The translations under genes were made by a program, and so were the position numbers. From the NCBI GenBank assembly GCA_009694375.1, contig SHVB01000004.1:1-64000 (forward strand): a stretch of DNA of 64,000 nucleotides, in the 5' to 3' direction. The notes below the pieces were generated by a model. It had not been told where the DNA came from. It made no database searches and saw nothing but the letters and a program-made list of their open reading frames with translations. Source of the stretch: Acidimicrobiia bacterium. GTDB lineage: Bacteria > Actinomycetota > Acidimicrobiia > Acidimicrobiales > VFJN01. Positions 1 to 64,000 of the stretch are shown in pieces. The stretch's first letter is position 1. Each line of letters opens with the position of its first letter.

Positions 1-66
1 TAGGGTTCGGTCGACAGTTTTCGTGGTCGATCCGGGGGAGTTCAATCGAAACGGTTTTGTGCGGTA

Positions 67-1569
67 GTGGTTGTTGCCGGGTTGGCGTTGTTGAGCGGTG
101 TCGTTGCATTGTCGGGTTCAAACCCGGCCGGTGCCGGTCAGTTCCCCGGTAGCAACGGCAAAATCGCCTACACCGCTTATGGGCCTTTCGGTTACCACAA
201 CATTTATGTGATGAACGCGGATGGCACCGATCAAACCCGGGTCACCAACACCCTCGCCGGTGGCGAGTTGCCGTCGTGGTCGCCGGATGGCACCCGCATC
301 GCATTCACCAAAATATCGATCGAGGACGACAGCGCAGCTATTTGGGTGATGAACGCGGATGGCAGCGGACAAACCCAGCTCACCGGTCGCTTGGACGCGT
401 CCAGTCGCCCGTCGTGGTCGCCGGATGGCAACCGCATCGCATTCGACAGCCTTCGGGACGGCAATTTCGAGGTTTATGTGATGGGCGCGGATGGCAGCGG
501 ACAAACCCGCCTCACCAACAACCCCTACGACGACTTGGAACCGTCGTGGTCGCCGGATGGCACCCGCATCGCATTCACCAGCGCCCGGAACGGCTACTAC
601 GAGGTTTATGTGATGGGCGCGGATGGCAGCGGACAAACCCGCCTCACCAACAGCCCCGGTACCGACTTTGGCCCGTCGTGGTCGCCGGATGGCACCCGCA
701 TCGCATTCACCAGCGGCCGGGACGGCAACTACAACTACGAGGTTTATGTGATGAACGCGGATGGCAGCGGACAAACCCGCCTCACCAACAACCCCGTATG
801 GGACTTTGAACCGTCGTGGTCGCCGGATGGCACCCGCATCGCATTTAGTTACGGCTCGTACAGCTGGTCCCAGGTTTATGTGATGAACGCTGATGGCACT
901 GATCAAACTCTGGTGACGGACCCTGAAGCCGTGCCCGGGAGCGTCCACGATGGCAACCCGGCTTGGCAATCGGTCCCGGTTGCGCCGCTCTTGGCTGTTG
1001 CGCCCACAATCCAGCGCAACGCCACCGCAGGCAACGGCAGCGCGACGGTCAACTGGAGCGCGCCGTCGCCGAACGGCTCGCTGGCCGTCACCGGGTACGT
1101 GGTGACCCCGTACATCGGGTACTACGCGCTGGCTCCGCAGACGTTCACCTCGGCGGCGACCACCCAGACCGTCACTGGGCTCATGAACGGCGCCACGTAC
1201 CGGTTCAAGGTGGCGGCTAGGAACGCCTTCGGCACCGGACCGATGTCGAGGATCAGCAACCCGGTCACACCAGCCGCGACCGCGCCTGGGGCGCCGACCA
1301 TAGGTGCCGCGGTGGCTGGGGCCGGTGCGGCGACGGTGTCGTGGACGGCTCCGGTGTCCGATGGTGGTTCGCCGATCACGGGTTACGTGGTGACCCCGTA
1401 CATCGGGTACTACGCGCTGGCGCCGCAGACGTTCACCTCGACGGCGACCACCCAGACCGTCACTGGGCTCATGAACGGCACCACGTACCGGTTCCGGGTC
1501 CGGGCCATCAATGCGGTCGGGACTGGTGGCTACTCGAAGGTGACCAACACCGTCACCCCGACGCCCTGA
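67..1569 (+). CDS. Secreted PD40 beta-propeller protein with two fibronectin type III domains
   Basis: The 500-residue product starts with a hydrophobic stretch ending near SNPAGAG, which reads as a signal peptide. About six TolB-like PD40 blades follow (roughly residues 30-310), each with a WSPDGTRIAF-type core and a YVMNADGSGQT-type strand. Two FN3 domains fill residues 320-500. The family forms extracellular beta-propellers that bind protein or polysaccharide; no catalytic site is visible. The GTG start at 67 is the only usable start after the in-frame TAG at 1-3. However, the frame is open further upstream and encodes basic residues (SKRF) that would suit a signal n-region, and the purine-rich GGGGGAG at 34-40 is too far for a normal ribosome site, so the start is uncertain. 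An in-frame RCC1 module follows the stop. Confidence 0.8.
   Translation: MVVAGLALLSGVVALSGSNPAGAGQFPGSNGKIAYTAYGPFGYHNIYVMNADGTDQTRVTNTLAGGELPSWSPDGTRIAFTKISIEDDSAAIWVMNADGSGQTQLTGRLDASSRPSWSPDGNRIAFDSLRDGNFEVYVMGADGSGQTRLTNNPYDDLEPSWSPDGTRIAFTSARNGYYEVYVMGADGSGQTRLTNSPGTDFGPSWSPDGTRIAFTSGRDGNYNYEVYVMNADGSGQTRLTNNPVWDFEPSWSPDGTRIAFSYGSYSWSQVYVMNADGTDQTLVTDPEAVPGSVHDGNPAWQSVPVAPLLAVAPTIQRNATAGNGSATVNWSAPSPNGSLAVTGYVVTPYIGYYALAPQTFTSAATTQTVTGLMNGATYRFKVAARNAFGTGPMSRISNPVTPAATAPGAPTIGAAVAGAGAATVSWTAPVSDGGSPITGYVVTPYIGYYALAPQTFTSTATTQTVTGLMNGTTYRFRVRAINAVGTGGYSKVTNTVTPTP
198..960 (+). repeat. Six PD40 coding repeats of about 130-140 bp
   Basis: The segment encoding the VMxADGxxQT motif recurs near 198, 339, 469, 601, 739 and 871, that is every 130-141 bp. 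Nearly identical DNA encodes WSPDGTRIAF between them. The central copies are so similar that recent internal duplication or gene conversion is likely. Confidence 0.85.
1096..1494 (+). repeat. Near-identical FN3 segment duplicated within the gene
   Basis: Bases 1096-1206 and 1384-1494 align over about 111 bp at an offset of 288 with only about three differences. The intervening FN3 sequence is much less conserved. Both copies encode the YVVTPYIGYYALAPQTF strand and the TVTGLMNG turn. This is a recent duplication or gene conversion between the two FN3 domains. Confidence 0.85.
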
Positions 1570-1728
1570 ACCCCCCTCACCGCTATCGCCGTCACCGCCG
1601 GCGCCTTCCATTCGTGTGCTTTGATGTTGGGCGGGACCGTCAGATGCTGGGGCTACAACAACTCCGGGCAGCTCGGTAACGGGACCACATACCGCTCGTC
1701 GGTCGCGCAGCCGGTCATCGGGTTATAG
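1570..1728 (+). pseudogene. In-frame RCC1 repeat remnant after the stop of the PD40/FN3 gene
   Basis: Immediately after the TGA at 1567-1569, the same reading frame stays open to TAG at 1726-1728. It encodes one recognisable RCC1-type blade, with [20 protein letters not shown] followed by [10 protein letters not shown]. No start codon or ribosome site begins this piece. It therefore looks like the tail of a longer PD40-FN3-RCC1 protein cut by one nonsense codon, or a truncated leftover of a larger RCC1 array. Stop-codon readthrough is a less likely alternative. Confidence 0.6.
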
Positions 1729-1855
1729 GTCGTCGAGCCTCACCACCGTCGGCCCGGTCGACGGGGCCACCAGCGAAACCGGAAGCCGTTACCTGGCTGC
1801 CTACGAAACGCTCGCCTGGGCGGAGAGCCGCCGGGGTGACCTGGCTGCCTATGCG

Positions 1856-2212
1856 GTGGCTGTTGTGGAAGTGACCGCCGAGTACGAAACCGCCGAACAC
1901 ACACTGTTCGACGTGTACGAAGTGGACCGACTGGCGGTGGTCGGCGAGGTGGGCCGCAACGTGGCCCGCACGAAATGGTTGCGGGATCACGAGAGGATCA
2001 CGCTCGACCTCATCGAACGGAAACGGCACCAGTGGCTCGACCTCGAACTCGACACGTTCGACGATCGGATCACTGGGGCGCTCACGCCGGATCAGGTGCC
2101 GGCAGGGTTAAGGCTGGCGAAAACGTGGGGCCGGGTAGTGCCACTGGTCGCCACGGATCGCCTTAGGGGGCAACGGGGCGGCCAGGAACCCAGTCATCAG
2201 CGGAGACGGTAG
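1856..2212 (+). CDS. Hypothetical protein, possibly a 5'-truncated fragment
   Basis: A 118-residue frame starts at GTG 1856. It is acidic and helix-rich, with EVTAEYETAEHTLFDVYEVD and a later DLIERKRHQWLDLELDTFDD stretch, and I recognise no family. The same frame is open back to about 1623. From 1730 it encodes plausible protein (YLAAYETLAWAESRRGDL) without any ATG, GTG or TTG before 1856, so the real gene may have lost its 5' part. The last 15 or so residues are low-complexity and may be non-native. It follows the RCC1 remnant, which suggests an eroded segment. Confidence 0.35.
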   Translation: MAVVEVTAEYETAEHTLFDVYEVDRLAVVGEVGRNVARTKWLRDHERITLDLIERKRHQWLDLELDTFDDRITGALTPDQVPAGLRLAKTWGRVVPLVATDRLRGQRGGQEPSHQRRR

Positions 2213-2263
2213 AGGCTAGGTTCGCCGATAGCAGTTACTAGCAATGAGGGGCTAGAGGTCGAA

Positions 2264-2719
2264 ATGCTCGTGAATGGCTACACGATCGAACCCAACGCCA
2301 ACCTGGCTGGCGCCGACCTGTCCGGTGCCGACCTGGCCGGCGCCGACCTGCAAGGCGCCAATCTGTTCGTCACCAACCTGTCCCGGGCCAACCTGTCCAA
2401 CGCCATCCTGTCCGGCGCCGACCTGAGCCAAGCCGATCTGTCCGGCGCCAACCTGTCCGGCTTCGAACTGTCCGGGGCCGACCTGTCCGGCGCCAACCTG
2501 TCCGGCGCCAACCTGACCAACGCCAACCTGTGGGGCGCCACCCTGTCCGAGGCCACCCTGTCCGGCGCCAACCTGTCCGGCGCCAACCTGTCCGGCGCCA
2601 ACCTGTACTACGCCCGCCTTTTCGGCGCCAACCTGTCCGGCGCCACCCTGTCCGGCGCCAACCTGACCGGATCCGAATGGGATGCGGTCACTATCTGGCC
2701 TCAAGGGTTCACGCCGTAG
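2264..2719 (+). CDS. Pentapeptide-repeat protein
   Basis: The 151-residue product consists almost wholly of A(D/N)LSG-type pentapeptides from residue 11 to about 137, some 25 consecutive units. Such arrays fold as a right-handed quadrilateral beta-helix. It ends with a short [13 protein letters not shown] cap. There is no signal peptide or membrane segment, so a cytoplasmic location is expected. Some relatives (Qnr, MfpA) mimic DNA and protect gyrase. Most have no known role, and nothing here selects one; the surface is mostly Asn, Asp and Ser. ATG 2264 follows GAGG with a 5-base spacer, which fixes the start. It stands alone. Confidence 0.9.
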
Positions 2720-2857
2720 CGATAGGGCCACTGGTCGCCGGTGGGGCAAACGCCACCCAGCGGTGGTCACAGAATGGTCACGAGGAGTCCCCCTACGTCG
2801 AATCTAGGGCGAAGGCGTCTTTGGCTGGGCCGGGGCACCTACGTTGCCTGCCGGTGT

Positions 2858-3424
2858 CTAGGCGTCGTCGCCGAGCCAGCCGGGAGCCCGGTCGAGGAGG
2901 TGGTGGCTCACCTCGGCGCAGCGATCCAACACCACACACAGTTGTTCCTGACCGCTGAACACATGCGAGAGAGACACCTCGATACGAGCCACGACGGTGA
3001 GGCTGCGTTCCGAGGGGTCGGTGGCCGACGGGTAGGAATCGATGGCCGACACCTCCAGGGGGAACTCGGCTCCTCCCACACCGGCGAGGTCGGTGGCTAG
3101 CAAGAGGAGATCGGGACCGTGCGGAAGCGGTGGTAGCGACCAGGTGAACAAGAGAGGGAACCAAAATCCCTCGGGCGGATCGTCGTCCTCGGGCAGGGTC
3201 ACGATGAGGTCCTCAAAGGACAGCAGCACGCGCGGGTCGACCTCTAAGGACAGATGGAGATCGAGCGGGCCACCACAGGCCTCTTCGGGGTGCAGGTCCA
3301 CTTCCCAGGCCTGGCGCAGCGAGTACGTCTCTACGAAATGGCGTTCGTCATGCACATGGAAGCCGTGGTCCACGGCATGGTCCTTGAGGTCGGCGACGAA
3401 TCCGGCAATATCGATGGCAGCCAT
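2858..3424 (-). CDS. Conserved hypothetical protein, acidic
   Basis: The 188-residue product from ATG 3424 is acidic and contains alternating hydrophobic strands such as LDLHLSLEVDPRVLLSFEDLIVTLP and SLTVVARIEVSLSHVF. No membrane segment, signal peptide or catalytic motif is evident. Upstream in-frame starts exist at ATG 3436 and GTG 3442; none has a clean ribosome site, so the N-terminus may be up to six residues longer. The gene is divergent from the inositol-monophosphatase-like gene at 3472, leaving under 50 bp for two promoters. I do not recognise the family, and function is unknown. Confidence 0.6.
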   Translation of the reverse strand: MAAIDIAGFVADLKDHAVDHGFHVHDERHFVETYSLRQAWEVDLHPEEACGGPLDLHLSLEVDPRVLLSFEDLIVTLPEDDDPPEGFWFPLLFTWSLPPLPHGPDLLLLATDLAGVGGAEFPLEVSAIDSYPSATDPSERSLTVVARIEVSLSHVFSGQEQLCVVLDRCAEVSHHLLDRAPGWLGDDA

Positions 3425-3471
3425 GGCCCCCCACATTGCCACGCGCCCGGGAACCCGTACGCTAAAGAGCG

Positions 3472-4254
3472 ATGAAAGACGAGATTCTCCTCGAGGTACT
3501 CCACGAAGCCGCCTCGGCGGTGAAGGTTGCGCTTTCGGGCTTGGCGGACTGGGGGAGTGCGGGTACCCACCCGGGGCAGTACCTCTCGGATCTGGCCGCC
3601 GATACCGCCGCTCTCGCCGTGATTGATCGTGCCGGACTCGGAGCCATGAGTGAGGAGTCGGGTCTGCATCACGCCGAGCGCTCGATCATCGTGGTGGTGG
3701 ACCCGGTGGATGGCAGCACCAACGCCAGCCGAGGCCTGCCGTGGTACGCCACCAGTCTCTGCGCGGTGGATGGCGACGGCGCCCGAGTGGCGGTAGTGGT
3801 TGATCACTCCAGCGGCACCCGGTTTGAAGCCGTGCGGGGCGCGGGAGCCCGGGCCGATGGCGTGGCCCTGCGGCCCAGCGCCTGCCGCAGCCTCGGCGAG
3901 GCCATGGTGGGACTGTCGGGGTATCCGCCCGTCTGGTTCGGCTGGAAGCAGTTCCGGGCCCTCGGTGCCATTGCGCTCGATCTCTGTGCGGTGGCCGGCG
4001 GCCGCCTCGATGCCTATGTCGACTGCAGCCCCAGCGCCCACGGGGCCTGGGATTACCTCGGTGGTCTCCTCATCTGTGCCGAAGCCGGCGCGACCGTGGT
4101 GGACGCCTACGATCGGCCCCTCATCACCATCGATCATGCCGTTCGGCGCACCCCCGTGGCGGCGGCCACCCCGGCATTATTGACTGAGGCCGTGGTGGCC
4201 CGCCGTCGCTTCGCTGATCATGGGCCGTGGGCGGCGGAACGCCTCGTAACCTGA
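3472..4254 (+). CDS. Inositol monophosphatase family protein
   Basis: The 260-residue length is normal for the IMPase family of Mg2+-dependent phosphatases. The metal site is visible as SEESG (residues 60-64) and DPVDGSTNA (77-85), with a later WDYLGGLLICAEAGA block that supplies the third metal-binding Asp. Family members act on myo-inositol-1-phosphate, histidinol phosphate, fructose-1,6-bisphosphate or PAP, and the substrate cannot be chosen from sequence. The Nudix gene starts 4 bp after the stop, so the two are probably cotranscribed and may share a role in phosphorylated-metabolite turnover (inference). It is expected to be cytoplasmic. Confidence 0.85.
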   Translation: MKDEILLEVLHEAASAVKVALSGLADWGSAGTHPGQYLSDLAADTAALAVIDRAGLGAMSEESGLHHAERSIIVVVDPVDGSTNASRGLPWYATSLCAVDGDGARVAVVVDHSSGTRFEAVRGAGARADGVALRPSACRSLGEAMVGLSGYPPVWFGWKQFRALGAIALDLCAVAGGRLDAYVDCSPSAHGAWDYLGGLLICAEAGATVVDAYDRPLITIDHAVRRTPVAAATPALLTEAVVARRRFADHGPWAAERLVT

Positions 4255-4258
4255 CCCC

Positions 4259-4804
4259 GTGATCGCTTCCCTGCATCGTGGTGCCCTCGCCGTGTTCCGT
4301 CGGCTTCCCGTCCGTCTGCGCCGCCGGGTGGTCCGCACCATTGCCCCGTCGTTCACCGTGGGCGCCATCTGCATCATCGAGCGGACCGACGGAGCTCTCC
4401 TGCTGGTGCGCCTCAGTTACCGGGACCGTTGGGGTCTTCCCGGTGGGCTTCTCAAACGGGGCGAGACCACCGCCGAAGCGGCCCGACGGGAGGTGGCCGA
4501 GGAGGTCGGGGTGACGGTTCGATTGATCCGGGAGCCCCAGGTGGTGGTGGACGCCGACGCCCAACGTGTTGACGTGATCTTTCGGGCCGTGCTGGCCGAG
4601 GGGGTGGACCCAACGTTGGCCCGCCCCATGTCGCCCGAAATCTTGGAAGTGGGCTGGTTCCAACCCGACGCGCTTCCCGAGCTACAGACCGAGGCCAGTG
4701 GGGCGCTCGTGGTCGCCGCCCGAGTGGATGCCGACGGGCTCAGTTCCTCAGCGAGGAGACCAGGCGACGATGCTGGGCGGAACACGGATGGCGCAACTTC
4801 GTGA
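4259..4804 (+). CDS. Nudix hydrolase
   Basis: The 181-residue product carries a full Nudix box at residues 63-84 (G-x5-E-x7-REVAEEVG), which binds Mg2+ and cleaves nucleoside-diphosphate-linked substrates. A basic N-terminal segment of about 28 residues ([13 protein letters not shown]) precedes the fold. The substrate is not predictable. The GTG start lies 4 bp after the upstream phosphatase stop. The last 65 bp overlap the 3' end of the convergent sigma factor gene. The C-terminal residues encoded there ([14 protein letters not shown]) look non-domain and may simply reflect stop-codon drift into the neighbour. Confidence 0.85.
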
Positions 4805-5684
4805 GTGCCTTCGCCTCAATCTGGCGAATGCGCTCACGAGTGACGTTGTAGCGACGCCCGACCTCATCCAGGGTGAGCGGGTGCCCGCCCTCCAGCCCAA
4901 AGCGGAGCGAGAGGATTTCCCGCTCTCGGGGATTAAGGAAATCGAGAAGGTTGTGGAGGTCGGACTTGGCCAGGGAAAGCGCGGCGGCGTCAAAGGGAGC
5001 CTCGGCGTTATCGTCGGCCAGCATGTCGCCCAGTTCGGCATCGTCTTCGCCGATGGGCACCGACAACGAGATGAGATCAGGAGACGCCTGGAGGGCCAAC
5101 TCCACTCGATCAAGGCGCATCCCGGTGTCCTCCGCCAACTCGGCGGGTGTGGGTTCGCGCCCGAGCGTTTTGAGCAGGGTGGCCGAGGCCTTCGAGAGCA
5201 CCGACATCGTGTCCACGAGGTGGGAAGGAAGCCGGATGGTGCGGGCCTTGTCGGCGATACCTCGGCCGATGGACTGGCGAATCCACCAGGTGGCGTAGGT
5301 GGAGAACTTGAAACCTTTGCGGTAGTCAAACTTCTCTACGGCTCGCATCAGCCCGAGGTTTCCCTCCTGGATCAGGTCTAGAAGCGTCATTCCCGTGCCC
5401 TGATATCGCTTGGCGATCGACACCACTAGCCGCAGGTTGGATTGGATGAAGGTGCTGCGAGCCAACTCGGCGGCCGCCACGTGCTTCTCGAGTCGCGTCT
5501 TGTGTGCCCGCGAGGGGGTGGTGGTGGCCAGTTCTTCCTCGGCCAGCCGACCGGCTTCGATGGCCTGCGCGAGTTCTACCTCTTGCTCGGCGGTGAGGAG
5601 CGGGAAATTACCTAATTCGCTGAGATACCGACGAGTTAGGTCGACCGTACCCTCACCCTCGGTGGGACGATTTCTCACCGACAC
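4740..5684 (-). CDS. RNA polymerase sigma-70 factor, primary-like (group 1/2)
   Basis: The 314-residue protein has region 1.2 (about residues 15-45), region 2 with [12 protein letters not shown] and [10 protein letters not shown], region 3, and a region 4.2 helix-turn-helix ([20 protein letters not shown]). It lacks the long acidic N-terminal extension of RpoD, so it resembles the group 2 factors HrdB-like/SigB of actinobacteria. The near-perfect region 2.4 and 4.2 motifs suggest recognition of standard -10/-35 elements (inference). GTG 5684 is supported by GGAGG with a 5-base spacer. It converges on and overlaps the Nudix gene by 65 bp. On its 5' side it is divergent from the SMC-like gene across about 174 bp. 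Confidence 0.92.
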
Positions 5685-5858
5685 GGGATCCTCCGTTAGC
5701 TGTGGCCCCTACCTTGGGGCTGTGGTCCTTCATCGACTGTAGAGGGCGGTTTCTGAACCAGTAGGGATGGTCTCAAGTGTTGGTTGTTCCCGGTCGATAC
5801 CAAGCCAACGCCCGCTTTCGGCAACACGGACTGTGTTGGGAGTCGGGAACCCAACAAC

Positions 5859-8414
5859 ATGTCGACGAACTTGCCCTCTCGCCCTCGCCTCCGCAGCCTC
5901 CATCAGCGACTCACCATCACCCTCTCCAGCCGTGCGGAACGCGCGGCGTTGTTGCAACTCTTCGCCGCGCCATCTGGGGAGGCGAGCGGCGCGGTTTCGG
6001 CGGTGGTGCTGGACTCGGCCGATCTGCGGACGGCGACGGTGGGATTCACGCAGCGCCGGGCCGCCGACCGAGCGCAGCGCCAAGTGCGCCTGGCCGCGGA
6101 GGTGACCGCCGCGGGCGAGCAGCATGAAACGGCCTCGCGTGAACTGGTGGCGCTGAGCAGTCGACAGAAGGCTCTGCTCGACGGGGCGATATGGGTAGAG
6201 GAGACCGAAGCCACCGTCAGGAGCGGCCAGGAGGCACTCCAGGATGCCGAGGCCCTCCTGGACCGGCGGCGGCAGGAGCAGGCCGCGGCCAACCACGAAG
6301 TGGCCCAGGTCCTCCAGCAGCGCGAGGCATTGGAGGAGGCCATTAGCCGAGCCGATCGCCACCTGGATCACACACCAGAGGTGGGGATGGACGAAGGAGC
6401 CCTGCGGAGCGAACTCACAGCCGCCGGTCGGGCCGTCGAACAGGCCATCCGGGCCCACCACGATGCGGAGGTCTGTCTAGCGGATCGTCAGGCCACGGCC
6501 CCAAGAGGCACCCCGTTGGTGATCCTCGCATCCCCAGTAGTGGAGGCAACCTCGGCTCCGGTTGAACGAAGGGACGATCCCGTACTGACGGCGGTGGTGG
6601 ATGCCCTCGTGGCGTTGCGTTCGGTTTCAGCGGGCTTTGACGAGGTGGATCCGACGGCCACGGCCCTCGCCGAGGCCTGGCGGGACCTAGAGGCCGACTT
6701 CGCAGAGCTGCCGGTGGCTGGTGTTGCTCCCAGCGAGGAGGAACTCCTCAGCGCCCGCACTCGACTGGCCGTGGCAGAAGCAGAGTTTGTTGAGATTGAG
6801 CGAGCCATGCGGGCCAACACCCTCAGTGCCCCAGAGCGTGCGGCACTAGACGCAGCTCATGCCGCGGTGGTGGAGGCCGAGGACCGGTTGGGTCGTCGCT
6901 GGGGGGCGACGGCTACGAGAATGCGGGTGGCTGAAGTGCGGGCCGCCGAACGGGCGCTGTTGGCCCACCACGGGTTCGCGGGCTACATCGATGTGGTCAT
7001 CTCCGGCGGCCGCTCGGGCGTGGTGGATCCCCGCCACGCTGGCCTGAATCGCGAGCGCCAGAGCGCCGCCGCCGCCTTAGGTGCTCTCACGGAGGCCTCG
7101 GCGGGCTCGCCCGAGCACCAACACCTTGAGTCCGAGCGCCAGCGGTTGTACGCCATGGTGGTTGAGCTCCTCGGGGTGGACCCACTTGGCCGCACGCAGG
7201 AACTCCTCAAAGCACACCGACGGGTGGCCCCGAGCCTGCAGACCGACCTCCTGGAGGCCCTCGTCGCGGCAGGCATCCACCCCGCCGGGATCGATCTCGG
7301 ATCGGCGGCCGCCGCCTATGTGGAGAGCCAAGGGGTGGTGCTCGACGGGGAGGCAGAGACCGACGGTGCGCGCCACGCGGCGGGGAGTAGTCAGAGCCAT
7401 TCCGGGGCGGACGATCGGGATGAGATGACCTACGAGGTAGATCTTCGTTCAGCCGAGTGGGAGGTGGACCGCCTGGCCGAGGAACTCCAGTTGGCACGGG
7501 GCTCGGTGGCAGCGGTGGAGAGTGAACTCAGCCAACGCGCCAGCCAGGATGCGGCTCGCGCCGAGGAAGTGGAAGCCCTGGCGCTGATGCGTCGCCAACT
7601 TGACGGAGCCACCGGCTCCCTCGTGCTGGCCCAACAGGCCAGCGAACGCGAGATGGATCGCACCACGGAGGGTTTTGCCTCGGCTGAAGGGAATCTCGAA
7701 GCAGCGGCGTTGGTGGTTCGTGGCGTAGCCCGGAAGGTCCGGCAACTCGCCGAGGAACTACCCAGCGGCGAGCGGTTCGCGGGGGATCCGATGGAGGACC
7801 TCACCGGGTTGGTGGGCCGCCTCAAGCATCACGCCAGTTCATTCGACCCCGCCCGGAGCCAGGCCGAGACCGACGTTGCGACCACCTCGCGGCGCCTCGC
7901 TGACGCGCGTGCGGCTGCCCTCCTGGCCGACACGGTGGCCGATGAGGTGGTGGGCGAGGACCTGATCGCAGGATTCGAGACGGTGCTGCAGACCGCCAAT
8001 CCCGATCTACTGGTGGTGCTCGACGAGCCGTTTGGCCATCTCGACGCTGCCGCCACCGAAGCGTTGCTCCACACCCTCGTACAGGCCGCCGACGACCGTC
8101 AGATCGTGATGCTCTCCGAGGACCCCACCATCCTGGCCTGGGCGATCGAACTGCCTGCCTCGGTGGGGACGGCGATTCCGGCGGCGATGCTCTGGCGAGA
8201 TCTGGAGCACACCGCTCCTCCGGAGGTTCCGGCGGCCGTTGTTGTTCCGGTGGCCCCGGCGGCCGTTGTTGTTCCGGTGGCCCCGGCGGCCGTTGTTGTT
8301 CCGGTGGCTGTTGTTGTTCCGGCGGCCCCGCTGGCCCCGGTGGCCGCTCTCGCCCCCGCTGCCACCAACCGCCGCTGGGCGGGGCAACGGTCAGCTCTCG
8401 TCCAGTCCGACTAG
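5859..8414 (+). CDS. SMC-like coiled-coil protein with a C-terminal ABC-ATPase remnant
   Basis: The 851-residue protein is dominated by Ala-, Glu- and Arg-rich heptads. Coiled coils lie at about residues 60-200, 270-370 and 510-670, separated by a less helical centre. Near residues 700-750 it has LLVVLDEPFGHLDAAATEALL, which matches the Walker B and D-loop of SMC/RecF-type ABC ATPases, followed by an H-loop-like QIVMLSEDP. I find no GxxGxGK(S/T) Walker A and no LSGGQ signature, so hydrolysis is doubtful unless a partner supplies them. The tail is a Val-Pro-Ala repeat. ATG 5859 is preferred; a TTG at 5784 would add 25 residues. The HATPase gene follows 21 bp downstream, which implies an operon. 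Function is unknown; roles in chromosome handling or defence are only analogies. Confidence 0.7.
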   Translation: MSTNLPSRPRLRSLHQRLTITLSSRAERAALLQLFAAPSGEASGAVSAVVLDSADLRTATVGFTQRRAADRAQRQVRLAAEVTAAGEQHETASRELVALSSRQKALLDGAIWVEETEATVRSGQEALQDAEALLDRRRQEQAAANHEVAQVLQQREALEEAISRADRHLDHTPEVGMDEGALRSELTAAGRAVEQAIRAHHDAEVCLADRQATAPRGTPLVILASPVVEATSAPVERRDDPVLTAVVDALVALRSVSAGFDEVDPTATALAEAWRDLEADFAELPVAGVAPSEEELLSARTRLAVAEAEFVEIERAMRANTLSAPERAALDAAHAAVVEAEDRLGRRWGATATRMRVAEVRAAERALLAHHGFAGYIDVVISGGRSGVVDPRHAGLNRERQSAAAALGALTEASAGSPEHQHLESERQRLYAMVVELLGVDPLGRTQELLKAHRRVAPSLQTDLLEALVAAGIHPAGIDLGSAAAAYVESQGVVLDGEAETDGARHAAGSSQSHSGADDRDEMTYEVDLRSAEWEVDRLAEELQLARGSVAAVESELSQRASQDAARAEEVEALALMRRQLDGATGSLVLAQQASEREMDRTTEGFASAEGNLEAAALVVRGVARKVRQLAEELPSGERFAGDPMEDLTGLVGRLKHHASSFDPARSQAETDVATTSRRLADARAAALLADTVADEVVGEDLIAGFETVLQTANPDLLVVLDEPFGHLDAAATEALLHTLVQAADDRQIVMLSEDPTILAWAIELPASVGTAIPAAMLWRDLEHTAPPEVPAAVVVPVAPAAVVVPVAPAAVVVPVAVVVPAAPLAPVAALAPAATNRRWAGQRSALVQSD
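8231..8311 (+). repeat. Three tandem 27-bp repeats coding for a Val-Pro-Ala tail
   Basis: Units begin at 8231, 8258 and 8285. The first two are identical; the third diverges in its last bases. Each encodes AAVVVPVAP. The array forms a flexible, probably length-variable tail on the SMC-like protein. Confidence 0.9.
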
Positions 8415-8435
8415 GAGAATCCCGGGTTTCCCGTC

Positions 8436-9392
8436 ATGCCGATGCTCACCCCCTCACCGATGCCCGTCCCACTGTCGTGGAACATGGTGTTGGCGATTAG
8501 CGCGGTTCTCCTGCTGCTGGCCCTCGTTCAGAGGTTCGGCCGATTGACCATGGTCAAGACGGACACGACAACGACCGGCGCATCGACGCTGGCCGTGCAT
8601 CGGCCCATGCCAACCGCCGAGCCGGAAGGGACCAGCGCCGCTCCGCCGCGCCACACACCCGACCCCGGCGGCAGGGCCGACCAATCCGGAAAGGGCGACC
8701 CCACGCCTGGGCAGCGCCGAAGGGCCGAGTCGCGACGGGTGCTGGCCGGTAGCGATCTCCCGTCATCGCGTACGCAACCGATGCGACTGTCCGATGCCAT
8801 GCACGAAGCCCGGGGGGAGGTTGAAGGGCACGAACGGGTAGAGGTGGGTCATTTCGACCCGGCGTCCATCCACGGCGTCGAGGCCCCGGCCCTGGTGCAT
8901 GTGATGGCCGAACTCATCGAGAATGCCTTGTCGTACTCGCCGCCGCAACGGCCCGTCGAGGTGAGCGGGTGCCGCACCTCAGCGGGCTACACGATCCTGG
9001 TGACGGACCACGGTGGGGGCATGCTCGATAACGACATTGAGCGGGCCAACCATCGCCTCGCCGGTGAAGACTCCCAACGCGTAGTGCCCACTTGTTACCT
9101 GGGTCACCATGTGACGGGGCACCTCGCCCGTCGCATCGGCGTGGTGGTGGCGCTGAGCAAGGCTCCCGACGGGGGCATCACGGCTTGTATCGATGTGCCT
9201 GTATCCCTTCTCGAGGTGGAGCAGATCGCCAGTGCGATGATCCTGAAGTCACCTCGGACGCCCGTCGCGGTGGGTGATCGCTGCGCTGGCCATACGGCTC
9301 TGTTTCCGGTGGGTCCGTCGATGTACGCCATCGTGGCGGCCGGTCGACCCCGGAGGGACATTGACCCTGTGCGGGACCTGGCGGCTCGCTGA
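8436..9392 (+). CDS. Membrane-anchored histidine-kinase-like ATPase (HATPase_c)
   Basis: The 318-residue product has one transmembrane helix near residues 14-31 (WNMVLAISAVLLLLALVQ), a Pro/Thr/Gly-rich linker to about 115, then a GHKL-type ATP-binding domain. The N-box is MAELIENALSYSPP and the G1 box is TDHGGGM; a degraded G2 reads YLGHHVTGHLARRIG. The arrangement resembles actinobacterial sensor kinases of the nitrate-sensor/conservon CvnA type. However, there is no sensor domain and no clear DHp helix with a phospho-acceptor His. It may be a kinase-like ATPase or anti-sigma-like switch. It lies 21 bp behind the SMC-like gene and probably acts with it (inference). Confidence 0.75.
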   Translation: MPMLTPSPMPVPLSWNMVLAISAVLLLLALVQRFGRLTMVKTDTTTTGASTLAVHRPMPTAEPEGTSAAPPRHTPDPGGRADQSGKGDPTPGQRRRAESRRVLAGSDLPSSRTQPMRLSDAMHEARGEVEGHERVEVGHFDPASIHGVEAPALVHVMAELIENALSYSPPQRPVEVSGCRTSAGYTILVTDHGGGMLDNDIERANHRLAGEDSQRVVPTCYLGHHVTGHLARRIGVVVALSKAPDGGITACIDVPVSLLEVEQIASAMILKSPRTPVAVGDRCAGHTALFPVGPSMYAIVAAGRPRRDIDPVRDLAAR

Positions 9393-9495
9393 GTGAGGGC
9401 CTAACACCGTCTCGTTCCGAACCGGGGCGGCGTGGAGCGCGCGTGAACCCGCTACGGTGCCGTGACCACGGTCGGACCTCAATGGTTCGGTTCCC

Positions 9496-9571
9496 GGGCG
9501 TTTAGCTCAGCTGGTAGAGCAGCTCGTTTACACCGAGCAGGTCGTCGGTTCGAACCCGGCAGCGCCCACCA
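9496..9571 (+). tRNA. tRNA-Val (anticodon TAC)
   Basis: A complete 76-nt cloverleaf is visible. Acceptor GGGCGTT pairs with AGCGCCC with one G-T. The D-arm is GCTC/GAGC, the anticodon stem GCTCG/CGAGC encloses TTTACAC, and the T-arm GTCGG/CCGGC encloses TTCGAAC. The anticodon TAC reads valine GTA and GTG codons. The discriminator is A and the CCA end is encoded. Confidence 0.96.
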
Positions 9572-9613
9572 CTTATGGCGATGGCGGCATGGGGCGCGAG
9601 GGGGTGGGAGGGG

Positions 9614-10384
9614 TTATCCGTCGCGCCGCAGGGCCTGTTGCCGGTGGGCGAGAAGCATCATCTCGGCATCGCTCCAGCTCACCTCTTTGGGCACCATGGC
9701 GTTGGCTAGGGCGGCACAGGCCCGTTTGGTGGATGAGAGGCTGAGCGGGTCCATCGACAGGAGCCGAGCCGCCATGGTGTGCACGGCCATGGGGAACTCG
9801 GCGTCGGGGTGGACATAGTTGACCAAGCCCCAGGCCGCCGCCTCGGCGCTCGTGAAGCGCTCGCAGAGCATCGCTACCTCCCGCGTGCGGGCCGGCCCCA
9901 ACTCGCGCATCAAACGGGGCAGGGCCTGCCAGGTCAGGGGGAGGTCGAGTTCCACCTCGGGAATCGAGAACCAGGCGGAGGCGGCGGCGAGCCGAAGGTC
10001 GCAGCAGGTCAACAGCACCACACCACCACCGATGGCGAGGCCGTTGGCGGCCCCGATAGTGACTTGGGGGAGGCGATCGAGCATCTCGCAGGTTCGTCCC
10101 CCGAGGTGCGTCCGGGCCTGGCGGTCAAGGTCATTGACCGGGGGCAGCGGTCGACGGTCGGATAGGTCAGCCCCGGCGGAGAACGCTCGGCCGGCCCCGG
10201 TGAGTACCACCACCCGCACGGTGGGGTCGGTTTCGAGGCCTGCACACAGATCCTGCAATTCGTCGTGCAGGGCGATGGTCAGGGCGTTGAGTTTGGCCGG
10301 TCGGTTGAGCGTGATGGTGAGCAGGCCGTCCAATTCGGCATCCCGTTCCACCCGCAGTGTTTCGTAGTCGCCGGCTCGATACAT
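9614..10384 (-). CDS. Enoyl-CoA hydratase/isomerase family protein
   Basis: From ATG 10384 the product has 256 residues, the normal crotonase size. It contains the NRPAKLNAL entry motif, an oxyanion-hole segment GAGRAFSAGADLSDR, and a second one ANGLAIGGGVVLLTCCDLRLA. A glutamate lies at the expected position in SIPEVELDLPL. This supports acyl-CoA hydration or isomerisation; chain-length specificity is unknown. The frame stays open upstream to 10591, but that extension has no fold-like sequence, so 10384 (or ATG 10399) is preferred. It stands alone between the tRNA and the structured gap. Confidence 0.85.
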   Translation of the reverse strand: MYRAGDYETLRVERDAELDGLLTITLNRPAKLNALTIALHDELQDLCAGLETDPTVRVVVLTGAGRAFSAGADLSDRRPLPPVNDLDRQARTHLGGRTCEMLDRLPQVTIGAANGLAIGGGVVLLTCCDLRLAAASAWFSIPEVELDLPLTWQALPRLMRELGPARTREVAMLCERFTSAEAAAWGLVNYVHPDAEFPMAVHTMAARLLSMDPLSLSSTKRACAALANAMVPKEVSWSDAEMMLLAHRQQALRRDG

Positions 10385-11226
10385 CGGGGAGTGGACCATC
10401 CCGTGAGTCTGGTCGATGGAGGCCACCGGATGCGGCGGGAGTGTTTTGGGCGGTGCCACCTGTGGGTGTTGCTGTGGGTAGAAGGTGGAGAACCGTCGTC
10501 TTTGTGTGGACAAGTAAAAGGGTTGGGGGATAACCCTGGGGATGTTCTGAAAGTTGTTGACGACGGCACCGACGAGGTTCATCATCGGCATTACCGCAGC
10601 GAAATGGAGCGGTGCGAGAGCGAGAAGTGGTCAGAGGCTTCGGCCGATGGAGAACCCTCAGGAACGCACCGAAACCGTCGCTGTGGGAGGACGAGTTATC
10701 CACCGTCCGTTCAATTTGAGAGGCGCAAGCCGCTTGGGTTGAACGGTCCGTCAGGCAACTGGGGCAACCCGGCACGCCAGCGGGAGGGAGTCGGAGCGCT
10801 TCGGCGATCTGGCCCCCAACGGGCATCGCCCGCCAGAGCCTTGGCTCCGACGGGCGATGTGGGTGATCCACGAGAACCTACGGGTTCGCAACGATCGCTC
10901 GGTGGATGCCAGTCCGACTGGCGGCCCCGGGCCGCCTCCCGCTTCGGCAGGAGGCGCCTGGGGCCGTCCCCCTTTGGAGGCTCGGACTACCCAGCGGGTA
11001 GCTAGCGGGTCCTCGCCCGGTTGCTCTGGCAGGGCCCGCCAGGAACAACCGCCTCGCTGGCCCTTGTTCACAGATCCTCACCATCAAGGGCATCTCGGCT
11101 CCATGGACCGGCGCGGCGGGTGGAGTTCGGTCACGACGGCCGTGTCTCGGGCAGCTCGGCGTCCCACCGGCGGCGCCGCCGGAGGCCCCGCCAGCGGGTT
11201 GGCGGGAGCGAAGGCGGTGGCGGGTG
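10385..11226. other. Gene-poor intergenic stretch with strong secondary structure
   Basis: I see no convincing coding sequence here. The open frames are proline-, arginine- and glycine-rich and look like GC-driven shadows. From about 10780 to 11100 the DNA is full of perfect hairpins. The part from 10400 to 10780 holds the upstream region of the enoyl-CoA hydratase, including poly-pyrimidine patches, without a clear promoter. Confidence 0.6.
10790..10965 (+). ncRNA. Candidate structured RNA with a pseudoknot and UNCG tetraloop hairpins
   Basis: GTCGGAGC (10790-10797) pairs with GCTCCGAC (10844-10851). CATCGCCC (10824-10831) can pair with the adjoining GGGCGATG (10852-10859), which gives an H-type pseudoknot; the same ATCGCC can alternatively pair with GGCGAT at 10803-10808. 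ATCCAC/GTGGAT (10866-10871/10902-10907) encloses GAACC-TACG-GGTTC (10874-10887). GCCAGT/ACTGGC follows (10908-10922). GGCCCC/GGGGCC (10923-10928/10960-10965) encloses a 7-bp stem and a C(TTCG)G loop. Both C(UNCG)G loops are in the plus-strand sense, which favours plus-strand transcription. No RNase P, tmRNA or SRP signature was found. An intergenic DNA repeat is the main alternative. Confidence 0.35.
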
Positions 11227-12270
11227 TTATGCCGGGTCCGCTAGGGCGTGGAACGCCCCCAGCGTGGCCGTGCCGTGGGGGTGTTTCCCGCACCAATGCT
11301 CCACCTCGGCCAGCACCGAGGCGCGCGTCTGTTCCCGTTCCGCCCCGAGGGACTGTTCGAGGCCAAGTTGCCACAGCGTTCCGATCATCTCGGTGCCGGG
11401 GTGCTTCGATCCACCCGATCCGATCCAGGTGTAGTCACGCATCTCACTGAGCGCCGTCCGGAGGTAATCGACGTGGGGGGTCTCATCGGCGCGAATGTAC
11501 GACACCAGGGCGGCGGCGCGGCCCTCGCCAGCCACCAGATTCGGATCCGATAGCCATTCCTCGGCCCAGGCAAAGGTGTGGAAGGCCTGCACCTCAATGA
11601 GCAGGACCCTGATCATGAGCCGAGCGATCATCTCGAGGTTGGGGTCGATGTCGGCGGGGAGGGCACGGGTGGGCTCTGGGGAGGACCCAGACCCCGCCGG
11701 GCCGAAGCCCATGCGGGCCAGCATGCCATCCACATCGATCTCGGTAGCGGGGGATTGGAAGGCGATGTCTCGGGCGGCGAACCACATGTCGCGGTGCCCG
11801 GCCTCTTCCTCCCAGCCGGCTTCGTCGCGGCCATGAGCTTCGAACAGGCCCCGGCCGAGGTGGTCGAGGGCGGTGCCGCGCACGTCCTGTTCGAAGTGTG
11901 GCTGCAGGTCACCAGGCTGCAGGAACCGAATGTTGGCGCCGAACCCTTCTACCGTGCCGATGCGGGTGAGGGTGGCGATGAGCGGCTCGGGGACTCCGGC
12001 GGTGATGAGGTGGCGGGCTTGGGCCACATTGGGGAAGTGGGCGGGCCAGGTATCGAGCGGCACAAGGAGTGGCTCTGTGCCGAAGGTCTGAGCGTTTTGG
12101 GCCTGCCAGGCGGCGATGGCGGGTATCCGGAACCGGGTGCGGGGCGAAAGGTAGGTGCCATCGGTATCAAAACCGCCATGGCAGCGCACGCCGCCCTCGA
12201 TGAGCGGCTCGGCAATGGGGTGGTCTAGGAGGAGTTCGGCTTCGGTGAAGGTGACTTGGTCGGTGAGCAT
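11227..12270 (-). CDS. Ferritin-like di-iron family protein (predicted)
   Basis: The 347-residue protein has helical segments with repeated Glu and ExxH pairs. These are DEAGWEEEAGHRDMW around residue 150, IEVQAFHTFAWAEEW around 225, and RADETPHVDYL around 260. That pattern is typical of four-helix-bundle di-iron proteins (ferritin-like oxygenases, oxidases). The N-terminal 120 residues lack a recognised motif. No signal peptide or membrane helix is visible, so it is likely cytoplasmic. The substrate is unknown. It is divergent from typA with about 156 bp between them and has no operon partner; the structured gap lies beyond its 3' end. The family assignment rests on metal-ligand pattern only. 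Confidence 0.6.
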   Translation of the reverse strand: MLTDQVTFTEAELLLDHPIAEPLIEGGVRCHGGFDTDGTYLSPRTRFRIPAIAAWQAQNAQTFGTEPLLVPLDTWPAHFPNVAQARHLITAGVPEPLIATLTRIGTVEGFGANIRFLQPGDLQPHFEQDVRGTALDHLGRGLFEAHGRDEAGWEEEAGHRDMWFAARDIAFQSPATEIDVDGMLARMGFGPAGSGSSPEPTRALPADIDPNLEMIARLMIRVLLIEVQAFHTFAWAEEWLSDPNLVAGEGRAAALVSYIRADETPHVDYLRTALSEMRDYTWIGSGGSKHPGTEMIGTLWQLGLEQSLGAEREQTRASVLAEVEHWCGKHPHGTATLGAFHALADPA

Positions 12271-12426
12271 GCCATTGTAGTGAACTCGGTGAAATCGCAG
12301 GGGGCAAGCAGGCCCCCCAGGGTTGGCCGCCCGAGGGCAGGGCCGTTAGGGCCGTAGGTCAATGAGGGTCCGAACCAGGGCAACCCGTAGTCTGATCAAC
12401 CCCCCGCAGACCGAAGGAACCTTCCC

Positions 12427-14274
12427 ATGGCGACTCGCGCCGACCTCCGCAACGTGGCCATTGTGGCTCACGTTGATCACGGCAAGACCACCCTGGTGGA
12501 CAAGATGCTCTGGCAATCGGGCGCCTTCCGATCGAACCAGGACGTGAACGAGCGTGTCATGGACTCGATGGACCTCGAGCGTGAGAAAGGGATCACCATT
12601 CTCGCCAAGAACACCTCGGTGGCCTACGGCGACGTGAAGATCAACATCATCGACACTCCCGGTCACGCCGATTTTGGTGGCGAGGTGGAGCGGGGTCTGT
12701 CGATGGTGGATGGGGTGTTGCTCCTGGTGGACGCCTCGGAAGGTCCGCTGCCCCAGACGCGCTTCGTGCTGCGCAAGGCGCTGGAGGCCAAGTTGCCGGT
12801 GGTCTTAGTGGTCAACAAGGTGGACCGGGCCGACGCCCGCATCGCCGAGGTGGTGCACGAGGTGGAGGAACTCTTCCTCGACCTCGAAGCCGACCTCGAC
12901 CAACTTGACTTCCCGATCGTCTACTGCGTTTCCCGGGAGGGAAAAGCGTCCATGGAACGGCCCGCCGACGGCGCCGGACTCCCCGAGGGTGCCACCCTGA
13001 AGCCGCTCCTCGACCTCCTGCTCGAGCGGATTCCCGCCCCTGAGTTCGATCCCGAAGCCCCCTTCCAGGCCCTCGTGACGAACCTGGACTCCTCCCCGTA
13101 CCTGGGTCGGGTGGCGTTGTGTCGAATCATGAACGGTCATCTGCACAAGGGCGACACGGTGGCGTGGTGCCGGGCCGATGGCACCACTGAACGAGCCAAG
13201 ATCACCGAATTGTTCATCACCGAAGAACTGGAGCGCGTGGCGGCCGAGGAGGCGGGCCCGGGGGAGATCATCGCCATCGCCGGGATCCCCGAGATCACCA
13301 TCGGCGAGACCCTCACCGATGTGAACGATCCACGACCCCTGCCGGTGATCCACATCGACGAGCCGAGCTTGTCGATGACCATCGGCATCAATACTTCGCC
13401 CCTCGCCGGCAAGGAGGGCAAACTCCTCACCGCCCGCCTCGTGAAGGCCCGCCTCGATCGTGAACTGGTGGGCAATGTGAGCATCCGGGTGCTGCCCACC
13501 GAGCGGCCCGACACCTGGGAGGTGCAGGGTCGCGGCGAGTTGCAACTGGCAGTATTGGTGGAGATGATGCGCCGCGAGGGCTTCGAACTCACGGTGGGTA
13601 AGCCCCAGGTGCTCATCAAGGAGATCGACGGAAAGATTCACGAGCCCGTCGACCGGCTCACGATCGACGTGCCGGAAGACTTCCTCGGGGTGGTCACCCA
13701 GTTGCTGGCCCTGCGCAAGGGGCGCATGGAGCAGATCATCAACCACGGCACGGGCTGGGTGCGCATGGAGTACCTCGTGCCGGCCCGAGGTTTGATCGGG
13801 TTCCGCACCGAGTTCATCACCGAGACACGCGGCACGGGGCTCTTGCACCACGTGTTCGAGCGCATGGAGCCGTGGGCCGGGGAGATCAAGGGGCGGCCCA
13901 ACGGATCGTTGGTGGCCGACCGGCTTGGCCCCACCACCGGCTTCGCCCTGACCGCGCTCCAGGAGCGGGGAGTGATGTTTGTGGGCCCGGGGGTGCCGGT
14001 CTACGAGGGGATGATCGTGGGGGAGAACTCCCGAGCCGACGACATGGACATCAACCCGACCAAAGAGAAGAAACTCAACAATATTCGCTCCTCCACGGCC
14101 GAGGCGTTCGAGAAACTCATTCCACCGCGAGCGCTGTCGCTGGAGCAGGCCCTCGAACTGATTGCCGAAGACGAGTGTGTTGAGGTGACCCCCACCAGCG
14201 TGCGGCTGCGGAAGGTGATCCTCGACCAAACCACCCGGGCCCGTAGCGCCAAGCGGGCCAAGTCGGCGGACTGA
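12427..14274 (+). CDS. typA: Ribosome-associated GTPase TypA/BipA
   Basis: The 615-residue length is that of full TypA. The GTPase motifs are present: AHVDHGKTT at 14-22 (G1), KGITILAKN (G2), DTPGHADF (G3) and NKVD (G4). They are followed by the EF-G-like domains II, III and V and the TypA-specific C-terminal domain ([20 protein letters not shown]). It binds the ribosome and helps assembly and translation under stress or cold. ATG 12427 follows GAAGGAA with a suitable spacer. It converges on menB with only 6 bp between the stop codons. Confidence 0.97.
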
Positions 14275-14280
14275 CCCGAC

Positions 14281-15180
14281 CTAGTAGTGCCAGGGGTACG
14301 GGGCCCAGTTGGGCTTCCGCTTTTCGAGAAAACTGTCGCGGCCTTCGGTGGCTTCTTCGGTCATGTACGCCAGGCGGGTGGCCTCCCCGGCGAAGAGTTG
14401 CTGGCCCACCAGGCCGTCGTCGATGAGGTTGAAGCTGTACTTCAGCATTCGCTGGGCGGTGGGGCTCTTGGCGTTCACCTTGGCCCCCCATTCCAACGCC
14501 ACCCGCTCGAGGTCGGCGTGGGGAACCACGGCGTTCACCATGCCCATCCGGTGGGCATCAGCGGCGCTGTACTCCTCGCCCAGGAAGAAGATCTCCCGGG
14601 CAAACTTCTGCCCTACTTGGCGGGCGAGGTAGGCCGAGCCAAACCCGCCGTCGAAACTGGCCACATCGGCGTCGGTCTGTTTGAACCGCGCATGCTCCTG
14701 GGAGGCCAGGGTGAGGTCGGCCACCACATGCAGGCTGTGGCCACCCCCGGCGGCCCAGCCGGGAACCACGGCGATCACGATCTTGGGCATGAAGCGGATG
14801 AGGCGCTGCACCTCCAAGATGTGCAGACGGCCGGTCTGGGTGGGGTCGATGGTGCTAGCCGTATCGCCCTGCGCGTAGCGATACCCGTCGGCACCCCGGA
14901 TGCGTTGGTCGCCGCCCGAGCAAAACGCCCAGCCCCCGTCTTTGGGCGACGGGCCGTTGCCCGTGAGCAGCACGCAGCCCACGTCGGGGCTCTGGCGGGC
15001 ATGGTCCAGCACCCGGTACAACTCATCGACCGTGCCTGGTCGAAAGGCGTTGCGTACCTCGGGTCGGTTGAAGGCCACGCGCACGGTGCCGTGGTGCTTG
15101 GACCGGTGGTAGGTGATATCGGTGAGGTCGAAGCCTTCCACGGAAGCCCAGACATCGGCATCGAACAGCTCGGAAACCAT
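14281..15180 (-). CDS. menB: 1,4-dihydroxy-2-naphthoyl-CoA synthase
   Basis: The 299-residue product has MenB-specific features beyond the crotonase fold. These are the AFCSGGDQ segment, a DGYRYAQGD insertion, the PGWAAGGGHSLHVVADL oxyanion block, a TDADVASFDGGFG active-site strand, and the C-terminal PNWAPYPWHY that completes a neighbouring active site. It cyclises o-succinylbenzoyl-CoA in menaquinone biosynthesis. ATG 15180 is preferred over TTG 15210, which would collide with the divergent reductase start. No other men genes are in the window. It converges on typA. Confidence 0.95.
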   Translation of the reverse strand: MVSELFDADVWASVEGFDLTDITYHRSKHHGTVRVAFNRPEVRNAFRPGTVDELYRVLDHARQSPDVGCVLLTGNGPSPKDGGWAFCSGGDQRIRGADGYRYAQGDTASTIDPTQTGRLHILEVQRLIRFMPKIVIAVVPGWAAGGGHSLHVVADLTLASQEHARFKQTDADVASFDGGFGSAYLARQVGQKFAREIFFLGEEYSAADAHRMGMVNAVVPHADLERVALEWGAKVNAKSPTAQRMLKYSFNLIDDGLVGQQLFAGEATRLAYMTEEATEGRDSFLEKRKPNWAPYPWHY

Positions 15181-15209
15181 ATCGGCAGGGTAAGCGGTAG
15201 AAAGGGACA

Positions 15210-16169
15210 ATGGAATATCGACGACTGGGCCGTTCCGGCCTGAAGGTAAGTGTCCTCTCCTTCGGATCCTGGGTTTCCTTCGGACCCCAACTCGACGTAG
15301 GAAAGGCCCGGGACTGTATCGAAGCCGCCCAGGAAGGCGGTGTGAACTTCTTCGACAACGCAGAGGCCTACGCCGGGGGCGAATCCGAACGGATCATGGG
15401 GGAGGCCATTGCCCAACTCGGTTGGGCGCGGGAGACCTACGTGGTGTCCACCAAGGTGTTTTGGGGGCTTACCGAAGGGGTGAACACTCGCAACACGCTG
15501 AACCGCAAGTACCTCATGCATTCGGTGGACGGGTCGCTCCAGCGCTTCGGTCTCGATTTCGTGGATCTGCTGTTCTGCCACCGCCCCGACCCGCAGACAC
15601 CGATTGAAGAGACGGTGTGGGCGATGTCGGACATCATCGACCAAGGAAAAGCCCTCTACTGGGGTACTTCGGAATGGTCGGCGGATGAGATCCGGGCGGC
15701 GTGGGCCATCGCCGACAAATACCACCTCCGCAAGCCAGTGATGGAACAACCTCAGTACAACATTCTCGAACGCAAGCGGGTGGAGCGGGAGTACGCCCGT
15801 CTCTACGAGGACATCGGGCTCGGGCTCACCACCTGGAGTCCGCTGGCTTCCGGGCTCCTGTCGGGCAAGTACCTGAACGGCATTCCCGAGGGGAGCCGGG
15901 CCACGCTGCCGGGCTATGAGTGGCTCCGGGACATGCTCATCGACGAAGGCCGCAACGCGAAGGTGAAGGCGCTGGCCCAGATCGCCGAGGAACTCGATTG
16001 CACCCTGTCGCAACTTTCCCTGGCCTGGTGCGCCAAGAACCCTCATGTCTCCACGGTGATCACCGGGGCGAGTTGTGTGGAACAGGTGCAGGAGAACATG
16101 GTGGCCCTCGAGGTGATGCCCCAACTCACCGATGACGTCATGGCCCGCATCAAACAAGCCGCCCGCTGA
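15210..16169 (+). CDS. Aldo/keto reductase
   Basis: The 319-residue (beta/alpha)8 NADPH-dependent reductase has the catalytic tetrad D49, Y54, K82 and H124, and a C-terminal NADPH-binding SVTVITGAS-like segment ([13 protein letters not shown]). The sequence resembles the potassium-channel-beta-subunit-like branch of bacterial AKRs. The substrate is probably a small aldehyde or ketone but cannot be named. The ATG at 15210 lies 29 bp from the divergent menB ATG, so promoters must overlap or be very compact. The flavodoxin gene follows 21 bp after the stop, which suggests a redox operon. Confidence 0.9.
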
Positions 16170-16190
16170 GCAGGGACGAGAAAGGGAGCT

Positions 16191-16616
16191 ATGGAAGCCG
16201 TCGTGATCTTTGAGAGCCTCACCGGGAACACGGCCAAGGCTGGCTATGCCATCGCCGCGGGCCTGAGCGAGCGGGGGCTTCCCACCACGGCGTTCCCCAC
16301 GACCCAGATCGATTACCAGGCGCTGTCCAACGCGGACGTGGTGATTCTGGGCAGTTGGGTGGATGGGCTCCTTCTCGTAGGACAGCGGCCCGGTCGCCTG
16401 GGTCGGATCCGCGCCCTGCCGGCCCTGGCCGGAAAGCGAACCATCGTGTTTCTTACCTACGCCATCGATCCGGGGCGGGCCCTCACCAAAATGTCCGATG
16501 CCGCCACCGCGTTGGGGGCTGAGGTGCTCGGCGGCCAAGTGATTCGGCGCGACAAGCGGGCGGATGGCGTCGCCGATTTCGTCGACCGGGTCCTCCAGGT
16601 GACCGTGGACGCTTGA
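16191..16616 (+). CDS. Flavodoxin-like protein
   Basis: The 141-residue protein has the flavodoxin phosphate-binding loop FESLTGNTAK at residues 7-16 and the alternating strands and helices of the fold (ADVVILGSWVDGLLL, KRTIVFLTYAID). It should bind FMN and carry electrons in the cytoplasm. Electron partners are unknown; the upstream aldo/keto reductase is cotranscribed by position. The C-terminus is complete. A strong inverted repeat follows the stop. Confidence 0.85.
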   Translation: MEAVVIFESLTGNTAKAGYAIAAGLSERGLPTTAFPTTQIDYQALSNADVVILGSWVDGLLLVGQRPGRLGRIRALPALAGKRTIVFLTYAIDPGRALTKMSDAATALGAEVLGGQVIRRDKRADGVADFVDRVLQVTVDA

Positions 16617-16638
16617 GTATCGGTTCGCTCCGGCCGGT

Positions 16639-16678
16639 GGGCGGTTTCGCCCCTGATGCCTGCCCCCAATCATCAGGG
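16639..16678. terminator. Paired hairpins between convergent genes, candidate bidirectional terminator
   Basis: GGGCG-GTTT-CGCCC (16639-16652) is followed by CCCTGATG (16651-16658) and CATCAGGG (16671-16678) with a 12-base loop. The hairpins sit between the stops of the convergent flavodoxin and PadR genes. No T-tract follows, as is usual in high-GC actinobacteria. Confidence 0.45.
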
Positions 16679-16698
16679 CAACGCCGACAGCAGCCGGG

Positions 16699-17214
16699 CT
16701 AACCGAACGGGGCGGGCCCTGATTCGAGGAAACGCTCGATGGCGTGGGCCTGGCTGCGGCGCCAGCGACTCACGGCATCGGTTTCGACGGTGCCCTGGGC
16801 GAGGGCCAATGCATCGGCGAAGGCCGTTCGCTGATCCCTGAGCAAGGTGGCGGTGGACCGATCGGATCGCTCCAGCAGCAGCAGTTTCACTATCAACTCG
16901 GCTCGGACATCCCGGAAGCGGGCTACTGGGGTCGCCAGCCACTGACGTACCGCTCGTCGACCCGCCGGACGGAGTCGATACACCGTGCGCACCGGTCCGT
17001 CGCCAGCTTCGGTGCGGGCTGGGGTGATCAGATCGGCGGCCACCAGTTGCTCGATGGCCCGGTAGGTGAGGGGCCGACTGGCCGCCCACACCCGTCCAAT
17101 CTCCCCGCCTCGCCCCAGGAGGCGAGCAAGGGCAAAGCCGTGGTTGGGGCTTTCATCGAGCAGGCCGAGGAGCACCCATTCGGTGAGGCGGCGCGTCTCA
17201 GGGGCGCGGTCCAT
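16699..17214 (-). CDS. PadR-family transcriptional regulator
   Basis: The 171-residue protein has the PadR winged-helix start (TEWVLLGLLDESPNHGFALARLL), a wing with LTYRAIEQLVAADLI, and a helical C-terminal dimerisation part with AELIVKLLLLERS. PadR proteins are usually repressors controlling an adjacent divergent gene. Here the divergent unit is modBC, and a perfect palindrome lies between them. That suggests metal- or oxyanion-linked control of uptake, which would be unusual because ModE is the standard regulator (inference). ATG 17214 is chosen over TTG 17226. Confidence 0.85.
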   Translation of the reverse strand: MDRAPETRRLTEWVLLGLLDESPNHGFALARLLGRGGEIGRVWAASRPLTYRAIEQLVAADLITPARTEAGDGPVRTVYRLRPAGRRAVRQWLATPVARFRDVRAELIVKLLLLERSDRSTATLLRDQRTAFADALALAQGTVETDAVSRWRRSQAHAIERFLESGPAPFG

Positions 17215-17240
17215 CCCCCTATCCAACCACCGTCCCCCCG

Positions 17241-17259
17241 GTAGTCAAATCCTGACTAC
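17241..17259. promoter_or_regulatory. Palindromic operator candidate between padR-like gene and modB
   Basis: GTAGTCA-AATCC-TGACTAC is a perfect 7-bp inverted repeat with a 5-base centre. It is placed 10 bp before the modB ATG and 27 bp before the regulator ATG. Its position fits a site that represses both genes. Confidence 0.6.
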
Positions 17260-17269
17260 CCTGGGACCG

Positions 17270-18094
17270 ATGGCACCGAACCCCCCCGCTGGGCATCCCC
17301 GCCGTTCCCGCCGAGGCCTGAGTACCGGACTGCTCGCAGCGGTGGGGGGGGCAGCCTTGCTGGTCTTGGTGGTGATTCCCGTGGTGGCCCTCGTGGCCCG
17401 GGCTCCGTGGTCCTCCGCCGGTGAGATCCTGGCCCAACCGGCCAACCGCCGGGCGCTACGGCTATCGCTCGTGGTCTCCGGTTGGGCTCTCCTTCTCAGT
17501 GTGGGCTTCGGGTTTCCCATCGCCTGGCTGCTGGCGCGCGTGGCTTTTCCTGGGCGTCGGGTGGCTCGGGCGCTCGTGACCCTGCCGATGGTGGTGCCGC
17601 CGGTGGTGGGCGGGGTGGCGCTCCTCCTGGCCTTCGGCCCGGACGGGTTGGTGGGCCAGTGGCTCGACCGCTGGTTCGGTATCCAGCTGGCCTTTACGAC
17701 CACCGCGGCGGTGGTAGCGGCCACCTTCGTGAGCCTGCCCTTCTTTGTGATCACCGTGGAGTCGGCGTTGCGGGGAGTGGACCGTCGCTACGAGGACGCC
17801 GCCCTCACCCTCGGTGCTTCTCGGGGCATGGTGTTGACGCGCCTGACGTTGCCATCGATACGCGGCGCCTTGGGCGCGGGAGCGGCCTTGTCGTGGGCAC
17901 GGGCACTCGGCGAATTCGGGGCCACCATCACCTTCGCCGGGAGTTTTGAGGGCCGCACCCGAACGATGCCGTTGGCCATCAACCAAGCCCTCAAGACCGA
18001 CGAACAAACAGCCATTTTGCTCAGCCTCGTGCTGCTCGGCGTGTCGGTCACTGTCCTCGCCTCCTTGCGGGATCATTGGCTGGGGGGAACATGA
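17270..18094 (+). CDS. modB: Molybdate-type ABC transporter permease
   Basis: The 274-residue product has about six membrane helices. It carries the permease EAA loop (EDAALTLGASRGMVLTRLTLP) and the ModB-type stretch ALGEFGATITFAG. Such permeases import molybdate, tungstate or sulfate with a periplasmic or lipoprotein binding protein. ATG 17270 is chosen because the N-terminal extension of the open frame to 17066 lies within the regulator gene. The last codons overlap modC by 4 bp (ATGA), implying translational coupling. No modA is visible nearby. Confidence 0.85.
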   Translation: MAPNPPAGHPRRSRRGLSTGLLAAVGGAALLVLVVIPVVALVARAPWSSAGEILAQPANRRALRLSLVVSGWALLLSVGFGFPIAWLLARVAFPGRRVARALVTLPMVVPPVVGGVALLLAFGPDGLVGQWLDRWFGIQLAFTTTAAVVAATFVSLPFFVITVESALRGVDRRYEDAALTLGASRGMVLTRLTLPSIRGALGAGAALSWARALGEFGATITFAGSFEGRTRTMPLAINQALKTDEQTAILLSLVLLGVSVTVLASLRDHWLGGT

Positions 18095-19146
18095 GGTTGG
18101 CCCTGGCGGGAGGGGCGCCCATGGGTGACGGGCACCTGCAGGTGGATCTGATGGTGGAGCCGGGTGAAACCGTGGCGGTGCTGGGACCCAATGGGGCGGG
18201 GAAGACGACCCTGCTGCGGGTGTTGTGCGGTCTGTCGCCGCTCACCGAGGGCCGCCTCTGTTTGGGAGAGGAGGTACTCGACGAGCCCGCCGCCTCCACC
18301 TTCGTACCTCCCGAGGACCGGTCCATCGGCGTGGTGTTCCAGGACCTGCGGCTCTTCGATGCTCTTGACGTAGCCGACAACGTGGCCTTCGGTCTGCGCG
18401 CCGGTGGCACCGCCCGTCGCGCCGCTCGCCGAGAGGCACTCGACTGGCTGGCGCGCATCGGACTAGAGGAGCGGGCCAACGATGCGGTGGCCGAGTTGTC
18501 CGGGGGGGAAGCCCAGCGGGTGGCCTTGGCCCGCTCATTGGCCCCGGCGCCGATGGTGTTACTCCTCGACGAACCCCTGGCGGCCCTCGACTCTCACCGT
18601 CGTGCGGCGGTGCGCCGAGAGCTGCGCGACCACCTCGCCCATCACCACGGTCCGTGCGTGATGGTGACCCACGACCCCCTCGATGCCGCCGTGTTGGCCG
18701 ACCGGGTCGTGGTGATCGAGAACGGGGAGGTGAGCGACCGTGGCGTGCTGAGCGATCTGGTGGCGCGCCCGCGGACCACCTGGGCGGCGGAGTTGGGGGG
18801 CACCAACCTGCTCCCGGCCCAGGCCCGCGGTGTGGCCCTGGCCGTGCCGGGGGGAGGGGTCATTCGGGCGGCGGAGGCCCCGGGCGATGGCCCGGTATTC
18901 GTGGCTATCCGGCCCGGCGCGGTGGCGCTCTACCGTCATCGCCCCGACGGCAGTCCCCGAAACATCTGGGGCGGCACCGTCGCGGCCATCGAAGGATACG
19001 GAGAACGAGTGCGGGTACAGGTGGCGGGGCCGGTGCCTCTGGTGGCCGAGGTAACGGCGGCGGCTGTAGCGGAGATGGCGCTGGGCATCGGCGCCGCTGT
19101 CTGGGTCAGTGTCAAAGCCACTGAGGTCGCTGCCTACCCCGCGTGA
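18091..19146 (+). CDS. modC: Molybdate-type ABC transporter ATP-binding protein
   Basis: The 351-residue ATPase has Walker A GPNGAGKTT at 32-40, signature LSGGEAQR, Walker B VLLLDEP and H-loop MVTHD. The C-terminal 110 residues form a TOBE/Mop-type domain (FVAIRPGAVALYR, VRVQVAGPVPLVAEVT), which binds oxyanion in ModC proteins. It energises the ModB channel on the cytoplasmic face. The start overlaps the modB stop by 4 bp. Substrate assignment (molybdate or tungstate) follows the family and the Mop-like tail; sulfate is the main alternative. Confidence 0.85.
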   Translation: MRLALAGGAPMGDGHLQVDLMVEPGETVAVLGPNGAGKTTLLRVLCGLSPLTEGRLCLGEEVLDEPAASTFVPPEDRSIGVVFQDLRLFDALDVADNVAFGLRAGGTARRAARREALDWLARIGLEERANDAVAELSGGEAQRVALARSLAPAPMVLLLDEPLAALDSHRRAAVRRELRDHLAHHHGPCVMVTHDPLDAAVLADRVVVIENGEVSDRGVLSDLVARPRTTWAAELGGTNLLPAQARGVALAVPGGGVIRAAEAPGDGPVFVAIRPGAVALYRHRPDGSPRNIWGGTVAAIEGYGERVRVQVAGPVPLVAEVTAAAVAEMALGIGAAVWVSVKATEVAAYPA

Positions 19147-19153
19147 GGGCTGG

Positions 19154-20347
19154 TCACCGAAACTGAGCGAGGGCGGCATCGGCTGCCGGTTGCGACAAGA
19201 AGAGCACCGAGCCCGACCCGTTGCGGCCACTGGTCACCGGCAACTCCACCGAGGTGGGGTTGAGGGAGCGGAGTTGCCAACCCAGTCGGATCGCCTCGAT
19301 CAGGCCCAGCGAGTCGTCGATCCGCAGACCGTCGCTGGCATCGTTGGCGGCCCCGGTCAACACGAACGGGTTTTTGGTGGCCCCCAGTTTGGCGAAGACG
19401 GTGGTCAAGAACCGCTGTTGGCGCAACACCCGGCCGAGATCGCTGGCCACCTCGATGGGCTTCACCGTTCCGTTGCCGTCCACCACCTCATAGTGCCGTG
19501 AGCGCACATAGGAAAGAGCCTGGGGCCCGTCGAGCAGGTTCGGTCCGGCCTGGGTGATGTTCAACCCCGAATTGGTATCGATGGCCGGATTCGGGAACTC
19601 GATCACGATGCCCCCGAGGCTGTCCACCAGGCGGGAGAAGCTAACGAAGTCCACCTCCATGTAATGGTTGATCGGGATACCCAGGGAAGACTGGATTGTT
19701 TTCACCAACCGGGCTGGACCTCCGTTATAGGCCGCATTGATCTTTTGGGAGCCGCCGGTATCAGCGATGGGAAGGTAGAGATCACGAGGTATCGACATCA
19801 TCGTGGCGGTCGAACCCTTCATCCGGAGGATGAGCATGGTGTCGGAGCGACTGCCGCCACCGTCCTCGAAGGCGGCGGGATCGAGCCCCGCATCGAGGAT
19901 TGCTTGGGGGTCGCGCGAGTCGGAACCCACGATCAAATAGTTGGTGCCCGTTCCGCCGGTGGCCAGGACGTTGGAGAGCGGGATCTTTTCGATGTTGTCG
20001 TAGACCGATGCCGCGTAGCGGTATCCGAGGAGCAGGCCCAGCAGCAACACGATCGGCAGGAACAGCGACGTGAGGAGAAGCACCCGACGCAGTTTGGGGT
20101 GACGCGGACGGCGAGGCGACTGCTTGGTGGGGCGCGGTTTCTTCGGAGGTGGTGGAGTTGCCCGGCCCGTTGCGGGGGGTCTGGGCGGGGCCCCCGTTGC
20201 GGCGGGTGCTCCGAAGACCGAGCGGCCGGGGCTGGCCCGGCGGGGCGGGGCGACCGGGGGCGCCGCGGGCGACGCGGAGGGGGCAACCGGGGCGGGGGCG
20301 GGTACATGGACCCGACGTTGATCTCGGCGAAGAGGCGGTTCGTTCAC
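19154..20347 (-). CDS. LytR-CpsA-Psr (LCP) family wall-polymer ligase
   Basis: The 397-residue protein has a long Pro/Ala/Arg-rich cytoplasmic tail (1-87), one transmembrane helix (88-110) and an extracytoplasmic LCP domain. The domain shows VGSDSR at 140-145, SRSDTMLILRM, MSIPRDLYL, and DGPQALSYVRSRH. LCP enzymes transfer polyprenol-linked glycopolymers to peptidoglycan; in mycolata they attach arabinogalactan. This fits the glycan region further downstream in the window. The GTG start is weakly supported and the Pro-rich tail could be shorter. It follows the helicase gene on the same strand after 54 bp. Confidence 0.9.
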   Translation of the reverse strand: MNEPPLRRDQRRVHVPAPAPVAPSASPAAPPVAPPRRASPGRSVFGAPAATGAPPRPPATGRATPPPPKKPRPTKQSPRRPRHPKLRRVLLLTSLFLPIVLLLGLLLGYRYAASVYDNIEKIPLSNVLATGGTGTNYLIVGSDSRDPQAILDAGLDPAAFEDGGGSRSDTMLILRMKGSTATMMSIPRDLYLPIADTGGSQKINAAYNGGPARLVKTIQSSLGIPINHYMEVDFVSFSRLVDSLGGIVIEFPNPAIDTNSGLNITQAGPNLLDGPQALSYVRSRHYEVVDGNGTVKPIEVASDLGRVLRQQRFLTTVFAKLGATKNPFVLTGAANDASDGLRIDDSLGLIEAIRLGWQLRSLNPTSVELPVTSGRNGSGSVLFLSQPAADAALAQFR

Positions 20348-20401
20348 GAAGGATCAAACGATACGCGCTTCGCTCCCGCTCGGCCGCGATAGGCGCTGAG
20401 A

Positions 20402-22393
20402 TCAGGCCTCGAGGAGTCCGGCCAGGAAGTCCTGCACCTCGGCCACTGCTGGTGCCACCGCAACCTCCTGCGTCTCCGTCGGGGGGGCGGGAGGCGTGGC
20501 GAAGGTCTCGTCGCATTCGGAGGCCACGGCAGGGGAGATGAACCGCGAGCGTTGGGCATAACTGTGGGCATCCCGCCCGCGGCTGTTCTGGCGGTGGTGG
20601 TGGTACCGCAATGGCACATGGAGCCAGAGATCGTCACGGGCCCGGGTCATGGCCACATGGAGGAGGCGCCGCTCCTCCTCGATCTCCTCGGGATGTCCGG
20701 TGGCCATATCCGACGGCAGGCATCCGTCGGCCAGGTGGATGAGGTGCACGACATCCCACTCGGCCCCCTTGGCTGAGTGGATGGTGGACAAGGTGAGGTA
20801 ATCGTCGTCCAGATGAGGCGGGCCGGCGAGGTCGCCGGTGGAGGAGGGGGGATCGAGGGTGAGGTCGGTGAGGAATCGCTCCAGGCTGGGAGCGGTACCC
20901 GCGGCCTGTTCGAGCCGGTCGAGATCGGCGGTGCGGGCGGCGCCGTTGCGGTGGCGGCGCTCCACCCGGGCGTCGAGCCAGCGGCGCACCTCGGCCACCT
21001 GAGCCCCCGGGGTGGCGCGCAGGGCGGGAGCGCGCGCCGTGTTGAGGGCAGTGAGAAGGGGGTTGAGGTGGGGGTTGTCGATGGCTTGGTGGTTGTGCAG
21101 GGCGGCGGTGATGGCGCGGGCATGGGTGGGGCCGATGCCGTCGATCAACTGCAGCACCCGGAACCAGGCCAGATCATCGGCCGGGTTTTCTACCAGGCGG
21201 AGCGCACAGACGAGGTCTTTCACATGGGATGCCTCCAAGAACTTGAGGCCGCCATAGAGGACGAAGGGGATGTTGCGGAGGGTCAGTTCCACCTGGAGGA
21301 CCTGGCTGTGATGGCTGGTGCGGAACAGGACGGCCTGCTGGAGCAAGGCCACGCCGGCTTCCATGCGCTCCACGACGGCGTCGCACACCCCGGTGGCCTG
21401 CGCGTGCTCATCGTGGGCGGTTACGAGCCGAGGCCGGGCGCCGGAGGAACGTTCGGCGCGGAGATCCTTCGGGTGCCGCTCGAGGGCATCGGCCATCACG
21501 GCGTTGGCGGCGGCGAGCACCTCGGGGGTGGAGCGGTGATTCCGGGTCAGGGTGACCACATCGGCCCCGAAACGGGTGGGAAAATCCAGGATGTTTCGCA
21601 CGGTGGCGGCTCGGAATCCGTAGATGGCCTGGGCATCGTCGCCGACGGCGGTCATCGTGGCGCCCAGGGCCGCCAACTCGGCGAGGATGTCGCCCTGGAG
21701 GGCGTTGGTGTCCTGCACTTCGTCCACCAGGACATGGGTGATCTGCTCGGCCACCAACGGCCGGATGCTGGGTGTGCGCAGCAATGCCCACCAGTGGAGG
21801 AGGAGGTCGTCGTAGTCGAGGACGCGGTGGGTGTGCTTGCGCTGGAGGTAGGCCGCGTAGACGACGCGTAACTCCTCGGCGTCGTCGAGGCACCACGGGT
21901 ACCAGCGCTCGAGCACCTCCACGAGGGGGCGACGGGTGTTGACACAGCGGCTCCAGATGGCCGCCAGCGCGTCTTTGTTGGTGCGACGGCGACGTCGCGC
22001 ATCCGGTGGTTGATGCTCATCTCGTACGTAGGCCAGGAGGTCGGCGGTATCGGCCTGATCAAGCACGGTAAAGGTTGGCTCCAGGCCGATGGCGCGCCCG
22101 TAACGGCGGAGGAAGCGATTGGCCATGGCGTGAAACGTGCCGCTCCAACAGGCGGCGGCGATACGCGCCCCCATCACCACTTCGGCCCGCTGGGTGAGTT
22201 CGGCGGCCGCCCGACGGCTGAAGGTGAGCAGCAGGATCTGTTCGGGGGCCACGCCGGTGTCCACCAGGTGGGCCAGACGGGCAGCCAGGGTGGTGGTCTT
22301 GCCGGTACCCGCACCGGCCACGATCAACAGGTGCCCTCCCGCGTGGGTGGCGGCCTGTTCCTGTTCATCGGTAAGAGCGGGAGGCGCGAACAT
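20402..22393 (-). CDS. UvrD/PcrA-like superfamily 1 DNA helicase
   Basis: The 663-residue protein from ATG 22393 has a Q-motif (TDEQEQAA), Walker A GAGTGKTT at 27-34, motif II VDEVQDTN, motif III AVGDDAQAIYGFR, and motif V STIHSAKGAEWD. These define a 3'-5' SF1A helicase that acts in repair or recombination. It is shorter than PcrA (about 750) and lacks the usual Tudor-like tail. The frame extends 97 codons upstream into msrB, but that extension is the complement region of msrB and is rejected. It lies 32 bp after msrB on the same strand. Confidence 0.9.
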   Translation of the reverse strand: MFAPPALTDEQEQAATHAGGHLLIVAGAGTGKTTTLAARLAHLVDTGVAPEQILLLTFSRRAAAELTQRAEVVMGARIAAACWSGTFHAMANRFLRRYGRAIGLEPTFTVLDQADTADLLAYVRDEHQPPDARRRRRTNKDALAAIWSRCVNTRRPLVEVLERWYPWCLDDAEELRVVYAAYLQRKHTHRVLDYDDLLLHWWALLRTPSIRPLVAEQITHVLVDEVQDTNALQGDILAELAALGATMTAVGDDAQAIYGFRAATVRNILDFPTRFGADVVTLTRNHRSTPEVLAAANAVMADALERHPKDLRAERSSGARPRLVTAHDEHAQATGVCDAVVERMEAGVALLQQAVLFRTSHHSQVLQVELTLRNIPFVLYGGLKFLEASHVKDLVCALRLVENPADDLAWFRVLQLIDGIGPTHARAITAALHNHQAIDNPHLNPLLTALNTARAPALRATPGAQVAEVRRWLDARVERRHRNGAARTADLDRLEQAAGTAPSLERFLTDLTLDPPSSTGDLAGPPHLDDDYLTLSTIHSAKGAEWDVVHLIHLADGCLPSDMATGHPEEIEEERRLLHVAMTRARDDLWLHVPLRYHHHRQNSRGRDAHSYAQRSRFISPAVASECDETFATPPAPPTETQEVAVAPAVAEVQDFLAGLLEA

Positions 22394-22425
22394 ACGTTCG
22401 ATCCTACCGCCGGACGCGCCGGTTG

Positions 22426-22833
22426 TCAGTCTTCGGGCAGCAACACGAGGGAGGCGCTGTTCATGCAGTAGCGCTCGCCCGTAGGGCCAGGTCCATCGGG
22501 GAACACGTGACCAAGGTGGGCATCGCAGCGCGCACAACGCACCTCGGTGCGCGTCATGCCATGACTGGAGTCGGTGAGCAAGCGCACGGCGTCGCGCTGG
22601 GCGGGGTCGGTAAAGCTGGGCCAACCACTGTGCGAGTCGTACTTGGTATCGGAGTGGAACAGGGTGGCATCGCACACGATGCACCGGTAGGTGCCGGGAT
22701 CCTTGGTATGGCAGTAGGCACCACTGAACGCTCGTTCGGTGCCGCCCTTCTGGGTGACGTTGTATTGCTCCCGGGTGAGCCGAGCGCGCAGCTCATCGTC
22801 GGTAGGAAGCGGTAGGGCGGGTTCGTCGGGCAT
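22426..22833 (-). CDS. msrB: Peptide-methionine (R)-S-oxide reductase MsrB
   Basis: The 135-residue enzyme reduces methionine-R-sulfoxide in oxidised proteins. Two CxxC pairs bind structural zinc (C51/C54 and C100/C103). The catalytic cysteine is C123 in RYCMNSASL, and the substrate-binding SGWPSF motif is present. ATG 22833 gives the standard length; the open frame runs to 22860. It is between a small zinc-binding protein gene and the helicase on the same strand. It is cytoplasmic, as no signal peptide is seen. Confidence 0.95.
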
Positions 22834-22850
22834 AGGCACAGTCTGCCCGA

Positions 22851-23039
22851 TCACGGCCACCGTGGAGGCTTACTGGTGAGGTGCCACTGGTGGCAGTAGT
22901 CGCAGGGGTAGCACGACAGAGCCGCACCATCCCGGCCTTGGTCCCAGGCGCGACGCTTGATGGCCTCCTCGGCCGCCGCCTGGTTCCGATGGCGGGCCTT
23001 GTTGCCGCACATCCGCTGTTCCCGATCGTGGCTATCCAC
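22851..23039 (-). CDS. Small cysteine-rich protein, probably zinc-binding
   Basis: The 62-residue basic protein from GTG 23039 contains MCGNKARH, an AAEEAIKRR helix, then [14 protein letters not shown]. Cys-x-x-Cys with Cys/His partners suggests one zinc site. Similar short proteins with a YPCxYC-x-WHLT ending occur in actinobacteria and phages, but I know no function for them. It lies 17 bp upstream of msrB on the same strand and may be cotranscribed. The start is uncertain; an internal ATG would give 53 residues. Confidence 0.65.
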
Positions 23040-23131
23040 CCCACCAGTGTGCCCCAACCCCCCAGGATCCACTCAGGTGGCTCGGTGGCCTCCGCCCCGA
23101 GGGAACGCCGACCGGAACGCGCCCCCATGGC

Positions 23132-24415
23132 CTATGCGGGGGCGAGGAATGCCGTCATGGCTCGGGCATAACGGATCGGCTCATCGGCGGCACACAGTTC
23201 TCGGGCCGAATGCATAGCCAACTGCGGTGCTCCCACATCGAAGGTGGCGATCCCCATACGGGTGGCGGTGATCGGTCCGATGGTGGAGCCGCAGGGCAAA
23301 TCGCCACGGTGGGCGTATCGCTGGAGCGGCACATTGGCCTGCTCGCAGGCCACCACAAACACCGCTCCGGAGAGGGCATCGGTGGCGTAGCGCTGATTGC
23401 TATTGATCTTGAGTACGGGGCCTCCGTCGAGGTCGATGATGTGGCCCGGTTCGTGACGCTCCGGATAGTTCGGATGGGTGGCATGGGCCATGTCGGCTGA
23501 GCAGCACCACGAGGCCGCCAGGGCCCGCCGGTGTTCGTCACGACCGCCCCCCAAGGCCAGCCCGATGCGCTCGGTCACCGCTTCCAGGAGGGGGGAGGCG
23601 GCCCCGCGATCCGATGACGAGCCCACCTCTTCGTGGTCGAACAAGGCGAGGATGGGAATCTGGGCGGTGGTGGGGGCGGCGGGGTCGGTGGCGGCGACGA
23701 GGGCCTCCATCCCGGCCCAGGAAGAACAGAGGTTGTCGAGACGGGGGGCGCTGATCAGATCTTGGTGCTCCCCTATGAAGGTGCTGGGGGTGAGGTCGTG
23801 AAGCATCAGGTCCAGCCCGAGAATGCTGTCGACACTCAGCCCAGCTTCGGCGGCCACAAAATGCGCCACCTCCCCCTGGTGGTGGTCGCCGAGGCCCCAA
23901 ATGGGACGAAGGTGCTCCTGGGGGTTGAGCAGCAGACCCCTGGTGGACACCTCGCGGTCGAGATGGATGGCGAGTTGCGGCACCCGGGCGATGGGGCGGT
24001 CGATGAGGATGAGTTGGGTCACCGGGCCGTGGGGCCCGCGCACCACAATTCGCCCCGACAGCCCGAGGTCGCGGTCGAGCCACGAGTTGACCAGGGCCTC
24101 GCCGTACACTTCCACCGCCAACTGCCGGTACCCGTAACCGCCGGTGTCGGGGTGGGGCCGCAGTCGCAGATTGGGCGAATCCGTGTGGGCCCCGATGATG
24201 CGAAAGCCGTCAGCGGCCTGGTGCTGGGGCGCCATCGCCCACGCCACCAGGCTGCCGCCCCGCCGCAGGAGATAGCGCCCCGGGTCGGTAGGGAAGGCGG
24301 ATTGGTCGGAAACTTCCCGGTACCCCTCCGCCTCAAGCCGGGCGGCGACCGTGGCGCACGCGTGAAACGGCGAGGGGGAGGCATCGATGAAACTGAGGAG
24401 GGCACGAGCGTCCAT
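23132..24415 (-). CDS. M18 family metallo-aminopeptidase
   Basis: The 427-residue length suits the M18 aspartyl-aminopeptidase family, dizinc enzymes that form dodecamers. Metal and catalytic motifs are GAHTDSPNLRLRP (H77, D79), FDHEEVGS, and DMAHATHPNYPERHEPGH near the C-terminus. It removes N-terminal residues from peptides in the cytoplasm. ATG 24415 begins MDARALLSFI; the open frame to 24697 overlaps the divergent SDR gene and is rejected. It is on the same strand as the small zinc protein gene but 92 bp upstream. Confidence 0.92.
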   Translation of the reverse strand: MDARALLSFIDASPSPFHACATVAARLEAEGYREVSDQSAFPTDPGRYLLRRGGSLVAWAMAPQHQAADGFRIIGAHTDSPNLRLRPHPDTGGYGYRQLAVEVYGEALVNSWLDRDLGLSGRIVVRGPHGPVTQLILIDRPIARVPQLAIHLDREVSTRGLLLNPQEHLRPIWGLGDHHQGEVAHFVAAEAGLSVDSILGLDLMLHDLTPSTFIGEHQDLISAPRLDNLCSSWAGMEALVAATDPAAPTTAQIPILALFDHEEVGSSSDRGAASPLLEAVTERIGLALGGGRDEHRRALAASWCCSADMAHATHPNYPERHEPGHIIDLDGGPVLKINSNQRYATDALSGAVFVVACEQANVPLQRYAHRGDLPCGSTIGPITATRMGIATFDVGAPQLAMHSARELCAADEPIRYARAMTAFLAPA

Positions 24416-24611
24416 CCCCACAGCCTGCCACTCGTGGCCCGATGGAGTGGATTGGGCCGATGAGCGGCGCCAGCCTTCGGGGCCAGCGGGCACCACCTCG
24501 GGCGCGATGCGCGCCAGGGGAGTCGGGGCGGGTTCGAACGGGGTGGCACCGGAAGTACCCCCCTCCGGGTCGGTGACCTCGGGTGCATCCCTTCGTTCTA
24601 GGGTGCGGCCT

Positions 24612-25391
24612 ATGGCTCGCCTCACCCAACTCAGTCGCTCGATCGCCGGCCAGGTGGCGGTGGTCACCGGTGCCGCCAGCGGTATGGGGCGTTCCACCGC
24701 CTACCTCCTGGCCGATGAAGGCGCCTCGGTAGCGGTCCTGGACCGCAGTCGGGAGGGCGCAGAGGCGGTGGCGCAGGCCATCGTGGCCAACGGGGGTCAG
24801 GCCGTAGCCGTGGTGGTAGACCTGGCGGAGGGTCCGGCCATCGAAGCCGCCGTGGAGGAGGCCCGGGTGGCTCTGGGGCCGATCGATCTCTTGGTGAACA
24901 ACGCCGGCATCAGCATCCCGGCCCCGATCGATCACGACGATTTCGACGAGGCCTGGGGACAGACCATGGCCGTGAACCTCACCGCCTATGCCGGCATGAT
25001 TCGTGCCTCGCTGGCGGATCTGTGCCGCCACGGGGCCGGCCGGGTGGTGAATGTTGCCTCCACCGAGGGGCTCGGAGCCACGGCGTTCATCGCCCCCTAC
25101 ACCAGTGCCAAACACGGTGTGGTGGGCCTCACGCGGTCGCTGTCGGTGGAACTCGGGCCCCGGGGGGTCACGGTGAATTGTGTGTGCCCCGGGCCGATTC
25201 GCACCGGCATGACCGAGGCGATCCCCGATGCAGACAAGGTCAAGTTCGCTCGGCGGCGGGTGCCGATGCGGCGCTACGGCGACCCCGAGGAAGTGGCCCA
25301 GATCACCCTGTCGCTCTTGCTGCCGGCGGCCTCGTTCATCACGGGGGCGGTGATCGCGGTGGATGGTGGCCTCACCGTGCAAAACACATGA
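24612..25391 (+). CDS. Short-chain dehydrogenase/reductase
   Basis: The 259-residue SDR has the cofactor motif TGAASGMG, the structural NNAG, a catalytic VASTEG serine and the YTSAK Tyr/Lys pair, and the C-terminal ITGAVIAVDGG typical of classical SDRs. It oxidises or reduces a hydroxyl group using NAD(P); the substrate is unknown. It is followed by a Gfo/Idh/MocA oxidoreductase after 19 bp, which suggests a sugar- or polyol-related catabolic pair. ATG 24612 lies 196 bp from the divergent M18 start. Confidence 0.9.
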   Translation: MARLTQLSRSIAGQVAVVTGAASGMGRSTAYLLADEGASVAVLDRSREGAEAVAQAIVANGGQAVAVVVDLAEGPAIEAAVEEARVALGPIDLLVNNAGISIPAPIDHDDFDEAWGQTMAVNLTAYAGMIRASLADLCRHGAGRVVNVASTEGLGATAFIAPYTSAKHGVVGLTRSLSVELGPRGVTVNCVCPGPIRTGMTEAIPDADKVKFARRRVPMRRYGDPEEVAQITLSLLLPAASFITGAVIAVDGGLTVQNT

Positions 25392-25410
25392 AGCGAGAGC
25401 GGGGTCGGTC

Positions 25411-26436
25411 GTGACGGTGAAGGTTGGGTTCATCGGAGCGGGGCACATCGCCACCTACCACGGGAAGAGCTTGCGGCGCTCCGGGGCCGATCACGTGATC
25501 GCCGCCGTGTACGACGTGGATCCGTCGCGCGCTCGGGCTTTCGCCCAGGCCTCCGGGGCCGAGGCGATGGGCAGCGAGGCGGCGGTGATGGCGGCGGTGG
25601 ACGCGCTCTACGTGTGTACCTGGACCAGTGAGCACCCTCGGGTGGTGATGGCCGCCGCGGCCCGCGGTTTGCCGCTGTTTTGTGAAAAGCCGTTGGCGAT
25701 CACCCTGGATCAGGCCCGGTCGGCGGCGGCGGCGGTGGTGGAGGCCGGTGTGATCAATCAGGTGGGTTTGGTGCTGCGCAGCAGTCCCGCTTTCCTCGAA
25801 CTTGAGCACCAGTTGGCCGATCCCGCCAACGGGCGCGTGCAGGCCGTGGTGCTGCGCGACGATCAGTACTTGCCGGTGCAGGGGATGTACGGCTCGAGTT
25901 GGCGGGCGGACCAGACCAAGGCCGGGGCCGGGACATTGCTCGAGCACTCGATCCACGACGTTGATGCACTCGAGTGGCTGATCGGTCCTATGCGATCCGT
26001 GAGTGCTCGCTCCTCCACCTTTCATGGCCATCCGGGCATCGAAGACACCATGGTGGGTTCGATGGAATTTGCCGGTGGGGCTCAGGGCACGCTGGTCAGT
26101 GTCTGGCACCAACTCTTAGAGCGGCCGAGCCTGCGACGGCTCGAGGTGATCTGCGAACATGCCTTCATCACGCTTGAGCACGACGCCCACGGTCCGGTGA
26201 CCTGGATCCGTTCCGATGGCTCGTCGGGATCACTGGAGGGCCAGGAACTACTAGCGGCGGTCAGTGAACGCAGTGGGGGTCGAGTACCCAACCAGGATCG
26301 AGGATTCGTGGAGGCCGTGGCCACCGGCGCGGCGGGTGATCACCCCGACCTGCTCACCGCCGTGCGGGCGCACGAGGTGGTGGACGCGATGTATCGCTCC
26401 GCCGCCAGCGGCGGCAACGCCGTGCCGGTGGGCTAG
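25411..26436 (+). CDS. Gfo/Idh/MocA family oxidoreductase
   Basis: The 341-residue product has the Rossmann motif GFIGAGHIATYH near the start and the hallmark FCEKPLAI loop whose lysine binds cofactor. Its C-terminal half forms the alpha/beta sheet domain (LLEHSIHDVDALEWLIG). Family members oxidise sugars or inositols with NAD(P). GTG 25411 is chosen; a longer frame to 25363 overlaps the SDR gene. Its TAG stop at 26434-26436 interlocks with the opposite-strand HAD gene stop through the palindrome CTAG. Confidence 0.88.
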   Translation: MTVKVGFIGAGHIATYHGKSLRRSGADHVIAAVYDVDPSRARAFAQASGAEAMGSEAAVMAAVDALYVCTWTSEHPRVVMAAAARGLPLFCEKPLAITLDQARSAAAAVVEAGVINQVGLVLRSSPAFLELEHQLADPANGRVQAVVLRDDQYLPVQGMYGSSWRADQTKAGAGTLLEHSIHDVDALEWLIGPMRSVSARSSTFHGHPGIEDTMVGSMEFAGGAQGTLVSVWHQLLERPSLRRLEVICEHAFITLEHDAHGPVTWIRSDGSSGSLEGQELLAAVSERSGGRVPNQDRGFVEAVATGAAGDHPDLLTAVRAHEVVDAMYRSAASGGNAVPVG

Positions 26437-27092
26437 CCCCAGGGGTGCGTGACGCGATGAGTGAGGCGATCGGCACCCTCGTCTAGGCCGGGCAAGGTGG
26501 ATTGCAGGGGTATCCCGCGTTCACTGACCCAGTCGAGCACCAACGCCTCCACCTCCGCCCAGGTAGACGCCCGGGGGCCTTCGACCGCTTGGTTGTAGGG
26601 GGCATCAAAGACAATCACGGGGTTGCCGGCCGCTCGCAAGGCCTGCACGTTGTGGGTGGCGTCGTCGACGTAGGCATCGGCTTCCACCTCCGGTTTTGCC
26701 CCCAGGAAGCAGATGTCCCGGTAGGGGATGCCTTTGTCGTCGAGCCAGGCCACGGTGTCGGCCACGGCGATGGCATGACCCCAGTTCACGCAGAGACGAT
26801 GCGTGATGATGCGGATCCATACCCCCGCATCGGAGAGCCGCCAGAGGCTCTCGGCTACTCCTGGCAACGTGGGCATCGTGCGGAACATGTGGTGTTCGAG
26901 CACCGCCAGACGGTGGAGGCGGTCGAACTCTTCGGGACCATGGATGCCCCATTCGGCGAAGTCCCAGGTGCGGGCGTCGACGAGTGTCTCCGGGGCCACC
27001 TGACGGTCGGCGGCAACCACGGCTCGGAAGGCGGCGGTGTAGTCGCCGCAGACGCCGTCGAGGTCTACCCCCAGGATGAATTCGCGGGTCAT
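26433..27092 (-). CDS. HAD-superfamily hydrolase, 5'(3')-nucleotidase-like
   Basis: The 219-residue protein has the HAD nucleophile motif VDLDGVCGDY (D10 and acid/base D12), and a later VDDATHNVQALRAAGNPVIVFD block with the metal-binding aspartates. The form resembles the 5'-nucleotidase deoxy (NT5C) type phosphatases. It is probably a nucleotidase or related small-phosphate hydrolase; the exact substrate is unknown. ATG 27092 lies 7 bp after the alpha/beta hydrolase stop, so the two form an operon. Confidence 0.8.
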   Translation of the reverse strand: MTREFILGVDLDGVCGDYTAAFRAVVAADRQVAPETLVDARTWDFAEWGIHGPEEFDRLHRLAVLEHHMFRTMPTLPGVAESLWRLSDAGVWIRIITHRLCVNWGHAIAVADTVAWLDDKGIPYRDICFLGAKPEVEADAYVDDATHNVQALRAAGNPVIVFDAPYNQAVEGPRASTWAEVEALVLDWVSERGIPLQSTLPGLDEGADRLTHRVTHPWG

Positions 27093-27099
27093 GGCGGCC

Positions 27100-27774
27100 T
27101 CACAGGGATGCCCCGAGGAACGTGAGGGCGGCATCGATGCAGCCAAAATCTTTCGGCGTGGCGAAGTGGTCGATGTTGCGCAAGGTGACCAGTTCGGCGT
27201 GAGGAAGCAGCTCTACCAGTGGCTCGCCGGGGCCGGCGAAGTCTTGGTCGCCAAGGATCACCAGGACTGGGATGTTCACCCGGGCCAGGCTCTGCGCACT
27301 TAGGGCGGGGCGCGACGACTGGAGGCAGGCGGCGAGGGCGAGCGGATCCACGTCGGGGTGCTGGGCCAGGCCGGCGAAGTAGGCCACGACGGGATTGGCG
27401 GGATCACCTTCGCCCTGGATGGCCCGCAACACCAGATCACTGCCGTCGCTGCGCAACAGGTTGGCGCCGACGGCAGTGAGCACAAGGCGCTCGAAGCGCT
27501 CGGGCACCTCGCTGGCGAGGCTGAGCAGCACCCGGGCACCGAGTGAGAAGCCGATGGCGTCGACCGGTTCGGCGGGGAGTTGGGCCAGCACCAATTGCTC
27601 CATGGCGTCGTAGGCCGCCGGGTCGTGGGGCTTGGCGGCGGTGCCGTGGCCGAGCAGATCGATCGGCCACGCGCGACGGCCGGCATCGGCGAGGAGGTCG
27701 AGCCATCCGTTGTCGCCCCAGGTGCGCGCACTAGAGGTGGCGAACCCGTGCACGAGCGCAACAGAAGTGGACAT
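27100..27774 (-). CDS. Alpha/beta hydrolase
   Basis: The 224-residue enzyme has LVHGFATS as the oxyanion region, the nucleophile elbow GFSLGA with S77, an Asp in LGDQDFAG, and His in NIDHFATP that complete the triad. It is shorter than most lipases, and no signal peptide is present. It is a cytoplasmic esterase, thioesterase or related hydrolase; the substrate is unknown. It starts at ATG 27774, 19 bp after the membrane protein gene, and is followed by the nucleotidase-like gene. Confidence 0.87.
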   Translation of the reverse strand: MSTSVALVHGFATSSARTWGDNGWLDLLADAGRRAWPIDLLGHGTAAKPHDPAAYDAMEQLVLAQLPAEPVDAIGFSLGARVLLSLASEVPERFERLVLTAVGANLLRSDGSDLVLRAIQGEGDPANPVVAYFAGLAQHPDVDPLALAACLQSSRPALSAQSLARVNIPVLVILGDQDFAGPGEPLVELLPHAELVTLRNIDHFATPKDFGCIDAALTFLGASL

Positions 27775-27793
27775 CTCCAGATCCTAGGAGAGG

Positions 27794-29323
27794 TCAGTCC
27801 TCGGCCCGCAGGATGGCGCCATCGGCAAAGGGTTCGGCTACCAAACCGGGTACCAACGCCTCCAGTTCGTCCCGGCTCAGTAAACGCGGATAGGTGAACC
27901 CCTCCACGTACACCACCGCCCCCCCGGCGGCCAGGCCATCGCGCAGGGCGGCCAGATTGGCCTCGAACCCGGGATCGGTGAGGCCGCTGTAGCCGTTGGT
28001 GCGGGCGGGCACTGGGAATGCTTGTCGTTCGGCCCGCAGCGACAGCAGCGTTACGTCGTTGGTCCACAGCGACGTGGCGGCGGGTAGGGCGCGCACGGCG
28101 GCGAGGGTGGGTGAGGTGGCGAAGCGGCGCTGGCTGTATTCGATGCCATCGCCTCGGGACTGGTGGATCCAGTCGGCGGTGCGGGCGAGTTGGGCACAGA
28201 GCACCACAACAACCAGCGAGAGCCCGATGGCACGAAGCCGGGGTTGGTGGGTGGTGTCGACCGGCCACGCTGCGCCGAGCATCAGGATCACCAGGGGTAC
28301 CACGGGCAGGACCAGGCGGTCGTCCGCCACGATGGCCTGATCGAGCCACGTCTTGCTGACCGCCAACATGATGATCTGGGCGAGAGCCATCCCGCCGGCC
28401 AACACGACCAACGGCGGGCGAGGGGTGCGCCCTCCTCCGGCTCCAGTCGCCGCCCGCCCGATGACCACCACCGCCACTATCCCCGCCCCCAACACCAACG
28501 CCCGGGTCAGGGCGGGCCCTAGGCCACTCGGCAGCCAATAGGCACCGAGGGTGTCCACGAGGGTGCGCAGGTCGCCCACCCCGGGGGGATGCCACACGAT
28601 CGCCCTAGTGGATTGTGGCGCTGCATCGAGCAGGAGGCGCGTGCTGAAGTACCAGGTGGCGGCGCCCCCGAGCGCGATGGTGGCCCCGGCTCGTACCTGC
28701 GCCCGTCGTCCGTGTACCAGGACGGGTACCAGGACCGCTAAGACGGGGACGGTGACCAGCGCCCCATGGCGGGCCAGTCCTGCGGCTCCAGCCGCCGCGG
28801 CGGTCACCACCAACCACCGTGGCCGCGTGACGGCTATGGCCGCAGAAGTCACGGCGGCGACGACTGCGGTGATGGACAGGACCTCGGCCATGACGTAGCC
28901 CGTCCAGCGCAGCATGGCGGCCGAGGTGGCTAGGAGTAGCGCCGCCGTTACGGGCACGGCGATGGCATCGGCCCCGCGTCGGGGCCGGGCGGCGGCCACG
29001 GCGGCGGCCACCATGACGATGATGGCCATGAGGCAGGCAATGTTCACCGCCCGGGCCGCCTCGCGGGCGGTGGCGGTGCCGAATCGAGCCCCGGCGATGG
29101 TGGCGGAGTAACCGGGCGGGAACACCCCGTTGAGTACGAGAGGAACCCGCCACGGGTCGTCGCGGTAGGCGGTGGCCGCCAGTTCGTAGGAGGCTGAATC
29201 CACGCTGAGGCCGGGCCCGTTGGGAGCCGTGGCGAAGGCCACCACCCCACCCGCCGTCACCGCCACGAGGACCACCAGGACAGCCACGATCCGGCGGGGG
29301 ACGTGAACGGGGCGGCGACTCAT
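27794..29323 (-). CDS. Polytopic membrane protein, glycosyltransferase-C-like
   Basis: The 509-residue protein has about 10 hydrophobic helices and a soluble C-terminal segment of roughly 100 residues (LWTNDVTLLSLRAERQAF to GAILRAED). It resembles GT-C mannosyl-/arabinosyltransferase-like proteins in layout: a first helix at 12-33 is followed by an external loop with GLSVDSASYELAATAYRDD, whose acidic residue sits where GT-C enzymes keep a catalytic Asp. This is inference from topology. ATG 29323 is preferred to the longer frame. It is divergent from the GT2-methyltransferase gene. Confidence 0.72.
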   Translation of the reverse strand: MSRRPVHVPRRIVAVLVVLVAVTAGGVVAFATAPNGPGLSVDSASYELAATAYRDDPWRVPLVLNGVFPPGYSATIAGARFGTATAREAARAVNIACLMAIIVMVAAAVAAARPRRGADAIAVPVTAALLLATSAAMLRWTGYVMAEVLSITAVVAAVTSAAIAVTRPRWLVVTAAAAGAAGLARHGALVTVPVLAVLVPVLVHGRRAQVRAGATIALGGAATWYFSTRLLLDAAPQSTRAIVWHPPGVGDLRTLVDTLGAYWLPSGLGPALTRALVLGAGIVAVVVIGRAATGAGGGRTPRPPLVVLAGGMALAQIIMLAVSKTWLDQAIVADDRLVLPVVPLVILMLGAAWPVDTTHQPRLRAIGLSLVVVVLCAQLARTADWIHQSRGDGIEYSQRRFATSPTLAAVRALPAATSLWTNDVTLLSLRAERQAFPVPARTNGYSGLTDPGFEANLAALRDGLAAGGAVVYVEGFTYPRLLSRDELEALVPGLVAEPFADGAILRAED

Positions 29324-29332
29324 GGCACTAGA

Positions 29333-29367
29333 GCATGACTCGTTGGGCCCGACGCACTGAGTCATGC
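29333..29367. promoter_or_regulatory. 9-bp inverted repeat in a divergent promoter region
   Basis: GCATGACTC (29333-29341) and GAGTCATGC (29359-29367) are perfect complements separated by 17 bp. They lie between two divergent envelope genes. It could be an operator for a dimeric regulator, or an RNA hairpin in the leader of the plus-strand gene. Confidence 0.5.
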
Positions 29368-29421
29368 CTCGCCCGGTCCAGGATCCTTCCGGGTTCCCGG
29401 CCGGCCAGTAAGATGCTAAGG

Positions 29422-30858
29422 ATGAAAAAAGTTGGGATTCTCGTGGTGGCCTACAACGCGGCCAGCACGCTCGCGCAAACCCTCGATCGCATCCCCTTGG
29501 ATTTCCGGGGGGAAATCCACGAGATCCTCATCGGCGACGACTACAGCCAAGACTCCACCCACCTCGTGGCGCTCGGATACCAGCAGATTGCCCCGGAACT
29601 ACCGCTGCGGATCGTCCGTCATGAACACAACCTCGGTTACGGCGGCAACCAGAAGTGGGGCTACCAGTACGCCATCGAGCACGGGTGGGACGTGGTGGTG
29701 CTGCTCCATGGCGACGGTCAGTACGCCCCCGAGTTGCTGCCTTCCATGATCAAGCCCATTGTGGACGGCCGGGCGGAGGCAGTCTTCGGGTCGCGGATCA
29801 TGAACCAGGGTGAAGCCCGTCGCGGCGGCATGCCAGCCTACAAATACGTGGGCAACCGGATTCTCACCACCTTCCAAAACGCGGTGGTGGGTACCGAACT
29901 CACGGAGTGGCACTCCGGTTACCGGGCCTACGACGTGAAGGCACTAGAGGCACTCCCGCTCGACGTCAACGCCGACGGCTTCAACTTTGACACGGAGATC
30001 ATCATTCAGCTCCATGAGGCCGGGTACCGGATCCACGAGATCCCCATCCCCACCTACTACGGCGACGAGATCTGTTACGTCGACGGCCTGGGCTACGCCA
30101 AAGACGTCGTGAAGGATGTGCTGCGGTATCGCGCCCACAAGATGGGCTTCGGCACCGGGGCGAAGGCGTTTTCCTCCACTGCCTATGACATCAAAGCGGG
30201 TGATGATTCGTCCCACGGTCGGATCCAACGGTGGATGAGTCTGCGACCGCCCTCGCGTATTTTGGATCTCGGCTGCTCCGACGGGGAGTTGGGGGCTCGG
30301 CTGATCGAGATGGGGCATGAAGTCATCGGGGTGGACCTCGAGGAACACAAGGGCGTGCGGGGGCGACTTACCGATTTCTTCCAGGCCGATCTTGAGCAGG
30401 GAATCCCCGAGGGAGTCGGGGAAAATTTTGACGTGGTGCTGTGCGCGGATGTTCTCGAGCACGTTCGTTCGCCGGAAGATGTCCTGGAATCGGCCCGGTC
30501 GGTGCTTCGCTCCGGGGGGAGTGTGATCACCAGTATCCCCAACTTCGGCCATTGGTATCCGCGTGTTCGGGTGGCGGTGGGTCGCTTCGACTACGACGCT
30601 CGGGGCATCCTGGATCGCGGGCACCTGCGGTTCTTCACCAAGAGGAGTTTCGGCCATCTGGTGTATTCGAACGGCTGGGAAATCCGTCGCGAGGAAGCGA
30701 TCGGTCTCCCCTTGGAGGTAGCCGATCGCGGAGCGTCCGGGCCGGGTGGCGGAAGCGGGGTGCGCGACACACTGCGCCGCCTCGACGGCGCGCTGGTGGC
30801 GATCCGCCCGCAACTGTTCAGCTATCAGTTCGTGTACGAGTTGTGTTCGCGGGATTGA
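29422..30858 (+). CDS. Fusion of GT2 glycosyltransferase and SAM methyltransferase
   Basis: The 478-residue protein joins a GT2 domain (about 1-230: VGILVVAYNAAST, GDDYSQDS, LLHGDGQY) to a class I methyltransferase domain (about 255-400: ILDLGCSDGELG, VLCADVLEHV). The GT2 half resembles polyprenyl-phosphate or dolichol-phosphate sugar transferases. The joined domains suggest a sugar moiety is transferred and an intermediate or lipid is methylated by the same protein (inference). ATG 29422 or 29413 may start it; 29422 begins the conserved fold. It is convergent with the next membrane gene, with 6 bp between stop codons. Confidence 0.8.
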   Translation: MKKVGILVVAYNAASTLAQTLDRIPLDFRGEIHEILIGDDYSQDSTHLVALGYQQIAPELPLRIVRHEHNLGYGGNQKWGYQYAIEHGWDVVVLLHGDGQYAPELLPSMIKPIVDGRAEAVFGSRIMNQGEARRGGMPAYKYVGNRILTTFQNAVVGTELTEWHSGYRAYDVKALEALPLDVNADGFNFDTEIIIQLHEAGYRIHEIPIPTYYGDEICYVDGLGYAKDVVKDVLRYRAHKMGFGTGAKAFSSTAYDIKAGDDSSHGRIQRWMSLRPPSRILDLGCSDGELGARLIEMGHEVIGVDLEEHKGVRGRLTDFFQADLEQGIPEGVGENFDVVLCADVLEHVRSPEDVLESARSVLRSGGSVITSIPNFGHWYPRVRVAVGRFDYDARGILDRGHLRFFTKRSFGHLVYSNGWEIRREEAIGLPLEVADRGASGPGGGSGVRDTLRRLDGALVAIRPQLFSYQFVYELCSRD

Positions 30859-30864
30859 AGAGGC

Positions 30865-33015
30865 TCAGCGAGCCGCCTCTTGGCGCAGTTCCTCGCAACG
30901 ACGAAGATTGCGTTCCGGCAGCGGGTCGAACCGGCCCGTGTAGGTATCGGCTAGCAACGGATCGTCGATAATATCCGCGCCTGCGGTGATGGCGGCGTCG
31001 GCAGGGGTCGTATAGAAACTCTGAAAGGCCAATACGTCATCGAGCCAGATCTGGACGAACTCGAGCCGGGGATCTACCACGAGATCGAGGGTGTACGTGC
31101 GCTCAGGCGGCAGAAATAACGTGGGGCTGCGATAGCCACTGCCGGGGCCTTGATAGTTGAACCGTACCCCGGCGCCGCCCATCCATTCGGCATAGAGCTG
31201 TCCGTCGCCGGCCGAACTGGTGAGCGTGAACAGCGGGAGTCGGGTGCCGGGCGCTTCAGCCGGAAACGTGATGCTGCGCAGGTAGCGGCCACCGGCTTCA
31301 GAGCGCACCAGGGGGTTCCAGGCATGATGCTTCGAGGCGTTCAGGGGCATGCCGTCGGCCAGGTACATGGCCTCGCAATCGCCGATGATGGTGACCTCAC
31401 CGCGACGGGCGTCGTTGGGGAGTCCCTCGCCCGGTCGAAGCGGGATAAACGGTTCGCCTCCGAGCGACTGGGCTATGTCGTAGCGCGTATCCAGGAAGCC
31501 TATGGCTACATCGTCTTTCACGTCGGAGCTGTAGAGCCGACCGAAGATCAGGCCAAGGGAGAAGTTCACCCACACCCCCGCCAGCAGCAAAACCCCCAGG
31601 GTGGCCCACACCGGAACGACCCAGCGGGGGCGATGATCAGCCACCGCGGTGCTGCGGGCCAGCAGGTGGTGAACCCCGATGAGGCTGAGGATCACCAGGG
31701 CAGGAATGAGGTCGGTGAGGTAGCGGTTGGCGACGTAGGCGAAGGGGAGGATGGTGATCCCCCCGGCCAGGGCGCCGAGGGCGGGCCCGCGCAGGGCGGC
31801 CACGCCGGTGCCCGATGCCCCGCGCGGGGCTCGGAGCAGCGCCCACCCCCCGATCGCCGCTAACACCGCCAGCACCGGCATGGATGACGGCAGGCTGCTG
31901 GCGTAGTCGACCAGGTCGAACTCCACGCCACCGAAGGGACGGGCGGGTGGGGGGAAATCGATGAAGGGGAAGGCCGAGGTGAACCGCAGGGCATCGGGTC
32001 GGATGTACTGGACCACGGTGGTGGGAACCCACTTGAAGCCGAACAGCGTGCCGTTGTTGGCATCCAGGAATTGGCGCCGTTGGGCATCTTCGATGCTGAA
32101 GCCCTGGCTATAGAACGGGATGGAGAACAGGGTGGCGAACTTGATGTAGTTCACCGCCGCGTACACGGCCACGGGAATGACGGCGGCCAGGGCGGGAGCC
32201 ACCACGGGCACACGGCCATCGGGACGGCTGGCGCTGCCCGCCCAGGCGAACCATGCGTGGCTCCGACCGCGCCGTCGGGTCATCGCGACGATGAGGTTCC
32301 CGCCAGCCAGGATGGCCATGGCGGCCACAGCCCCCAGGGCCACCGAACTGCGAGAGCACATAGCCAAGGTGATGACCAGTCCCGCCCACGCGAAGCGGCG
32401 CCGACTCGGCCGCTGCACACATCCCACTACGGCGTCGATGCCCACGATTGTCCAGGCCGCGCCCCATAACGATGCCTCGTGGTAGACCCACGCCCGACTG
32501 GCTTCGAACAGGAACGTGGAGCCACCGCCCACCGCAAAGGTGATGAGGGCGGCGATGGCGAGATCGCCGCGCCCGAGCGGCGTGGCCGGGCGCACCAGGG
32601 CCCTGATGCGCCAGTGGAGACGGGTGGTGCCTGCCATCGCCACGAGGGTGGCGAGAATCATCGAGAGTTGTGTGAGGCGGGAGTCGAAGCGGGTGGTCAG
32701 CGCCGCTAGGGGGAGGCGAGCTAAGGCAGGCCAGGGTCCTTGATACATGTAGGCGCGGCCGTCATGCAGGAACTTTTCGATGCTCAAGATCCCATCGGGA
32801 ATGCTCCAGCGGCCTGCCAGCCAGGCGTGCGCTTGCGCATCGTAGAAATCCCCGCTGCGTTGCCACTGGAGGAGATCGGCACGCCCGCGGGTAATCACGA
32901 AGGTGAACAGCGCGAGCGCTACGGTGGCGCCGGCGCCGCTGGCCAAGAGGAAACGACCTTGGGCGCCAGTGGTCCAGGCCGGTTGCCATCGACGGCGTGG
33001 TATTACCGGAGACAT
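30865..33015 (-). CDS. Large membrane protein, GT-C-like, with extracytoplasmic C-terminal domain
   Basis: The 716-residue protein has about 11 hydrophobic helices up to residue 490. It begins with an external loop containing DFYDAQAHAWLAGRWSIP and ends with a beta-rich domain (VTIIGDCEAMYLADG, then GYRSPTLFLPPERTYTL). Its N-terminal loop and C-terminal domain match the protein at 44813-46891, so the two are paralogs. The structure suggests a polyprenol-sugar-dependent glycosyltransferase. Its start at ATG 33015 overlaps the upstream GT4 gene by 13 bp, which implies coupling. Confidence 0.75.
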   Translation of the reverse strand: MSPVIPRRRWQPAWTTGAQGRFLLASGAGATVALALFTFVITRGRADLLQWQRSGDFYDAQAHAWLAGRWSIPDGILSIEKFLHDGRAYMYQGPWPALARLPLAALTTRFDSRLTQLSMILATLVAMAGTTRLHWRIRALVRPATPLGRGDLAIAALITFAVGGGSTFLFEASRAWVYHEASLWGAAWTIVGIDAVVGCVQRPSRRRFAWAGLVITLAMCSRSSVALGAVAAMAILAGGNLIVAMTRRRGRSHAWFAWAGSASRPDGRVPVVAPALAAVIPVAVYAAVNYIKFATLFSIPFYSQGFSIEDAQRRQFLDANNGTLFGFKWVPTTVVQYIRPDALRFTSAFPFIDFPPPARPFGGVEFDLVDYASSLPSSMPVLAVLAAIGGWALLRAPRGASGTGVAALRGPALGALAGGITILPFAYVANRYLTDLIPALVILSLIGVHHLLARSTAVADHRPRWVVPVWATLGVLLLAGVWVNFSLGLIFGRLYSSDVKDDVAIGFLDTRYDIAQSLGGEPFIPLRPGEGLPNDARRGEVTIIGDCEAMYLADGMPLNASKHHAWNPLVRSEAGGRYLRSITFPAEAPGTRLPLFTLTSSAGDGQLYAEWMGGAGVRFNYQGPGSGYRSPTLFLPPERTYTLDLVVDPRLEFVQIWLDDVLAFQSFYTTPADAAITAGADIIDDPLLADTYTGRFDPLPERNLRRCEELRQEAAR

Positions 33016-34160
33016 TGGTCCGCCACGCTCTGTAAGACCTCTAGGGCGGTGCGATCCCAGGTGAGCCCGTCGGCCTGTGTTTGGGCGGCGGCTCCCAGCG
33101 CGGTCCGGAGATCGCAATCGGTGAGGACCTGCTCGATAGCGGCGGTGAGTTCGTGCTGGTTGTCGACGAGCAGTCCGGTGCGCTGGTCCTGCACCACATC
33201 CACGTGGCCATCGATTCGAGTGGCCACCGCCGGGGTGCCGCAGGCGGCGCCCTCGGTGAGGGTCATGCCCCATCCCTCGTGCGACGAGGCGCTGGCGACG
33301 AGCCACGCGGATCGGTAGTGATCCACCAGCGCCTCCGGGGAGATTCGACCCTCGAAATGCACGAAGGCGTCGGCTTGTTGGTCGTGCACGAGGCGGGCCA
33401 ACGCGCTGCGCTCGTAACCTTCCCCGACAATGACCAACTGCACCTCAGGGAGACGAGGTCGGATCGCCGACACGGCGGCGATGATCCACTCGAGGCGCTT
33501 GTGGGGGACGAGTCGACCTACCACCAGTACTCGGGGATGGGCACTGCGTGTGCCGCCCGGGGAGAAGCGCGGGTCGATGCCGTTGGGCACCGCGGTGATC
33601 TGGTCGGCGGGGATGCCCAAGCGGTGAATGATTTGCTGCCGTGACGACGGCGATGGCGTGAGGATGCGCGAATGTCGATACAGGCGGGGGGCCACGCGCA
33701 GTTCGAGCACCTCACCGAGGCGGGCGAGGTGCGGCGTCATCACCTGCCGCCACATGTCGCCGTGGACATGGTGAATGAAGGTGGTCCGCGGACCCCGGGC
33801 CCACAGGGGGGTGAAAAAAGGGAGGCCGTTCCACACTTCCAACAGCCCGTCGCGGCGACCGCCCGATCGGCGGAGTTCCTGTAGGGGGGCATCCAGGAAT
33901 ACGAGGTGCCGCCCCCGGCGACGGATCACCCGGTAGCCGTCGCGCTCGATCTGGTTGGGATGGCCCTGGGCATGGGAGGTGCGCATCACCACCTCGATGC
34001 CGGCGGCCGCCCAGCGCAAGGCAATCTCCGCTGCGTGCACCTCTGATCCGCCGGCTTCGATGTCGTCGAGGTCACGCCAGGCGAGTATGTGCATCCGGCG
34101 TAGGCCCGCGGCGGTGGCTACGTCGCCCAGCTTCTGGCGATCAGGGGTGGTCTCGGGCAT
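33003..34160 (-). CDS. GT4-family glycosyltransferase
   Basis: The 385-residue GT-B enzyme has an N-terminal fold with GGSEVHAAEIALRWAAAG and a C-terminal donor domain with VVGRLVPHKRLEW, VIVGEGYERSAL and the E-x7-E-type HEGWGMTLTEGAACGTPAVA. It is a retaining cytoplasmic glycosyltransferase, probably acting on a lipid-linked acceptor. It is cotranscribed with the membrane protein downstream. ATG 34160 is chosen; the extra codons to 34205 look unlike the fold. It is divergent from the mannose-synthase gene across about 60 bp. Confidence 0.88.
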   Translation of the reverse strand: MPETTPDRQKLGDVATAAGLRRMHILAWRDLDDIEAGGSEVHAAEIALRWAAAGIEVVMRTSHAQGHPNQIERDGYRVIRRRGRHLVFLDAPLQELRRSGGRRDGLLEVWNGLPFFTPLWARGPRTTFIHHVHGDMWRQVMTPHLARLGEVLELRVAPRLYRHSRILTPSPSSRQQIIHRLGIPADQITAVPNGIDPRFSPGGTRSAHPRVLVVGRLVPHKRLEWIIAAVSAIRPRLPEVQLVIVGEGYERSALARLVHDQQADAFVHFEGRISPEALVDHYRSAWLVASASSHEGWGMTLTEGAACGTPAVATRIDGHVDVVQDQRTGLLVDNQHELTAAIEQVLTDCDLRTALGAAAQTQADGLTWDRTALEVLQSVADQCLR

Positions 34161-34199
34161 CGGAACTCCCGACCCTAGTGGTGGTTCCAGTGAGGGAAT

Positions 34200-34226
34200 G
34201 GGCACCGCTAAGGTTCAGCGGTGCCC
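34200..34226 (+). promoter_or_regulatory. Hairpin that spans the start codon of the polyprenol-phosphate mannose synthase gene
   Basis: GGGCACCGCT (34200-34209) pairs perfectly with AGCGGTGCCC (34217-34226) around a 7-base loop. The GTG start (34221-34223) lies in the 3' arm. It may limit ribosome access, or be an operator palindrome if transcription starts further downstream. Confidence 0.5.
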
Positions 34227-34955
34227 CGCTCGACGCGCCCGTTGGTGGTGATTCCGACCTACCAAGAGGCGGAAAACATTGTGACGGTTCTCGAGCAGGT
34301 GCGCGCGGTGGCCCCCGAGTTGTCGGTGCTCGTGGTGGACGACGGCAGTCCCGACGGGACGGCGGACCTCGCTGAGTCGGCGGGGGTGGCGTTGGGTCAG
34401 ATTTCGGTGTTGCGCCGCACCCACAAGTCGGGGCTGGGCGGCGCCTATCGGGCCGGCTTCGAGTGGGGTATCGAGATGGGCTACGACGTGTTGGTGGAGA
34501 TGGATGCCGACCTGTCCCACAACCCCGCCGATGTGCCGCGTCTGCTGGACGCAGTGGACAACGGTGCGTCGTTGGCGGTGGGCTCTCGCTACGTAAGTGG
34601 TGGCGGCACCCCGCATTGGCCCCTGCGGCGGCGCCTTCTGTCGCGTTGGGGAAACCGATATGCCGGCATGGTGTTAGGTCTCGGCGTGCGGGATGCCACC
34701 GCAGGGTTTCGTGCCTACCGGGCCGAATTGCTCCAGGCCATCGACTACCAGACCACCAGTGCCGATGGCTACGCCTTCCAGGTGGAGATGGCCTACCGCG
34801 TCCGGCGGGCGGGGGGGTTGATCACAGAGGTGCCGATCATCTTCTCCGACCGGGTGCGCGGCACCTCCAAAATGTCGTCACGGATCGTGGCCGAAGCCAT
34901 GCTCCTGGTTACCTGGTGGGCCCTGCGAGATCGAGTGTTTCGGCGGGGCCGCTAA
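34221..34955 (+). CDS. Polyprenol monophosphomannose synthase (GT2)
   Basis: The 244-residue length and motifs match the Ppm1/DPM1 family: VVIPTYQEAENI at the start, VVDDGSPDGTAD, MDADLSHNP with the metal-binding DAD, and the SGGGTPHW loop, followed by VGLRVR-like ITEVPIIFSDR. It transfers mannose from GDP-mannose to polyprenyl phosphate on the inner face of the membrane. The product feeds GT-C mannosyltransferases outside. The mycobacterial Lnt-like second domain is absent. Its 3' end overlaps the convergent FAD enzyme gene by 4 bp. Confidence 0.9.
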   Translation: MPRSTRPLVVIPTYQEAENIVTVLEQVRAVAPELSVLVVDDGSPDGTADLAESAGVALGQISVLRRTHKSGLGGAYRAGFEWGIEMGYDVLVEMDADLSHNPADVPRLLDAVDNGASLAVGSRYVSGGGTPHWPLRRRLLSRWGNRYAGMVLGLGVRDATAGFRAYRAELLQAIDYQTTSADGYAFQVEMAYRVRRAGGLITEVPIIFSDRVRGTSKMSSRIVAEAMLLVTWWALRDRVFRRGR

Positions 34956-36451
34956 GCGCGCTTGGGGAGGATGGGAGCATCGCGCCCGGTGCCGCCCTTG
35001 CCGGATGACTCCTCGTGGTACTCCTCCTCCACGTTGACGTCCCAGATGTCGTGGGAGGCACCGAGCAGGTTCTCCACGGTCAGCATCGCCGTGTACATCG
35101 AGTGGTCCTGGTTGTTGTACTTGTGCATGCCGTTACGTCCCACCGGATGCACATTGGAGGCGTTCTGGCGGAGCCAGTCCCTCAGTGTCTCGACGTTGGC
35201 CTTGTAGGTGGCGTCGTAGAGGGGGTACGCCTTGGGCATGCGCACCACGTAGCCCGCCTCGACATCACTGGCCTGCATGAGTCCGAGCGCTTCTAACTCC
35301 GTTTTGCCCTTCTCGATGAGTTCCTCGTCGCTGGCGTTCCACCACTCGTCGCCCTGCTCCACGGTGTACTCCAGGCCGAGGACGTTGTGGCCGTCTTTGA
35401 CCATGTGGGGCGACCAGGAACCGAAGTTCTGCACGCGCATCGTCTTGACCTCAGGGGCATGGATGTAGATCCAGTTGTCGGTCCAGGCCACCTTGTCGGC
35501 GGGGACCACCAGGGCCACCGAGAGGAAATCTCGGAAGCCGAGATCATTGGCGGCGGCCAGCACCGGTGCCGGTACCGGGGGGTCCATGGCGCGCAGCAGC
35601 GCGTTGAAGGGCATGGAGGAAATCACATGGTCGACCTCGTGGAGATCGTCGGGGGTGGAGACCGACACGGCGAGTCCATCTCGATGCCGGATGCTCGTCA
35701 CCGGCGCGTGGAACAGGATCGTCGATCCTTGCTCGACCACGAGATCTTGGCAGCGTTCCCACATCATCCCAGGACCAAACTTGGGGTACTGAAATTCCTC
35801 GATGAGGCTGGTGACCTGTTGGCGGCCGGCGCGTCGGCCGGCGAGGCGGGCGCGTAGGGGTTCCCATACGGCCTTGAACAGCGACATCCCCTTGATGCGC
35901 TGGGCGCCCCACTCGGCGGAGATCTGCGACGGCGGTACTCCCCACACCTTCTCGCTGTACGTCCGAAAGAAATGCCCGTAGAGGCGCCATCCGTAGTTGG
36001 TGGCGATGTAGCCCTCCAGGGTGCTCTGATCGGCGGGCGGGTGGATCCGCACCCAACCGTAAGAAAGCACGCAGCGAGTGGCCTCGATGAGGCCGAGGTT
36101 GCGGAGGGCGTTCAAGGGTTTGATCGGGTAGGCGTAAAACTTTCCCTGGTAGTAGATGCGGCTCGCCCGTGGTCGCAGCATGAAATCTTCCTCGGGCAGG
36201 ATTTCGTGCCACAGCGCTTCCACCTCGGGCACCTTGGTGAAGAAGCGATGACCGCCGATGTCGAATCGCCAACCGTCGCGCACCACGGTCTGGCTGATGC
36301 CGCCCACCACGCTCGTGCCCTCCAGGATGGTGCAGGGGTGTCCGGCCTTACCCAACTGATAGGCAGCGGTGAGCCCAGCCGGACCAGCGCCGATGACCAC
36401 CACGCGGCCAGGGTCTTGGGTGGGGGCGGACGAGTCGGTAGGCGCGGGCAT
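34952..36451 (-). CDS. FAD-dependent protein of the UDP-galactopyranose mutase/protoporphyrinogen oxidase type
   Basis: The 499-residue protein begins with the dinucleotide motif VVIGAGPAGLTAAYQLGKAG. It then has the GGHRFFTKVPEVEALW segment, and a C-terminal region GRNGMHKYNNQDHSMYTAML that fits the FAD-binding end of this family. Envelope-associated members include UDP-galactopyranose mutase-like enzymes, which supply furanose sugars. The DIGGHRFF motif is common to glf-like and NAD(P)-binding amine-oxidase proteins, so galactofuranose production is likely but not proven. ATG 36451 is chosen; ATG 36496 is possible. It is divergent from the AftD-like gene. Confidence 0.8.
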   Translation of the reverse strand: MPAPTDSSAPTQDPGRVVVIGAGPAGLTAAYQLGKAGHPCTILEGTSVVGGISQTVVRDGWRFDIGGHRFFTKVPEVEALWHEILPEEDFMLRPRASRIYYQGKFYAYPIKPLNALRNLGLIEATRCVLSYGWVRIHPPADQSTLEGYIATNYGWRLYGHFFRTYSEKVWGVPPSQISAEWGAQRIKGMSLFKAVWEPLRARLAGRRAGRQQVTSLIEEFQYPKFGPGMMWERCQDLVVEQGSTILFHAPVTSIRHRDGLAVSVSTPDDLHEVDHVISSMPFNALLRAMDPPVPAPVLAAANDLGFRDFLSVALVVPADKVAWTDNWIYIHAPEVKTMRVQNFGSWSPHMVKDGHNVLGLEYTVEQGDEWWNASDEELIEKGKTELEALGLMQASDVEAGYVVRMPKAYPLYDATYKANVETLRDWLRQNASNVHPVGRNGMHKYNNQDHSMYTAMLTVENLLGASHDIWDVNVEEEYHEESSGKGGTGRDAPILPKRA

Positions 36452-36511
36452 GGGCAGCGATGCTTTCGGGCAGGCGATGCGAGGGGTGTGGGGCAACTAC
36501 CGTGGCTCGTT

Positions 36512-39500
36512 GTGCGTCGCCGGTGCAAACCCGAACTGGTAGTGGTGGCGGCTCTGGTGTATCTCCCGTTTTTGTGGTCTTCGCCGGGGCGGGTGAGCGC
36601 CGACAGTAAGCAGTACCTGTACCTCGATCCTGGAGCGTTCCTTCGCCGCACCCTGCAGCTCTGGGATCCGAGTATCGGGGCGGGCACGGTGCCCCACCAG
36701 CACCTCGGTTACGCCTTCCCGGTCGCCCCCATCTTTTGGGGTTTGGACCGGTTGGGGATGCCGGACTGGATTGCGCAGCGACTGTGGCTCGGCACGCTCA
36801 CGTTCCTGGCGGTGGTGGGCGCCCGCTGGCTGTTCTTGCAACTTGGCCCGGGCCGGGCGGGGGCGTTGGCGGGGGCGCTTATCTACGGGTTCACCCCGTA
36901 CCAACTGGCCTTCACGGCGCGCATGTCGGTGCTATTGGTGCCCTGGGTGGCCCTCCCGTGGATCGTGGGCCTTACGATGCGCGCTACCCGCGACCGGGAT
37001 TGGCGGGCTCCCGCCGGGCTCGGAGTGGTGTTATTGCTGGCCGGCGGGATCAACGCGTCGTCGCTGTTGCTGGTAGGCGTGGCGCCATTGCTTTGGCTCG
37101 TGCTCGAAGGGTTCCGGGGTAGTCCACGGGCGGTGCTGGCGAGCGCCGGACGTTTGGTGCTCGTCAGCGTCGGGGTGTCGGCCTGGTGGCTGGTTGGTTT
37201 GCGCCTGCAGGGTCGTTACGGGCTTCCGGTGCTACAACTCACGGAAAATCTGGCCACCGTGGCGGAGTGGTCGACCCCCGGGGACGTGCTGCGCGGTCTC
37301 GGCAACTGGTTCTTTTACGGTCGAGATCTCTCCGGGTTCTCTCTCGAACAGGCATCGGTCTACCTACGAGACCCCCTGGTGCTGGTCCTGACCTACGCCG
37401 TCCCGGTGGTGGGCCTGGTGGTGGCCCTGCTCCTGCGCTGGTCCTACCGGGTGTATTTCAGCCTCCTGGTGCTCGTGGGCACCGTGATCTCTGTGGGCTC
37501 CTGGCCCTTTGAGGATCCCACACCCTACGGGCGGGCCTGGAAGGTATTCACCACCGAAACCTCGCTCGGGTTGGCCTTTCGCAACAGTCCGCGAGCGGTT
37601 CCCCTCATCGTCTTGGGCTTGGCCGGCCTGTGCGCCGCCGGCGTGGCGGCAATCCCGCGCCGCAGTTGGACTCGGGCGGGTGCGGCGGCCGTGGCGGTCC
37701 TGGCGGTGGGCGTGTTGTTGCCGGTGGGCCAGGGCGGGTACCTCTCGGCGGGGCAGGATCGACCCGAGGAGATCCCGTCCTACTGGATCGAGGCGGTGAA
37801 GGCCCTCGATGCCGGCGACCACACCACCAGAATCCTCGAACTACCCGGGTCCAACTTCGCCGGCTATCGCTGGGGCAATCTGGTGGACCCGCTTACGCCG
37901 GGTCTTACTGATCGCCCCTATTTGGCCCGGGAGGTGTTGCCCTACGGCACCCCGGCCTCGGTGAACCTGCTCGATGCGCTTGACCGTCAGGCTCAACTCG
38001 GGGTGCTCGACCCGCTCTCGATCGCCCCGCTGGCCCGCTTGTTGGGTGTGGGTACGGTTTCCTTGCGGGCCGACCTCGAAGATCCGGCGCGTGGCTTTTC
38101 GCCTCCGCCGGGGCCCGTCTGGGAGGCCCTGATTCAGGCCCCCGGATTGGCCCCCCCGCAGCGGTATGGCCCTCCGGGCGGGGATGGTCAGAACCCGGAT
38201 CTGCCGTCGGTGGCGCTGTTTGGGGTGGAGTCGCCCCGGCGCATTGTGCGGACGGCCCCCACGGTGGGGCCGGTGGTTCTCGATGGTGATGGGAGCGGCA
38301 TCGTGGATGCCGCCACGGCCGGATTACTGGACGGCAATTCGCTAGTGCTTGAGTCGGCGGCGCTGAGTGACGAACAGGTGGGCGAGGCCCTGGCCGCATC
38401 GGCCCATCTGGTGCTCACCGATTCCAATCGGCGTCGTATCCAGACCTGGTTCTACGCCTTGCGAGATAGTCGCGGTCACACCGAACGAGCGGGTGAGACC
38501 GCCGCTGACCCCACCGGCTACGACTTCCGCCTCGACCCCTTCCCGGGCTCCACTGACAATGACCGCTCGGTGGTGGAGCAGGTGGGAGGCCGCGTGGAGG
38601 TAAGTGGTGATGGCGGGCCCGAGCGCCCCGAGGATCGGGGGGCCAACGCCGTCGATGGCGACCCCGCCACCTCGTGGCGCGTGGGGGGCATCGATCCGCG
38701 CGGCCAGTTCATTGTGGTGGCTCCCGATCCGGCGCCGAGGGTGGATGGGGTGCGGCTTCGTCAGCCGTCGTCGGCTCGCCTGGGTCGGGCGGTGCGCACC
38801 GCCCGAATCACCGTGGGTGACGAGACCCCTTTCACTGTGGTGTTGGGTCCGGAGTCGTTGGAGGGGTCCGGGCAGGTGGTGGCGATCCCGCCCCAGTCGG
38901 TAGCCCGTCTACGGGTGGAGATCACCGGGACGACCGATGTGGGCGGCGGTGACCCGCAGGCGCCGGTGGGCTTCGCCGAGATCGGCATCGGCAACACGGT
39001 GGTGTCTGAAGTGGTGCGCCTCCCAGTGGATCTGCTCAATCGCGTGGGCGACGATCTCGAAGGTCACAGCCTCGATGTGGTGCTCACTCGCCTCCGGCTG
39101 TTCTTGCCCGGTACGGATCGCCTCGATGATGAAGCCAGCCTGGATCGTCGCTTCGAACTCCCCCTGGCCCGATCCTTTGCCATCCAGGGCACGGCTCGAA
39201 CCACTTCAGGGGCGGTGGCGGCAGCGGACGGGGAGTGCCGGGACGATCTGGTAGAGATCGACGGGCAGGCCGTGGCGGTGCGCCTCGATACTGGGCCCGC
39301 TGCGTCGGTGGCCTTTACCGGCTGTGGCCCGAGAGACCTCGCCGCCGGGAGCCACCGGGTTACGGCCGCGCCCGGTTGGCGTACCGGTTGGAACCTCGAT
39401 CAGATGGTGTTCTCGACCGATGCCGATGGAGAGGCCACCACCGTCGCCCCCCGCGGGCCGGGGGTAGCCACCGCCCCCGCGGTGCAGGTCACCGAGTTGG

Positions 39501-40117
39501 GGTCGGCCACGGTGAAGGCGGTGGTCGACGCGGAGGGCACCCCGTTCTGGTTCGTGCTGGGCCAAAGCGCCAGTGATGGATGGACCGTTGCGGTGGACAA
39601 CGCCACCGTCGGCGAACGCACCTTGGTGGACGGGTACGCCAATGGGTGGGTCCTTACCCCCAGCGGTCCCGGCCCGGTCACCGTTTCGCTGCGGTGGGCT
39701 CCCCAGCGTCTCATCGGGATTGGCCTGGGTATTTCTGGGCTCGCCGCTCTCGGGTGCGGCATCGTTCTCTTCCGCCGGCGGGGTGGCGTGGTGGCCTCGG
39801 GCCGGGCCTTACCGGTGCTGCGCTCGCCCTTCAGCGTGCCCACCCAACCCTGGACCCGGGTGGCGGGCACGGCGCTGCTGGTGAGCGGGGGTGCGTTACT
39901 GCTGGCCACTCCGGCGCTGCCGATGGTGGTAGCCGCGGGCGTGCTCGCTGCGGTGGCGGGAGGGGTGAGGCGGGGCCGGGTGGTGCTCGTGGTGGTGGCG
40001 CCCGCAGCGCTGGTGGCCAGCCGTGTGTTGGAGCGGCCCTCACTGGCGTGGTTGTCCTTGGTGGTCCTCGCCGTTGAACTTCTACTCAGCCGAGACGAGG
40101 TCAATCGCTCGCAGTGA
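36512..40117 (+). CDS. AftD-like arabinofuranosyltransferase
   Basis: The 1201-residue protein has about 11 membrane helices at its N-terminus, then a huge extracytoplasmic part (about residues 430-1080) with galactose-binding-like beta-sandwich segments (VDGDPATSWRVGG). It ends with more membrane helices. An external loop after the first helix has SADSKQYLYLDPG with the acidic residue expected in GT-C enzymes. The architecture is that of actinobacterial AftD, which adds arabinofuranose from decaprenyl-phospho-arabinose to arabinogalactan or LAM. GTG 36512 is preferred; GTG 36488 is possible. The tail overlaps the next gene by 17 bp. Confidence 0.8.
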   Translation: MRRRCKPELVVVAALVYLPFLWSSPGRVSADSKQYLYLDPGAFLRRTLQLWDPSIGAGTVPHQHLGYAFPVAPIFWGLDRLGMPDWIAQRLWLGTLTFLAVVGARWLFLQLGPGRAGALAGALIYGFTPYQLAFTARMSVLLVPWVALPWIVGLTMRATRDRDWRAPAGLGVVLLLAGGINASSLLLVGVAPLLWLVLEGFRGSPRAVLASAGRLVLVSVGVSAWWLVGLRLQGRYGLPVLQLTENLATVAEWSTPGDVLRGLGNWFFYGRDLSGFSLEQASVYLRDPLVLVLTYAVPVVGLVVALLLRWSYRVYFSLLVLVGTVISVGSWPFEDPTPYGRAWKVFTTETSLGLAFRNSPRAVPLIVLGLAGLCAAGVAAIPRRSWTRAGAAAVAVLAVGVLLPVGQGGYLSAGQDRPEEIPSYWIEAVKALDAGDHTTRILELPGSNFAGYRWGNLVDPLTPGLTDRPYLAREVLPYGTPASVNLLDALDRQAQLGVLDPLSIAPLARLLGVGTVSLRADLEDPARGFSPPPGPVWEALIQAPGLAPPQRYGPPGGDGQNPDLPSVALFGVESPRRIVRTAPTVGPVVLDGDGSGIVDAATAGLLDGNSLVLESAALSDEQVGEALAASAHLVLTDSNRRRIQTWFYALRDSRGHTERAGETAADPTGYDFRLDPFPGSTDNDRSVVEQVGGRVEVSGDGGPERPEDRGANAVDGDPATSWRVGGIDPRGQFIVVAPDPAPRVDGVRLRQPSSARLGRAVRTARITVGDETPFTVVLGPESLEGSGQVVAIPPQSVARLRVEITGTTDVGGGDPQAPVGFAEIGIGNTVVSEVVRLPVDLLNRVGDDLEGHSLDVVLTRLRLFLPGTDRLDDEASLDRRFELPLARSFAIQGTARTTSGAVAAADGECRDDLVEIDGQAVAVRLDTGPAASVAFTGCGPRDLAAGSHRVTAAPGWRTGWNLDQMVFSTDADGEATTVAPRGPGVATAPAVQVTELGSATVKAVVDAEGTPFWFVLGQSASDGWTVAVDNATVGERTLVDGYANGWVLTPSGPGPVTVSLRWAPQRLIGIGLGISGLAALGCGIVLFRRRGGVVASGRALPVLRSPFSVPTQPWTRVAGTALLVSGGALLLATPALPMVVAAGVLAAVAGGVRRGRVVLVVVAPAALVASRVLERPSLAWLSLVVLAVELLLSRDEVNRSQ

Positions 40118-42023
40118 TCTTCACGGCGAGGTCAGGCGTGGTCAATCGGTGTCTCCACTCCGAGCGGTCCGGGAGTTGCTCGTACACAAATCGATTGGCG
40201 GGCACCAACACCTCCACCTCAGAATCCACCTGTCGGAACACCATGCGGTGTTGGGCTCGCGGTGATGCGAGCGCGGCTTCTTCGCTCGCCCCGTACCCGA
40301 GGGTGATGACCAGTACCCCTCTCGGCGGCAGGATGAGATCGCTCTCGCCGCCCGGGGGCCCGATGGTGAGCGGAGGCAGTGGCGTACCGGCTGGCGCGTG
40401 GCGTCGGATGGACTGGCCATCCACCCGCACCTCGATCGCCACCACCGACTCACCGTGGGGGTCGCCGGCGGTCACCTGGAGGTTCAGGGTGGCCCCGCGC
40501 GCCACGGTGACCGGCTCGAGCACCACATCGAAGGAGACGGGTTTCTCTTTCGGGCCGAGGTCCTCTTGGGAGGCGCTGGCCCACTGGAGGTAGGGGCGAC
40601 GGTCAGGCTCGTCGGCGATGAGGTCGAGCATGTCGGGGCGTTGATCCACGGCGTAGAGGATGCGGTCGTTCAGCTGGGGGCCGTTGGCGCTGAAGGGGTT
40701 GAGGAACAACAGGTGACCCTTCGTGTCGCCGACGAAAACGATGGCGGGGCCGTCGATGGCCTCAACGCTGCGCAGCCATGCCTGCTGGGGGGTGCTCAGG
40801 TGGTTGTTGAGGTGAAGTCGACTGATCGCCGGGGGGAGGGTGGCCAGCACGAGGGCCACTCCGAGGGCGCTCACCCCGGCACGGTGGCGTGGATACCACT
40901 CGACGAGAGCAATAGCGATGAGCACGACGATGCTCGTGTAGAGAGGGAGGTAGTAGATCGGTCCACTCACCCGGGTGAACTGCCCCGACACCCACGTCCC
41001 CCAAAAGGGCAGGTAGCCGAGGGGAAACATCAGCCCCATCATCACAATGAGCAGGGTGGTCTGGCGGTGACGGGCCCTCCAGAGACCGGCGGCCGCCACC
41101 CCGATTCCGAGATAACTCCCGAGGAGGAACCAGGGGAAGAAGAAGGCGTGCTTGGCTAGGGCGTAGAGCCCGGCGGGGAGTGAGTACTGGGTGCTGCCGG
41201 AGCCCGGCATCATCCGGCGCAGCCCGAATCCGAAGGTGTCCAGCGGATCAACAGCAGTGATCGGGAAGGCCAGCGGCGCCCCGGTAGTACTCAGGTTGTA
41301 GGCCATGGTGGCCAGGACCAACGGAGTGGCTCCGATGGCTACGAGCAGGAAGGGACGCACGAGCTGTCGCCACTGATGGCGCGTGGCGATGATGGCGTAG
41401 AGCCCGAAGGTGATCCCCCAGAGCAGTCCGTCATAGGGGCGGGTGAAAAAGATCCATCCCAGCAGGGCGCCGGCGATCACCACGCGCCCGGGGCGGCCCG
41501 TGCGGATCCCCGAGAGCAGGCCCACGCCGAAGAGCAACCCCAGTCCGAGCGTGAAGAGGTAACTGAGATAGATCCCGCCCTGGATCGCCACGATGGGCGA
41601 GGCGACCATACAAGTGGCCGCCAGGATGGCGGTGGCTCGTCGCTGGGTGACCTCCCAGGCCAAGGCATAGGTGCCGATCACCGCCAGGCTGGCCCCGGCA
41701 TACAAAGCAGAGGCGACGGAACCGGTGAGGACTTTGGCCGCCAGCAGAACCAGGGGCCATCCGAGGGTGTACTGGGTGAACAGCGATCCATCTCGGGCCC
41801 CGGAGAGCCAGGGCAGGAACAGGCCGGGGCGACCGCCATCGGTTGACTTCAGGAATCCCTGGTCGAGGGTCTCCACCTGCCAGAGGTACACGGCCTCGTC
41901 CCGGTTGAAGGACAGCCCGGGATAGATCCGGTAGCGCGCCCAGGCCGCCACCGCGGCGGCGAGTGCCGCCAGCACCAGTGCGGGCCAGTGGCGGCGGAGC
42001 AACGGGGGGATGGCGGCGGACAT
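40101..42023 (-). CDS. GT39-like membrane glycosyltransferase
   Basis: The 640-residue protein has about 11 membrane helices, then a soluble C-terminal domain of roughly 200 residues (IVFVGDTKGHLLFLNP, then VEVLVPANRFVYEQLP). Early in the protein is a loop with SFNRDEAVYLWQVETL, matching the DE motif near the first external loop of PMT/ArnT-type GT-C enzymes. These use polyprenol-phosphate sugars. The acceptor is unknown. The gene converges on the AftD-like gene with a 17-bp overlap and probably belongs to the same envelope pathway. Confidence 0.78.
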   Translation of the reverse strand: MSAAIPPLLRRHWPALVLAALAAAVAAWARYRIYPGLSFNRDEAVYLWQVETLDQGFLKSTDGGRPGLFLPWLSGARDGSLFTQYTLGWPLVLLAAKVLTGSVASALYAGASLAVIGTYALAWEVTQRRATAILAATCMVASPIVAIQGGIYLSYLFTLGLGLLFGVGLLSGIRTGRPGRVVIAGALLGWIFFTRPYDGLLWGITFGLYAIIATRHQWRQLVRPFLLVAIGATPLVLATMAYNLSTTGAPLAFPITAVDPLDTFGFGLRRMMPGSGSTQYSLPAGLYALAKHAFFFPWFLLGSYLGIGVAAAGLWRARHRQTTLLIVMMGLMFPLGYLPFWGTWVSGQFTRVSGPIYYLPLYTSIVVLIAIALVEWYPRHRAGVSALGVALVLATLPPAISRLHLNNHLSTPQQAWLRSVEAIDGPAIVFVGDTKGHLLFLNPFSANGPQLNDRILYAVDQRPDMLDLIADEPDRRPYLQWASASQEDLGPKEKPVSFDVVLEPVTVARGATLNLQVTAGDPHGESVVAIEVRVDGQSIRRHAPAGTPLPPLTIGPPGGESDLILPPRGVLVITLGYGASEEAALASPRAQHRMVFRQVDSEVEVLVPANRFVYEQLPDRSEWRHRLTTPDLAVKITASD

Positions 42024-42061
42024 GGCGTAGCAAGGTACCCCCTCGTGGGAACCTGGCGGGT

Positions 42062-42238
42062 ATGACCATGACCTGCCCGCGTTGTGCCCAACCCTCCGAT
42101 GGCCCGTACTACGGCCCGTGCCCGGCGTGCCGAAGGGATCTACGGGCCACGGTTCGCGGTGAAGCCCGGGTGGTGGAACCGGTGGCCTTCGAGCCGGTCA
42201 TGCATGTGACGCCGAATGCGGTGGCGCAGAAGGAGTGA
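42062..42238 (+). CDS. Small zinc-ribbon protein
   Basis: The 58-residue protein has CPRCAQPSDGPYYGPCPAC, two CxxC pairs that should bind zinc, followed by a short basic stretch (RRDLRATVRGEARVV). It has no other domain and its function is unknown. ATG 42062 is followed by a second ATG two codons later. It is divergent from the membrane glycosyltransferase gene 38 bp away, and its stop is 3 bp before the stop of the AlkA-like gene. Confidence 0.6.
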   Translation: MTMTCPRCAQPSDGPYYGPCPACRRDLRATVRGEARVVEPVAFEPVMHVTPNAVAQKE

Positions 42239-42241
42239 GCT

Positions 42242-43138
42242 TCAGCGCGGGGCGGGGAACGATGTCCGGGGTTCACCGAGGCTTAGGGGAGATGAGAGAG
42301 CGGCCCACTCGATGAGGACGCACACCCGTCCTCGCTGACCCGTGAACTCTTCGAGGAGTTCAAGCAACTGCTCGTCAGAGGGTTCGGGGCCGCCCCGGAG
42401 GGTGTGGCCGATGAGCTTCCGCTGGGCAGGGTCGCCCAGGCCGATGGCATCGCTATCGCCCGCCGCCACGCGAGCGGACTCCGCGGCGGTCCAGGCCGTG
42501 ATGCCAGGGATCAGTTCCAAGGCGGCGCGCATCTCCGGCCCGGGAAGGGCTGCGGTGGCCTCGATACGGCTGGCATGGGCACTGGCCCGCTTGAGGGCGT
42601 CGGCGCGATGGGCCTCGACCCCGGCCGCGTGTAACTCGTACTCGCCGAGGGCGGCCAGCACATGAGCATCGGGACGCAAGCGCAGGCCACCGGGTCCGGG
42701 GGCGGGCTCGCCCCAGCGTTCCACGAGTTGCTGGAAAGAGCGCCGGGCCTCGAAACGTGTCACCTGGTGGCGAAGGAGGGCAGAGAGCACCGCATCGAAC
42801 ACGAGGGCGGTGCGGGGTAGGCGCAGGCCATTCGCCGCCTCGTGTAGTTGGCGCACGACCGGGTGGGAGGGATGAAAATCGGCCGGGTCGTCGAGCACCC
42901 CCAGGGCGGCAGGGGCCTGCGCCAGGGCCCATTCCGCTCCGTCACCCCAGGCCTCAACCTCGATCGCATCGTCGCAGTGTTGGACTTCGACGGTCGCAGG
43001 ACCATCGGGGGTGCGGGTGGCCAGCAGTACCCTCGTCGGCGAGAGCACCATGGTGGGGTCCGACTGTCCTAGGCGAAGCGGCGCCAGGGTTTGCTCTAGC
43101 GCCAGCGGCGAAGCCAGGGGGATGGTCCGTCGGAACAT
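42242..43138 (-). CDS. AlkA-like DNA-3-methyladenine glycosylase
   Basis: The 298-residue protein has the HhH-GPD core expected of AlkA-type enzymes: helix-hairpin-helix ELIPGITAWTAAESARVAAG, followed by the loop DSDAIGLGD, which supplies the catalytic aspartate in the usual position. The N-terminal part (about 1-110) forms the TBP-like domain. It removes alkylated purines from DNA. There is no Cys4 iron-sulfur motif, which excludes endonuclease III. It is cytoplasmic and transcribed behind the acyl-CoA synthetase (7-bp gap). Confidence 0.85.
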   Translation of the reverse strand: MFRRTIPLASPLALEQTLAPLRLGQSDPTMVLSPTRVLLATRTPDGPATVEVQHCDDAIEVEAWGDGAEWALAQAPAALGVLDDPADFHPSHPVVRQLHEAANGLRLPRTALVFDAVLSALLRHQVTRFEARRSFQQLVERWGEPAPGPGGLRLRPDAHVLAALGEYELHAAGVEAHRADALKRASAHASRIEATAALPGPEMRAALELIPGITAWTAAESARVAAGDSDAIGLGDPAQRKLIGHTLRGGPEPSDEQLLELLEEFTGQRGRVCVLIEWAALSSPLSLGEPRTSFPAPR

Positions 43139-43144
43139 GAGGGG

Positions 43145-44779
43145 CTACACGTTACTGCGGGCTATGGAATCTGCCCAGCCATAGTCGGGCTTACCACTGG
43201 GACTCCGCTCGATCTGCTCCACCCGCACGAACGCCTTGGGAACTTTGTAGGCAGCCAGGTAGCTCCGGACCACCGTGGCTAACTCTGCATCGGCGGGGGA
43301 GGTGCCCGGGCGCAGTTGCACCACCGCGATCACCTCTTGGCCCCAGCGTTCACTCGGTCGACCCACTACCAACACGTCGAACACCGCGGGGTGCTGCTTG
43401 AGGACCTGCTCCACTTCTTCGGCGAACACCTTCTCACCACCGGTGTTGATGGTCACCGAATCCCGTCCGCACAGTTCGATGGACCCATCGGCGTGGATGC
43501 GGGCTCGGTCGCCGGCTACGGCATGGCGAATCCCATCGATCATCGGAAAGGTGGCCAGCGTTTTGGGCCCATCCCCGAGGTAACCGAGCGGCACCCGCCC
43601 GGTCTGGGTGAGCCAGCCCACTTCGGGATCGCCGGGGGGGAGCACGCGTTGGCGATCGGCGGAGAGGACGGCGGTGGTGGGGGAGGGCTGGAACATCGAG
43701 GCGGTGGCCGGGTGTCGTTGGTCGGACCGCGCCACGCCCTGCCGTCCTGTTTCCGACGAGCCCAACACATCCACGATCCGCAACTGGGGGAGGAGGTTGA
43801 GGAGCTGGGTCTTGACCGACGGCGACAGGATGGCGCCACCGGTGAGGAGAAAACGGAACTGCGGCAGGGGTCGGGGGCGGACCTCGAGTTCGTCCACCAG
43901 TGGCCGGGCAAAGGCGTCACCCACGATGAGTAACGAGGAAACCTCTTCGCGTTCGATGGTGTCCAGGATGTCTACCGGGTCGAACCGACGGGGGTCGGAC
44001 TGAATCACTACCGTGCCACCGGAGATCCAGGCGCTGATCGCGTTCCAGTGGGCGGCACCGTGCATGAACGGGGGCGAGGGGAGCGCACGAAGGCGGGCAG
44101 TGGCGGCGGCGGTGACCAGATCAGTCTTGGTGCTCGCCACCCCGAGACAGGCGGCCAGAAAATCGGCCTGGCGCCAGAGCACCCCCTTGGGCATGCCCGT
44201 GGTGCCGCCGGTGTAGAGGATGTACAGGTCGTCGGGGGACAAGCCGGTGGGGGCGACGGGGACGGCGGCGGCCAACGCCGCTTCATAGCGTCGGGCGCCC
44301 GGCAACAGCGGGGCATCGGAGCCGTCCTCCACCTGCAGGAGCAACCGCACGTCGGGCAGATCGGGCAGCACCTCGGCCAGCGTGGCGGCGAAGGTGCCGT
44401 GGTAGACGATGGCCTTGGCCCGGCAGTCGTTGAGGACGTAGCGGAGTTCTTCCGCGACGTACCGGAAGTTGATGTTCACTCCGGCGGCGCGAGCCTTGGC
44501 GGCACCAAGTAGTACTTCCAGGTACTCGTTGCCGTTGTGGAGATAAATGGCAACGTGATCGTGGGGGGATTCCCACCCCTTGCGTTCCGCCGCCGGGGCG
44601 TCGATCCCCAGTCCCGCCTCCTGGAGAACGGCGGCCATCCGTCGTGTCCGGTCGGTGACCTCGGCCCAACTCCAGTGGCGGTGGCGCCAGACGATGCAGT
44701 CTCGATCAGGAACGGTGGCGGCAATGGCTTCGTGTACGGCGGCCAGGTTCAGTTCCTCAGGCACCGTTACGACCGCCAC
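43145..44779 (-). CDS. Acyl-CoA synthetase (AMP-binding)
   Basis: The 544-residue enzyme has the AMP-binding motif YTGGTTGMPKGV, the A5-like region GSSETGRQG, the A8 segment TINTGGEKVFAEEVE, and the C-terminal SPSGKPDYGWA lysine. It activates a fatty or other carboxylic acid as acyl-AMP and then acyl-CoA. Its closest look is to actinobacterial FadD long-chain enzymes. It is followed by the AlkA-like gene 7 bp later. A role in providing acyl groups for envelope lipids is possible but not shown. Confidence 0.9.
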   Translation of the reverse strand: MAVVTVPEELNLAAVHEAIAATVPDRDCIVWRHRHWSWAEVTDRTRRMAAVLQEAGLGIDAPAAERKGWESPHDHVAIYLHNGNEYLEVLLGAAKARAAGVNINFRYVAEELRYVLNDCRAKAIVYHGTFAATLAEVLPDLPDVRLLLQVEDGSDAPLLPGARRYEAALAAAVPVAPTGLSPDDLYILYTGGTTGMPKGVLWRQADFLAACLGVASTKTDLVTAAATARLRALPSPPFMHGAAHWNAISAWISGGTVVIQSDPRRFDPVDILDTIEREEVSSLLIVGDAFARPLVDELEVRPRPLPQFRFLLTGGAILSPSVKTQLLNLLPQLRIVDVLGSSETGRQGVARSDQRHPATASMFQPSPTTAVLSADRQRVLPPGDPEVGWLTQTGRVPLGYLGDGPKTLATFPMIDGIRHAVAGDRARIHADGSIELCGRDSVTINTGGEKVFAEEVEQVLKQHPAVFDVLVVGRPSERWGQEVIAVVQLRPGTSPADAELATVVRSYLAAYKVPKAFVRVEQIERSPSGKPDYGWADSIARSNV

Positions 44780-44812
44780 AGCACAGATCGTAGGCGATAG
44801 TGCTCGGGGGCC

Positions 44813-46891
44813 TCAGCCGCCTCCCGGACCGATTCGTTCCCGCAGCGTCGGACACAACGGTGGTGGGGGCAATTCCCGTTGGGTGAGGGTGAGGCCACTG
44901 GGCGCTGGATCGTCATCGCTGGTGGGGTGGAAGTTCAACTGCTGGCGGTACGGCGTCTGATCGAGTTGGCCTAAGGGCAGGTCGACGAGGCCCCGGGCGG
45001 GCCGGTCCACATCGATGAGGATGTAGAGGCCTTCGGTGAGGTACGCGAAGAGACGCAAATGCACCCCGCCGGGGGGGACGGGCCGCCAGCGACCCACCGC
45101 GACCTCGGTGGTGGAGGTGAAGGTGCCCCGGTAGCGCCCGGTACCATCGAATTCGAGTTGGAGGCCGTCACCAGCGGCTCCGTCGGCCTGGGCTAGGTCG
45201 AGGGTCGTTGGTGTCGTTGGTGCCGTGCTCAGATCGAGGTCCCACTCGAGGGGTTGGATTTCGAAGGGAATCCACGGGGCGAGGGGGTCGCCGCTTCCGA
45301 TGTAGACGGCGCGGCAGGCGCCCACGATCTGGACGCGGTCGGTGGGACCGGAGCGAGGGAGGGTAGGGGCCTGGCGAATGAGGCGGTCTAAGGGGCGTCC
45401 GGGGGTGCGGTCGCTGAGGATGGTCTGCAGCCGGACGTACTGCGTGAGGGGGGTGCCAGGGTTGGCCAGGCGCGCCGACGTGACCGACACGGCGAGGTTG
45501 GCGGCGAAGCCGAAGACCACCAGCACCGCAAGGATCCCGAACGCCAGGCGGGCACGCTTCGGGTGGGGTCCGCCGCGACGGGCGATGTCTACGAAGCCAA
45601 TGCTGCCGGCGAGGGCGAACAACGGGATGAACTCCGCCGTGTAGCGCATGGCGATGTAGCCGTAGAACATGATGGGAAGCGGAATGGCCAGAACCGCGAG
45701 CAGGGGGATGCGGAGGTTCCGGATCTCTCGTTTGACGCCGCGTCGAAAGGTGGTGATGAGGCCCCAGACGCTCAGGAGCACCAGCACCGGCATGAACGCC
45801 ACCACACTGCCGGTGCGGTACATCTGGTCCAGGAACGACCCGCCATAGTTTTGGGGGACCTCGGCGGGCAGGGTGATGTAGGGAAAGAGCGTGCTGAAGC
45901 GGATACCGTCCGGCCGGAAGTACCCCATCACGGTGGCCGGGAGGATGTTCGGAGACACGAGGTCCCCACCGTTGGCCGCGAGGGCGGCGCGTCGCTGCGC
46001 ACTCATGCCGGTCCAGATCTGATCCTGGAGGGGGAAGAAGTAGGGGTGGCGGAACTTGGCCCAGTTCAGAATGATGCCTACGGCCAACGGCACAAAGGCG
46101 GCGGCGAGCAGAGTGGCCACCCAGCGGCGCGGAAGCACCTGGTGGCTGCGACCCGACGCAAACCACAGCGCCGCCAAGATCAGACCCCCGGCGCAGGCCC
46201 AGCCCGAGGTGGTGCGGCTGAGAATGGCCCCGAGGGTGAAGGCGCCGGCGGCGAGTGCCCCGCGGGTGGAGGGTTGCTGCAGGAGGCCGATGGTGCTGAA
46301 GGTGGCCCCGAGGGCCATGGCGATAGCCCAGGCGTAGGCCTCGTGATACACGAAGGGCAGCGACCCCAGGTAGAGCACGACCGACCCCGCCATGAGCGAG
46401 AACAGCAGGAGGCCGAACCCAACCGCCTCCGCCCGTCCCAGACCGGTGCGTCCTCGCAGGAGAAGCCGCACGCGCCACATCAGCAGGGCGATGAGGACGG
46501 CCGCAACAATCCAGGCCGCCAGCATCGAAAAGGCAGTGAGCTTGCTGTCTAAGCGATCGGTGAAGAGAAAAAACGGGGCCCGGAGCAAGGAGGGTCCCGG
46601 GGGGAAGTAGATGAATTCCTTGCCGCGCACGGCGAAGGCTTCCAAGCCGAGGATACCCCGAGGCACGTCGAGGTGCCCGTGGAACAACTGGCGGGTTTGG
46701 AGGTCGTAGAAGCCGGAGAAGTCGGCGCCCCCAATGGCCGTGCGCAAGGGATGCCAGCCGAAGTCCCAGAGCACCAATAGGTACGCGATGACGCCCAGGC
46801 CACCCGCCACGGCGACGCTGCGGGTGTATCGGCGCAAATCGGGCTCGGCCTGTTCCCACCGGGCACGGGTGGTGGCGAAGGGGTGAATCAA
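44813..46891 (-). CDS. Large membrane protein, paralog of the one at 30865-33015
   Basis: The product has about 692 residues from a TTG at 46891; the frame is open to 47056 but no ATG or GTG is available nearby, so the start is weak. It has about 11 helices, an external loop with DFSGFYDLQTRQLFHGHLDVPRG and a C-terminal beta domain (VQIVGACRAVYIGSGDPL). Both features match the paralog at 30865, so a GT-C-like glycosyltransferase role is suggested. It lies upstream of the AMP-binding gene on the same strand (33-bp gap) and is divergent from the 2OG oxygenase gene. Confidence 0.7.
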   Translation of the reverse strand: MIHPFATTRARWEQAEPDLRRYTRSVAVAGGLGVIAYLLVLWDFGWHPLRTAIGGADFSGFYDLQTRQLFHGHLDVPRGILGLEAFAVRGKEFIYFPPGPSLLRAPFFLFTDRLDSKLTAFSMLAAWIVAAVLIALLMWRVRLLLRGRTGLGRAEAVGFGLLLFSLMAGSVVLYLGSLPFVYHEAYAWAIAMALGATFSTIGLLQQPSTRGALAAGAFTLGAILSRTTSGWACAGGLILAALWFASGRSHQVLPRRWVATLLAAAFVPLAVGIILNWAKFRHPYFFPLQDQIWTGMSAQRRAALAANGGDLVSPNILPATVMGYFRPDGIRFSTLFPYITLPAEVPQNYGGSFLDQMYRTGSVVAFMPVLVLLSVWGLITTFRRGVKREIRNLRIPLLAVLAIPLPIMFYGYIAMRYTAEFIPLFALAGSIGFVDIARRGGPHPKRARLAFGILAVLVVFGFAANLAVSVTSARLANPGTPLTQYVRLQTILSDRTPGRPLDRLIRQAPTLPRSGPTDRVQIVGACRAVYIGSGDPLAPWIPFEIQPLEWDLDLSTAPTTPTTLDLAQADGAAGDGLQLEFDGTGRYRGTFTSTTEVAVGRWRPVPPGGVHLRLFAYLTEGLYILIDVDRPARGLVDLPLGQLDQTPYRQQLNFHPTSDDDPAPSGLTLTQRELPPPPLCPTLRERIGPGGG

Positions 46892-47004
46892 ATGACTGGC
46901 GCAGGCCAGGGGCGTAGCCGGCGAAGTCGGTCCAGGGGGGGCACCGCCGGTACAGTAACCTAACTTTGCCGGGGTTGGAATCCCCCCGCGACGACGTTGG
47001 AGCC

Positions 47005-47865
47005 ATGCACCCCACCACCTCAGACCTCCTCTGCATCGACAAGTTAGAGGAAGCACTGCCGGAGCTCTCAGAGCGCTATGCCGCCGCCAGTCCGTACCCC
47101 CATATCGTGCTCGATGATGTGTTGCATCGCGATGTCATTGCTCGGGTGTACGAGGAGTTCGGGCGCATTGAGGAAGATTCATGGACGAACTACCTCCATC
47201 TCAATGAGCGGAAATACGCCAACACCACCAAGTCCTCCTGGGGACCCACGCTGGAGGCAGTGTCGGCCGTCCTTACCTCGGAGCGCTTCGTGGCCTTCCT
47301 GGGCGAGCTCACCGGATTCGCCAACCTCCAGGCCGACGATGTCATGGACGGTGGCGGGCTTCATCGGTCCGTGGCCGGTGGCTTCTTGAACGTCCACGCC
47401 GACTTCACCGCCCACCACAGTAAGCCAGGGTGGCGTCGTCGCGTGAACCTCCTCCTCTATCTGAATCCCACCTGGGACTCGGCCTGGGGCGGACAATTGC
47501 AACTGTGGTCCAAGGACATGCAACGAGCGGTTACCCGGGTGGAGCCCACGGGCAACCGACTCTTCATTTTCACCACCGATGAGCACTCCTACCACGGGCA
47601 TCCCGAACCCCTCGCGGTTCCGCCCGGCCTGGCTCGACAGTCGCTGGCTCTCTACTACTTCACCAAAGAAGACCATGTGCTTACCCGCTCCACCACCTAC
47701 CGGGCTCGGCCCACCGATGGCTGGCGGAGCATCTCCATTTACCTGGATACGAAAGCGCTGGCTGGCTACGACGTGGTCAAGCGCCGCCTGCGTCTTTCCG
47801 ATGGGGCGATCAGCCGCACCCTGGGATTGTTCAGCCGCGCCGCCCGGCCGTTCAGAAGGCACTAG
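47005..47865 (+). CDS. 2-oxoglutarate/Fe(II)-dependent oxygenase
   Basis: The 287-residue protein has the facial triad of the prolyl-4-hydroxylase-like family: H131 and D133 in FLNVHADFTAHH, a distal His in DEHSYHGHPEP (H197 or H199), and R211 in ARQSLALYYF for 2-oxoglutarate. It would hydroxylate a protein, sugar or lipid substrate. Its position among envelope genes suggests a glycan or glycoprotein target (inference). ATG 47005 is preferred. It converges on the acyltransferase gene with a 14-bp overlap. Confidence 0.85.
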   Translation: MHPTTSDLLCIDKLEEALPELSERYAAASPYPHIVLDDVLHRDVIARVYEEFGRIEEDSWTNYLHLNERKYANTTKSSWGPTLEAVSAVLTSERFVAFLGELTGFANLQADDVMDGGGLHRSVAGGFLNVHADFTAHHSKPGWRRRVNLLLYLNPTWDSAWGGQLQLWSKDMQRAVTRVEPTGNRLFIFTTDEHSYHGHPEPLAVPPGLARQSLALYYFTKEDHVLTRSTTYRARPTDGWRSISIYLDTKALAGYDVVKRRLRLSDGAISRTLGLFSRAARPFRRH

Positions 47866-48976
47866 GCGGGGAATCCACCGGCGACGCGCCTCGGGCCCCG
47901 AACCGGCGTGCGAATCGCTGCGCCGGCTGTTCCACGAGGAACCAGGAGAGCGTGGCGGTAATGGCGATTCCCACGAGGCACAGGATGATGCGTCGGACCG
48001 AGGCGTTGGGATTTCCCTGTCGACTCACGGCATAGATCACCGGGACCTGCCATAGGTAGATGGCGTAGGAGCCCTTGCCGACGATCTCGGCCCCCCGGGC
48101 GGGCCACGAGCGCAGCGGCCGCGGATCGCTCACGACGTAGAGGATCATGATGGCGGAGGCGACGATCCAGAGGGTGATGCCGCCCTGGTAGGCGAAGGAG
48201 CCGTCGGCTTTCACGGTGAGCATCAGACCGAACCAGGCTGCCCCCACCACCCACGGTGTCCAGCGGGGGAGGCGGGCTGGTGTGAGTCCCCGCACGAACA
48301 GGGTGGCGGTAAGGGCGCCGATGAGGAGCCCATCCACCCGGGTGTCGGTGCGCAGATAGGCCGCTTCCCAGCCCCACCAGTGGTACACCAGCACCCGCCA
48401 TGCGGTGACGGCGATGATCAGACCCGCCAGGGCCGGGATCACGAGGCGGACGTTGCGGCGGATCCCGAAGATCACCGACAGGATTACCGGCCACACGAGA
48501 TAGAACTGCGCCTCAATGGCCAGCGACCACATCGCCACGAGGTCGCCGGCGGCCAAGGGGTTCGACAAGGCCCGCCAGTTCATGGCGAACACGACGGTGG
48601 CACCGGCACTGCCCACCACCCACCTCCGGTTTTCCAACGGTGGCCAACCGGCGAGCCAGGCGTAGAGCAAGTAGCCCGCGAGCATGGCGATCAGCGCTGG
48701 GAGCAGTCGAACGGCTCGACGCAGATAGAAGCGACGGAAGCGGATCCGGCCCCGGTCGTGGTGCTCCTGTAAGAGCAGGGCGGTGATGAGGAAGCCGCTC
48801 AACACGAAGAAAAGGTCGACCCCCAAAAAGCCGGCCTGCGAAAAAATCTCGCGGTAATAGAAGTACGGGGCGACCACCCAGATGTGGGACATCACCACCA
48901 GGCTCACGGCGAAGGCCCGCAGAATGTCGAGGGCTGGCACGTGCACCAGCCGCCGGAGCGGGGCGGGATCGTGCAT
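47852..48976 (-). CDS. Acyltransferase-3 family membrane protein
   Basis: The 374-residue protein has about 10 membrane helices and family motifs: LDILRAFAVSLVVMSHIW with the catalytic His, FLGVDLFFVLSGFLIT, and a FYLRRAVRLLPAL helix. Such proteins O-acylate (usually acetylate) extracytoplasmic glycans. No SGNH hydrolase domain follows. It lies in the envelope region and may decorate the polymer made there. ATG 48976 is chosen; the open frame runs to 49129 into the cyclophilin gene. Confidence 0.9.
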   Translation of the reverse strand: MHDPAPLRRLVHVPALDILRAFAVSLVVMSHIWVVAPYFYYREIFSQAGFLGVDLFFVLSGFLITALLLQEHHDRGRIRFRRFYLRRAVRLLPALIAMLAGYLLYAWLAGWPPLENRRWVVGSAGATVVFAMNWRALSNPLAAGDLVAMWSLAIEAQFYLVWPVILSVIFGIRRNVRLVIPALAGLIIAVTAWRVLVYHWWGWEAAYLRTDTRVDGLLIGALTATLFVRGLTPARLPRWTPWVVGAAWFGLMLTVKADGSFAYQGGITLWIVASAIMILYVVSDPRPLRSWPARGAEIVGKGSYAIYLWQVPVIYAVSRQGNPNASVRRIILCLVGIAITATLSWFLVEQPAQRFARRFGARGASPVDSPPSAF

Positions 48977-48990
48977 GGCCGCCAGCGAAC

Positions 48991-49464
48991 TCAGGCGGGG
49001 CTGTCGGTGATGTTGACCTTGGTCATCTTGTCGCCCACGGCGATCCGCTGGGCGATCTCGATACCGGAGGTGACGTAGCCGAACAGGTTGTAGAGCGGGC
49101 CCAAACTTTTCTGGCAGTCGTCGATGCAAATGAAGAACTGCGAGCCGTTGGTATGGGGACCGGCATTAGCCATGGCCACCGCGCCGAGAGTGTAAGCGCT
49201 GAGGACCGGTTCATCGGCAAACTTGTACCCCGGCCCACCGCGTCCACTGCCTTCGGGATCACCGCCTTGGATCACGAAGCCGGGCACCACACGGTGAAAG
49301 GTGAGGCCGTCGTAGAAGCCTGCTCGCGCCTGGACCACAAAGTGGTTCACGGTGATCGGGGCCAGGGCGGCATCCAAGGCCAGGACGATGTCACCCTTTT
49401 CGGTGGCAATAGTCACGGTGAAGGTGTCGGTGGGCTGGATCTGAATGGTGGGGGCGTCGGGCAT
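48991..49464 (-). CDS. Cyclophilin-type peptidyl-prolyl cis-trans isomerase
   Basis: The 157-residue cyclophilin shows FHRVVPGFVIQGGDP and GSQFFICID with the active-site Arg and Phe residues, plus AMANAGPHTNGS. There is no signal peptide, so it is a cytoplasmic folding catalyst. The gene lies 14 bp upstream of the acyltransferase on the same strand and may be cotranscribed with it. Confidence 0.95.
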   Translation of the reverse strand: MPDAPTIQIQPTDTFTVTIATEKGDIVLALDAALAPITVNHFVVQARAGFYDGLTFHRVVPGFVIQGGDPEGSGRGGPGYKFADEPVLSAYTLGAVAMANAGPHTNGSQFFICIDDCQKSLGPLYNLFGYVTSGIEIAQRIAVGDKMTKVNITDSPA

Positions 49465-49538
49465 GGACGCAGACGTTACCGCTTCATCGGGCGCTCACGA
49501 GCCGGACGGGGTCAACGAGATCACCGTGCCCATCGTGA

Positions 49539-50543
49539 TCAGGCGGCTGTGGTGCCGATCGAGGGGAAGTGGCAGGCCACGAAGTGGTCCTCGGCTACGG
49601 CGCGGATCTGGGGTTCTTCCAGCGAGCAACGCTCCTGGGCGGCCGGACAGCGCGTGCGGAAACGACAGCCGGCCGGCGGATCGATAGGGGAGGGAAGATC
49701 GCCGAGGAGGAGCCCACTGCTGGACGGCACCACGGTGGGGTCGGGCACGGGGATGGAACGCAGGAGGGCGGCGGTGTAGGGATGGGCGGGGGTGGAGTAG
49801 AGGGCGTCGGGGGAGCCAACTTCACAGATCTTGCCGAGATACATGACCGCCACGCGATCACTGATGTTCTTCACCACGGCGAGGTCGTGGGCGATGAAGA
49901 TGAGGGTGATGCCGTAGCGGGCCTTCATATCCTCCAGCAGGTTGAGGATCTGGGCCTGCACGGACACATCCAGCGCCGACACGGGCTCGTCGCAGATCAA
50001 CAGTTTGGGTTCGAGTACCAGGGATCGGGCAATGGAGATCCGCTGGCACTGACCGCCGGAGAACTGGTGAGGGCGCTTCTCGCCGGCCACCTCGGGATCG
50101 AGACCCACGGCGTCGAGCACTTCGGTCACTCGGTCCCGGCGTTCCTTCTCGGTGCCCCGTTTCCAGATGCGCAGCGGCTCGGCCACGATGTCCTTCACTT
50201 TGCGGCGCGGGTTGAGCGACGAAATCGGGTCCTGAAAGATGAATTGCAATTGGGTCCGGACCTCGCGGAGGTGCTTGCCCTCGATCTTGGCGAGGTCGAT
50301 GCCCTCGAAGAGGACGCGGCCGCTGGTGGGAGCGGGAAGTTGCATGATGGCCCGACCGGTGGTGGATTTTCCGCACCCGGACTCACCCACCAAACCGAGG
50401 GTTTCGCCACGCCGCACGTCGAGGCTGATACCGGATACGGCGTGCACGAGCCCGGCGGAGGTAGGGAACTCAACGGTGAGGTCCTCAACGCGCATGAGCA
50501 CATCGTCGGAATCGCGAAGGTGGGCGGTGCCGGTACCGGCCAT
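49539..50543 (-). CDS. oppF: Oligopeptide-type ABC transporter ATP-binding protein (OppF-like)
   Basis: The 334-residue ATPase has Walker A GESGCGKST, signature FSGGQCQR, Walker B LLICDEP and the Opp C-terminal cysteine region CRFRTRCPAAQERC. It pairs with the next ATPase to drive peptide uptake. Its ATG at 50543 shares one base with the oppD stop (TGATG), which implies coupling. The open frame to 50723 overlaps oppD and is rejected. It is the last gene of the five-gene unit. Confidence 0.93.
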   Translation of the reverse strand: MAGTGTAHLRDSDDVLMRVEDLTVEFPTSAGLVHAVSGISLDVRRGETLGLVGESGCGKSTTGRAIMQLPAPTSGRVLFEGIDLAKIEGKHLREVRTQLQFIFQDPISSLNPRRKVKDIVAEPLRIWKRGTEKERRDRVTEVLDAVGLDPEVAGEKRPHQFSGGQCQRISIARSLVLEPKLLICDEPVSALDVSVQAQILNLLEDMKARYGITLIFIAHDLAVVKNISDRVAVMYLGKICEVGSPDALYSTPAHPYTAALLRSIPVPDPTVVPSSSGLLLGDLPSPIDPPAGCRFRTRCPAAQERCSLEEPQIRAVAEDHFVACHFPSIGTTAA

Positions 50544-51667
50544 CAGTGAGTACCTCCTGGTGGATCCGCCAGTATTTGGGTGATGGACACGGCGGCGGGC
50601 ATGCCGGCCGCCGTGTTGTGAGCCAATGCCTCGCGACCGGCCTCGGTGCCTACCGGGAACCAACAGCGGTAGAGGTGGCCGGGTGTCTCGCTCTCTTGTA
50701 ACGGCGGCATCTCGCTGTTGCACTTGGGCTGGACGTAGGGGCAGCGCGGCGCGAATCGGCAGCCGCTGGGTGGGTTGATGAGATCTGGCGGGCGACCAGC
50801 GATGGCCTGTAGTCGGGTGTGGCTGGGTTGGGCCAACTTGGGAATCGAGTGGAGCAGGGCCTGGGTATAGGGCATGCGTACGTTGGCGAAGAGATCGGTC
50901 GTGGGGGCGTGTTCCACGATTTGGCCGGCGTACATCACCGCGATGTGGTTGGTGCGTCCGGCTACTACCCCGAGGTCGTGCGTCACCAGGACCATGGCCA
51001 TGTGGCGCTCCACCTGTTGCTGATGAAGTAGGTCGAGAATCTGCGCCTGCACCGTCACATCGAGGGCGGTAGTGGGCTCGTCGGCCAAGAGCAACTTGGG
51101 GCCGCAGGCCAGGGCGATGGCGATGGTGACCCGCTGACGCATCCCCCCTGATAGCTCGTGGGGGTACTGGGAGATCCGTCGCTTCGGGTCCGGGATGCCC
51201 ACCGAATCGAGCAACTGCAGCGCCTGGGCGCGGGCTTCGGCCTTTGACAGTTTCAGGTGATAGCGCAGGCCCTCGGTGATCTGGCGGCCGACCTTCAGGA
51301 CCGGATTCAATGACGTCATCGGATCCTGGAAGACCATGGCTATCTCGGTGCCCCAGAGATCCCGCAACTGGCTCTCGCTCGCCCCCACCAGTTCGGTGCC
51401 GTTGTACCGAACCGATCCCGAGCGGATCACGTTTTTTCCGGTGAGCAAACCCATGACGGAGCGCGCCAGCACCGTCTTGCCCGACCCCGACTCGCCCACG
51501 ATGCCGAGGGTGTCACCGCGTTCGAGGGTGAAGCTGACACTATCCACGGCCTTGACGACGCCCGCGGGGGTATCGAAGTAGCTGCGGAAATCGTGGACCT
51601 GCAGGAGTGCACCATCGTGGACGGTGTCGGCGGTGAGCACGCGCCGAGTGGCTCGAGGTTTGGTCAA
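50543..51667 (-). CDS. oppD: Oligopeptide-type ABC transporter ATP-binding protein (OppD-like)
   Basis: The 374-residue ATPase has GESGSGKT, signature LSGGMRQR, Walker B LLLADEP and the C-terminal [14 protein letters not shown] motif. It forms the second nucleotide-binding subunit. Its ATG at 51667 overlaps the oppC stop by 4 bp (ATGA), and its own stop overlaps the next ATPase by 1 bp. The tight packing argues for stoichiometric translation. Confidence 0.93.
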
Positions 51668-52584
51668 AGCATGGATTCCTTCACATCGAAGGCCGCCCGG
51701 AAGCGGTCACCCAGTACGTTGACCGCCAGCACGGTGAGGAACATCGTGACCGCAGGGATCATGGCGGTGTGAGCGATGTTGTCCTGTTGGAGGGGTTTCT
51801 TGCCCCCGTTGATCATGCCGCCCCAACTGATCGTCTCGGTGGAGGTGAGGCCGAGGAACGCCAGACTGCCCTCGGCCACGATGGCGATGCCCACCACCAG
51901 CAGACCGAAGGCCAAGAGGGGAAGGATGACGTTGGGGAGAATCTCCCGCGCCAGGATCCGTTTCTGGCTGGCGCCGGCCGCCCGGGCGGCGAGGACGAAC
52001 TCACGTTGGGCGTAGGTGAGGGTGGTGGCCCGGGAGATGCGGGCAAAGGCGGGGATCGAGACGAGTGAAATGCCGAGCACCACGTTCAGCAGGTCGGCGC
52101 CCAAGAAAGCCACGATGGCAATGAGCAGGATCAAGGCGGGGAAGGCGAGGAAGACATCCACCGAGGCCATGAGAAGGGTCTCGCTTTTGCCCCGGAAGAA
52201 TCCGGCGAGGAGGCCGATGGTGCCGCCCACCAGCATCCCGATGATGAGCACACCGGCGGCCACCACCAGGGACACCCGCCCTCCCCAGACGATGCGAGCG
52301 AGGATGTCGTAGCCGTTGTTGTCCGTCCCGAGAAGGTGTCCGGCGGTGAAGGGCGACGAGTTGTTTTTGGGCACGGAGAAATCGGTCTTGGCGGGATCGT
52401 CGAGCGGCAGCCAGGGCGCGAACACGGCGGCGGCGGTCAAGGTGATGAGCCAGATGGTGGCGATCCAGCCGCCGATGCCCAAAGCGCCGGTTTTCTTGGC
52501 GGTCTTGATCTTCTTGTCGGAAGCGGGGGAAGCCGGCGGGGGGTTGGTGGCAATCCCGTCGGGTGGGGAAACGAGGTCAGTCAT
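51664..52584 (-). CDS. oppC: ABC transporter permease (OppC-like)
   Basis: The 306-residue permease has a cytoplasmic Pro/Ser N-terminus with a Lys-rich stretch, about six membrane helices and an EAA loop (EFVLAARAAGASQKRILAREIL). The N-terminal extension with an added helix is typical of OppC/DppC. It forms the channel with the OppB-like protein. It starts at ATG 52584, where its first base overlaps the last base of the oppB stop. Confidence 0.93.
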   Translation of the reverse strand: MTDLVSPPDGIATNPPPASPASDKKIKTAKKTGALGIGGWIATIWLITLTAAAVFAPWLPLDDPAKTDFSVPKNNSSPFTAGHLLGTDNNGYDILARIVWGGRVSLVVAAGVLIIGMLVGGTIGLLAGFFRGKSETLLMASVDVFLAFPALILLIAIVAFLGADLLNVVLGISLVSIPAFARISRATTLTYAQREFVLAARAAGASQKRILAREILPNVILPLLAFGLLVVGIAIVAEGSLAFLGLTSTETISWGGMINGGKKPLQQDNIAHTAMIPAVTMFLTVLAVNVLGDRFRAAFDVKESML

Positions 52585-53543
52585 CAGGCTCCAGCCCGTC
52601 GGACTCGCGGATCGAGGATGGTGTAGAGGATGTCGATGAGGAAGTTGATGAGGACGAAGGAGATGGCGATGAGGAGCACTACCCCTTGTACCACCAGGTA
52701 ATCCCGTTTGAGGATCGACTCAATGGCGAGGCTGCCGATGCCGGGGAGCACAAAAAACTGCTCGATGATGACCGCACCACCGATGAGGGTGCCGAATTGG
52801 ATGCCAAACACGGTAATGAGTGAGAACGACGACGGTCGGAGGGCGTGGCGCGCCAGGATGTACCGGGTCGGCAATCCCTTGGACCGCGCCATGAGAATGA
52901 AGTCCTCCTGGAGGGTAGAAATCAGATCGCTGCGCAACAGACGGGTGTAGACGGCGGTGAGGCCTGCCACCAGCACAGCCAAGGGGAGGGCAATCGAACG
53001 TAGGTTGCCGACGATCCCTTCGCTGATGGGCTGATAGCCGATGGCCGGGAACCAGTTGAACCGCAGGGCAAACAACCACACCAAGAACACCGCGAAGGCG
53101 TAGCCGGGTATCGAAATCAGCCCGAAAGAGGCCGTAGTGATGGCTTTGTCGGTTCGGGAGTTGCTCCGGAAGGCGCTGAACAGGGCCAATGGAATAGCTA
53201 GGGTCAAGGAGACCAACTGGGCCAACAGCATCAATTCGATGGTGGCGGGCAACTTTTGCTTCAGTAGCTCAGTGGTCTCGAACTTACTGGTATACGAACG
53301 GCCTAGGTCGCCCTGGGCGACGTTGCCGAGGTACTGGACGTACTGCGTGAGGAAGGGCTTATTGAGCCCGAGGTCCTCTTGGACTGCCTCGCGCACTTCG
53401 ACGTTGGAGTACTGGGGGCCGAGGAGCACAACAACGGGATCACCCGGAAGGAGTTTGGTCAGGCTGAACGTGAGGAAACTCACGACCAGTACCACGGCCA
53501 GCAGTTTGAGCAACCGCGTAACCGCACCTTTCAGGATTCCCAT
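52584..53543 (-). CDS. oppB: ABC transporter permease (OppB-like)
   Basis: The 319-residue permease has six membrane helices, an N-terminal FLTFSLTKLLPGDPV segment typical of OppB/DppB and an EAA-like loop (EDFILMARSKGLPTRYILARHAL). It is the first permease after the binding protein, and the gap to the oppA stop is about 52 bp without a terminator-like hairpin. Confidence 0.93.
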   Translation of the reverse strand: MGILKGAVTRLLKLLAVVLVVSFLTFSLTKLLPGDPVVVLLGPQYSNVEVREAVQEDLGLNKPFLTQYVQYLGNVAQGDLGRSYTSKFETTELLKQKLPATIELMLLAQLVSLTLAIPLALFSAFRSNSRTDKAITTASFGLISIPGYAFAVFLVWLFALRFNWFPAIGYQPISEGIVGNLRSIALPLAVLVAGLTAVYTRLLRSDLISTLQEDFILMARSKGLPTRYILARHALRPSSFSLITVFGIQFGTLIGGAVIIEQFFVLPGIGSLAIESILKRDYLVVQGVVLLIAISFVLINFLIDILYTILDPRVRRAGA

Positions 53544-53595
53544 GTTGTGTCCTCGACCCCCTCTGCCAACGGACTATCAGACGTGGATTGGTCTC

Positions 53596-55209
53596 TTACT
53601 TGCTGGAGGCGACGAAGATATACCCGGGCTTGATGGCCCCGAGTGAGTTCACCTCGCCGGGGGGCAATCCACCGACCTTTTCGCTGTTGTACACATTGCC
53701 GAAGAGGTCGTACAAGGTGGTGATCAGCGGTACCTCTTCGCCGGTGATCTCCTGGACCTTGTCGTAGGCCGCCTTCCGCTTGTCGAAGTCCGCTGTCGCC
53801 TGGCCTTCTTTGAGAAGTTTATCCACCTCTTTGTTCGAGTAGAAGGTCAAGTTTCCGGCGTCATCGGTGGTCAGACCGGCCCGGATCGCATCCGGATCTT
53901 GGAACTGGCCGCTGCGGAAGCAGGCCCCTTCGTAATCGCCTCCCCGGGCAAACATCCGGGCGACGAACGCGCCCTGGTCCTGGGTTTCCAAGGTGATCTC
54001 CATCCCGCCCGCCTCGCCCATCTGCTTGACGAGCTGGAGAACATTGTCGGCCTCCGGGGTGGGGATGCACACGATGGAGAACTTCAGGCCGCCCAATTCC
54101 TTCACCAGGTCCTGGCACTTCTTCAGGTCGAACCTAGGCGTACCAGCGTCGGCATTGTAGTAGGCCGAGTCGGTGGCGAAGCCGGAGTAGGAGGGCTGAC
54201 GAATGCCCTCATAGACCCGCTCGTTGATGAGGTCCTTGTTGGTGCAGTAGGCCACCGCCTGCCGAGCCCGCACGTCGTTGAACGGAGGCTTGGCGTTGTT
54301 CATCAGCAAGATGGTGGAACTGGAGCCGCTGATCTTCTGAGCTGAGAAGCCCTTTGCCTCGGCCGCCTTGACCGTGGGGGTGTCGGCTGTTTGGAACAGG
54401 TCGATGTCGCCACTTTCCAGAGCGGACACTCGCTGACCAGAATCCGGGATGGGCTTCACCGTGAACTTGTCGAGGTACGGCAGTTGAATGCCGTTCTCGT
54501 CCTTCCCCCAGTAGTCGGGGTTGGCCACGAGGACCACCCTGTCGCCGGGAACGAACTCGGCGAGCTTGAACGGGCCGGTACCTACCGGGTTGTTCTTGTA
54601 CTCGTCGCCGTACTTCGCCACAGCGGCCGGGGACTCAATGTAACCAACCGAGCCAGCCAACGTGTCACCGAAAGCCACGTCGGGCGAGGCGAGGGTGAAG
54701 ATCACCGTGTCGCCGGTCGGACCGTTGGGGAGTTCCATGTTGGTGATCTGCTTGACGGTGTCGAGGCACGGGCACGCGGTAGTCGGATCTTGCAGCCGTT
54801 CGAAGTGCTTCTTGACGGCTTCGGCATTGAGCGGGGTGCCGTCTTGGAATGTGACATCAGTTGGAAGGGTAAGGGTGTAAGTCGAAAGGTCCTTACCGCC
54901 GTCGCCGGCTTCAAGCGAGGTGGCGAGGAAGGGGACGAGTTCGCCATCCTCGTAGGTCATCAGCGGATCGTAGAGACCGAGCGTGACTACCTTGTCCGCC
55001 GGTTGGGCGGCGGCACCCACATCAAGCGTTGAGATGTCGGACTCGGCGCCGAAGACGAGTTCTCCACCCTTGGTGGGCTTGCTGGCGGTCTCGGTGGTCT
55101 CGGTGGTCGAGGCGCTGTCGTCGCTTCCGCCACAAGCGGCTGCTACGAAGACCAGCCCCGTCATCAGGGCGATCATCCGGCACCACGATCGGTGGCGGTA
55201 GTTGGTCAT
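53596..55209 (-). CDS. oppA: Peptide ABC transporter substrate-binding lipoprotein (OppA-like)
   Basis: The 537-residue SBP_bac_5 protein has a lipoprotein signal (VAAAC with Cys26), a Ser/Thr linker, then the family fold (YTLTLPTDVTFQDGTPL, FVPGDRVVLVANPDYWG). It is anchored to the outer face of the membrane and delivers peptides or other large ligands to the permeases. Ligand identity is not predictable. It is the first gene of the unit, with a candidate promoter upstream. Confidence 0.94.
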   Translation of the reverse strand: MTNYRHRSWCRMIALMTGLVFVAAACGGSDDSASTTETTETASKPTKGGELVFGAESDISTLDVGAAAQPADKVVTLGLYDPLMTYEDGELVPFLATSLEAGDGGKDLSTYTLTLPTDVTFQDGTPLNAEAVKKHFERLQDPTTACPCLDTVKQITNMELPNGPTGDTVIFTLASPDVAFGDTLAGSVGYIESPAAVAKYGDEYKNNPVGTGPFKLAEFVPGDRVVLVANPDYWGKDENGIQLPYLDKFTVKPIPDSGQRVSALESGDIDLFQTADTPTVKAAEAKGFSAQKISGSSSTILLMNNAKPPFNDVRARQAVAYCTNKDLINERVYEGIRQPSYSGFATDSAYYNADAGTPRFDLKKCQDLVKELGGLKFSIVCIPTPEADNVLQLVKQMGEAGGMEITLETQDQGAFVARMFARGGDYEGACFRSGQFQDPDAIRAGLTTDDAGNLTFYSNKEVDKLLKEGQATADFDKRKAAYDKVQEITGEEVPLITTLYDLFGNVYNSEKVGGLPPGEVNSLGAIKPGYIFVASSK

Positions 55210-55271
55210 AGTTTTTCCCCCGTTTGGCAGCGTGGGTGTGGGAACTACGTCCCCGCGGGCGGCGACAATCG

Positions 55272-55285
55272 GTGACGCTGGTCAC
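55272..55285. promoter_or_regulatory. Inverted repeat in the oppA leader, operator candidate
   Basis: GTGAC-GCTG-GTCAC is a perfect 5-bp inverted repeat just downstream of the predicted start of transcription. It could bind a regulator of peptide uptake. It is short, so chance is not excluded. Confidence 0.35.
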
Positions 55286-55297
55286 ACCGATGGCTGG

Positions 55298-55327
55298 ACG
55301 GTAGGAGCGGGGAAGCAGCGCTGTCAA
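55298..55327 (-). promoter_or_regulatory. Sigma-70-type promoter candidate for the opp operon
   Basis: On the minus strand TTGACA (55327-55322) is followed after 18 bp by TACCGT (55303-55298), close to the -35 and -10 consensus. Transcription would start near 55290, giving a leader of about 80 bases before the oppA ATG. Confidence 0.55.
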
Positions 55328-55389
55328 TAACACCCCCGCAGTGCGGGGCCGCTGTCGATTTCCTTGCGCAGGCCCGGTGCAGTCCCCAC

Positions 55390-56703
55390 TCAGTCGGAGG
55401 GCGTGAGGACATCGATTTGTTGCTCGTAGCCCCGGGCGTAGCCAAGGACACGTTCGACGTACGGCTGGGAATGATTGTAGGAGAAGTAGGCCTGGCGAAG
55501 GCCGGCGTCGGCGGTCAGGTCACGTTGGCCGGTGCACAGGTAGCGGGCGGCAGCGAGGGTGGCGTCGTACATGTTGAACGGCGACATGACGCCATCACGA
55601 TTGCCGTCGGATTGGTAGGCCCGCCAGGTGGAAGGAATGAACTGCATCGGTCCCACGGCGCGGTCGAAGATGGGATCACCGTCGAAGTCGCCGTTGTCGC
55701 TATCGGTGATGACAGCGGTGGATCGACTGCCGTCGAGTTGGATGCCGATGATGGGGCGACTGACATCGCCGTTGGGTCCCAGGGAGGCTCCGCCGTAGGT
55801 GCCGTGACGGCCCTCGATCTTGGCAATTCCCGCCACGCCCCACCACTGCACCCGACAGCCCGGACGGCTCACGCGTTCCGTGGCGGCCGCCCGGTAGTAG
55901 GCATCGAGCGCCACTAGGGGAAATTCCACCCCTTTGACGGTGGCGAGGACGCGGGCCTGTTCGTACGGCACCCGGGCGGTGGCGACCTGTTCGCCGGCAG
56001 TCGATTCATCCTTGCTGGCGCCGGTCCGTTGGAGGTGGGCCTTCAGCGCTACCGCTTCGGTAGCGCTGAGAGCGGTGGTCGTCTTGTCCACCCGCTGTTG
56101 GGCGGCAGCAATCTCGGTGCGGTAGCGCTGTTGTTCGGCGAGAAGCACGTCCATGGAGAGTTGGCCCAGCACGGCGCGCTGATCGGTCTCGTTGATGGCG
56201 GGGGTCGGTGAGGTGAGGGCTTCGGCCATCCGTTCCGTGCTGCGCCCCGACACGAACGCGCCGATGGCGATGTCGCGTATGGCCGCGTCGAGGACGTTGA
56301 GGCGCCGGGTGAGGCCCTCGACGCGAGCCACTGCCGCGCCGCGCTCGCCCTGAAGTCGGTAGCCCTCTACCCGCGCCGCGGTGGCTGAAGTATCGAGCGC
56401 GGTTCGGCGGTCCTGGAGGGCTGAGTGTGTGTTGACCACCGCCGCGTACGCAGTGGCGGCCCGGTCAAAGGCGGGGCTCGAAACGGGCACCTTGGCCAAC
56501 TCGAGAGAGATCGACGGGAGGTCGGGGAGTTCGGGTGAAGGGGGGGCGATGCCGGCGGGGTCAAACGGGGGCTGAGGGGCCTGCTCGCCCTCCTTGGCGC
56601 TGACGTTGGGGGCCAAACTGAACGAGGCGAGGAGAATGCTGCAGACCACTGCGAGCGGCAGGTGGGGCAGGCGCGACATATGGCTGGAGACGGGGAGGGG
56701 CAT
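55390..56703 (-). CDS. Lytic transglycosylase-like wall hydrolase with coiled-coil N-terminus
   Basis: The 437-residue protein has a signal peptide ending VSA, a long Ala/Glu-rich coiled coil (about 80-240) and a C-terminal lytic transglycosylase domain. The catalytic Glu lies in AKIEGRHGTYGG, and the family shows VGPMQFIPSTWRAY and the YDATLAAARYLC segment. It would cut peptidoglycan glycan strands with anhydro-muramic ends. The combination resembles actinobacterial RipA-type regulators of division (analogy). ATG 56703 or 56679 starts it. Confidence 0.87.
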   Translation of the reverse strand: MPLPVSSHMSRLPHLPLAVVCSILLASFSLAPNVSAKEGEQAPQPPFDPAGIAPPSPELPDLPSISLELAKVPVSSPAFDRAATAYAAVVNTHSALQDRRTALDTSATAARVEGYRLQGERGAAVARVEGLTRRLNVLDAAIRDIAIGAFVSGRSTERMAEALTSPTPAINETDQRAVLGQLSMDVLLAEQQRYRTEIAAAQQRVDKTTTALSATEAVALKAHLQRTGASKDESTAGEQVATARVPYEQARVLATVKGVEFPLVALDAYYRAAATERVSRPGCRVQWWGVAGIAKIEGRHGTYGGASLGPNGDVSRPIIGIQLDGSRSTAVITDSDNGDFDGDPIFDRAVGPMQFIPSTWRAYQSDGNRDGVMSPFNMYDATLAAARYLCTGQRDLTADAGLRQAYFSYNHSQPYVERVLGYARGYEQQIDVLTPSD

Positions 56704-56803
56704 GAGGGGGCGGCACGTGAGCGCCTGATGGCGCCGAGGGAACGACCGGGGGAGAGTGTGCCCCAAACCGACAGGCGTGCCTAGTGGGTGGCATGCTGCA
56801 GGC

Positions 56804-57610
56804 ATGTCCGACCGAGTCTTGATTGACGTGGAAAACGGTATTGCTGATGTGCGGCTCAACCGCCCGGACAAACTCAACGCCCTGGATGTGGCGATGTTTC
56901 AGGGGATCGTGGCGGCGGGGGAGTCGCTGAAGGACGACCCGGCGGTGCGGGTGGTCGTGCTCTCGGGCCAGGGCCGGGGTTTCTGCGCGGGACTGGACTT
57001 CAGCAGTTTCCAGGCGATGGCCACCCCCGAGCCCGCCGGGGGCGAGGCTCCGGCAATGGCAATCGGGCAGACCAATGGTGGGATCACCCATCTTGGTCAA
57101 CAGGCCGCGTGGGTGTGGCAGGAAATGGGGGTGCCGGTGATTGCCGCCTTGCATGGTGCCGTGCTGGGAGGCGGTCTGCAGATCGCCCTCGGAGCCGATC
57201 TCCGACTGGTGGCACCCGACGCGAAGTTGGCGGTGCTGGAGGCGCGGTGGGGTCTGATCCCGGATATGACCGGGACGGTCATCTTACCGAGGTTGGTGGG
57301 AATAGACGTGGCCAAGGAGCTCACCTTCACCGGACGCATGGTGTCGGGAACTGAAGCGGTGGCCTTGGGCCTCGCAACGCGCCTGGCGGAGGATCCCCAT
57401 GGCGCCGCCATGGCGTTGGCGGCGGAGTTAGTGACAAAAAGTCCCGAGGCCCTGCGGGAGGGGAAGCGCCTCCTGAACCTGTCGGGGACGCGTTCGCTGG
57501 CCGATCAACTCCTCGACGAACGCGCCACCATGGCCTCGCTGATCGGGAGTCCAAACCAGGTGGAGGCCACCACCGCCTTTTTCGAGAAGCGGGAGCCCCG
57601 CTTCCACTGA
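56804..57610 (+). CDS. Enoyl-CoA hydratase/isomerase family protein
   Basis: The 268-residue crotonase has NRPDKLNALD, GQGRGFCAGLDFSSF, ALHGAVLGGGLQIALGADLR and EARWGLIPDMTGTVILPRL with the active-site Glu. It resembles actinobacterial EchA paralogs used in fatty-acid or cholesterol degradation. It is separate from MenB, as the MenB-specific C-terminus is missing. ATG 56804 is chosen, as the upstream part of the frame has no fold. It converges on the phosphodiesterase gene. Confidence 0.88.
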   Translation: MSDRVLIDVENGIADVRLNRPDKLNALDVAMFQGIVAAGESLKDDPAVRVVVLSGQGRGFCAGLDFSSFQAMATPEPAGGEAPAMAIGQTNGGITHLGQQAAWVWQEMGVPVIAALHGAVLGGGLQIALGADLRLVAPDAKLAVLEARWGLIPDMTGTVILPRLVGIDVAKELTFTGRMVSGTEAVALGLATRLAEDPHGAAMALAAELVTKSPEALREGKRLLNLSGTRSLADQLLDERATMASLIGSPNQVEATTAFFEKREPRFH

Positions 57611-57639
57611 ACGGCCCGCAACCGCGGCGCCCGGTGAGG

Positions 57640-58407
57640 TCAGGACCAGGTGCCCCGACTGACGAGCAGGTTCTTGAGGATTTGCGGGCGGTCGGTCATG
57701 ATCCCGTCCACTCCGAGATCGAGTAGGCGGGTCATTTCGTCCGGATCATCGATCGTCCACACGTGCACCTGGATCCCGCGGCGGTGGGCGGCGGCCACGA
57801 ACCGCTTGGTGACCAGGGGGATCGGACCTTGGTGGGTGGGTACCTGCGCACAGGGTGCCAGATGGCTCCCACCTCCAGGGAGGCCTTGCGAAACCGCCAC
57901 CAACCTCGCCACCTCGCGCGGGCCCATGCTGGTGCACAGGCGATCGCCCACCAGTGCTTTGATCTTGGCGATGCGGCGGCCACTGAAGGCGCCGACACAC
58001 ACGCGATCCACGGAGTTGGTTCGGATAATGGCGGCGGCGAGCGGGGCAGCCACATCGTCTTGCTTCGGATCGAGGTTGATGCGCACTTCCGGCCAGGTGG
58101 TGAGGACATCCTCCAGGAGCGGAATGGGTTCACGGCCGTCCACCTTGGCCTTACGCACCTCACTCCAGGGCAAGTCGGCGATGAGCCCGGTGCGATCGGT
58201 GACGCGGTCGAGGCGGTCGTCGTGGAAGGCAACGAGGATGCCGTCGGCGGTGACATGGACGTCGGTTTCCAGATAGTGGTAGCCGAGTGACACGGCATGG
58301 TTGAACGCCGGCATCGTGTTTTCGGGAGCCTCGGAGGCACCGCCGCGATGGGCAATGGCCAGCGGTCGTGCGCCGTCGAGGAAGGGGTAGTGAGATCGGG
58401 ATGCCAT
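57640..58407 (-). CDS. Glycerophosphodiester phosphodiesterase
   Basis: The 255-residue GDPD-fold enzyme has the catalytic AHRGGASEAPENT with H20, metal-binding E47 and D49 in ETDVHVTADG, and H62 in AFHDDRLDR. It hydrolyses glycerophosphodiesters from phospholipids to glycerol-3-phosphate and alcohol. There is no signal peptide, so it is cytoplasmic. It is followed, on the same strand but 5' of it, by the pseudogene fragment at 58415. Confidence 0.93.
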   Translation of the reverse strand: MASRSHYPFLDGARPLAIAHRGGASEAPENTMPAFNHAVSLGYHYLETDVHVTADGILVAFHDDRLDRVTDRTGLIADLPWSEVRKAKVDGREPIPLLEDVLTTWPEVRINLDPKQDDVAAPLAAAIIRTNSVDRVCVGAFSGRRIAKIKALVGDRLCTSMGPREVARLVAVSQGLPGGGSHLAPCAQVPTHQGPIPLVTKRFVAAAHRRGIQVHVWTIDDPDEMTRLLDLGVDGIMTDRPQILKNLLVSRGTWS

Positions 58408-58414
58408 CGGATGC

Positions 58415-58680
58415 CTAGACGGAACGCCCGGAGGCAGCCCAGTACTCGTCCTTCAGTAGTCGCTTGTACAACTTGCCGGTCGGATGTTGGGGCAGTTCGG
58501 GTCGGAAGTCAACTGAACGCCGACACTTGACGTCACCCAGATATTCTTGGCGATACCCCATTAGCTCCTGCTCGAGTTCGGGGCCGGCGGCGTCCATCGA
58601 ATACCGCCACATCCACCCCCTTGGGATGCACGGTGAGCACGTTCTCGGCCTCCTGGGGGGTACACGTTCACATCGCTGGC
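58415..58680 (-). pseudogene. Decayed 3' fragment of an acyl-CoA synthetase
   Basis: The first 50 or so codons from the stop (SVDFRPELPQHPTGKLYKRL and beyond) match the C-terminus of the intact synthetase at 60449-62008 with only a few changes. Further upstream an internal deletion of about 60 bp lies near 58600-58620 and an extra G near 58663 shifts the frame. Homology ends near 58680, and the rest of the gene is missing. It is a partial duplicate, not an expressed enzyme. Confidence 0.85.
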
Positions 58681-58785
58681 GCTGAACGCGAAGGTAACCA
58701 CAAGAGAGCCCGGCCACCCGGAAAGACTCTGGTGTCGCTCACGATACCTTGATCGCCTCGAAGGGTGAGCGGTTATCGTGCGGCG

Positions 58786-60372
58786 ATGCCGGAGAGCACC
58801 GCGACGATCCGGAGCGAAACCCTCTGGCGACAGCTGGCATCGCATGCCGTCGAGATCGTCTTCACGATCGTGATCGGCGCCGCTGGGGTGCTCCTGTTTC
58901 GCAACACGAGCAACGCCTACTTCCGAGGCGACGACTGGGGGCTGATCTTCCAGGCGGGGTCGGTTCGTGGGATCGTTCGGCCGTACAACGACCACCTGAG
59001 CTTGGCGATCCTTGCGCTGTACCGGTCGCTGAGCGAGGTCGTCGGGTTCTCCTACGGCCCGTTTCGTGTTGCCGGGGTGCTGTGCCTACTAGGGGTCCCA
59101 GTGACGTACTTCGCCACCACCCGCCGTTTGCTGGGCCCACCGCTCGCCGCGGTCGCGGCGCTCTCCATGCTGGGACTCGCCCACCCCGAGCTGGCCCCCT
59201 CGTCGCTCAACCACTACTTGGTGCTCATCGGTGCGATCGGTTGTTCTGCAGCCTGGCACCGTGGTCGGCGGGCCGACTGGGTGTTGGCGGCGTGCCTCGC
59301 TCTGTCGTTGAGCGCGGCTGGCGGTGGCCTGGCCGTTGCTGGCGCGTGTGTGGTGTACAGCGCGTGTGCCCGGGTCCATCGCCGGCGATGGATCGTGGTC
59401 CTGGTCCCCTGTCTCGCGTGGGGCACCTGGTGGTTCCTGCTCGCGCGCGGGACGCGATCGCAGTTTCGCCCCACCACTCGGCCGGCGTTCGACGACGTCC
59501 TGAAGCACGCACTCGAAGTCATGGCCTCCCCATTCGAGCACCTCAGCATGGGCATCCCGGGCGTCGCGGTCACGCTCGCCCTGCTGTTCTGTGCGGTGGG
59601 TGTGTGGCGGCTTCGACAGGGCATGGAATCGGCGGCCAACTTCCTCGCGTGGACCACGGCGCTCGTCATCTGGGCGATCGGTGTCGCGTACGGACGAGGG
59701 TCGCCCGCCATGGTCATCTACTTTCGCTATCAGCTCCTCGCCCTCGGGTTCGTTCTGCTGGCATTGTTGCCCCGGAAACCCATCGAATGGCCCCCTCGCG
59801 TGCCTCTGGCCACCGACCGCCGATGGATGGCCGCCGCTGCCTGCCTGATCCTCTTGGCATCGGCGGCGCGTGGCGTCACGTTGCGCGACGAGGTAGAGCA
59901 ACGATCGTTTCAGGTGGCCTTCTTCAACCGCAACGCCCGGGCGCACACCCGAGTGCTGGCCCTGGGGCCGGAGGTCGTCCCCGACGATACGCGCCTGAGT
60001 GCCGCGTTCAGCGAACTAACGGCCAGAGACATTCGCGGTCTTCTGCGACGATACGGGCACGGCCCCCGCGATGATCCCCAGTCCGTCGACCGGGCGCTGA
60101 TCGACGAAGGCGTGGCCACCGCGCAGGTACGGAGCCGCCGTCGGACCGACTGCACCCTCGACCGAGGGCCGATCGACTGGCTCTCGACCGACGGTGGCCC
60201 GTTGCGCCTGTGGTCTGCCGAGGACCGATGGACCGTGGAGGTGCGACGGTTCGGGAACGACTGGATCGCTCTGGCCACCGCCAGCGCGGGCCAAAAGGTG
60301 ACCCTGACCTTGCCCGACCTCGGTGCGAAGGTGCCTTGGCAGGTTCGGGCCGATGGCGCCTGCAAGATCTAA
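58786..60372 (+). CDS. Polytopic membrane protein, possibly a glycosyltransferase
   Basis: The 528-residue protein has about 10 membrane helices to residue 360, with an external loop containing AYFRGDDWGLIFQAG near the first helix, then a soluble C-terminal domain (VEVRRFGNDWIALATASAG). The acidic DDW motif fits the GT-C layout, but the assignment is tentative. It is bordered on both sides by 3'-end copies of an acyl-CoA synthetase, suggesting insertion by duplication. ATG 58786 is preferred to GTG 58765, which lies in an inverted repeat. Confidence 0.7.
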   Translation: MPESTATIRSETLWRQLASHAVEIVFTIVIGAAGVLLFRNTSNAYFRGDDWGLIFQAGSVRGIVRPYNDHLSLAILALYRSLSEVVGFSYGPFRVAGVLCLLGVPVTYFATTRRLLGPPLAAVAALSMLGLAHPELAPSSLNHYLVLIGAIGCSAAWHRGRRADWVLAACLALSLSAAGGGLAVAGACVVYSACARVHRRRWIVVLVPCLAWGTWWFLLARGTRSQFRPTTRPAFDDVLKHALEVMASPFEHLSMGIPGVAVTLALLFCAVGVWRLRQGMESAANFLAWTTALVIWAIGVAYGRGSPAMVIYFRYQLLALGFVLLALLPRKPIEWPPRVPLATDRRWMAAAACLILLASAARGVTLRDEVEQRSFQVAFFNRNARAHTRVLALGPEVVPDDTRLSAAFSELTARDIRGLLRRYGHGPRDDPQSVDRALIDEGVATAQVRSRRRTDCTLDRGPIDWLSTDGGPLRLWSAEDRWTVEVRRFGNDWIALATASAGQKVTLTLPDLGAKVPWQVRADGACKI

Positions 60373-60374
60373 GA

Positions 60375-60417
60375 GCCCGAAGTCGCGCGGGGTCAGGCAC
60401 CAACATCAACTTCGGGC
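60375..60417. terminator. 9-bp inverted repeat between convergent genes, terminator candidate
   Basis: GCCCGAAGT (60375-60383) and ACTTCGGGC (60409-60417) form a perfect stem with a 25-base loop that contains GGGGTCAGGCACC. It lies directly after the membrane gene stop and before the synthetase stop. No T-tract follows. Confidence 0.45.
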
Positions 60418-60448
60418 GCGCCGTTTCTCCACCATTTGCTCGTTCTGA

Positions 60449-62008
60449 CTAGATCGACCGTCCTGCGTCTGCCCAGTACTCGTCCTTCAGTAGTCGCTTG
60501 TACAACTTGCCGGTCGGATGCCGGGGTAGTTCGGGTCGGAAGTCAACTGAACGCGGACACTTGACGTCAGCCAGATGCTCTTGGCAATACGCGATCAACT
60601 CGCGCTCCAGCTCCGGACCGGCCGCTTCCATGGAGATGGGTTCGACGACGGCCTTCACCTCTTCACCAAAGTCGTCGTTTGGCACGCCGAACACCGCAAC
60701 GTCATTGACCTTCGGGTGCATGGCAAGCACGTTCTCCGCCTCCTGGGGGTACACGTTCACACCGCCCGCGATGATCATGTACGCCCGGCGGTCGGTTAGG
60801 TACAAGAAGTTGTCGTCGTCGAGGTAGCCCACATCACCCAGGGTGCTCCAGCCCCGGCCCTTTGGGTCGCGCGATTCGGCTGTCTTTTTGGCGTCGTTGT
60901 GGTACTGAAAACTGGCGGCCGCCTCACCGCCAAAATACACGGTCCCGGGCGTACCCGTGGGGGCGTCCTCACCGTCTTCGCCCACGATGTGAATGCTCCC
61001 GAGCACGGCTGTCCCCACGGTGCCGGGATGGGCGAGCCAATCCGTGCTGTTGCAATACACAAAACCGTTGCCCTCGGTGCCGGCGTAGTACTCGTGCACG
61101 ATCGGTCCGAACCATTCGATGATGCGCAACTTGACCTCGGTGGGACAGGGAGCGGCGGCGTGCACCACCACCTGTAGGGAGGTGAGGTCGTAGGCGTTGC
61201 GCACCTCTGGTGGCAGTTTCAGCATGCGAACAAACATGGTGGGAACTACTTGGGTGAAGGTGACGCGGTGCTGTTGCACCAGGGCGAGGTATTCCTCCGG
61301 ATCGAAACGCTCCATCACCACCACGGTTCCACCGAGGCGGTGGGTGGCGCGGCAGAAGCGCAGCGGGGCGGAGTGATAGAGCGGGGCGGGCGAGAGATAC
61401 ACGGTCGACTCGTTGGATCCAAACAATCCTTCGGCCAACCCGGCGACGCTGTCGTTGCCCTCGCCCAGCGGGGCGCCGGGCAGCGGCACCTTTACCCCTT
61501 TGGGCCGACCGGTGGTGCCGGAGCTGTAGAGCATGTCCTGTCCCTCGACCCGGTCTTCTTCCAGCGGGTCGGCGGAATGGGTGGCGATGCTGGCTTCGTA
61601 GGATTCGTAGCCTGCCGCGGTGCCATCGAGCATCAAGCGGAGTTTCACCGAGGGCATCAACGCCTGCAGTTCGTTGGCTTGTTCGGCTTTGTGTCGGGAG
61701 GTGATGAACCCCTGCGCTCCGCAGTCCTCGATGATGTAGGCCATCTCCTCGGTGGTGAGGCGGGAACTCATGGCGGTGTAGTAGAGGCCGGCGTAGTGGC
61801 AGCCCCACATCACACTGAGGAAGTGGGGGTGATTCTCCAAGCAGAGCGCGATGTGGTCGCCCGGTTGCAGGCCGGCAGAGCGCAGGACCCTGGAGAGGCG
61901 GTTGGCCTCCGCATCAACCTGGGCGTAGGTAATGATCTCGCCGCTGCCGGCCATGATGACGGCTGGCTTTTCGGGGTGGGTGGCGGCGAAGGTTCCAGGG
62001 AAGCGCAT
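60449..62008 (-). CDS. Acyl-CoA synthetase (AMP-binding)
   Basis: The 519-residue enzyme has the AMP-binding motif YSSGTTGRPKGV, YYAGTEGNG, the GWSTLGDVGYLDDD strand and IIAGGVNVYPQEAENVL, with the catalytic Lys in PTGKLYKRL. It adenylates and thioesterifies a carboxylic acid; a fatty or related acid is likely. It is 519 residues and complete, in contrast to the fragment at 58415. It is divergent from the SirB1-like gene with 31 bp between starts. Confidence 0.92.
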   Translation of the reverse strand: MRFPGTFAATHPEKPAVIMAGSGEIITYAQVDAEANRLSRVLRSAGLQPGDHIALCLENHPHFLSVMWGCHYAGLYYTAMSSRLTTEEMAYIIEDCGAQGFITSRHKAEQANELQALMPSVKLRLMLDGTAAGYESYEASIATHSADPLEEDRVEGQDMLYSSGTTGRPKGVKVPLPGAPLGEGNDSVAGLAEGLFGSNESTVYLSPAPLYHSAPLRFCRATHRLGGTVVVMERFDPEEYLALVQQHRVTFTQVVPTMFVRMLKLPPEVRNAYDLTSLQVVVHAAAPCPTEVKLRIIEWFGPIVHEYYAGTEGNGFVYCNSTDWLAHPGTVGTAVLGSIHIVGEDGEDAPTGTPGTVYFGGEAAASFQYHNDAKKTAESRDPKGRGWSTLGDVGYLDDDNFLYLTDRRAYMIIAGGVNVYPQEAENVLAMHPKVNDVAVFGVPNDDFGEEVKAVVEPISMEAAGPELERELIAYCQEHLADVKCPRSVDFRPELPRHPTGKLYKRLLKDEYWADAGRSI

Positions 62009-62039
62009 CTCTGGAACCTATCGCCGGTAGCCTGACGAG

Positions 62040-62807
62040 GTGGCCGAAGATCAGACCGCCGAGTTTGCGGCCCTCATGGCCCGAACGGACGAAGCGGTTC
62101 CGCTTGACGAAGCCCTGTTCCTGATCGCCGCCCATGCCACTCCAGGGCTGGATCGTCTCGCAGAACGGGCGCGCTTGGACCGTCTGGCCGCTGGCGTCAC
62201 CGTCGGCTCGCTGGCGGGGTTACGGGCCCGGCTCTTCGATGAGGTTGGGTTTCGTGGTGATCGGGATACCTACTACGACCCACAGAACTCGATGCTGCCC
62301 GCAGTGGTGGAGCGTCGGAGGGGGATTCCGATCACCTTGGCGGCGGTGGTCATGGAAGTAGGGCGGCGCTGTGGCGTGACCCTGGAGGGGGTGGCGATGC
62401 CCGGGCATTTCCTGCTGCGGCGGCCTCACGAGGTTGACCGGTACATCGACGCATTCAACGGCGGCCGGGAACTGGACACGGCTGGCTGTCGCGACCTTTT
62501 TCACCAGTTGCAACCGGGGGTGCCCTTCTCGGCTGATGTTCTTGGTACCGCGACGCCCGAGATGATGGTGGAACGCGTGTTGAGGAATCTGGCGGAGGCC
62601 TACCGTCGGTCGGGGGATCGGCACGGCCTTTGCTGGTCGCTGAGCTTGGCGCTGTGCCTTCCCTCCGCCACGGATCGACAACGGCGCGAGTTGGGGGTGC
62701 TGCTGGGGGCGTCGGGGCGCTTCGACGAAGGGGCCGTGGTGTTGGATGCGTCCACGGACGAACGCGACCACCGGGCCGCCGCCCGCTTACGGGCTCGCCT
62801 CAATTGA
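62040..62807 (+). CDS. SirB1-like transglutaminase-fold protein
   Basis: The 255-residue protein carries the SirB1/transglutaminase-like core (YYDPQNSMLPAVVERRRGIP, ITLAAVVMEVGRRCGV, and the MPGHFLLRRP segment) and a C-terminal TPR-like helical part (RNLAEAYRRSGDRHGLCWSLSLAL). The family is widespread but its biochemical role is poorly known. The transglutaminase catalytic Cys is not clear, so an enzymatic role is uncertain. GTG 62040 lies 31 bp from the divergent synthetase ATG. Confidence 0.8.
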   Translation: MAEDQTAEFAALMARTDEAVPLDEALFLIAAHATPGLDRLAERARLDRLAAGVTVGSLAGLRARLFDEVGFRGDRDTYYDPQNSMLPAVVERRRGIPITLAAVVMEVGRRCGVTLEGVAMPGHFLLRRPHEVDRYIDAFNGGRELDTAGCRDLFHQLQPGVPFSADVLGTATPEMMVERVLRNLAEAYRRSGDRHGLCWSLSLALCLPSATDRQRRELGVLLGASGRFDEGAVVLDASTDERDHRAAARLRARLN

Positions 62808-62820
62808 CCAGCGTAGGAAT

Positions 62821-62838
62821 CTTGACCGTCGGGTCAAG
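62821..62838. promoter_or_regulatory. Inverted-repeat operator candidate before the acyl-CoA dehydrogenase
   Basis: CTTGACC-GTCG-GGTCAAG is a perfect 7-bp inverted repeat ending 12 bp before the dehydrogenase ATG. It could be a site for a TetR- or GntR-type regulator of lipid metabolism. Confidence 0.5.
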
Positions 62839-62850
62839 TAAGGTCGGGTT

Positions 62851-64000
62851 ATGACCACGCTTGATGTTTCTGCGCCTGAAACCGACGAAGCCACCGTGCT
62901 CGCCCTGTGTGAAGCGTTGCTGGCGGAGTTCCCTCCCCAAGACACCGATGTTGTGACCTTCCTCGGTCGGCAGTTCGATCTTGGTCTGGGTTGGGTGCAC
63001 TTCCCGGTAGGTCAGGGGGGTTTGGGCCTGTCGCCGGGCCTGCAACGCACGATCAATGAGACCCTGCTGGCCGCTGGGGCTCCGATCGCCGCCTACCGAA
63101 ACATCATTGGGCACGGAATGGGGGCGCCCACCATCGTGACCCACGGCTCGGCGGCGCAGAAGGACCGCTATCTCCGTCCACTCTTCACCGGAGAGGAGAT
63201 CTGGTGTCAGCTTTTCTCGGAGCCGGGCGCCGGGTCGGACGTCGCGAGCCTCGCCACCAAGGCCGTGCGGGACGGTGACGAGTGGATCATCAACGGGCAG
63301 AAAGTGTGGACGACCCTGGCGCACCTGGCCCGGTGGGGGATGTTAGTGGCCCGCACCGACCCCGATGCGCCCAAACACAAGGGCATGACCTATTTCGTGG
63401 TGGACATGCACGGTCCTGGTGTGGAGGTTCGTCCTCTCTTTCAACTCACCGGTGAGGCCGAGTTCAATGAGGTCTACTTCACCGACGCGCGGATTCCTGA
63501 TGCCGAGCGCTTGAGTGATGTGGGGGAAGGGTGGGGCGTCACGCTCACCACCTTGATGAACGAACGGGTGGCTATTGGTGGCGGCATCCCGGCGAAAGGG
63601 GCGGGGTTCATCGGCGAGGCCGTGCGCCTCTTCGAGGTTCATGGTGCCGATCCGGTGAAGCGCGATCCGCTCATGCGCTTGTGGGCCCGCGCCGAGGTGC
63701 TGCGCCTCACCAACATCCGGGCCAGCCAGAAACGTGCCATGGGTGATCCCGGCCCCGAGGGGGCGATCGGCAAGGCGCTGTCGGCCGAACTGAATAAGGA
63801 CATCACGGCGTTCATGATGGGCATCATGGGGGCGGAGGCGATGCTCAAGCCGGAGGGCTATCCGATGGAGCGGGCCACGCACGCCATGCGCTGGGGAAGC
63901 CCGCAGCAGGCGTTCCTGCGTACCCGCGCCAACTCCATTGAGGGCGGTACTACCGAGATCACCAAGAACATCATGGGTGAGCGAGTACTCGGCCTCCCCG
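62851..64000 (+). CDS. Acyl-CoA dehydrogenase, 3' end outside the window
   Basis: The frame from ATG 62851 runs to the window edge, giving 383 codons with the C-terminus missing. It contains the FAD-binding region (CQLFSEPGAGSDVASLATKA), GQKVWTTLAHLARWGMLVAR, and a C-terminal NSIEGGTTEITKNIMGERV with the arginine/glutamate region of the family. It dehydrogenates an acyl-CoA at the alpha-beta position and passes electrons to ETF. It follows a perfect inverted repeat and is not clearly part of an operon with the SirB1-like gene 43 bp upstream. Confidence 0.93.
   Translation, partial: MTTLDVSAPETDEATVLALCEALLAEFPPQDTDVVTFLGRQFDLGLGWVHFPVGQGGLGLSPGLQRTINETLLAAGAPIAAYRNIIGHGMGAPTIVTHGSAAQKDRYLRPLFTGEEIWCQLFSEPGAGSDVASLATKAVRDGDEWIINGQKVWTTLAHLARWGMLVARTDPDAPKHKGMTYFVVDMHGPGVEVRPLFQLTGEAEFNEVYFTDARIPDAERLSDVGEGWGVTLTTLMNERVAIGGGIPAKGAGFIGEAVRLFEVHGADPVKRDPLMRLWARAEVLRLTNIRASQKRAMGDPGPEGAIGKALSAELNKDITAFMMGIMGAEAMLKPEGYPMERATHAMRWGSPQQAFLRTRANSIEGGTTEITKNIMGERVLGLP

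Follow-up and report, generated by a model that had tools for sequence, protein, structure and literature searches.

Gene order and motif loss across Acidimicrobiales, and selection within the window's genus, suggest that the two adjacent genes studied here are a reduced conservon, in which a long SMC-like rod may act as a scaffold or modulator of the HATPase domain of the kinase CvnA, a reading to which we assign a probability of about 60%. The genes lie in the window, a stretch of 64,000 nucleotides on contig C4; its genome (G000) measures 2.58 Mb and is 96% complete, and the nearest named relative locus, at 90% protein identity, is that of Candidatus Microthrix parvicella RN1 (L014). The first gene encodes the rod, and the kinase-like gene begins 21 bp past its stop. 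The features on which the argument draws are the following.

5859..8414, + strand: coiled-coil SMC/YhaN-like protein lacking Walker A, 851 aa (ORF list; homologues in G001 and G003–G006; subfamily model)
5898..5963, + strand: N-terminal half-head LHQRLTITLSSRAERAALLQLF, residues 14–35, at the P-loop position (family alignment, hhalign)
6015..6368, + strand: first long predicted helix or coiled coil, residues 53–170 (AlphaFold2 from two sequences, mostly pLDDT ~65–78)
7443..7754, + strand: second long predicted helix or coiled coil, residues 529–632 (AlphaFold2, partly pLDDT <50)
7941..8192, + strand: C-terminal half-head, residues 695–778, with VVLDEPFGHLD and WAIELPASVG (profile A1, hhalign, PDB, motif count)
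8229..8308, + strand: three perfect 27-bp tandem copies encoding a Pro/Val/Ala tail (Tandem Repeats Finder)
8436..9392, + strand: truncated CvnA, as judged from Pfam, CvnA alignment and homologues, with TM helix, linker, DHp helix 2 and HATPase, 318 aa
8472..8534, + strand: TM helix of the truncated CvnA, residues ~13–33 (hydropathy 2.37; predicted helix 15–35, block pLDDT up to 86)
8712..9221, + strand: the retained part of CvnA, DHp helix 2 plus the HATPase (CA) domain, whose N-box reads ELIENA and whose G1 box reads DHGGGM (CvnA alignment; omega 0.46)
4740..5684, − strand: primary-like sigma factor, divergent, given as context only since its adjacency is not conserved (sequence search)

The longest open reading frame of the coiled-coil gene runs from 5784 to 8414 on the + strand and would encode 876 aa from a TTG, yet the ATG at 5859 is the likely start, because similarity to the homologues in G003 and G001 holds from the residues MSTN on and the G001 sequence diverges upstream of them. 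The choice of start leaves the ATP site unchanged: neither GxxxxGK[ST] nor LSxGQ occurs anywhere in the frame, including its upstream extension to the previous stop. We therefore rejected the idea that another start or frame restores a Walker A, which the earlier note had named as grounds for abandoning its description; no such motif lies upstream in frame, the orthologues back the ATG at 5859, and a Walker A reappears neither in the window protein nor in those orthologues. The other features which that note had read from the letters, namely coiled coils, the Walker B/D-loop VVLDEPFGHLD (residues 719–729) and the missing Walker A and LSGGQ, are all borne out, the helices at low confidence. AlphaFold2 places these helices at residues 53–170, 324–370 and 529–632 in a model of overall pLDDT 45; the models built from only two sequences gave pLDDT 36 and 45 and are unusable for fold search.

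As a single sequence, the large protein yields faint matches in Pfam, NCBIfam and the PDB, mostly at its Walker B, and none of these searches assigns it to a family; likewise, no Pfam or NCBIfam family rises above cut-off among the family members scanned. Homologues of near full length, at 28–89% identity, are nonetheless found in G001 and G003 of the same genus and G004–G006 of the same family. A profile of the C-terminal half-head (A1) finds ABC ATPases of known structure, CydC, UvrA, RecN and Rad50 included (PDB; best E 1e-4). Profile-profile alignment (hhalign) against YhaN-like proteins drawn mostly from other Actinomycetota joins the C-heads of the two families at E 2e-19 and aligns their N-heads ungapped across the P-loop at a probability of 71%, as against 0.1% for crossed controls. 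The ancestor of the large protein was a YhaN/Rad50-like ABC ATPase, but an intact ATP site is no longer present.

The erosion of that site is family-wide. Among the YhaN-like proteins examined, most carry a GPNESGKSS-type Walker A, and the signatures are of the LSHGT type; GK[S/T], by contrast, occurs in none of 47 aligned family members, whose P-loop lysine position, filled by Arg28 in the window protein, holds Arg in 45, Lys in one and Gln in one. The first P-loop glycine is kept in 40 of the 47, and the residue after the lysine position is mostly Glu or Ala in place of Ser/Thr. Whereas the YhaN outgroups retain the signature motif, LSGGQ or LSxGT is absent from the window protein and its aligned relatives. 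The Walker B aspartate survives in 45 of 47, and the residue after it is Asp in 28 and Glu in 18; where the switch histidine of the H-loop would stand there is Asp, Glu, Ala, Asn or Ser, a position already occupied by Gln in most YhaN outgroups. In the head tree the family forms a single clade separate from YhaN (100/100), as would be expected had the P-loop been lost once, early on. The C-head profile finds matches at E < 0.001 in 263 of 298 genomes of Acidimicrobiales, a count that overstates the family, many weak matches being ordinary ABC, RecN or YhaN proteins.

The 318-aa partner matches HATPase_c (Pfam E 1.4e-7) and has one TM helix, as had been noted before, along with its lack of a DHp histidine. 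It aligns with full CvnA proteins from DHp helix 2 (RRxAESxxVLAG; RRNAES..VLAG in the window kinase) through the entire CA domain, and alignment of the proteins from G000, G001 and G003 reveals no NIT, no HAMP and no DHp helix bearing the LDH histidine. Truncation of a CvnA, with loss of the LDH segment, accounts for the absent phospho-acceptor. Consistent with such an origin, its closest matches outside the genus are kinases of the CvnA type, and a number of these adjoin a homologue of the large gene (G005:C179, G004:C75). The linked CvnA of G005 carries NIT, HAMP and DHp-LDH, and LDH is present in most full-length CvnA proteins of the relatives. In the HATPase-domain tree, a single clade with the linked CvnA genes is neither rejected nor shown (AU test, p 0.21). 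CvnA C-termini have been reported to carry an LPxR motif (PMC4316618); a regular-expression search does not find it in the kinase-like protein, nor in most CvnA proteins compared, so that the motif does not discriminate. A Pfam scan of the flanking genes turned up no adjacent response regulator. On its alignment, then, the kinase-like gene is a truncated CvnA, the kinase of the actinobacterial G-protein system known as the conservon.

Gene order in relatives ties the large gene to this system, within a collection of mostly draft assemblies whose genes in the relatives were called by a simple composition-based script, and which holds only seven genomes of family f1. In G004–G006, of the same family as the window, a full CvnA stands beside the homologue, the fragment G006:C164 probably being the broken-off end of the kinase on C271; in G005 the large gene is followed, in this order, by CvnA, roadblock, DUF742, GTPase and a second CvnA. 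Eight genomes of two other families, f58 (G063, G134) and f16 (G213, G166, G190, G021, G289, G233), have the homologue directly upstream of a full-length cvnA. At all eight of these loci DUF742 follows downstream, a GTPase is called in all but G190, and in most f16 loci a short roadblock-type gene lies between CvnA and DUF742; the CvnA proteins of G166 and G021 match NIT and HAMP. In sum, the SMC-like gene sits directly upstream of cvnA or its remnant in 14 of 14 genomes examined for the conservon-linked subfamily, so that the conserved pairing expected by the earlier note is found and a common complex is plausible. The 14 proteins form one branch (SH-aLRT 97, on 99 columns only), and all of them carry WA[IVAM]xL[PA]xxxG after Walker B, compared with 0 of 54 others, although the motif was noticed in these same sequences and serves as a description, not as an independent test. 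The position of the branch varies between head trees, falling with the A-type or near the B-type, and the branches are long. None of the other conservons examined in Acidimicrobiales has an adjoining SMC-like gene. Taken from gene order, the link between the SMC-like gene and the conservon is lineage-specific yet recurrent. Our literature searches found no description of such a pair, in line with what the earlier note had stated, and we know of no account of an SMC-like gene linked to a conservon.

This context bears on the earlier proposal that the two proteins, as a pair of ATPases, make up a new complex at the membrane with a part in chromosome organisation, in defence or in the control of sigma, which we now regard as very improbable. 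The SMC-like head, the coiled coils and the divergent primary-like sigma gene, indeed present at 4740–5684 on the − strand, are what recommended it. That each protein binds ATP finds no support, however: the motifs are confined to the HATPase half, whereas throughout the family the SMC-like head has neither Walker A nor the signature, and no intact ATP site is left there. The sigma neighbourhood is limited to three species of one genus, and with gene order at the sigma locus differing in G002, G004 and G005 we rejected a sigma-factor module. A defence system was rejected as well, since PADLOC returned for the window protein only weak local matches, none of them convincing, which lie on the Walker B stretch and reach E 5e-4 at best. 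Nothing points to chromosome organisation; the context is instead that of a conservon.

Within the window's genus the system appears stripped down. The whole genomes G000–G003 contain no roadblock and no DUF742 gene, and no GTPase gene is adjacent at the window locus, where that search was confined to the locus. The pair is kept in three of the four species (G000, G001 and G003), while G002 has neither the pair nor any of its paralogues, and lacks the conservon genes roadblock and DUF742 too. One could hence see the pair as a decaying remnant, without dedicated function since the G-protein genes were lost and now itself being lost, a view for which there is some evidence beyond the state of G002: omega for the pair, at 0.35–0.62, exceeds the 0.03–0.25 of neighbouring genes (0.03–0.05 for the sigma factor), and in the kinase both the TM region and the C-terminal tail are close to neutral, with omega near 0.9. 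Still, omega is clearly below 1 in both genes, at 0.35 [0.29–0.40] for the coiled-coil gene and 0.46 [0.31–0.65] for the kinase ATPase domain, and the N-box and G1 box are retained. Both frames are, moreover, intact in three species at dS ~0.5, where a simple simulation of neutral evolution leads one to expect ~17 stops per lineage; intact frames at this divergence, together with an omega of 0.35, imply that more than chance maintains the pair. The pair of this genus evolves under purifying selection, and we consider decay an unlikely explanation.

Somewhat less probable again, in our estimation, is that the SMC-like gene is merely co-transcribed with cvnA, its product making no contact with the kinase and serving as an ATP-independent rod for other partners, for instance its own paralogues. 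Three paralogues do lie elsewhere in the window's genome, and all four genes are jointly missing from G002. Such partners would leave unaccounted for the adjacency to cvnA in 14 of 14 members of one monophyletic subfamily, and also the outcome of the operon's reduction, which spared exactly the large gene and the ATPase domain of CvnA and thereby supports a partnership between them.

We thus favour the reduced conservon, in which the SMC-like rod, itself probably ATP-independent, would bind the HATPase domain of CvnA in a manner analogous to CvnF8. In the window's genus, reduction would have removed NIT, HAMP, the phospho-acceptor, roadblock and DUF742, leaving the rod and a membrane-tethered HATPase stub, and ATP would be bound by the stub alone and not by the SMC-like protein. 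As no phospho-acceptor is present, ordinary histidine phosphorylation is unlikely as the output in this genus; the output would probably lie in an altered conformation of the pair and not in phosphotransfer. An ATP-dependent shape change, of the kind that occurs in other GHKL proteins, would be the simplest alternative. More tentatively, and somewhat against the odds, one may picture a wider history in which ATP was given up once in the ancestor of an order-wide family, by replacement of the P-loop lysine with arginine, one branch then became a dedicated regulator of CvnA, and in the window's genus the pathway collapsed to a minimal, ATP-responsive device of two proteins that works without phosphotransfer.

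The regulation and output of conservon kinases are poorly understood. A recurrent coiled-coil accessory, together with a lineage that has kept only this accessory and the ATPase domain of CvnA, indicates which part of CvnA to test first. Our analysis also adds an unannotated Acidimicrobiales family of SMC-like proteins that appear to have evolved without an intact ATP site, a condition that is, to our knowledge, rare among ABC/SMC proteins.

Compared with the conservon CvnA–D (PMC13343842, PMC4316618), the window kinase shows homology that spans DHp helix 2 and the HATPase domain, and relatives carry the ordered operon; the window, in contrast, lacks NIT, HAMP, DHp helix 1 with the LDH histidine, CvnB, CvnC and an adjacent GTPase, and has an SMC-like gene added upstream. 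The closest functional parallel is the Streptomyces Cvn8 system, in which the GAF accessory CvnF8 stably complexes CvnA8 and raises its ATPase activity and autophosphorylation (PMC13343842). CvnF and CvnE, which have been modelled at HATPase domains, accompany CvnA proteins without NIT (PMC13343842). Like CvnF (GAF) and CvnE (P450), the SMC-like protein is a CvnA-linked accessory, the window CvnA also lacking NIT, and by this analogy it would most likely be a conservon accessory of a third kind, next to these two. Unlike them, it has SMC/YhaN-like ancestry, and no GAF or P450 domain was matched by Pfam in the SMC-like proteins scanned; outside the genus, moreover, the tested CvnA proteins linked to an SMC-like gene carry NIT, which counts against the scaffold reading. 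With YhaN, SbcC and Rad50 the protein shares N- and C-terminal half-heads, a predicted coiled coil between them and a conserved Walker B, and departs from them in the Lys-to-Arg change of the P-loop and the loss of the second P-loop glycine and of LSxGT. For an SMC-like protein that lacks ATPase activity and regulates a different ATPase there is a eukaryotic precedent in C. elegans SMCL-1 (PMC5373644), which, however, keeps its Walker A and has no coils, whereas the window protein has lost Walker A; the head-only layout of SMCL-1 is resembled only by the paralogue of the window's genus on contig C7, at 191 aa.

The SMC-like gene of the window has three paralogues in the same genome, and its own 3' portion carries a short repeat:

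8229-8308 of the window, a 27-bp perfect repeat in three copies, encoding a Pro/Val/Ala tail
L097:5670-6245 (contig C7), a 191-aa paralogue with two half-heads, the coiled coil being absent
L096:7747-9045 (contig C15), a paralogue without Walker A
L098:5566-7950 (contig C1), a paralogue without Walker A

The tail of the SMC-like protein varies in length from species to species, and in other families the position of the 191-aa form is taken by longer forms of about 600-900 aa. Both the C15 and the C1 paralogues contain hydrophobic, TM-like stretches in mid-protein. All four family members and the conservon (G-protein system) genes are absent from G002, a genome of the same genus, as if they had been lost jointly.

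Among the neighbours, a YajQ-like gene lies close to the C15 paralogue; the block around the C7 paralogue holds an ArsA-like ATPase, a ROK-type kinase and a possible peptide-release-factor-like protein, all named by eye. Two further window ORFs were noted:

67-1569, TolB-like repeats (by eye), with DNA repeats of 132/270 bp
2264-2719, a pentapeptide-repeat protein

Outside the order, the P-loop of one YhaN-like protein is replaced by AGVNESAKSS, possibly another, independent change of this loop:

L158 (genome G358), 765-4094, minus strand, YhaN-like protein

In two genomes of family f16 (L186:327-10115 and L191:4980-14258), the conservon and SMC-like gene are surrounded by type IV pilus genes encoding PilM, PilO and prepilin-type proteins. 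Since pili are controlled by MglA in Myxococcus, we suggest by analogy that this setting may offer a lead to the conservon output.
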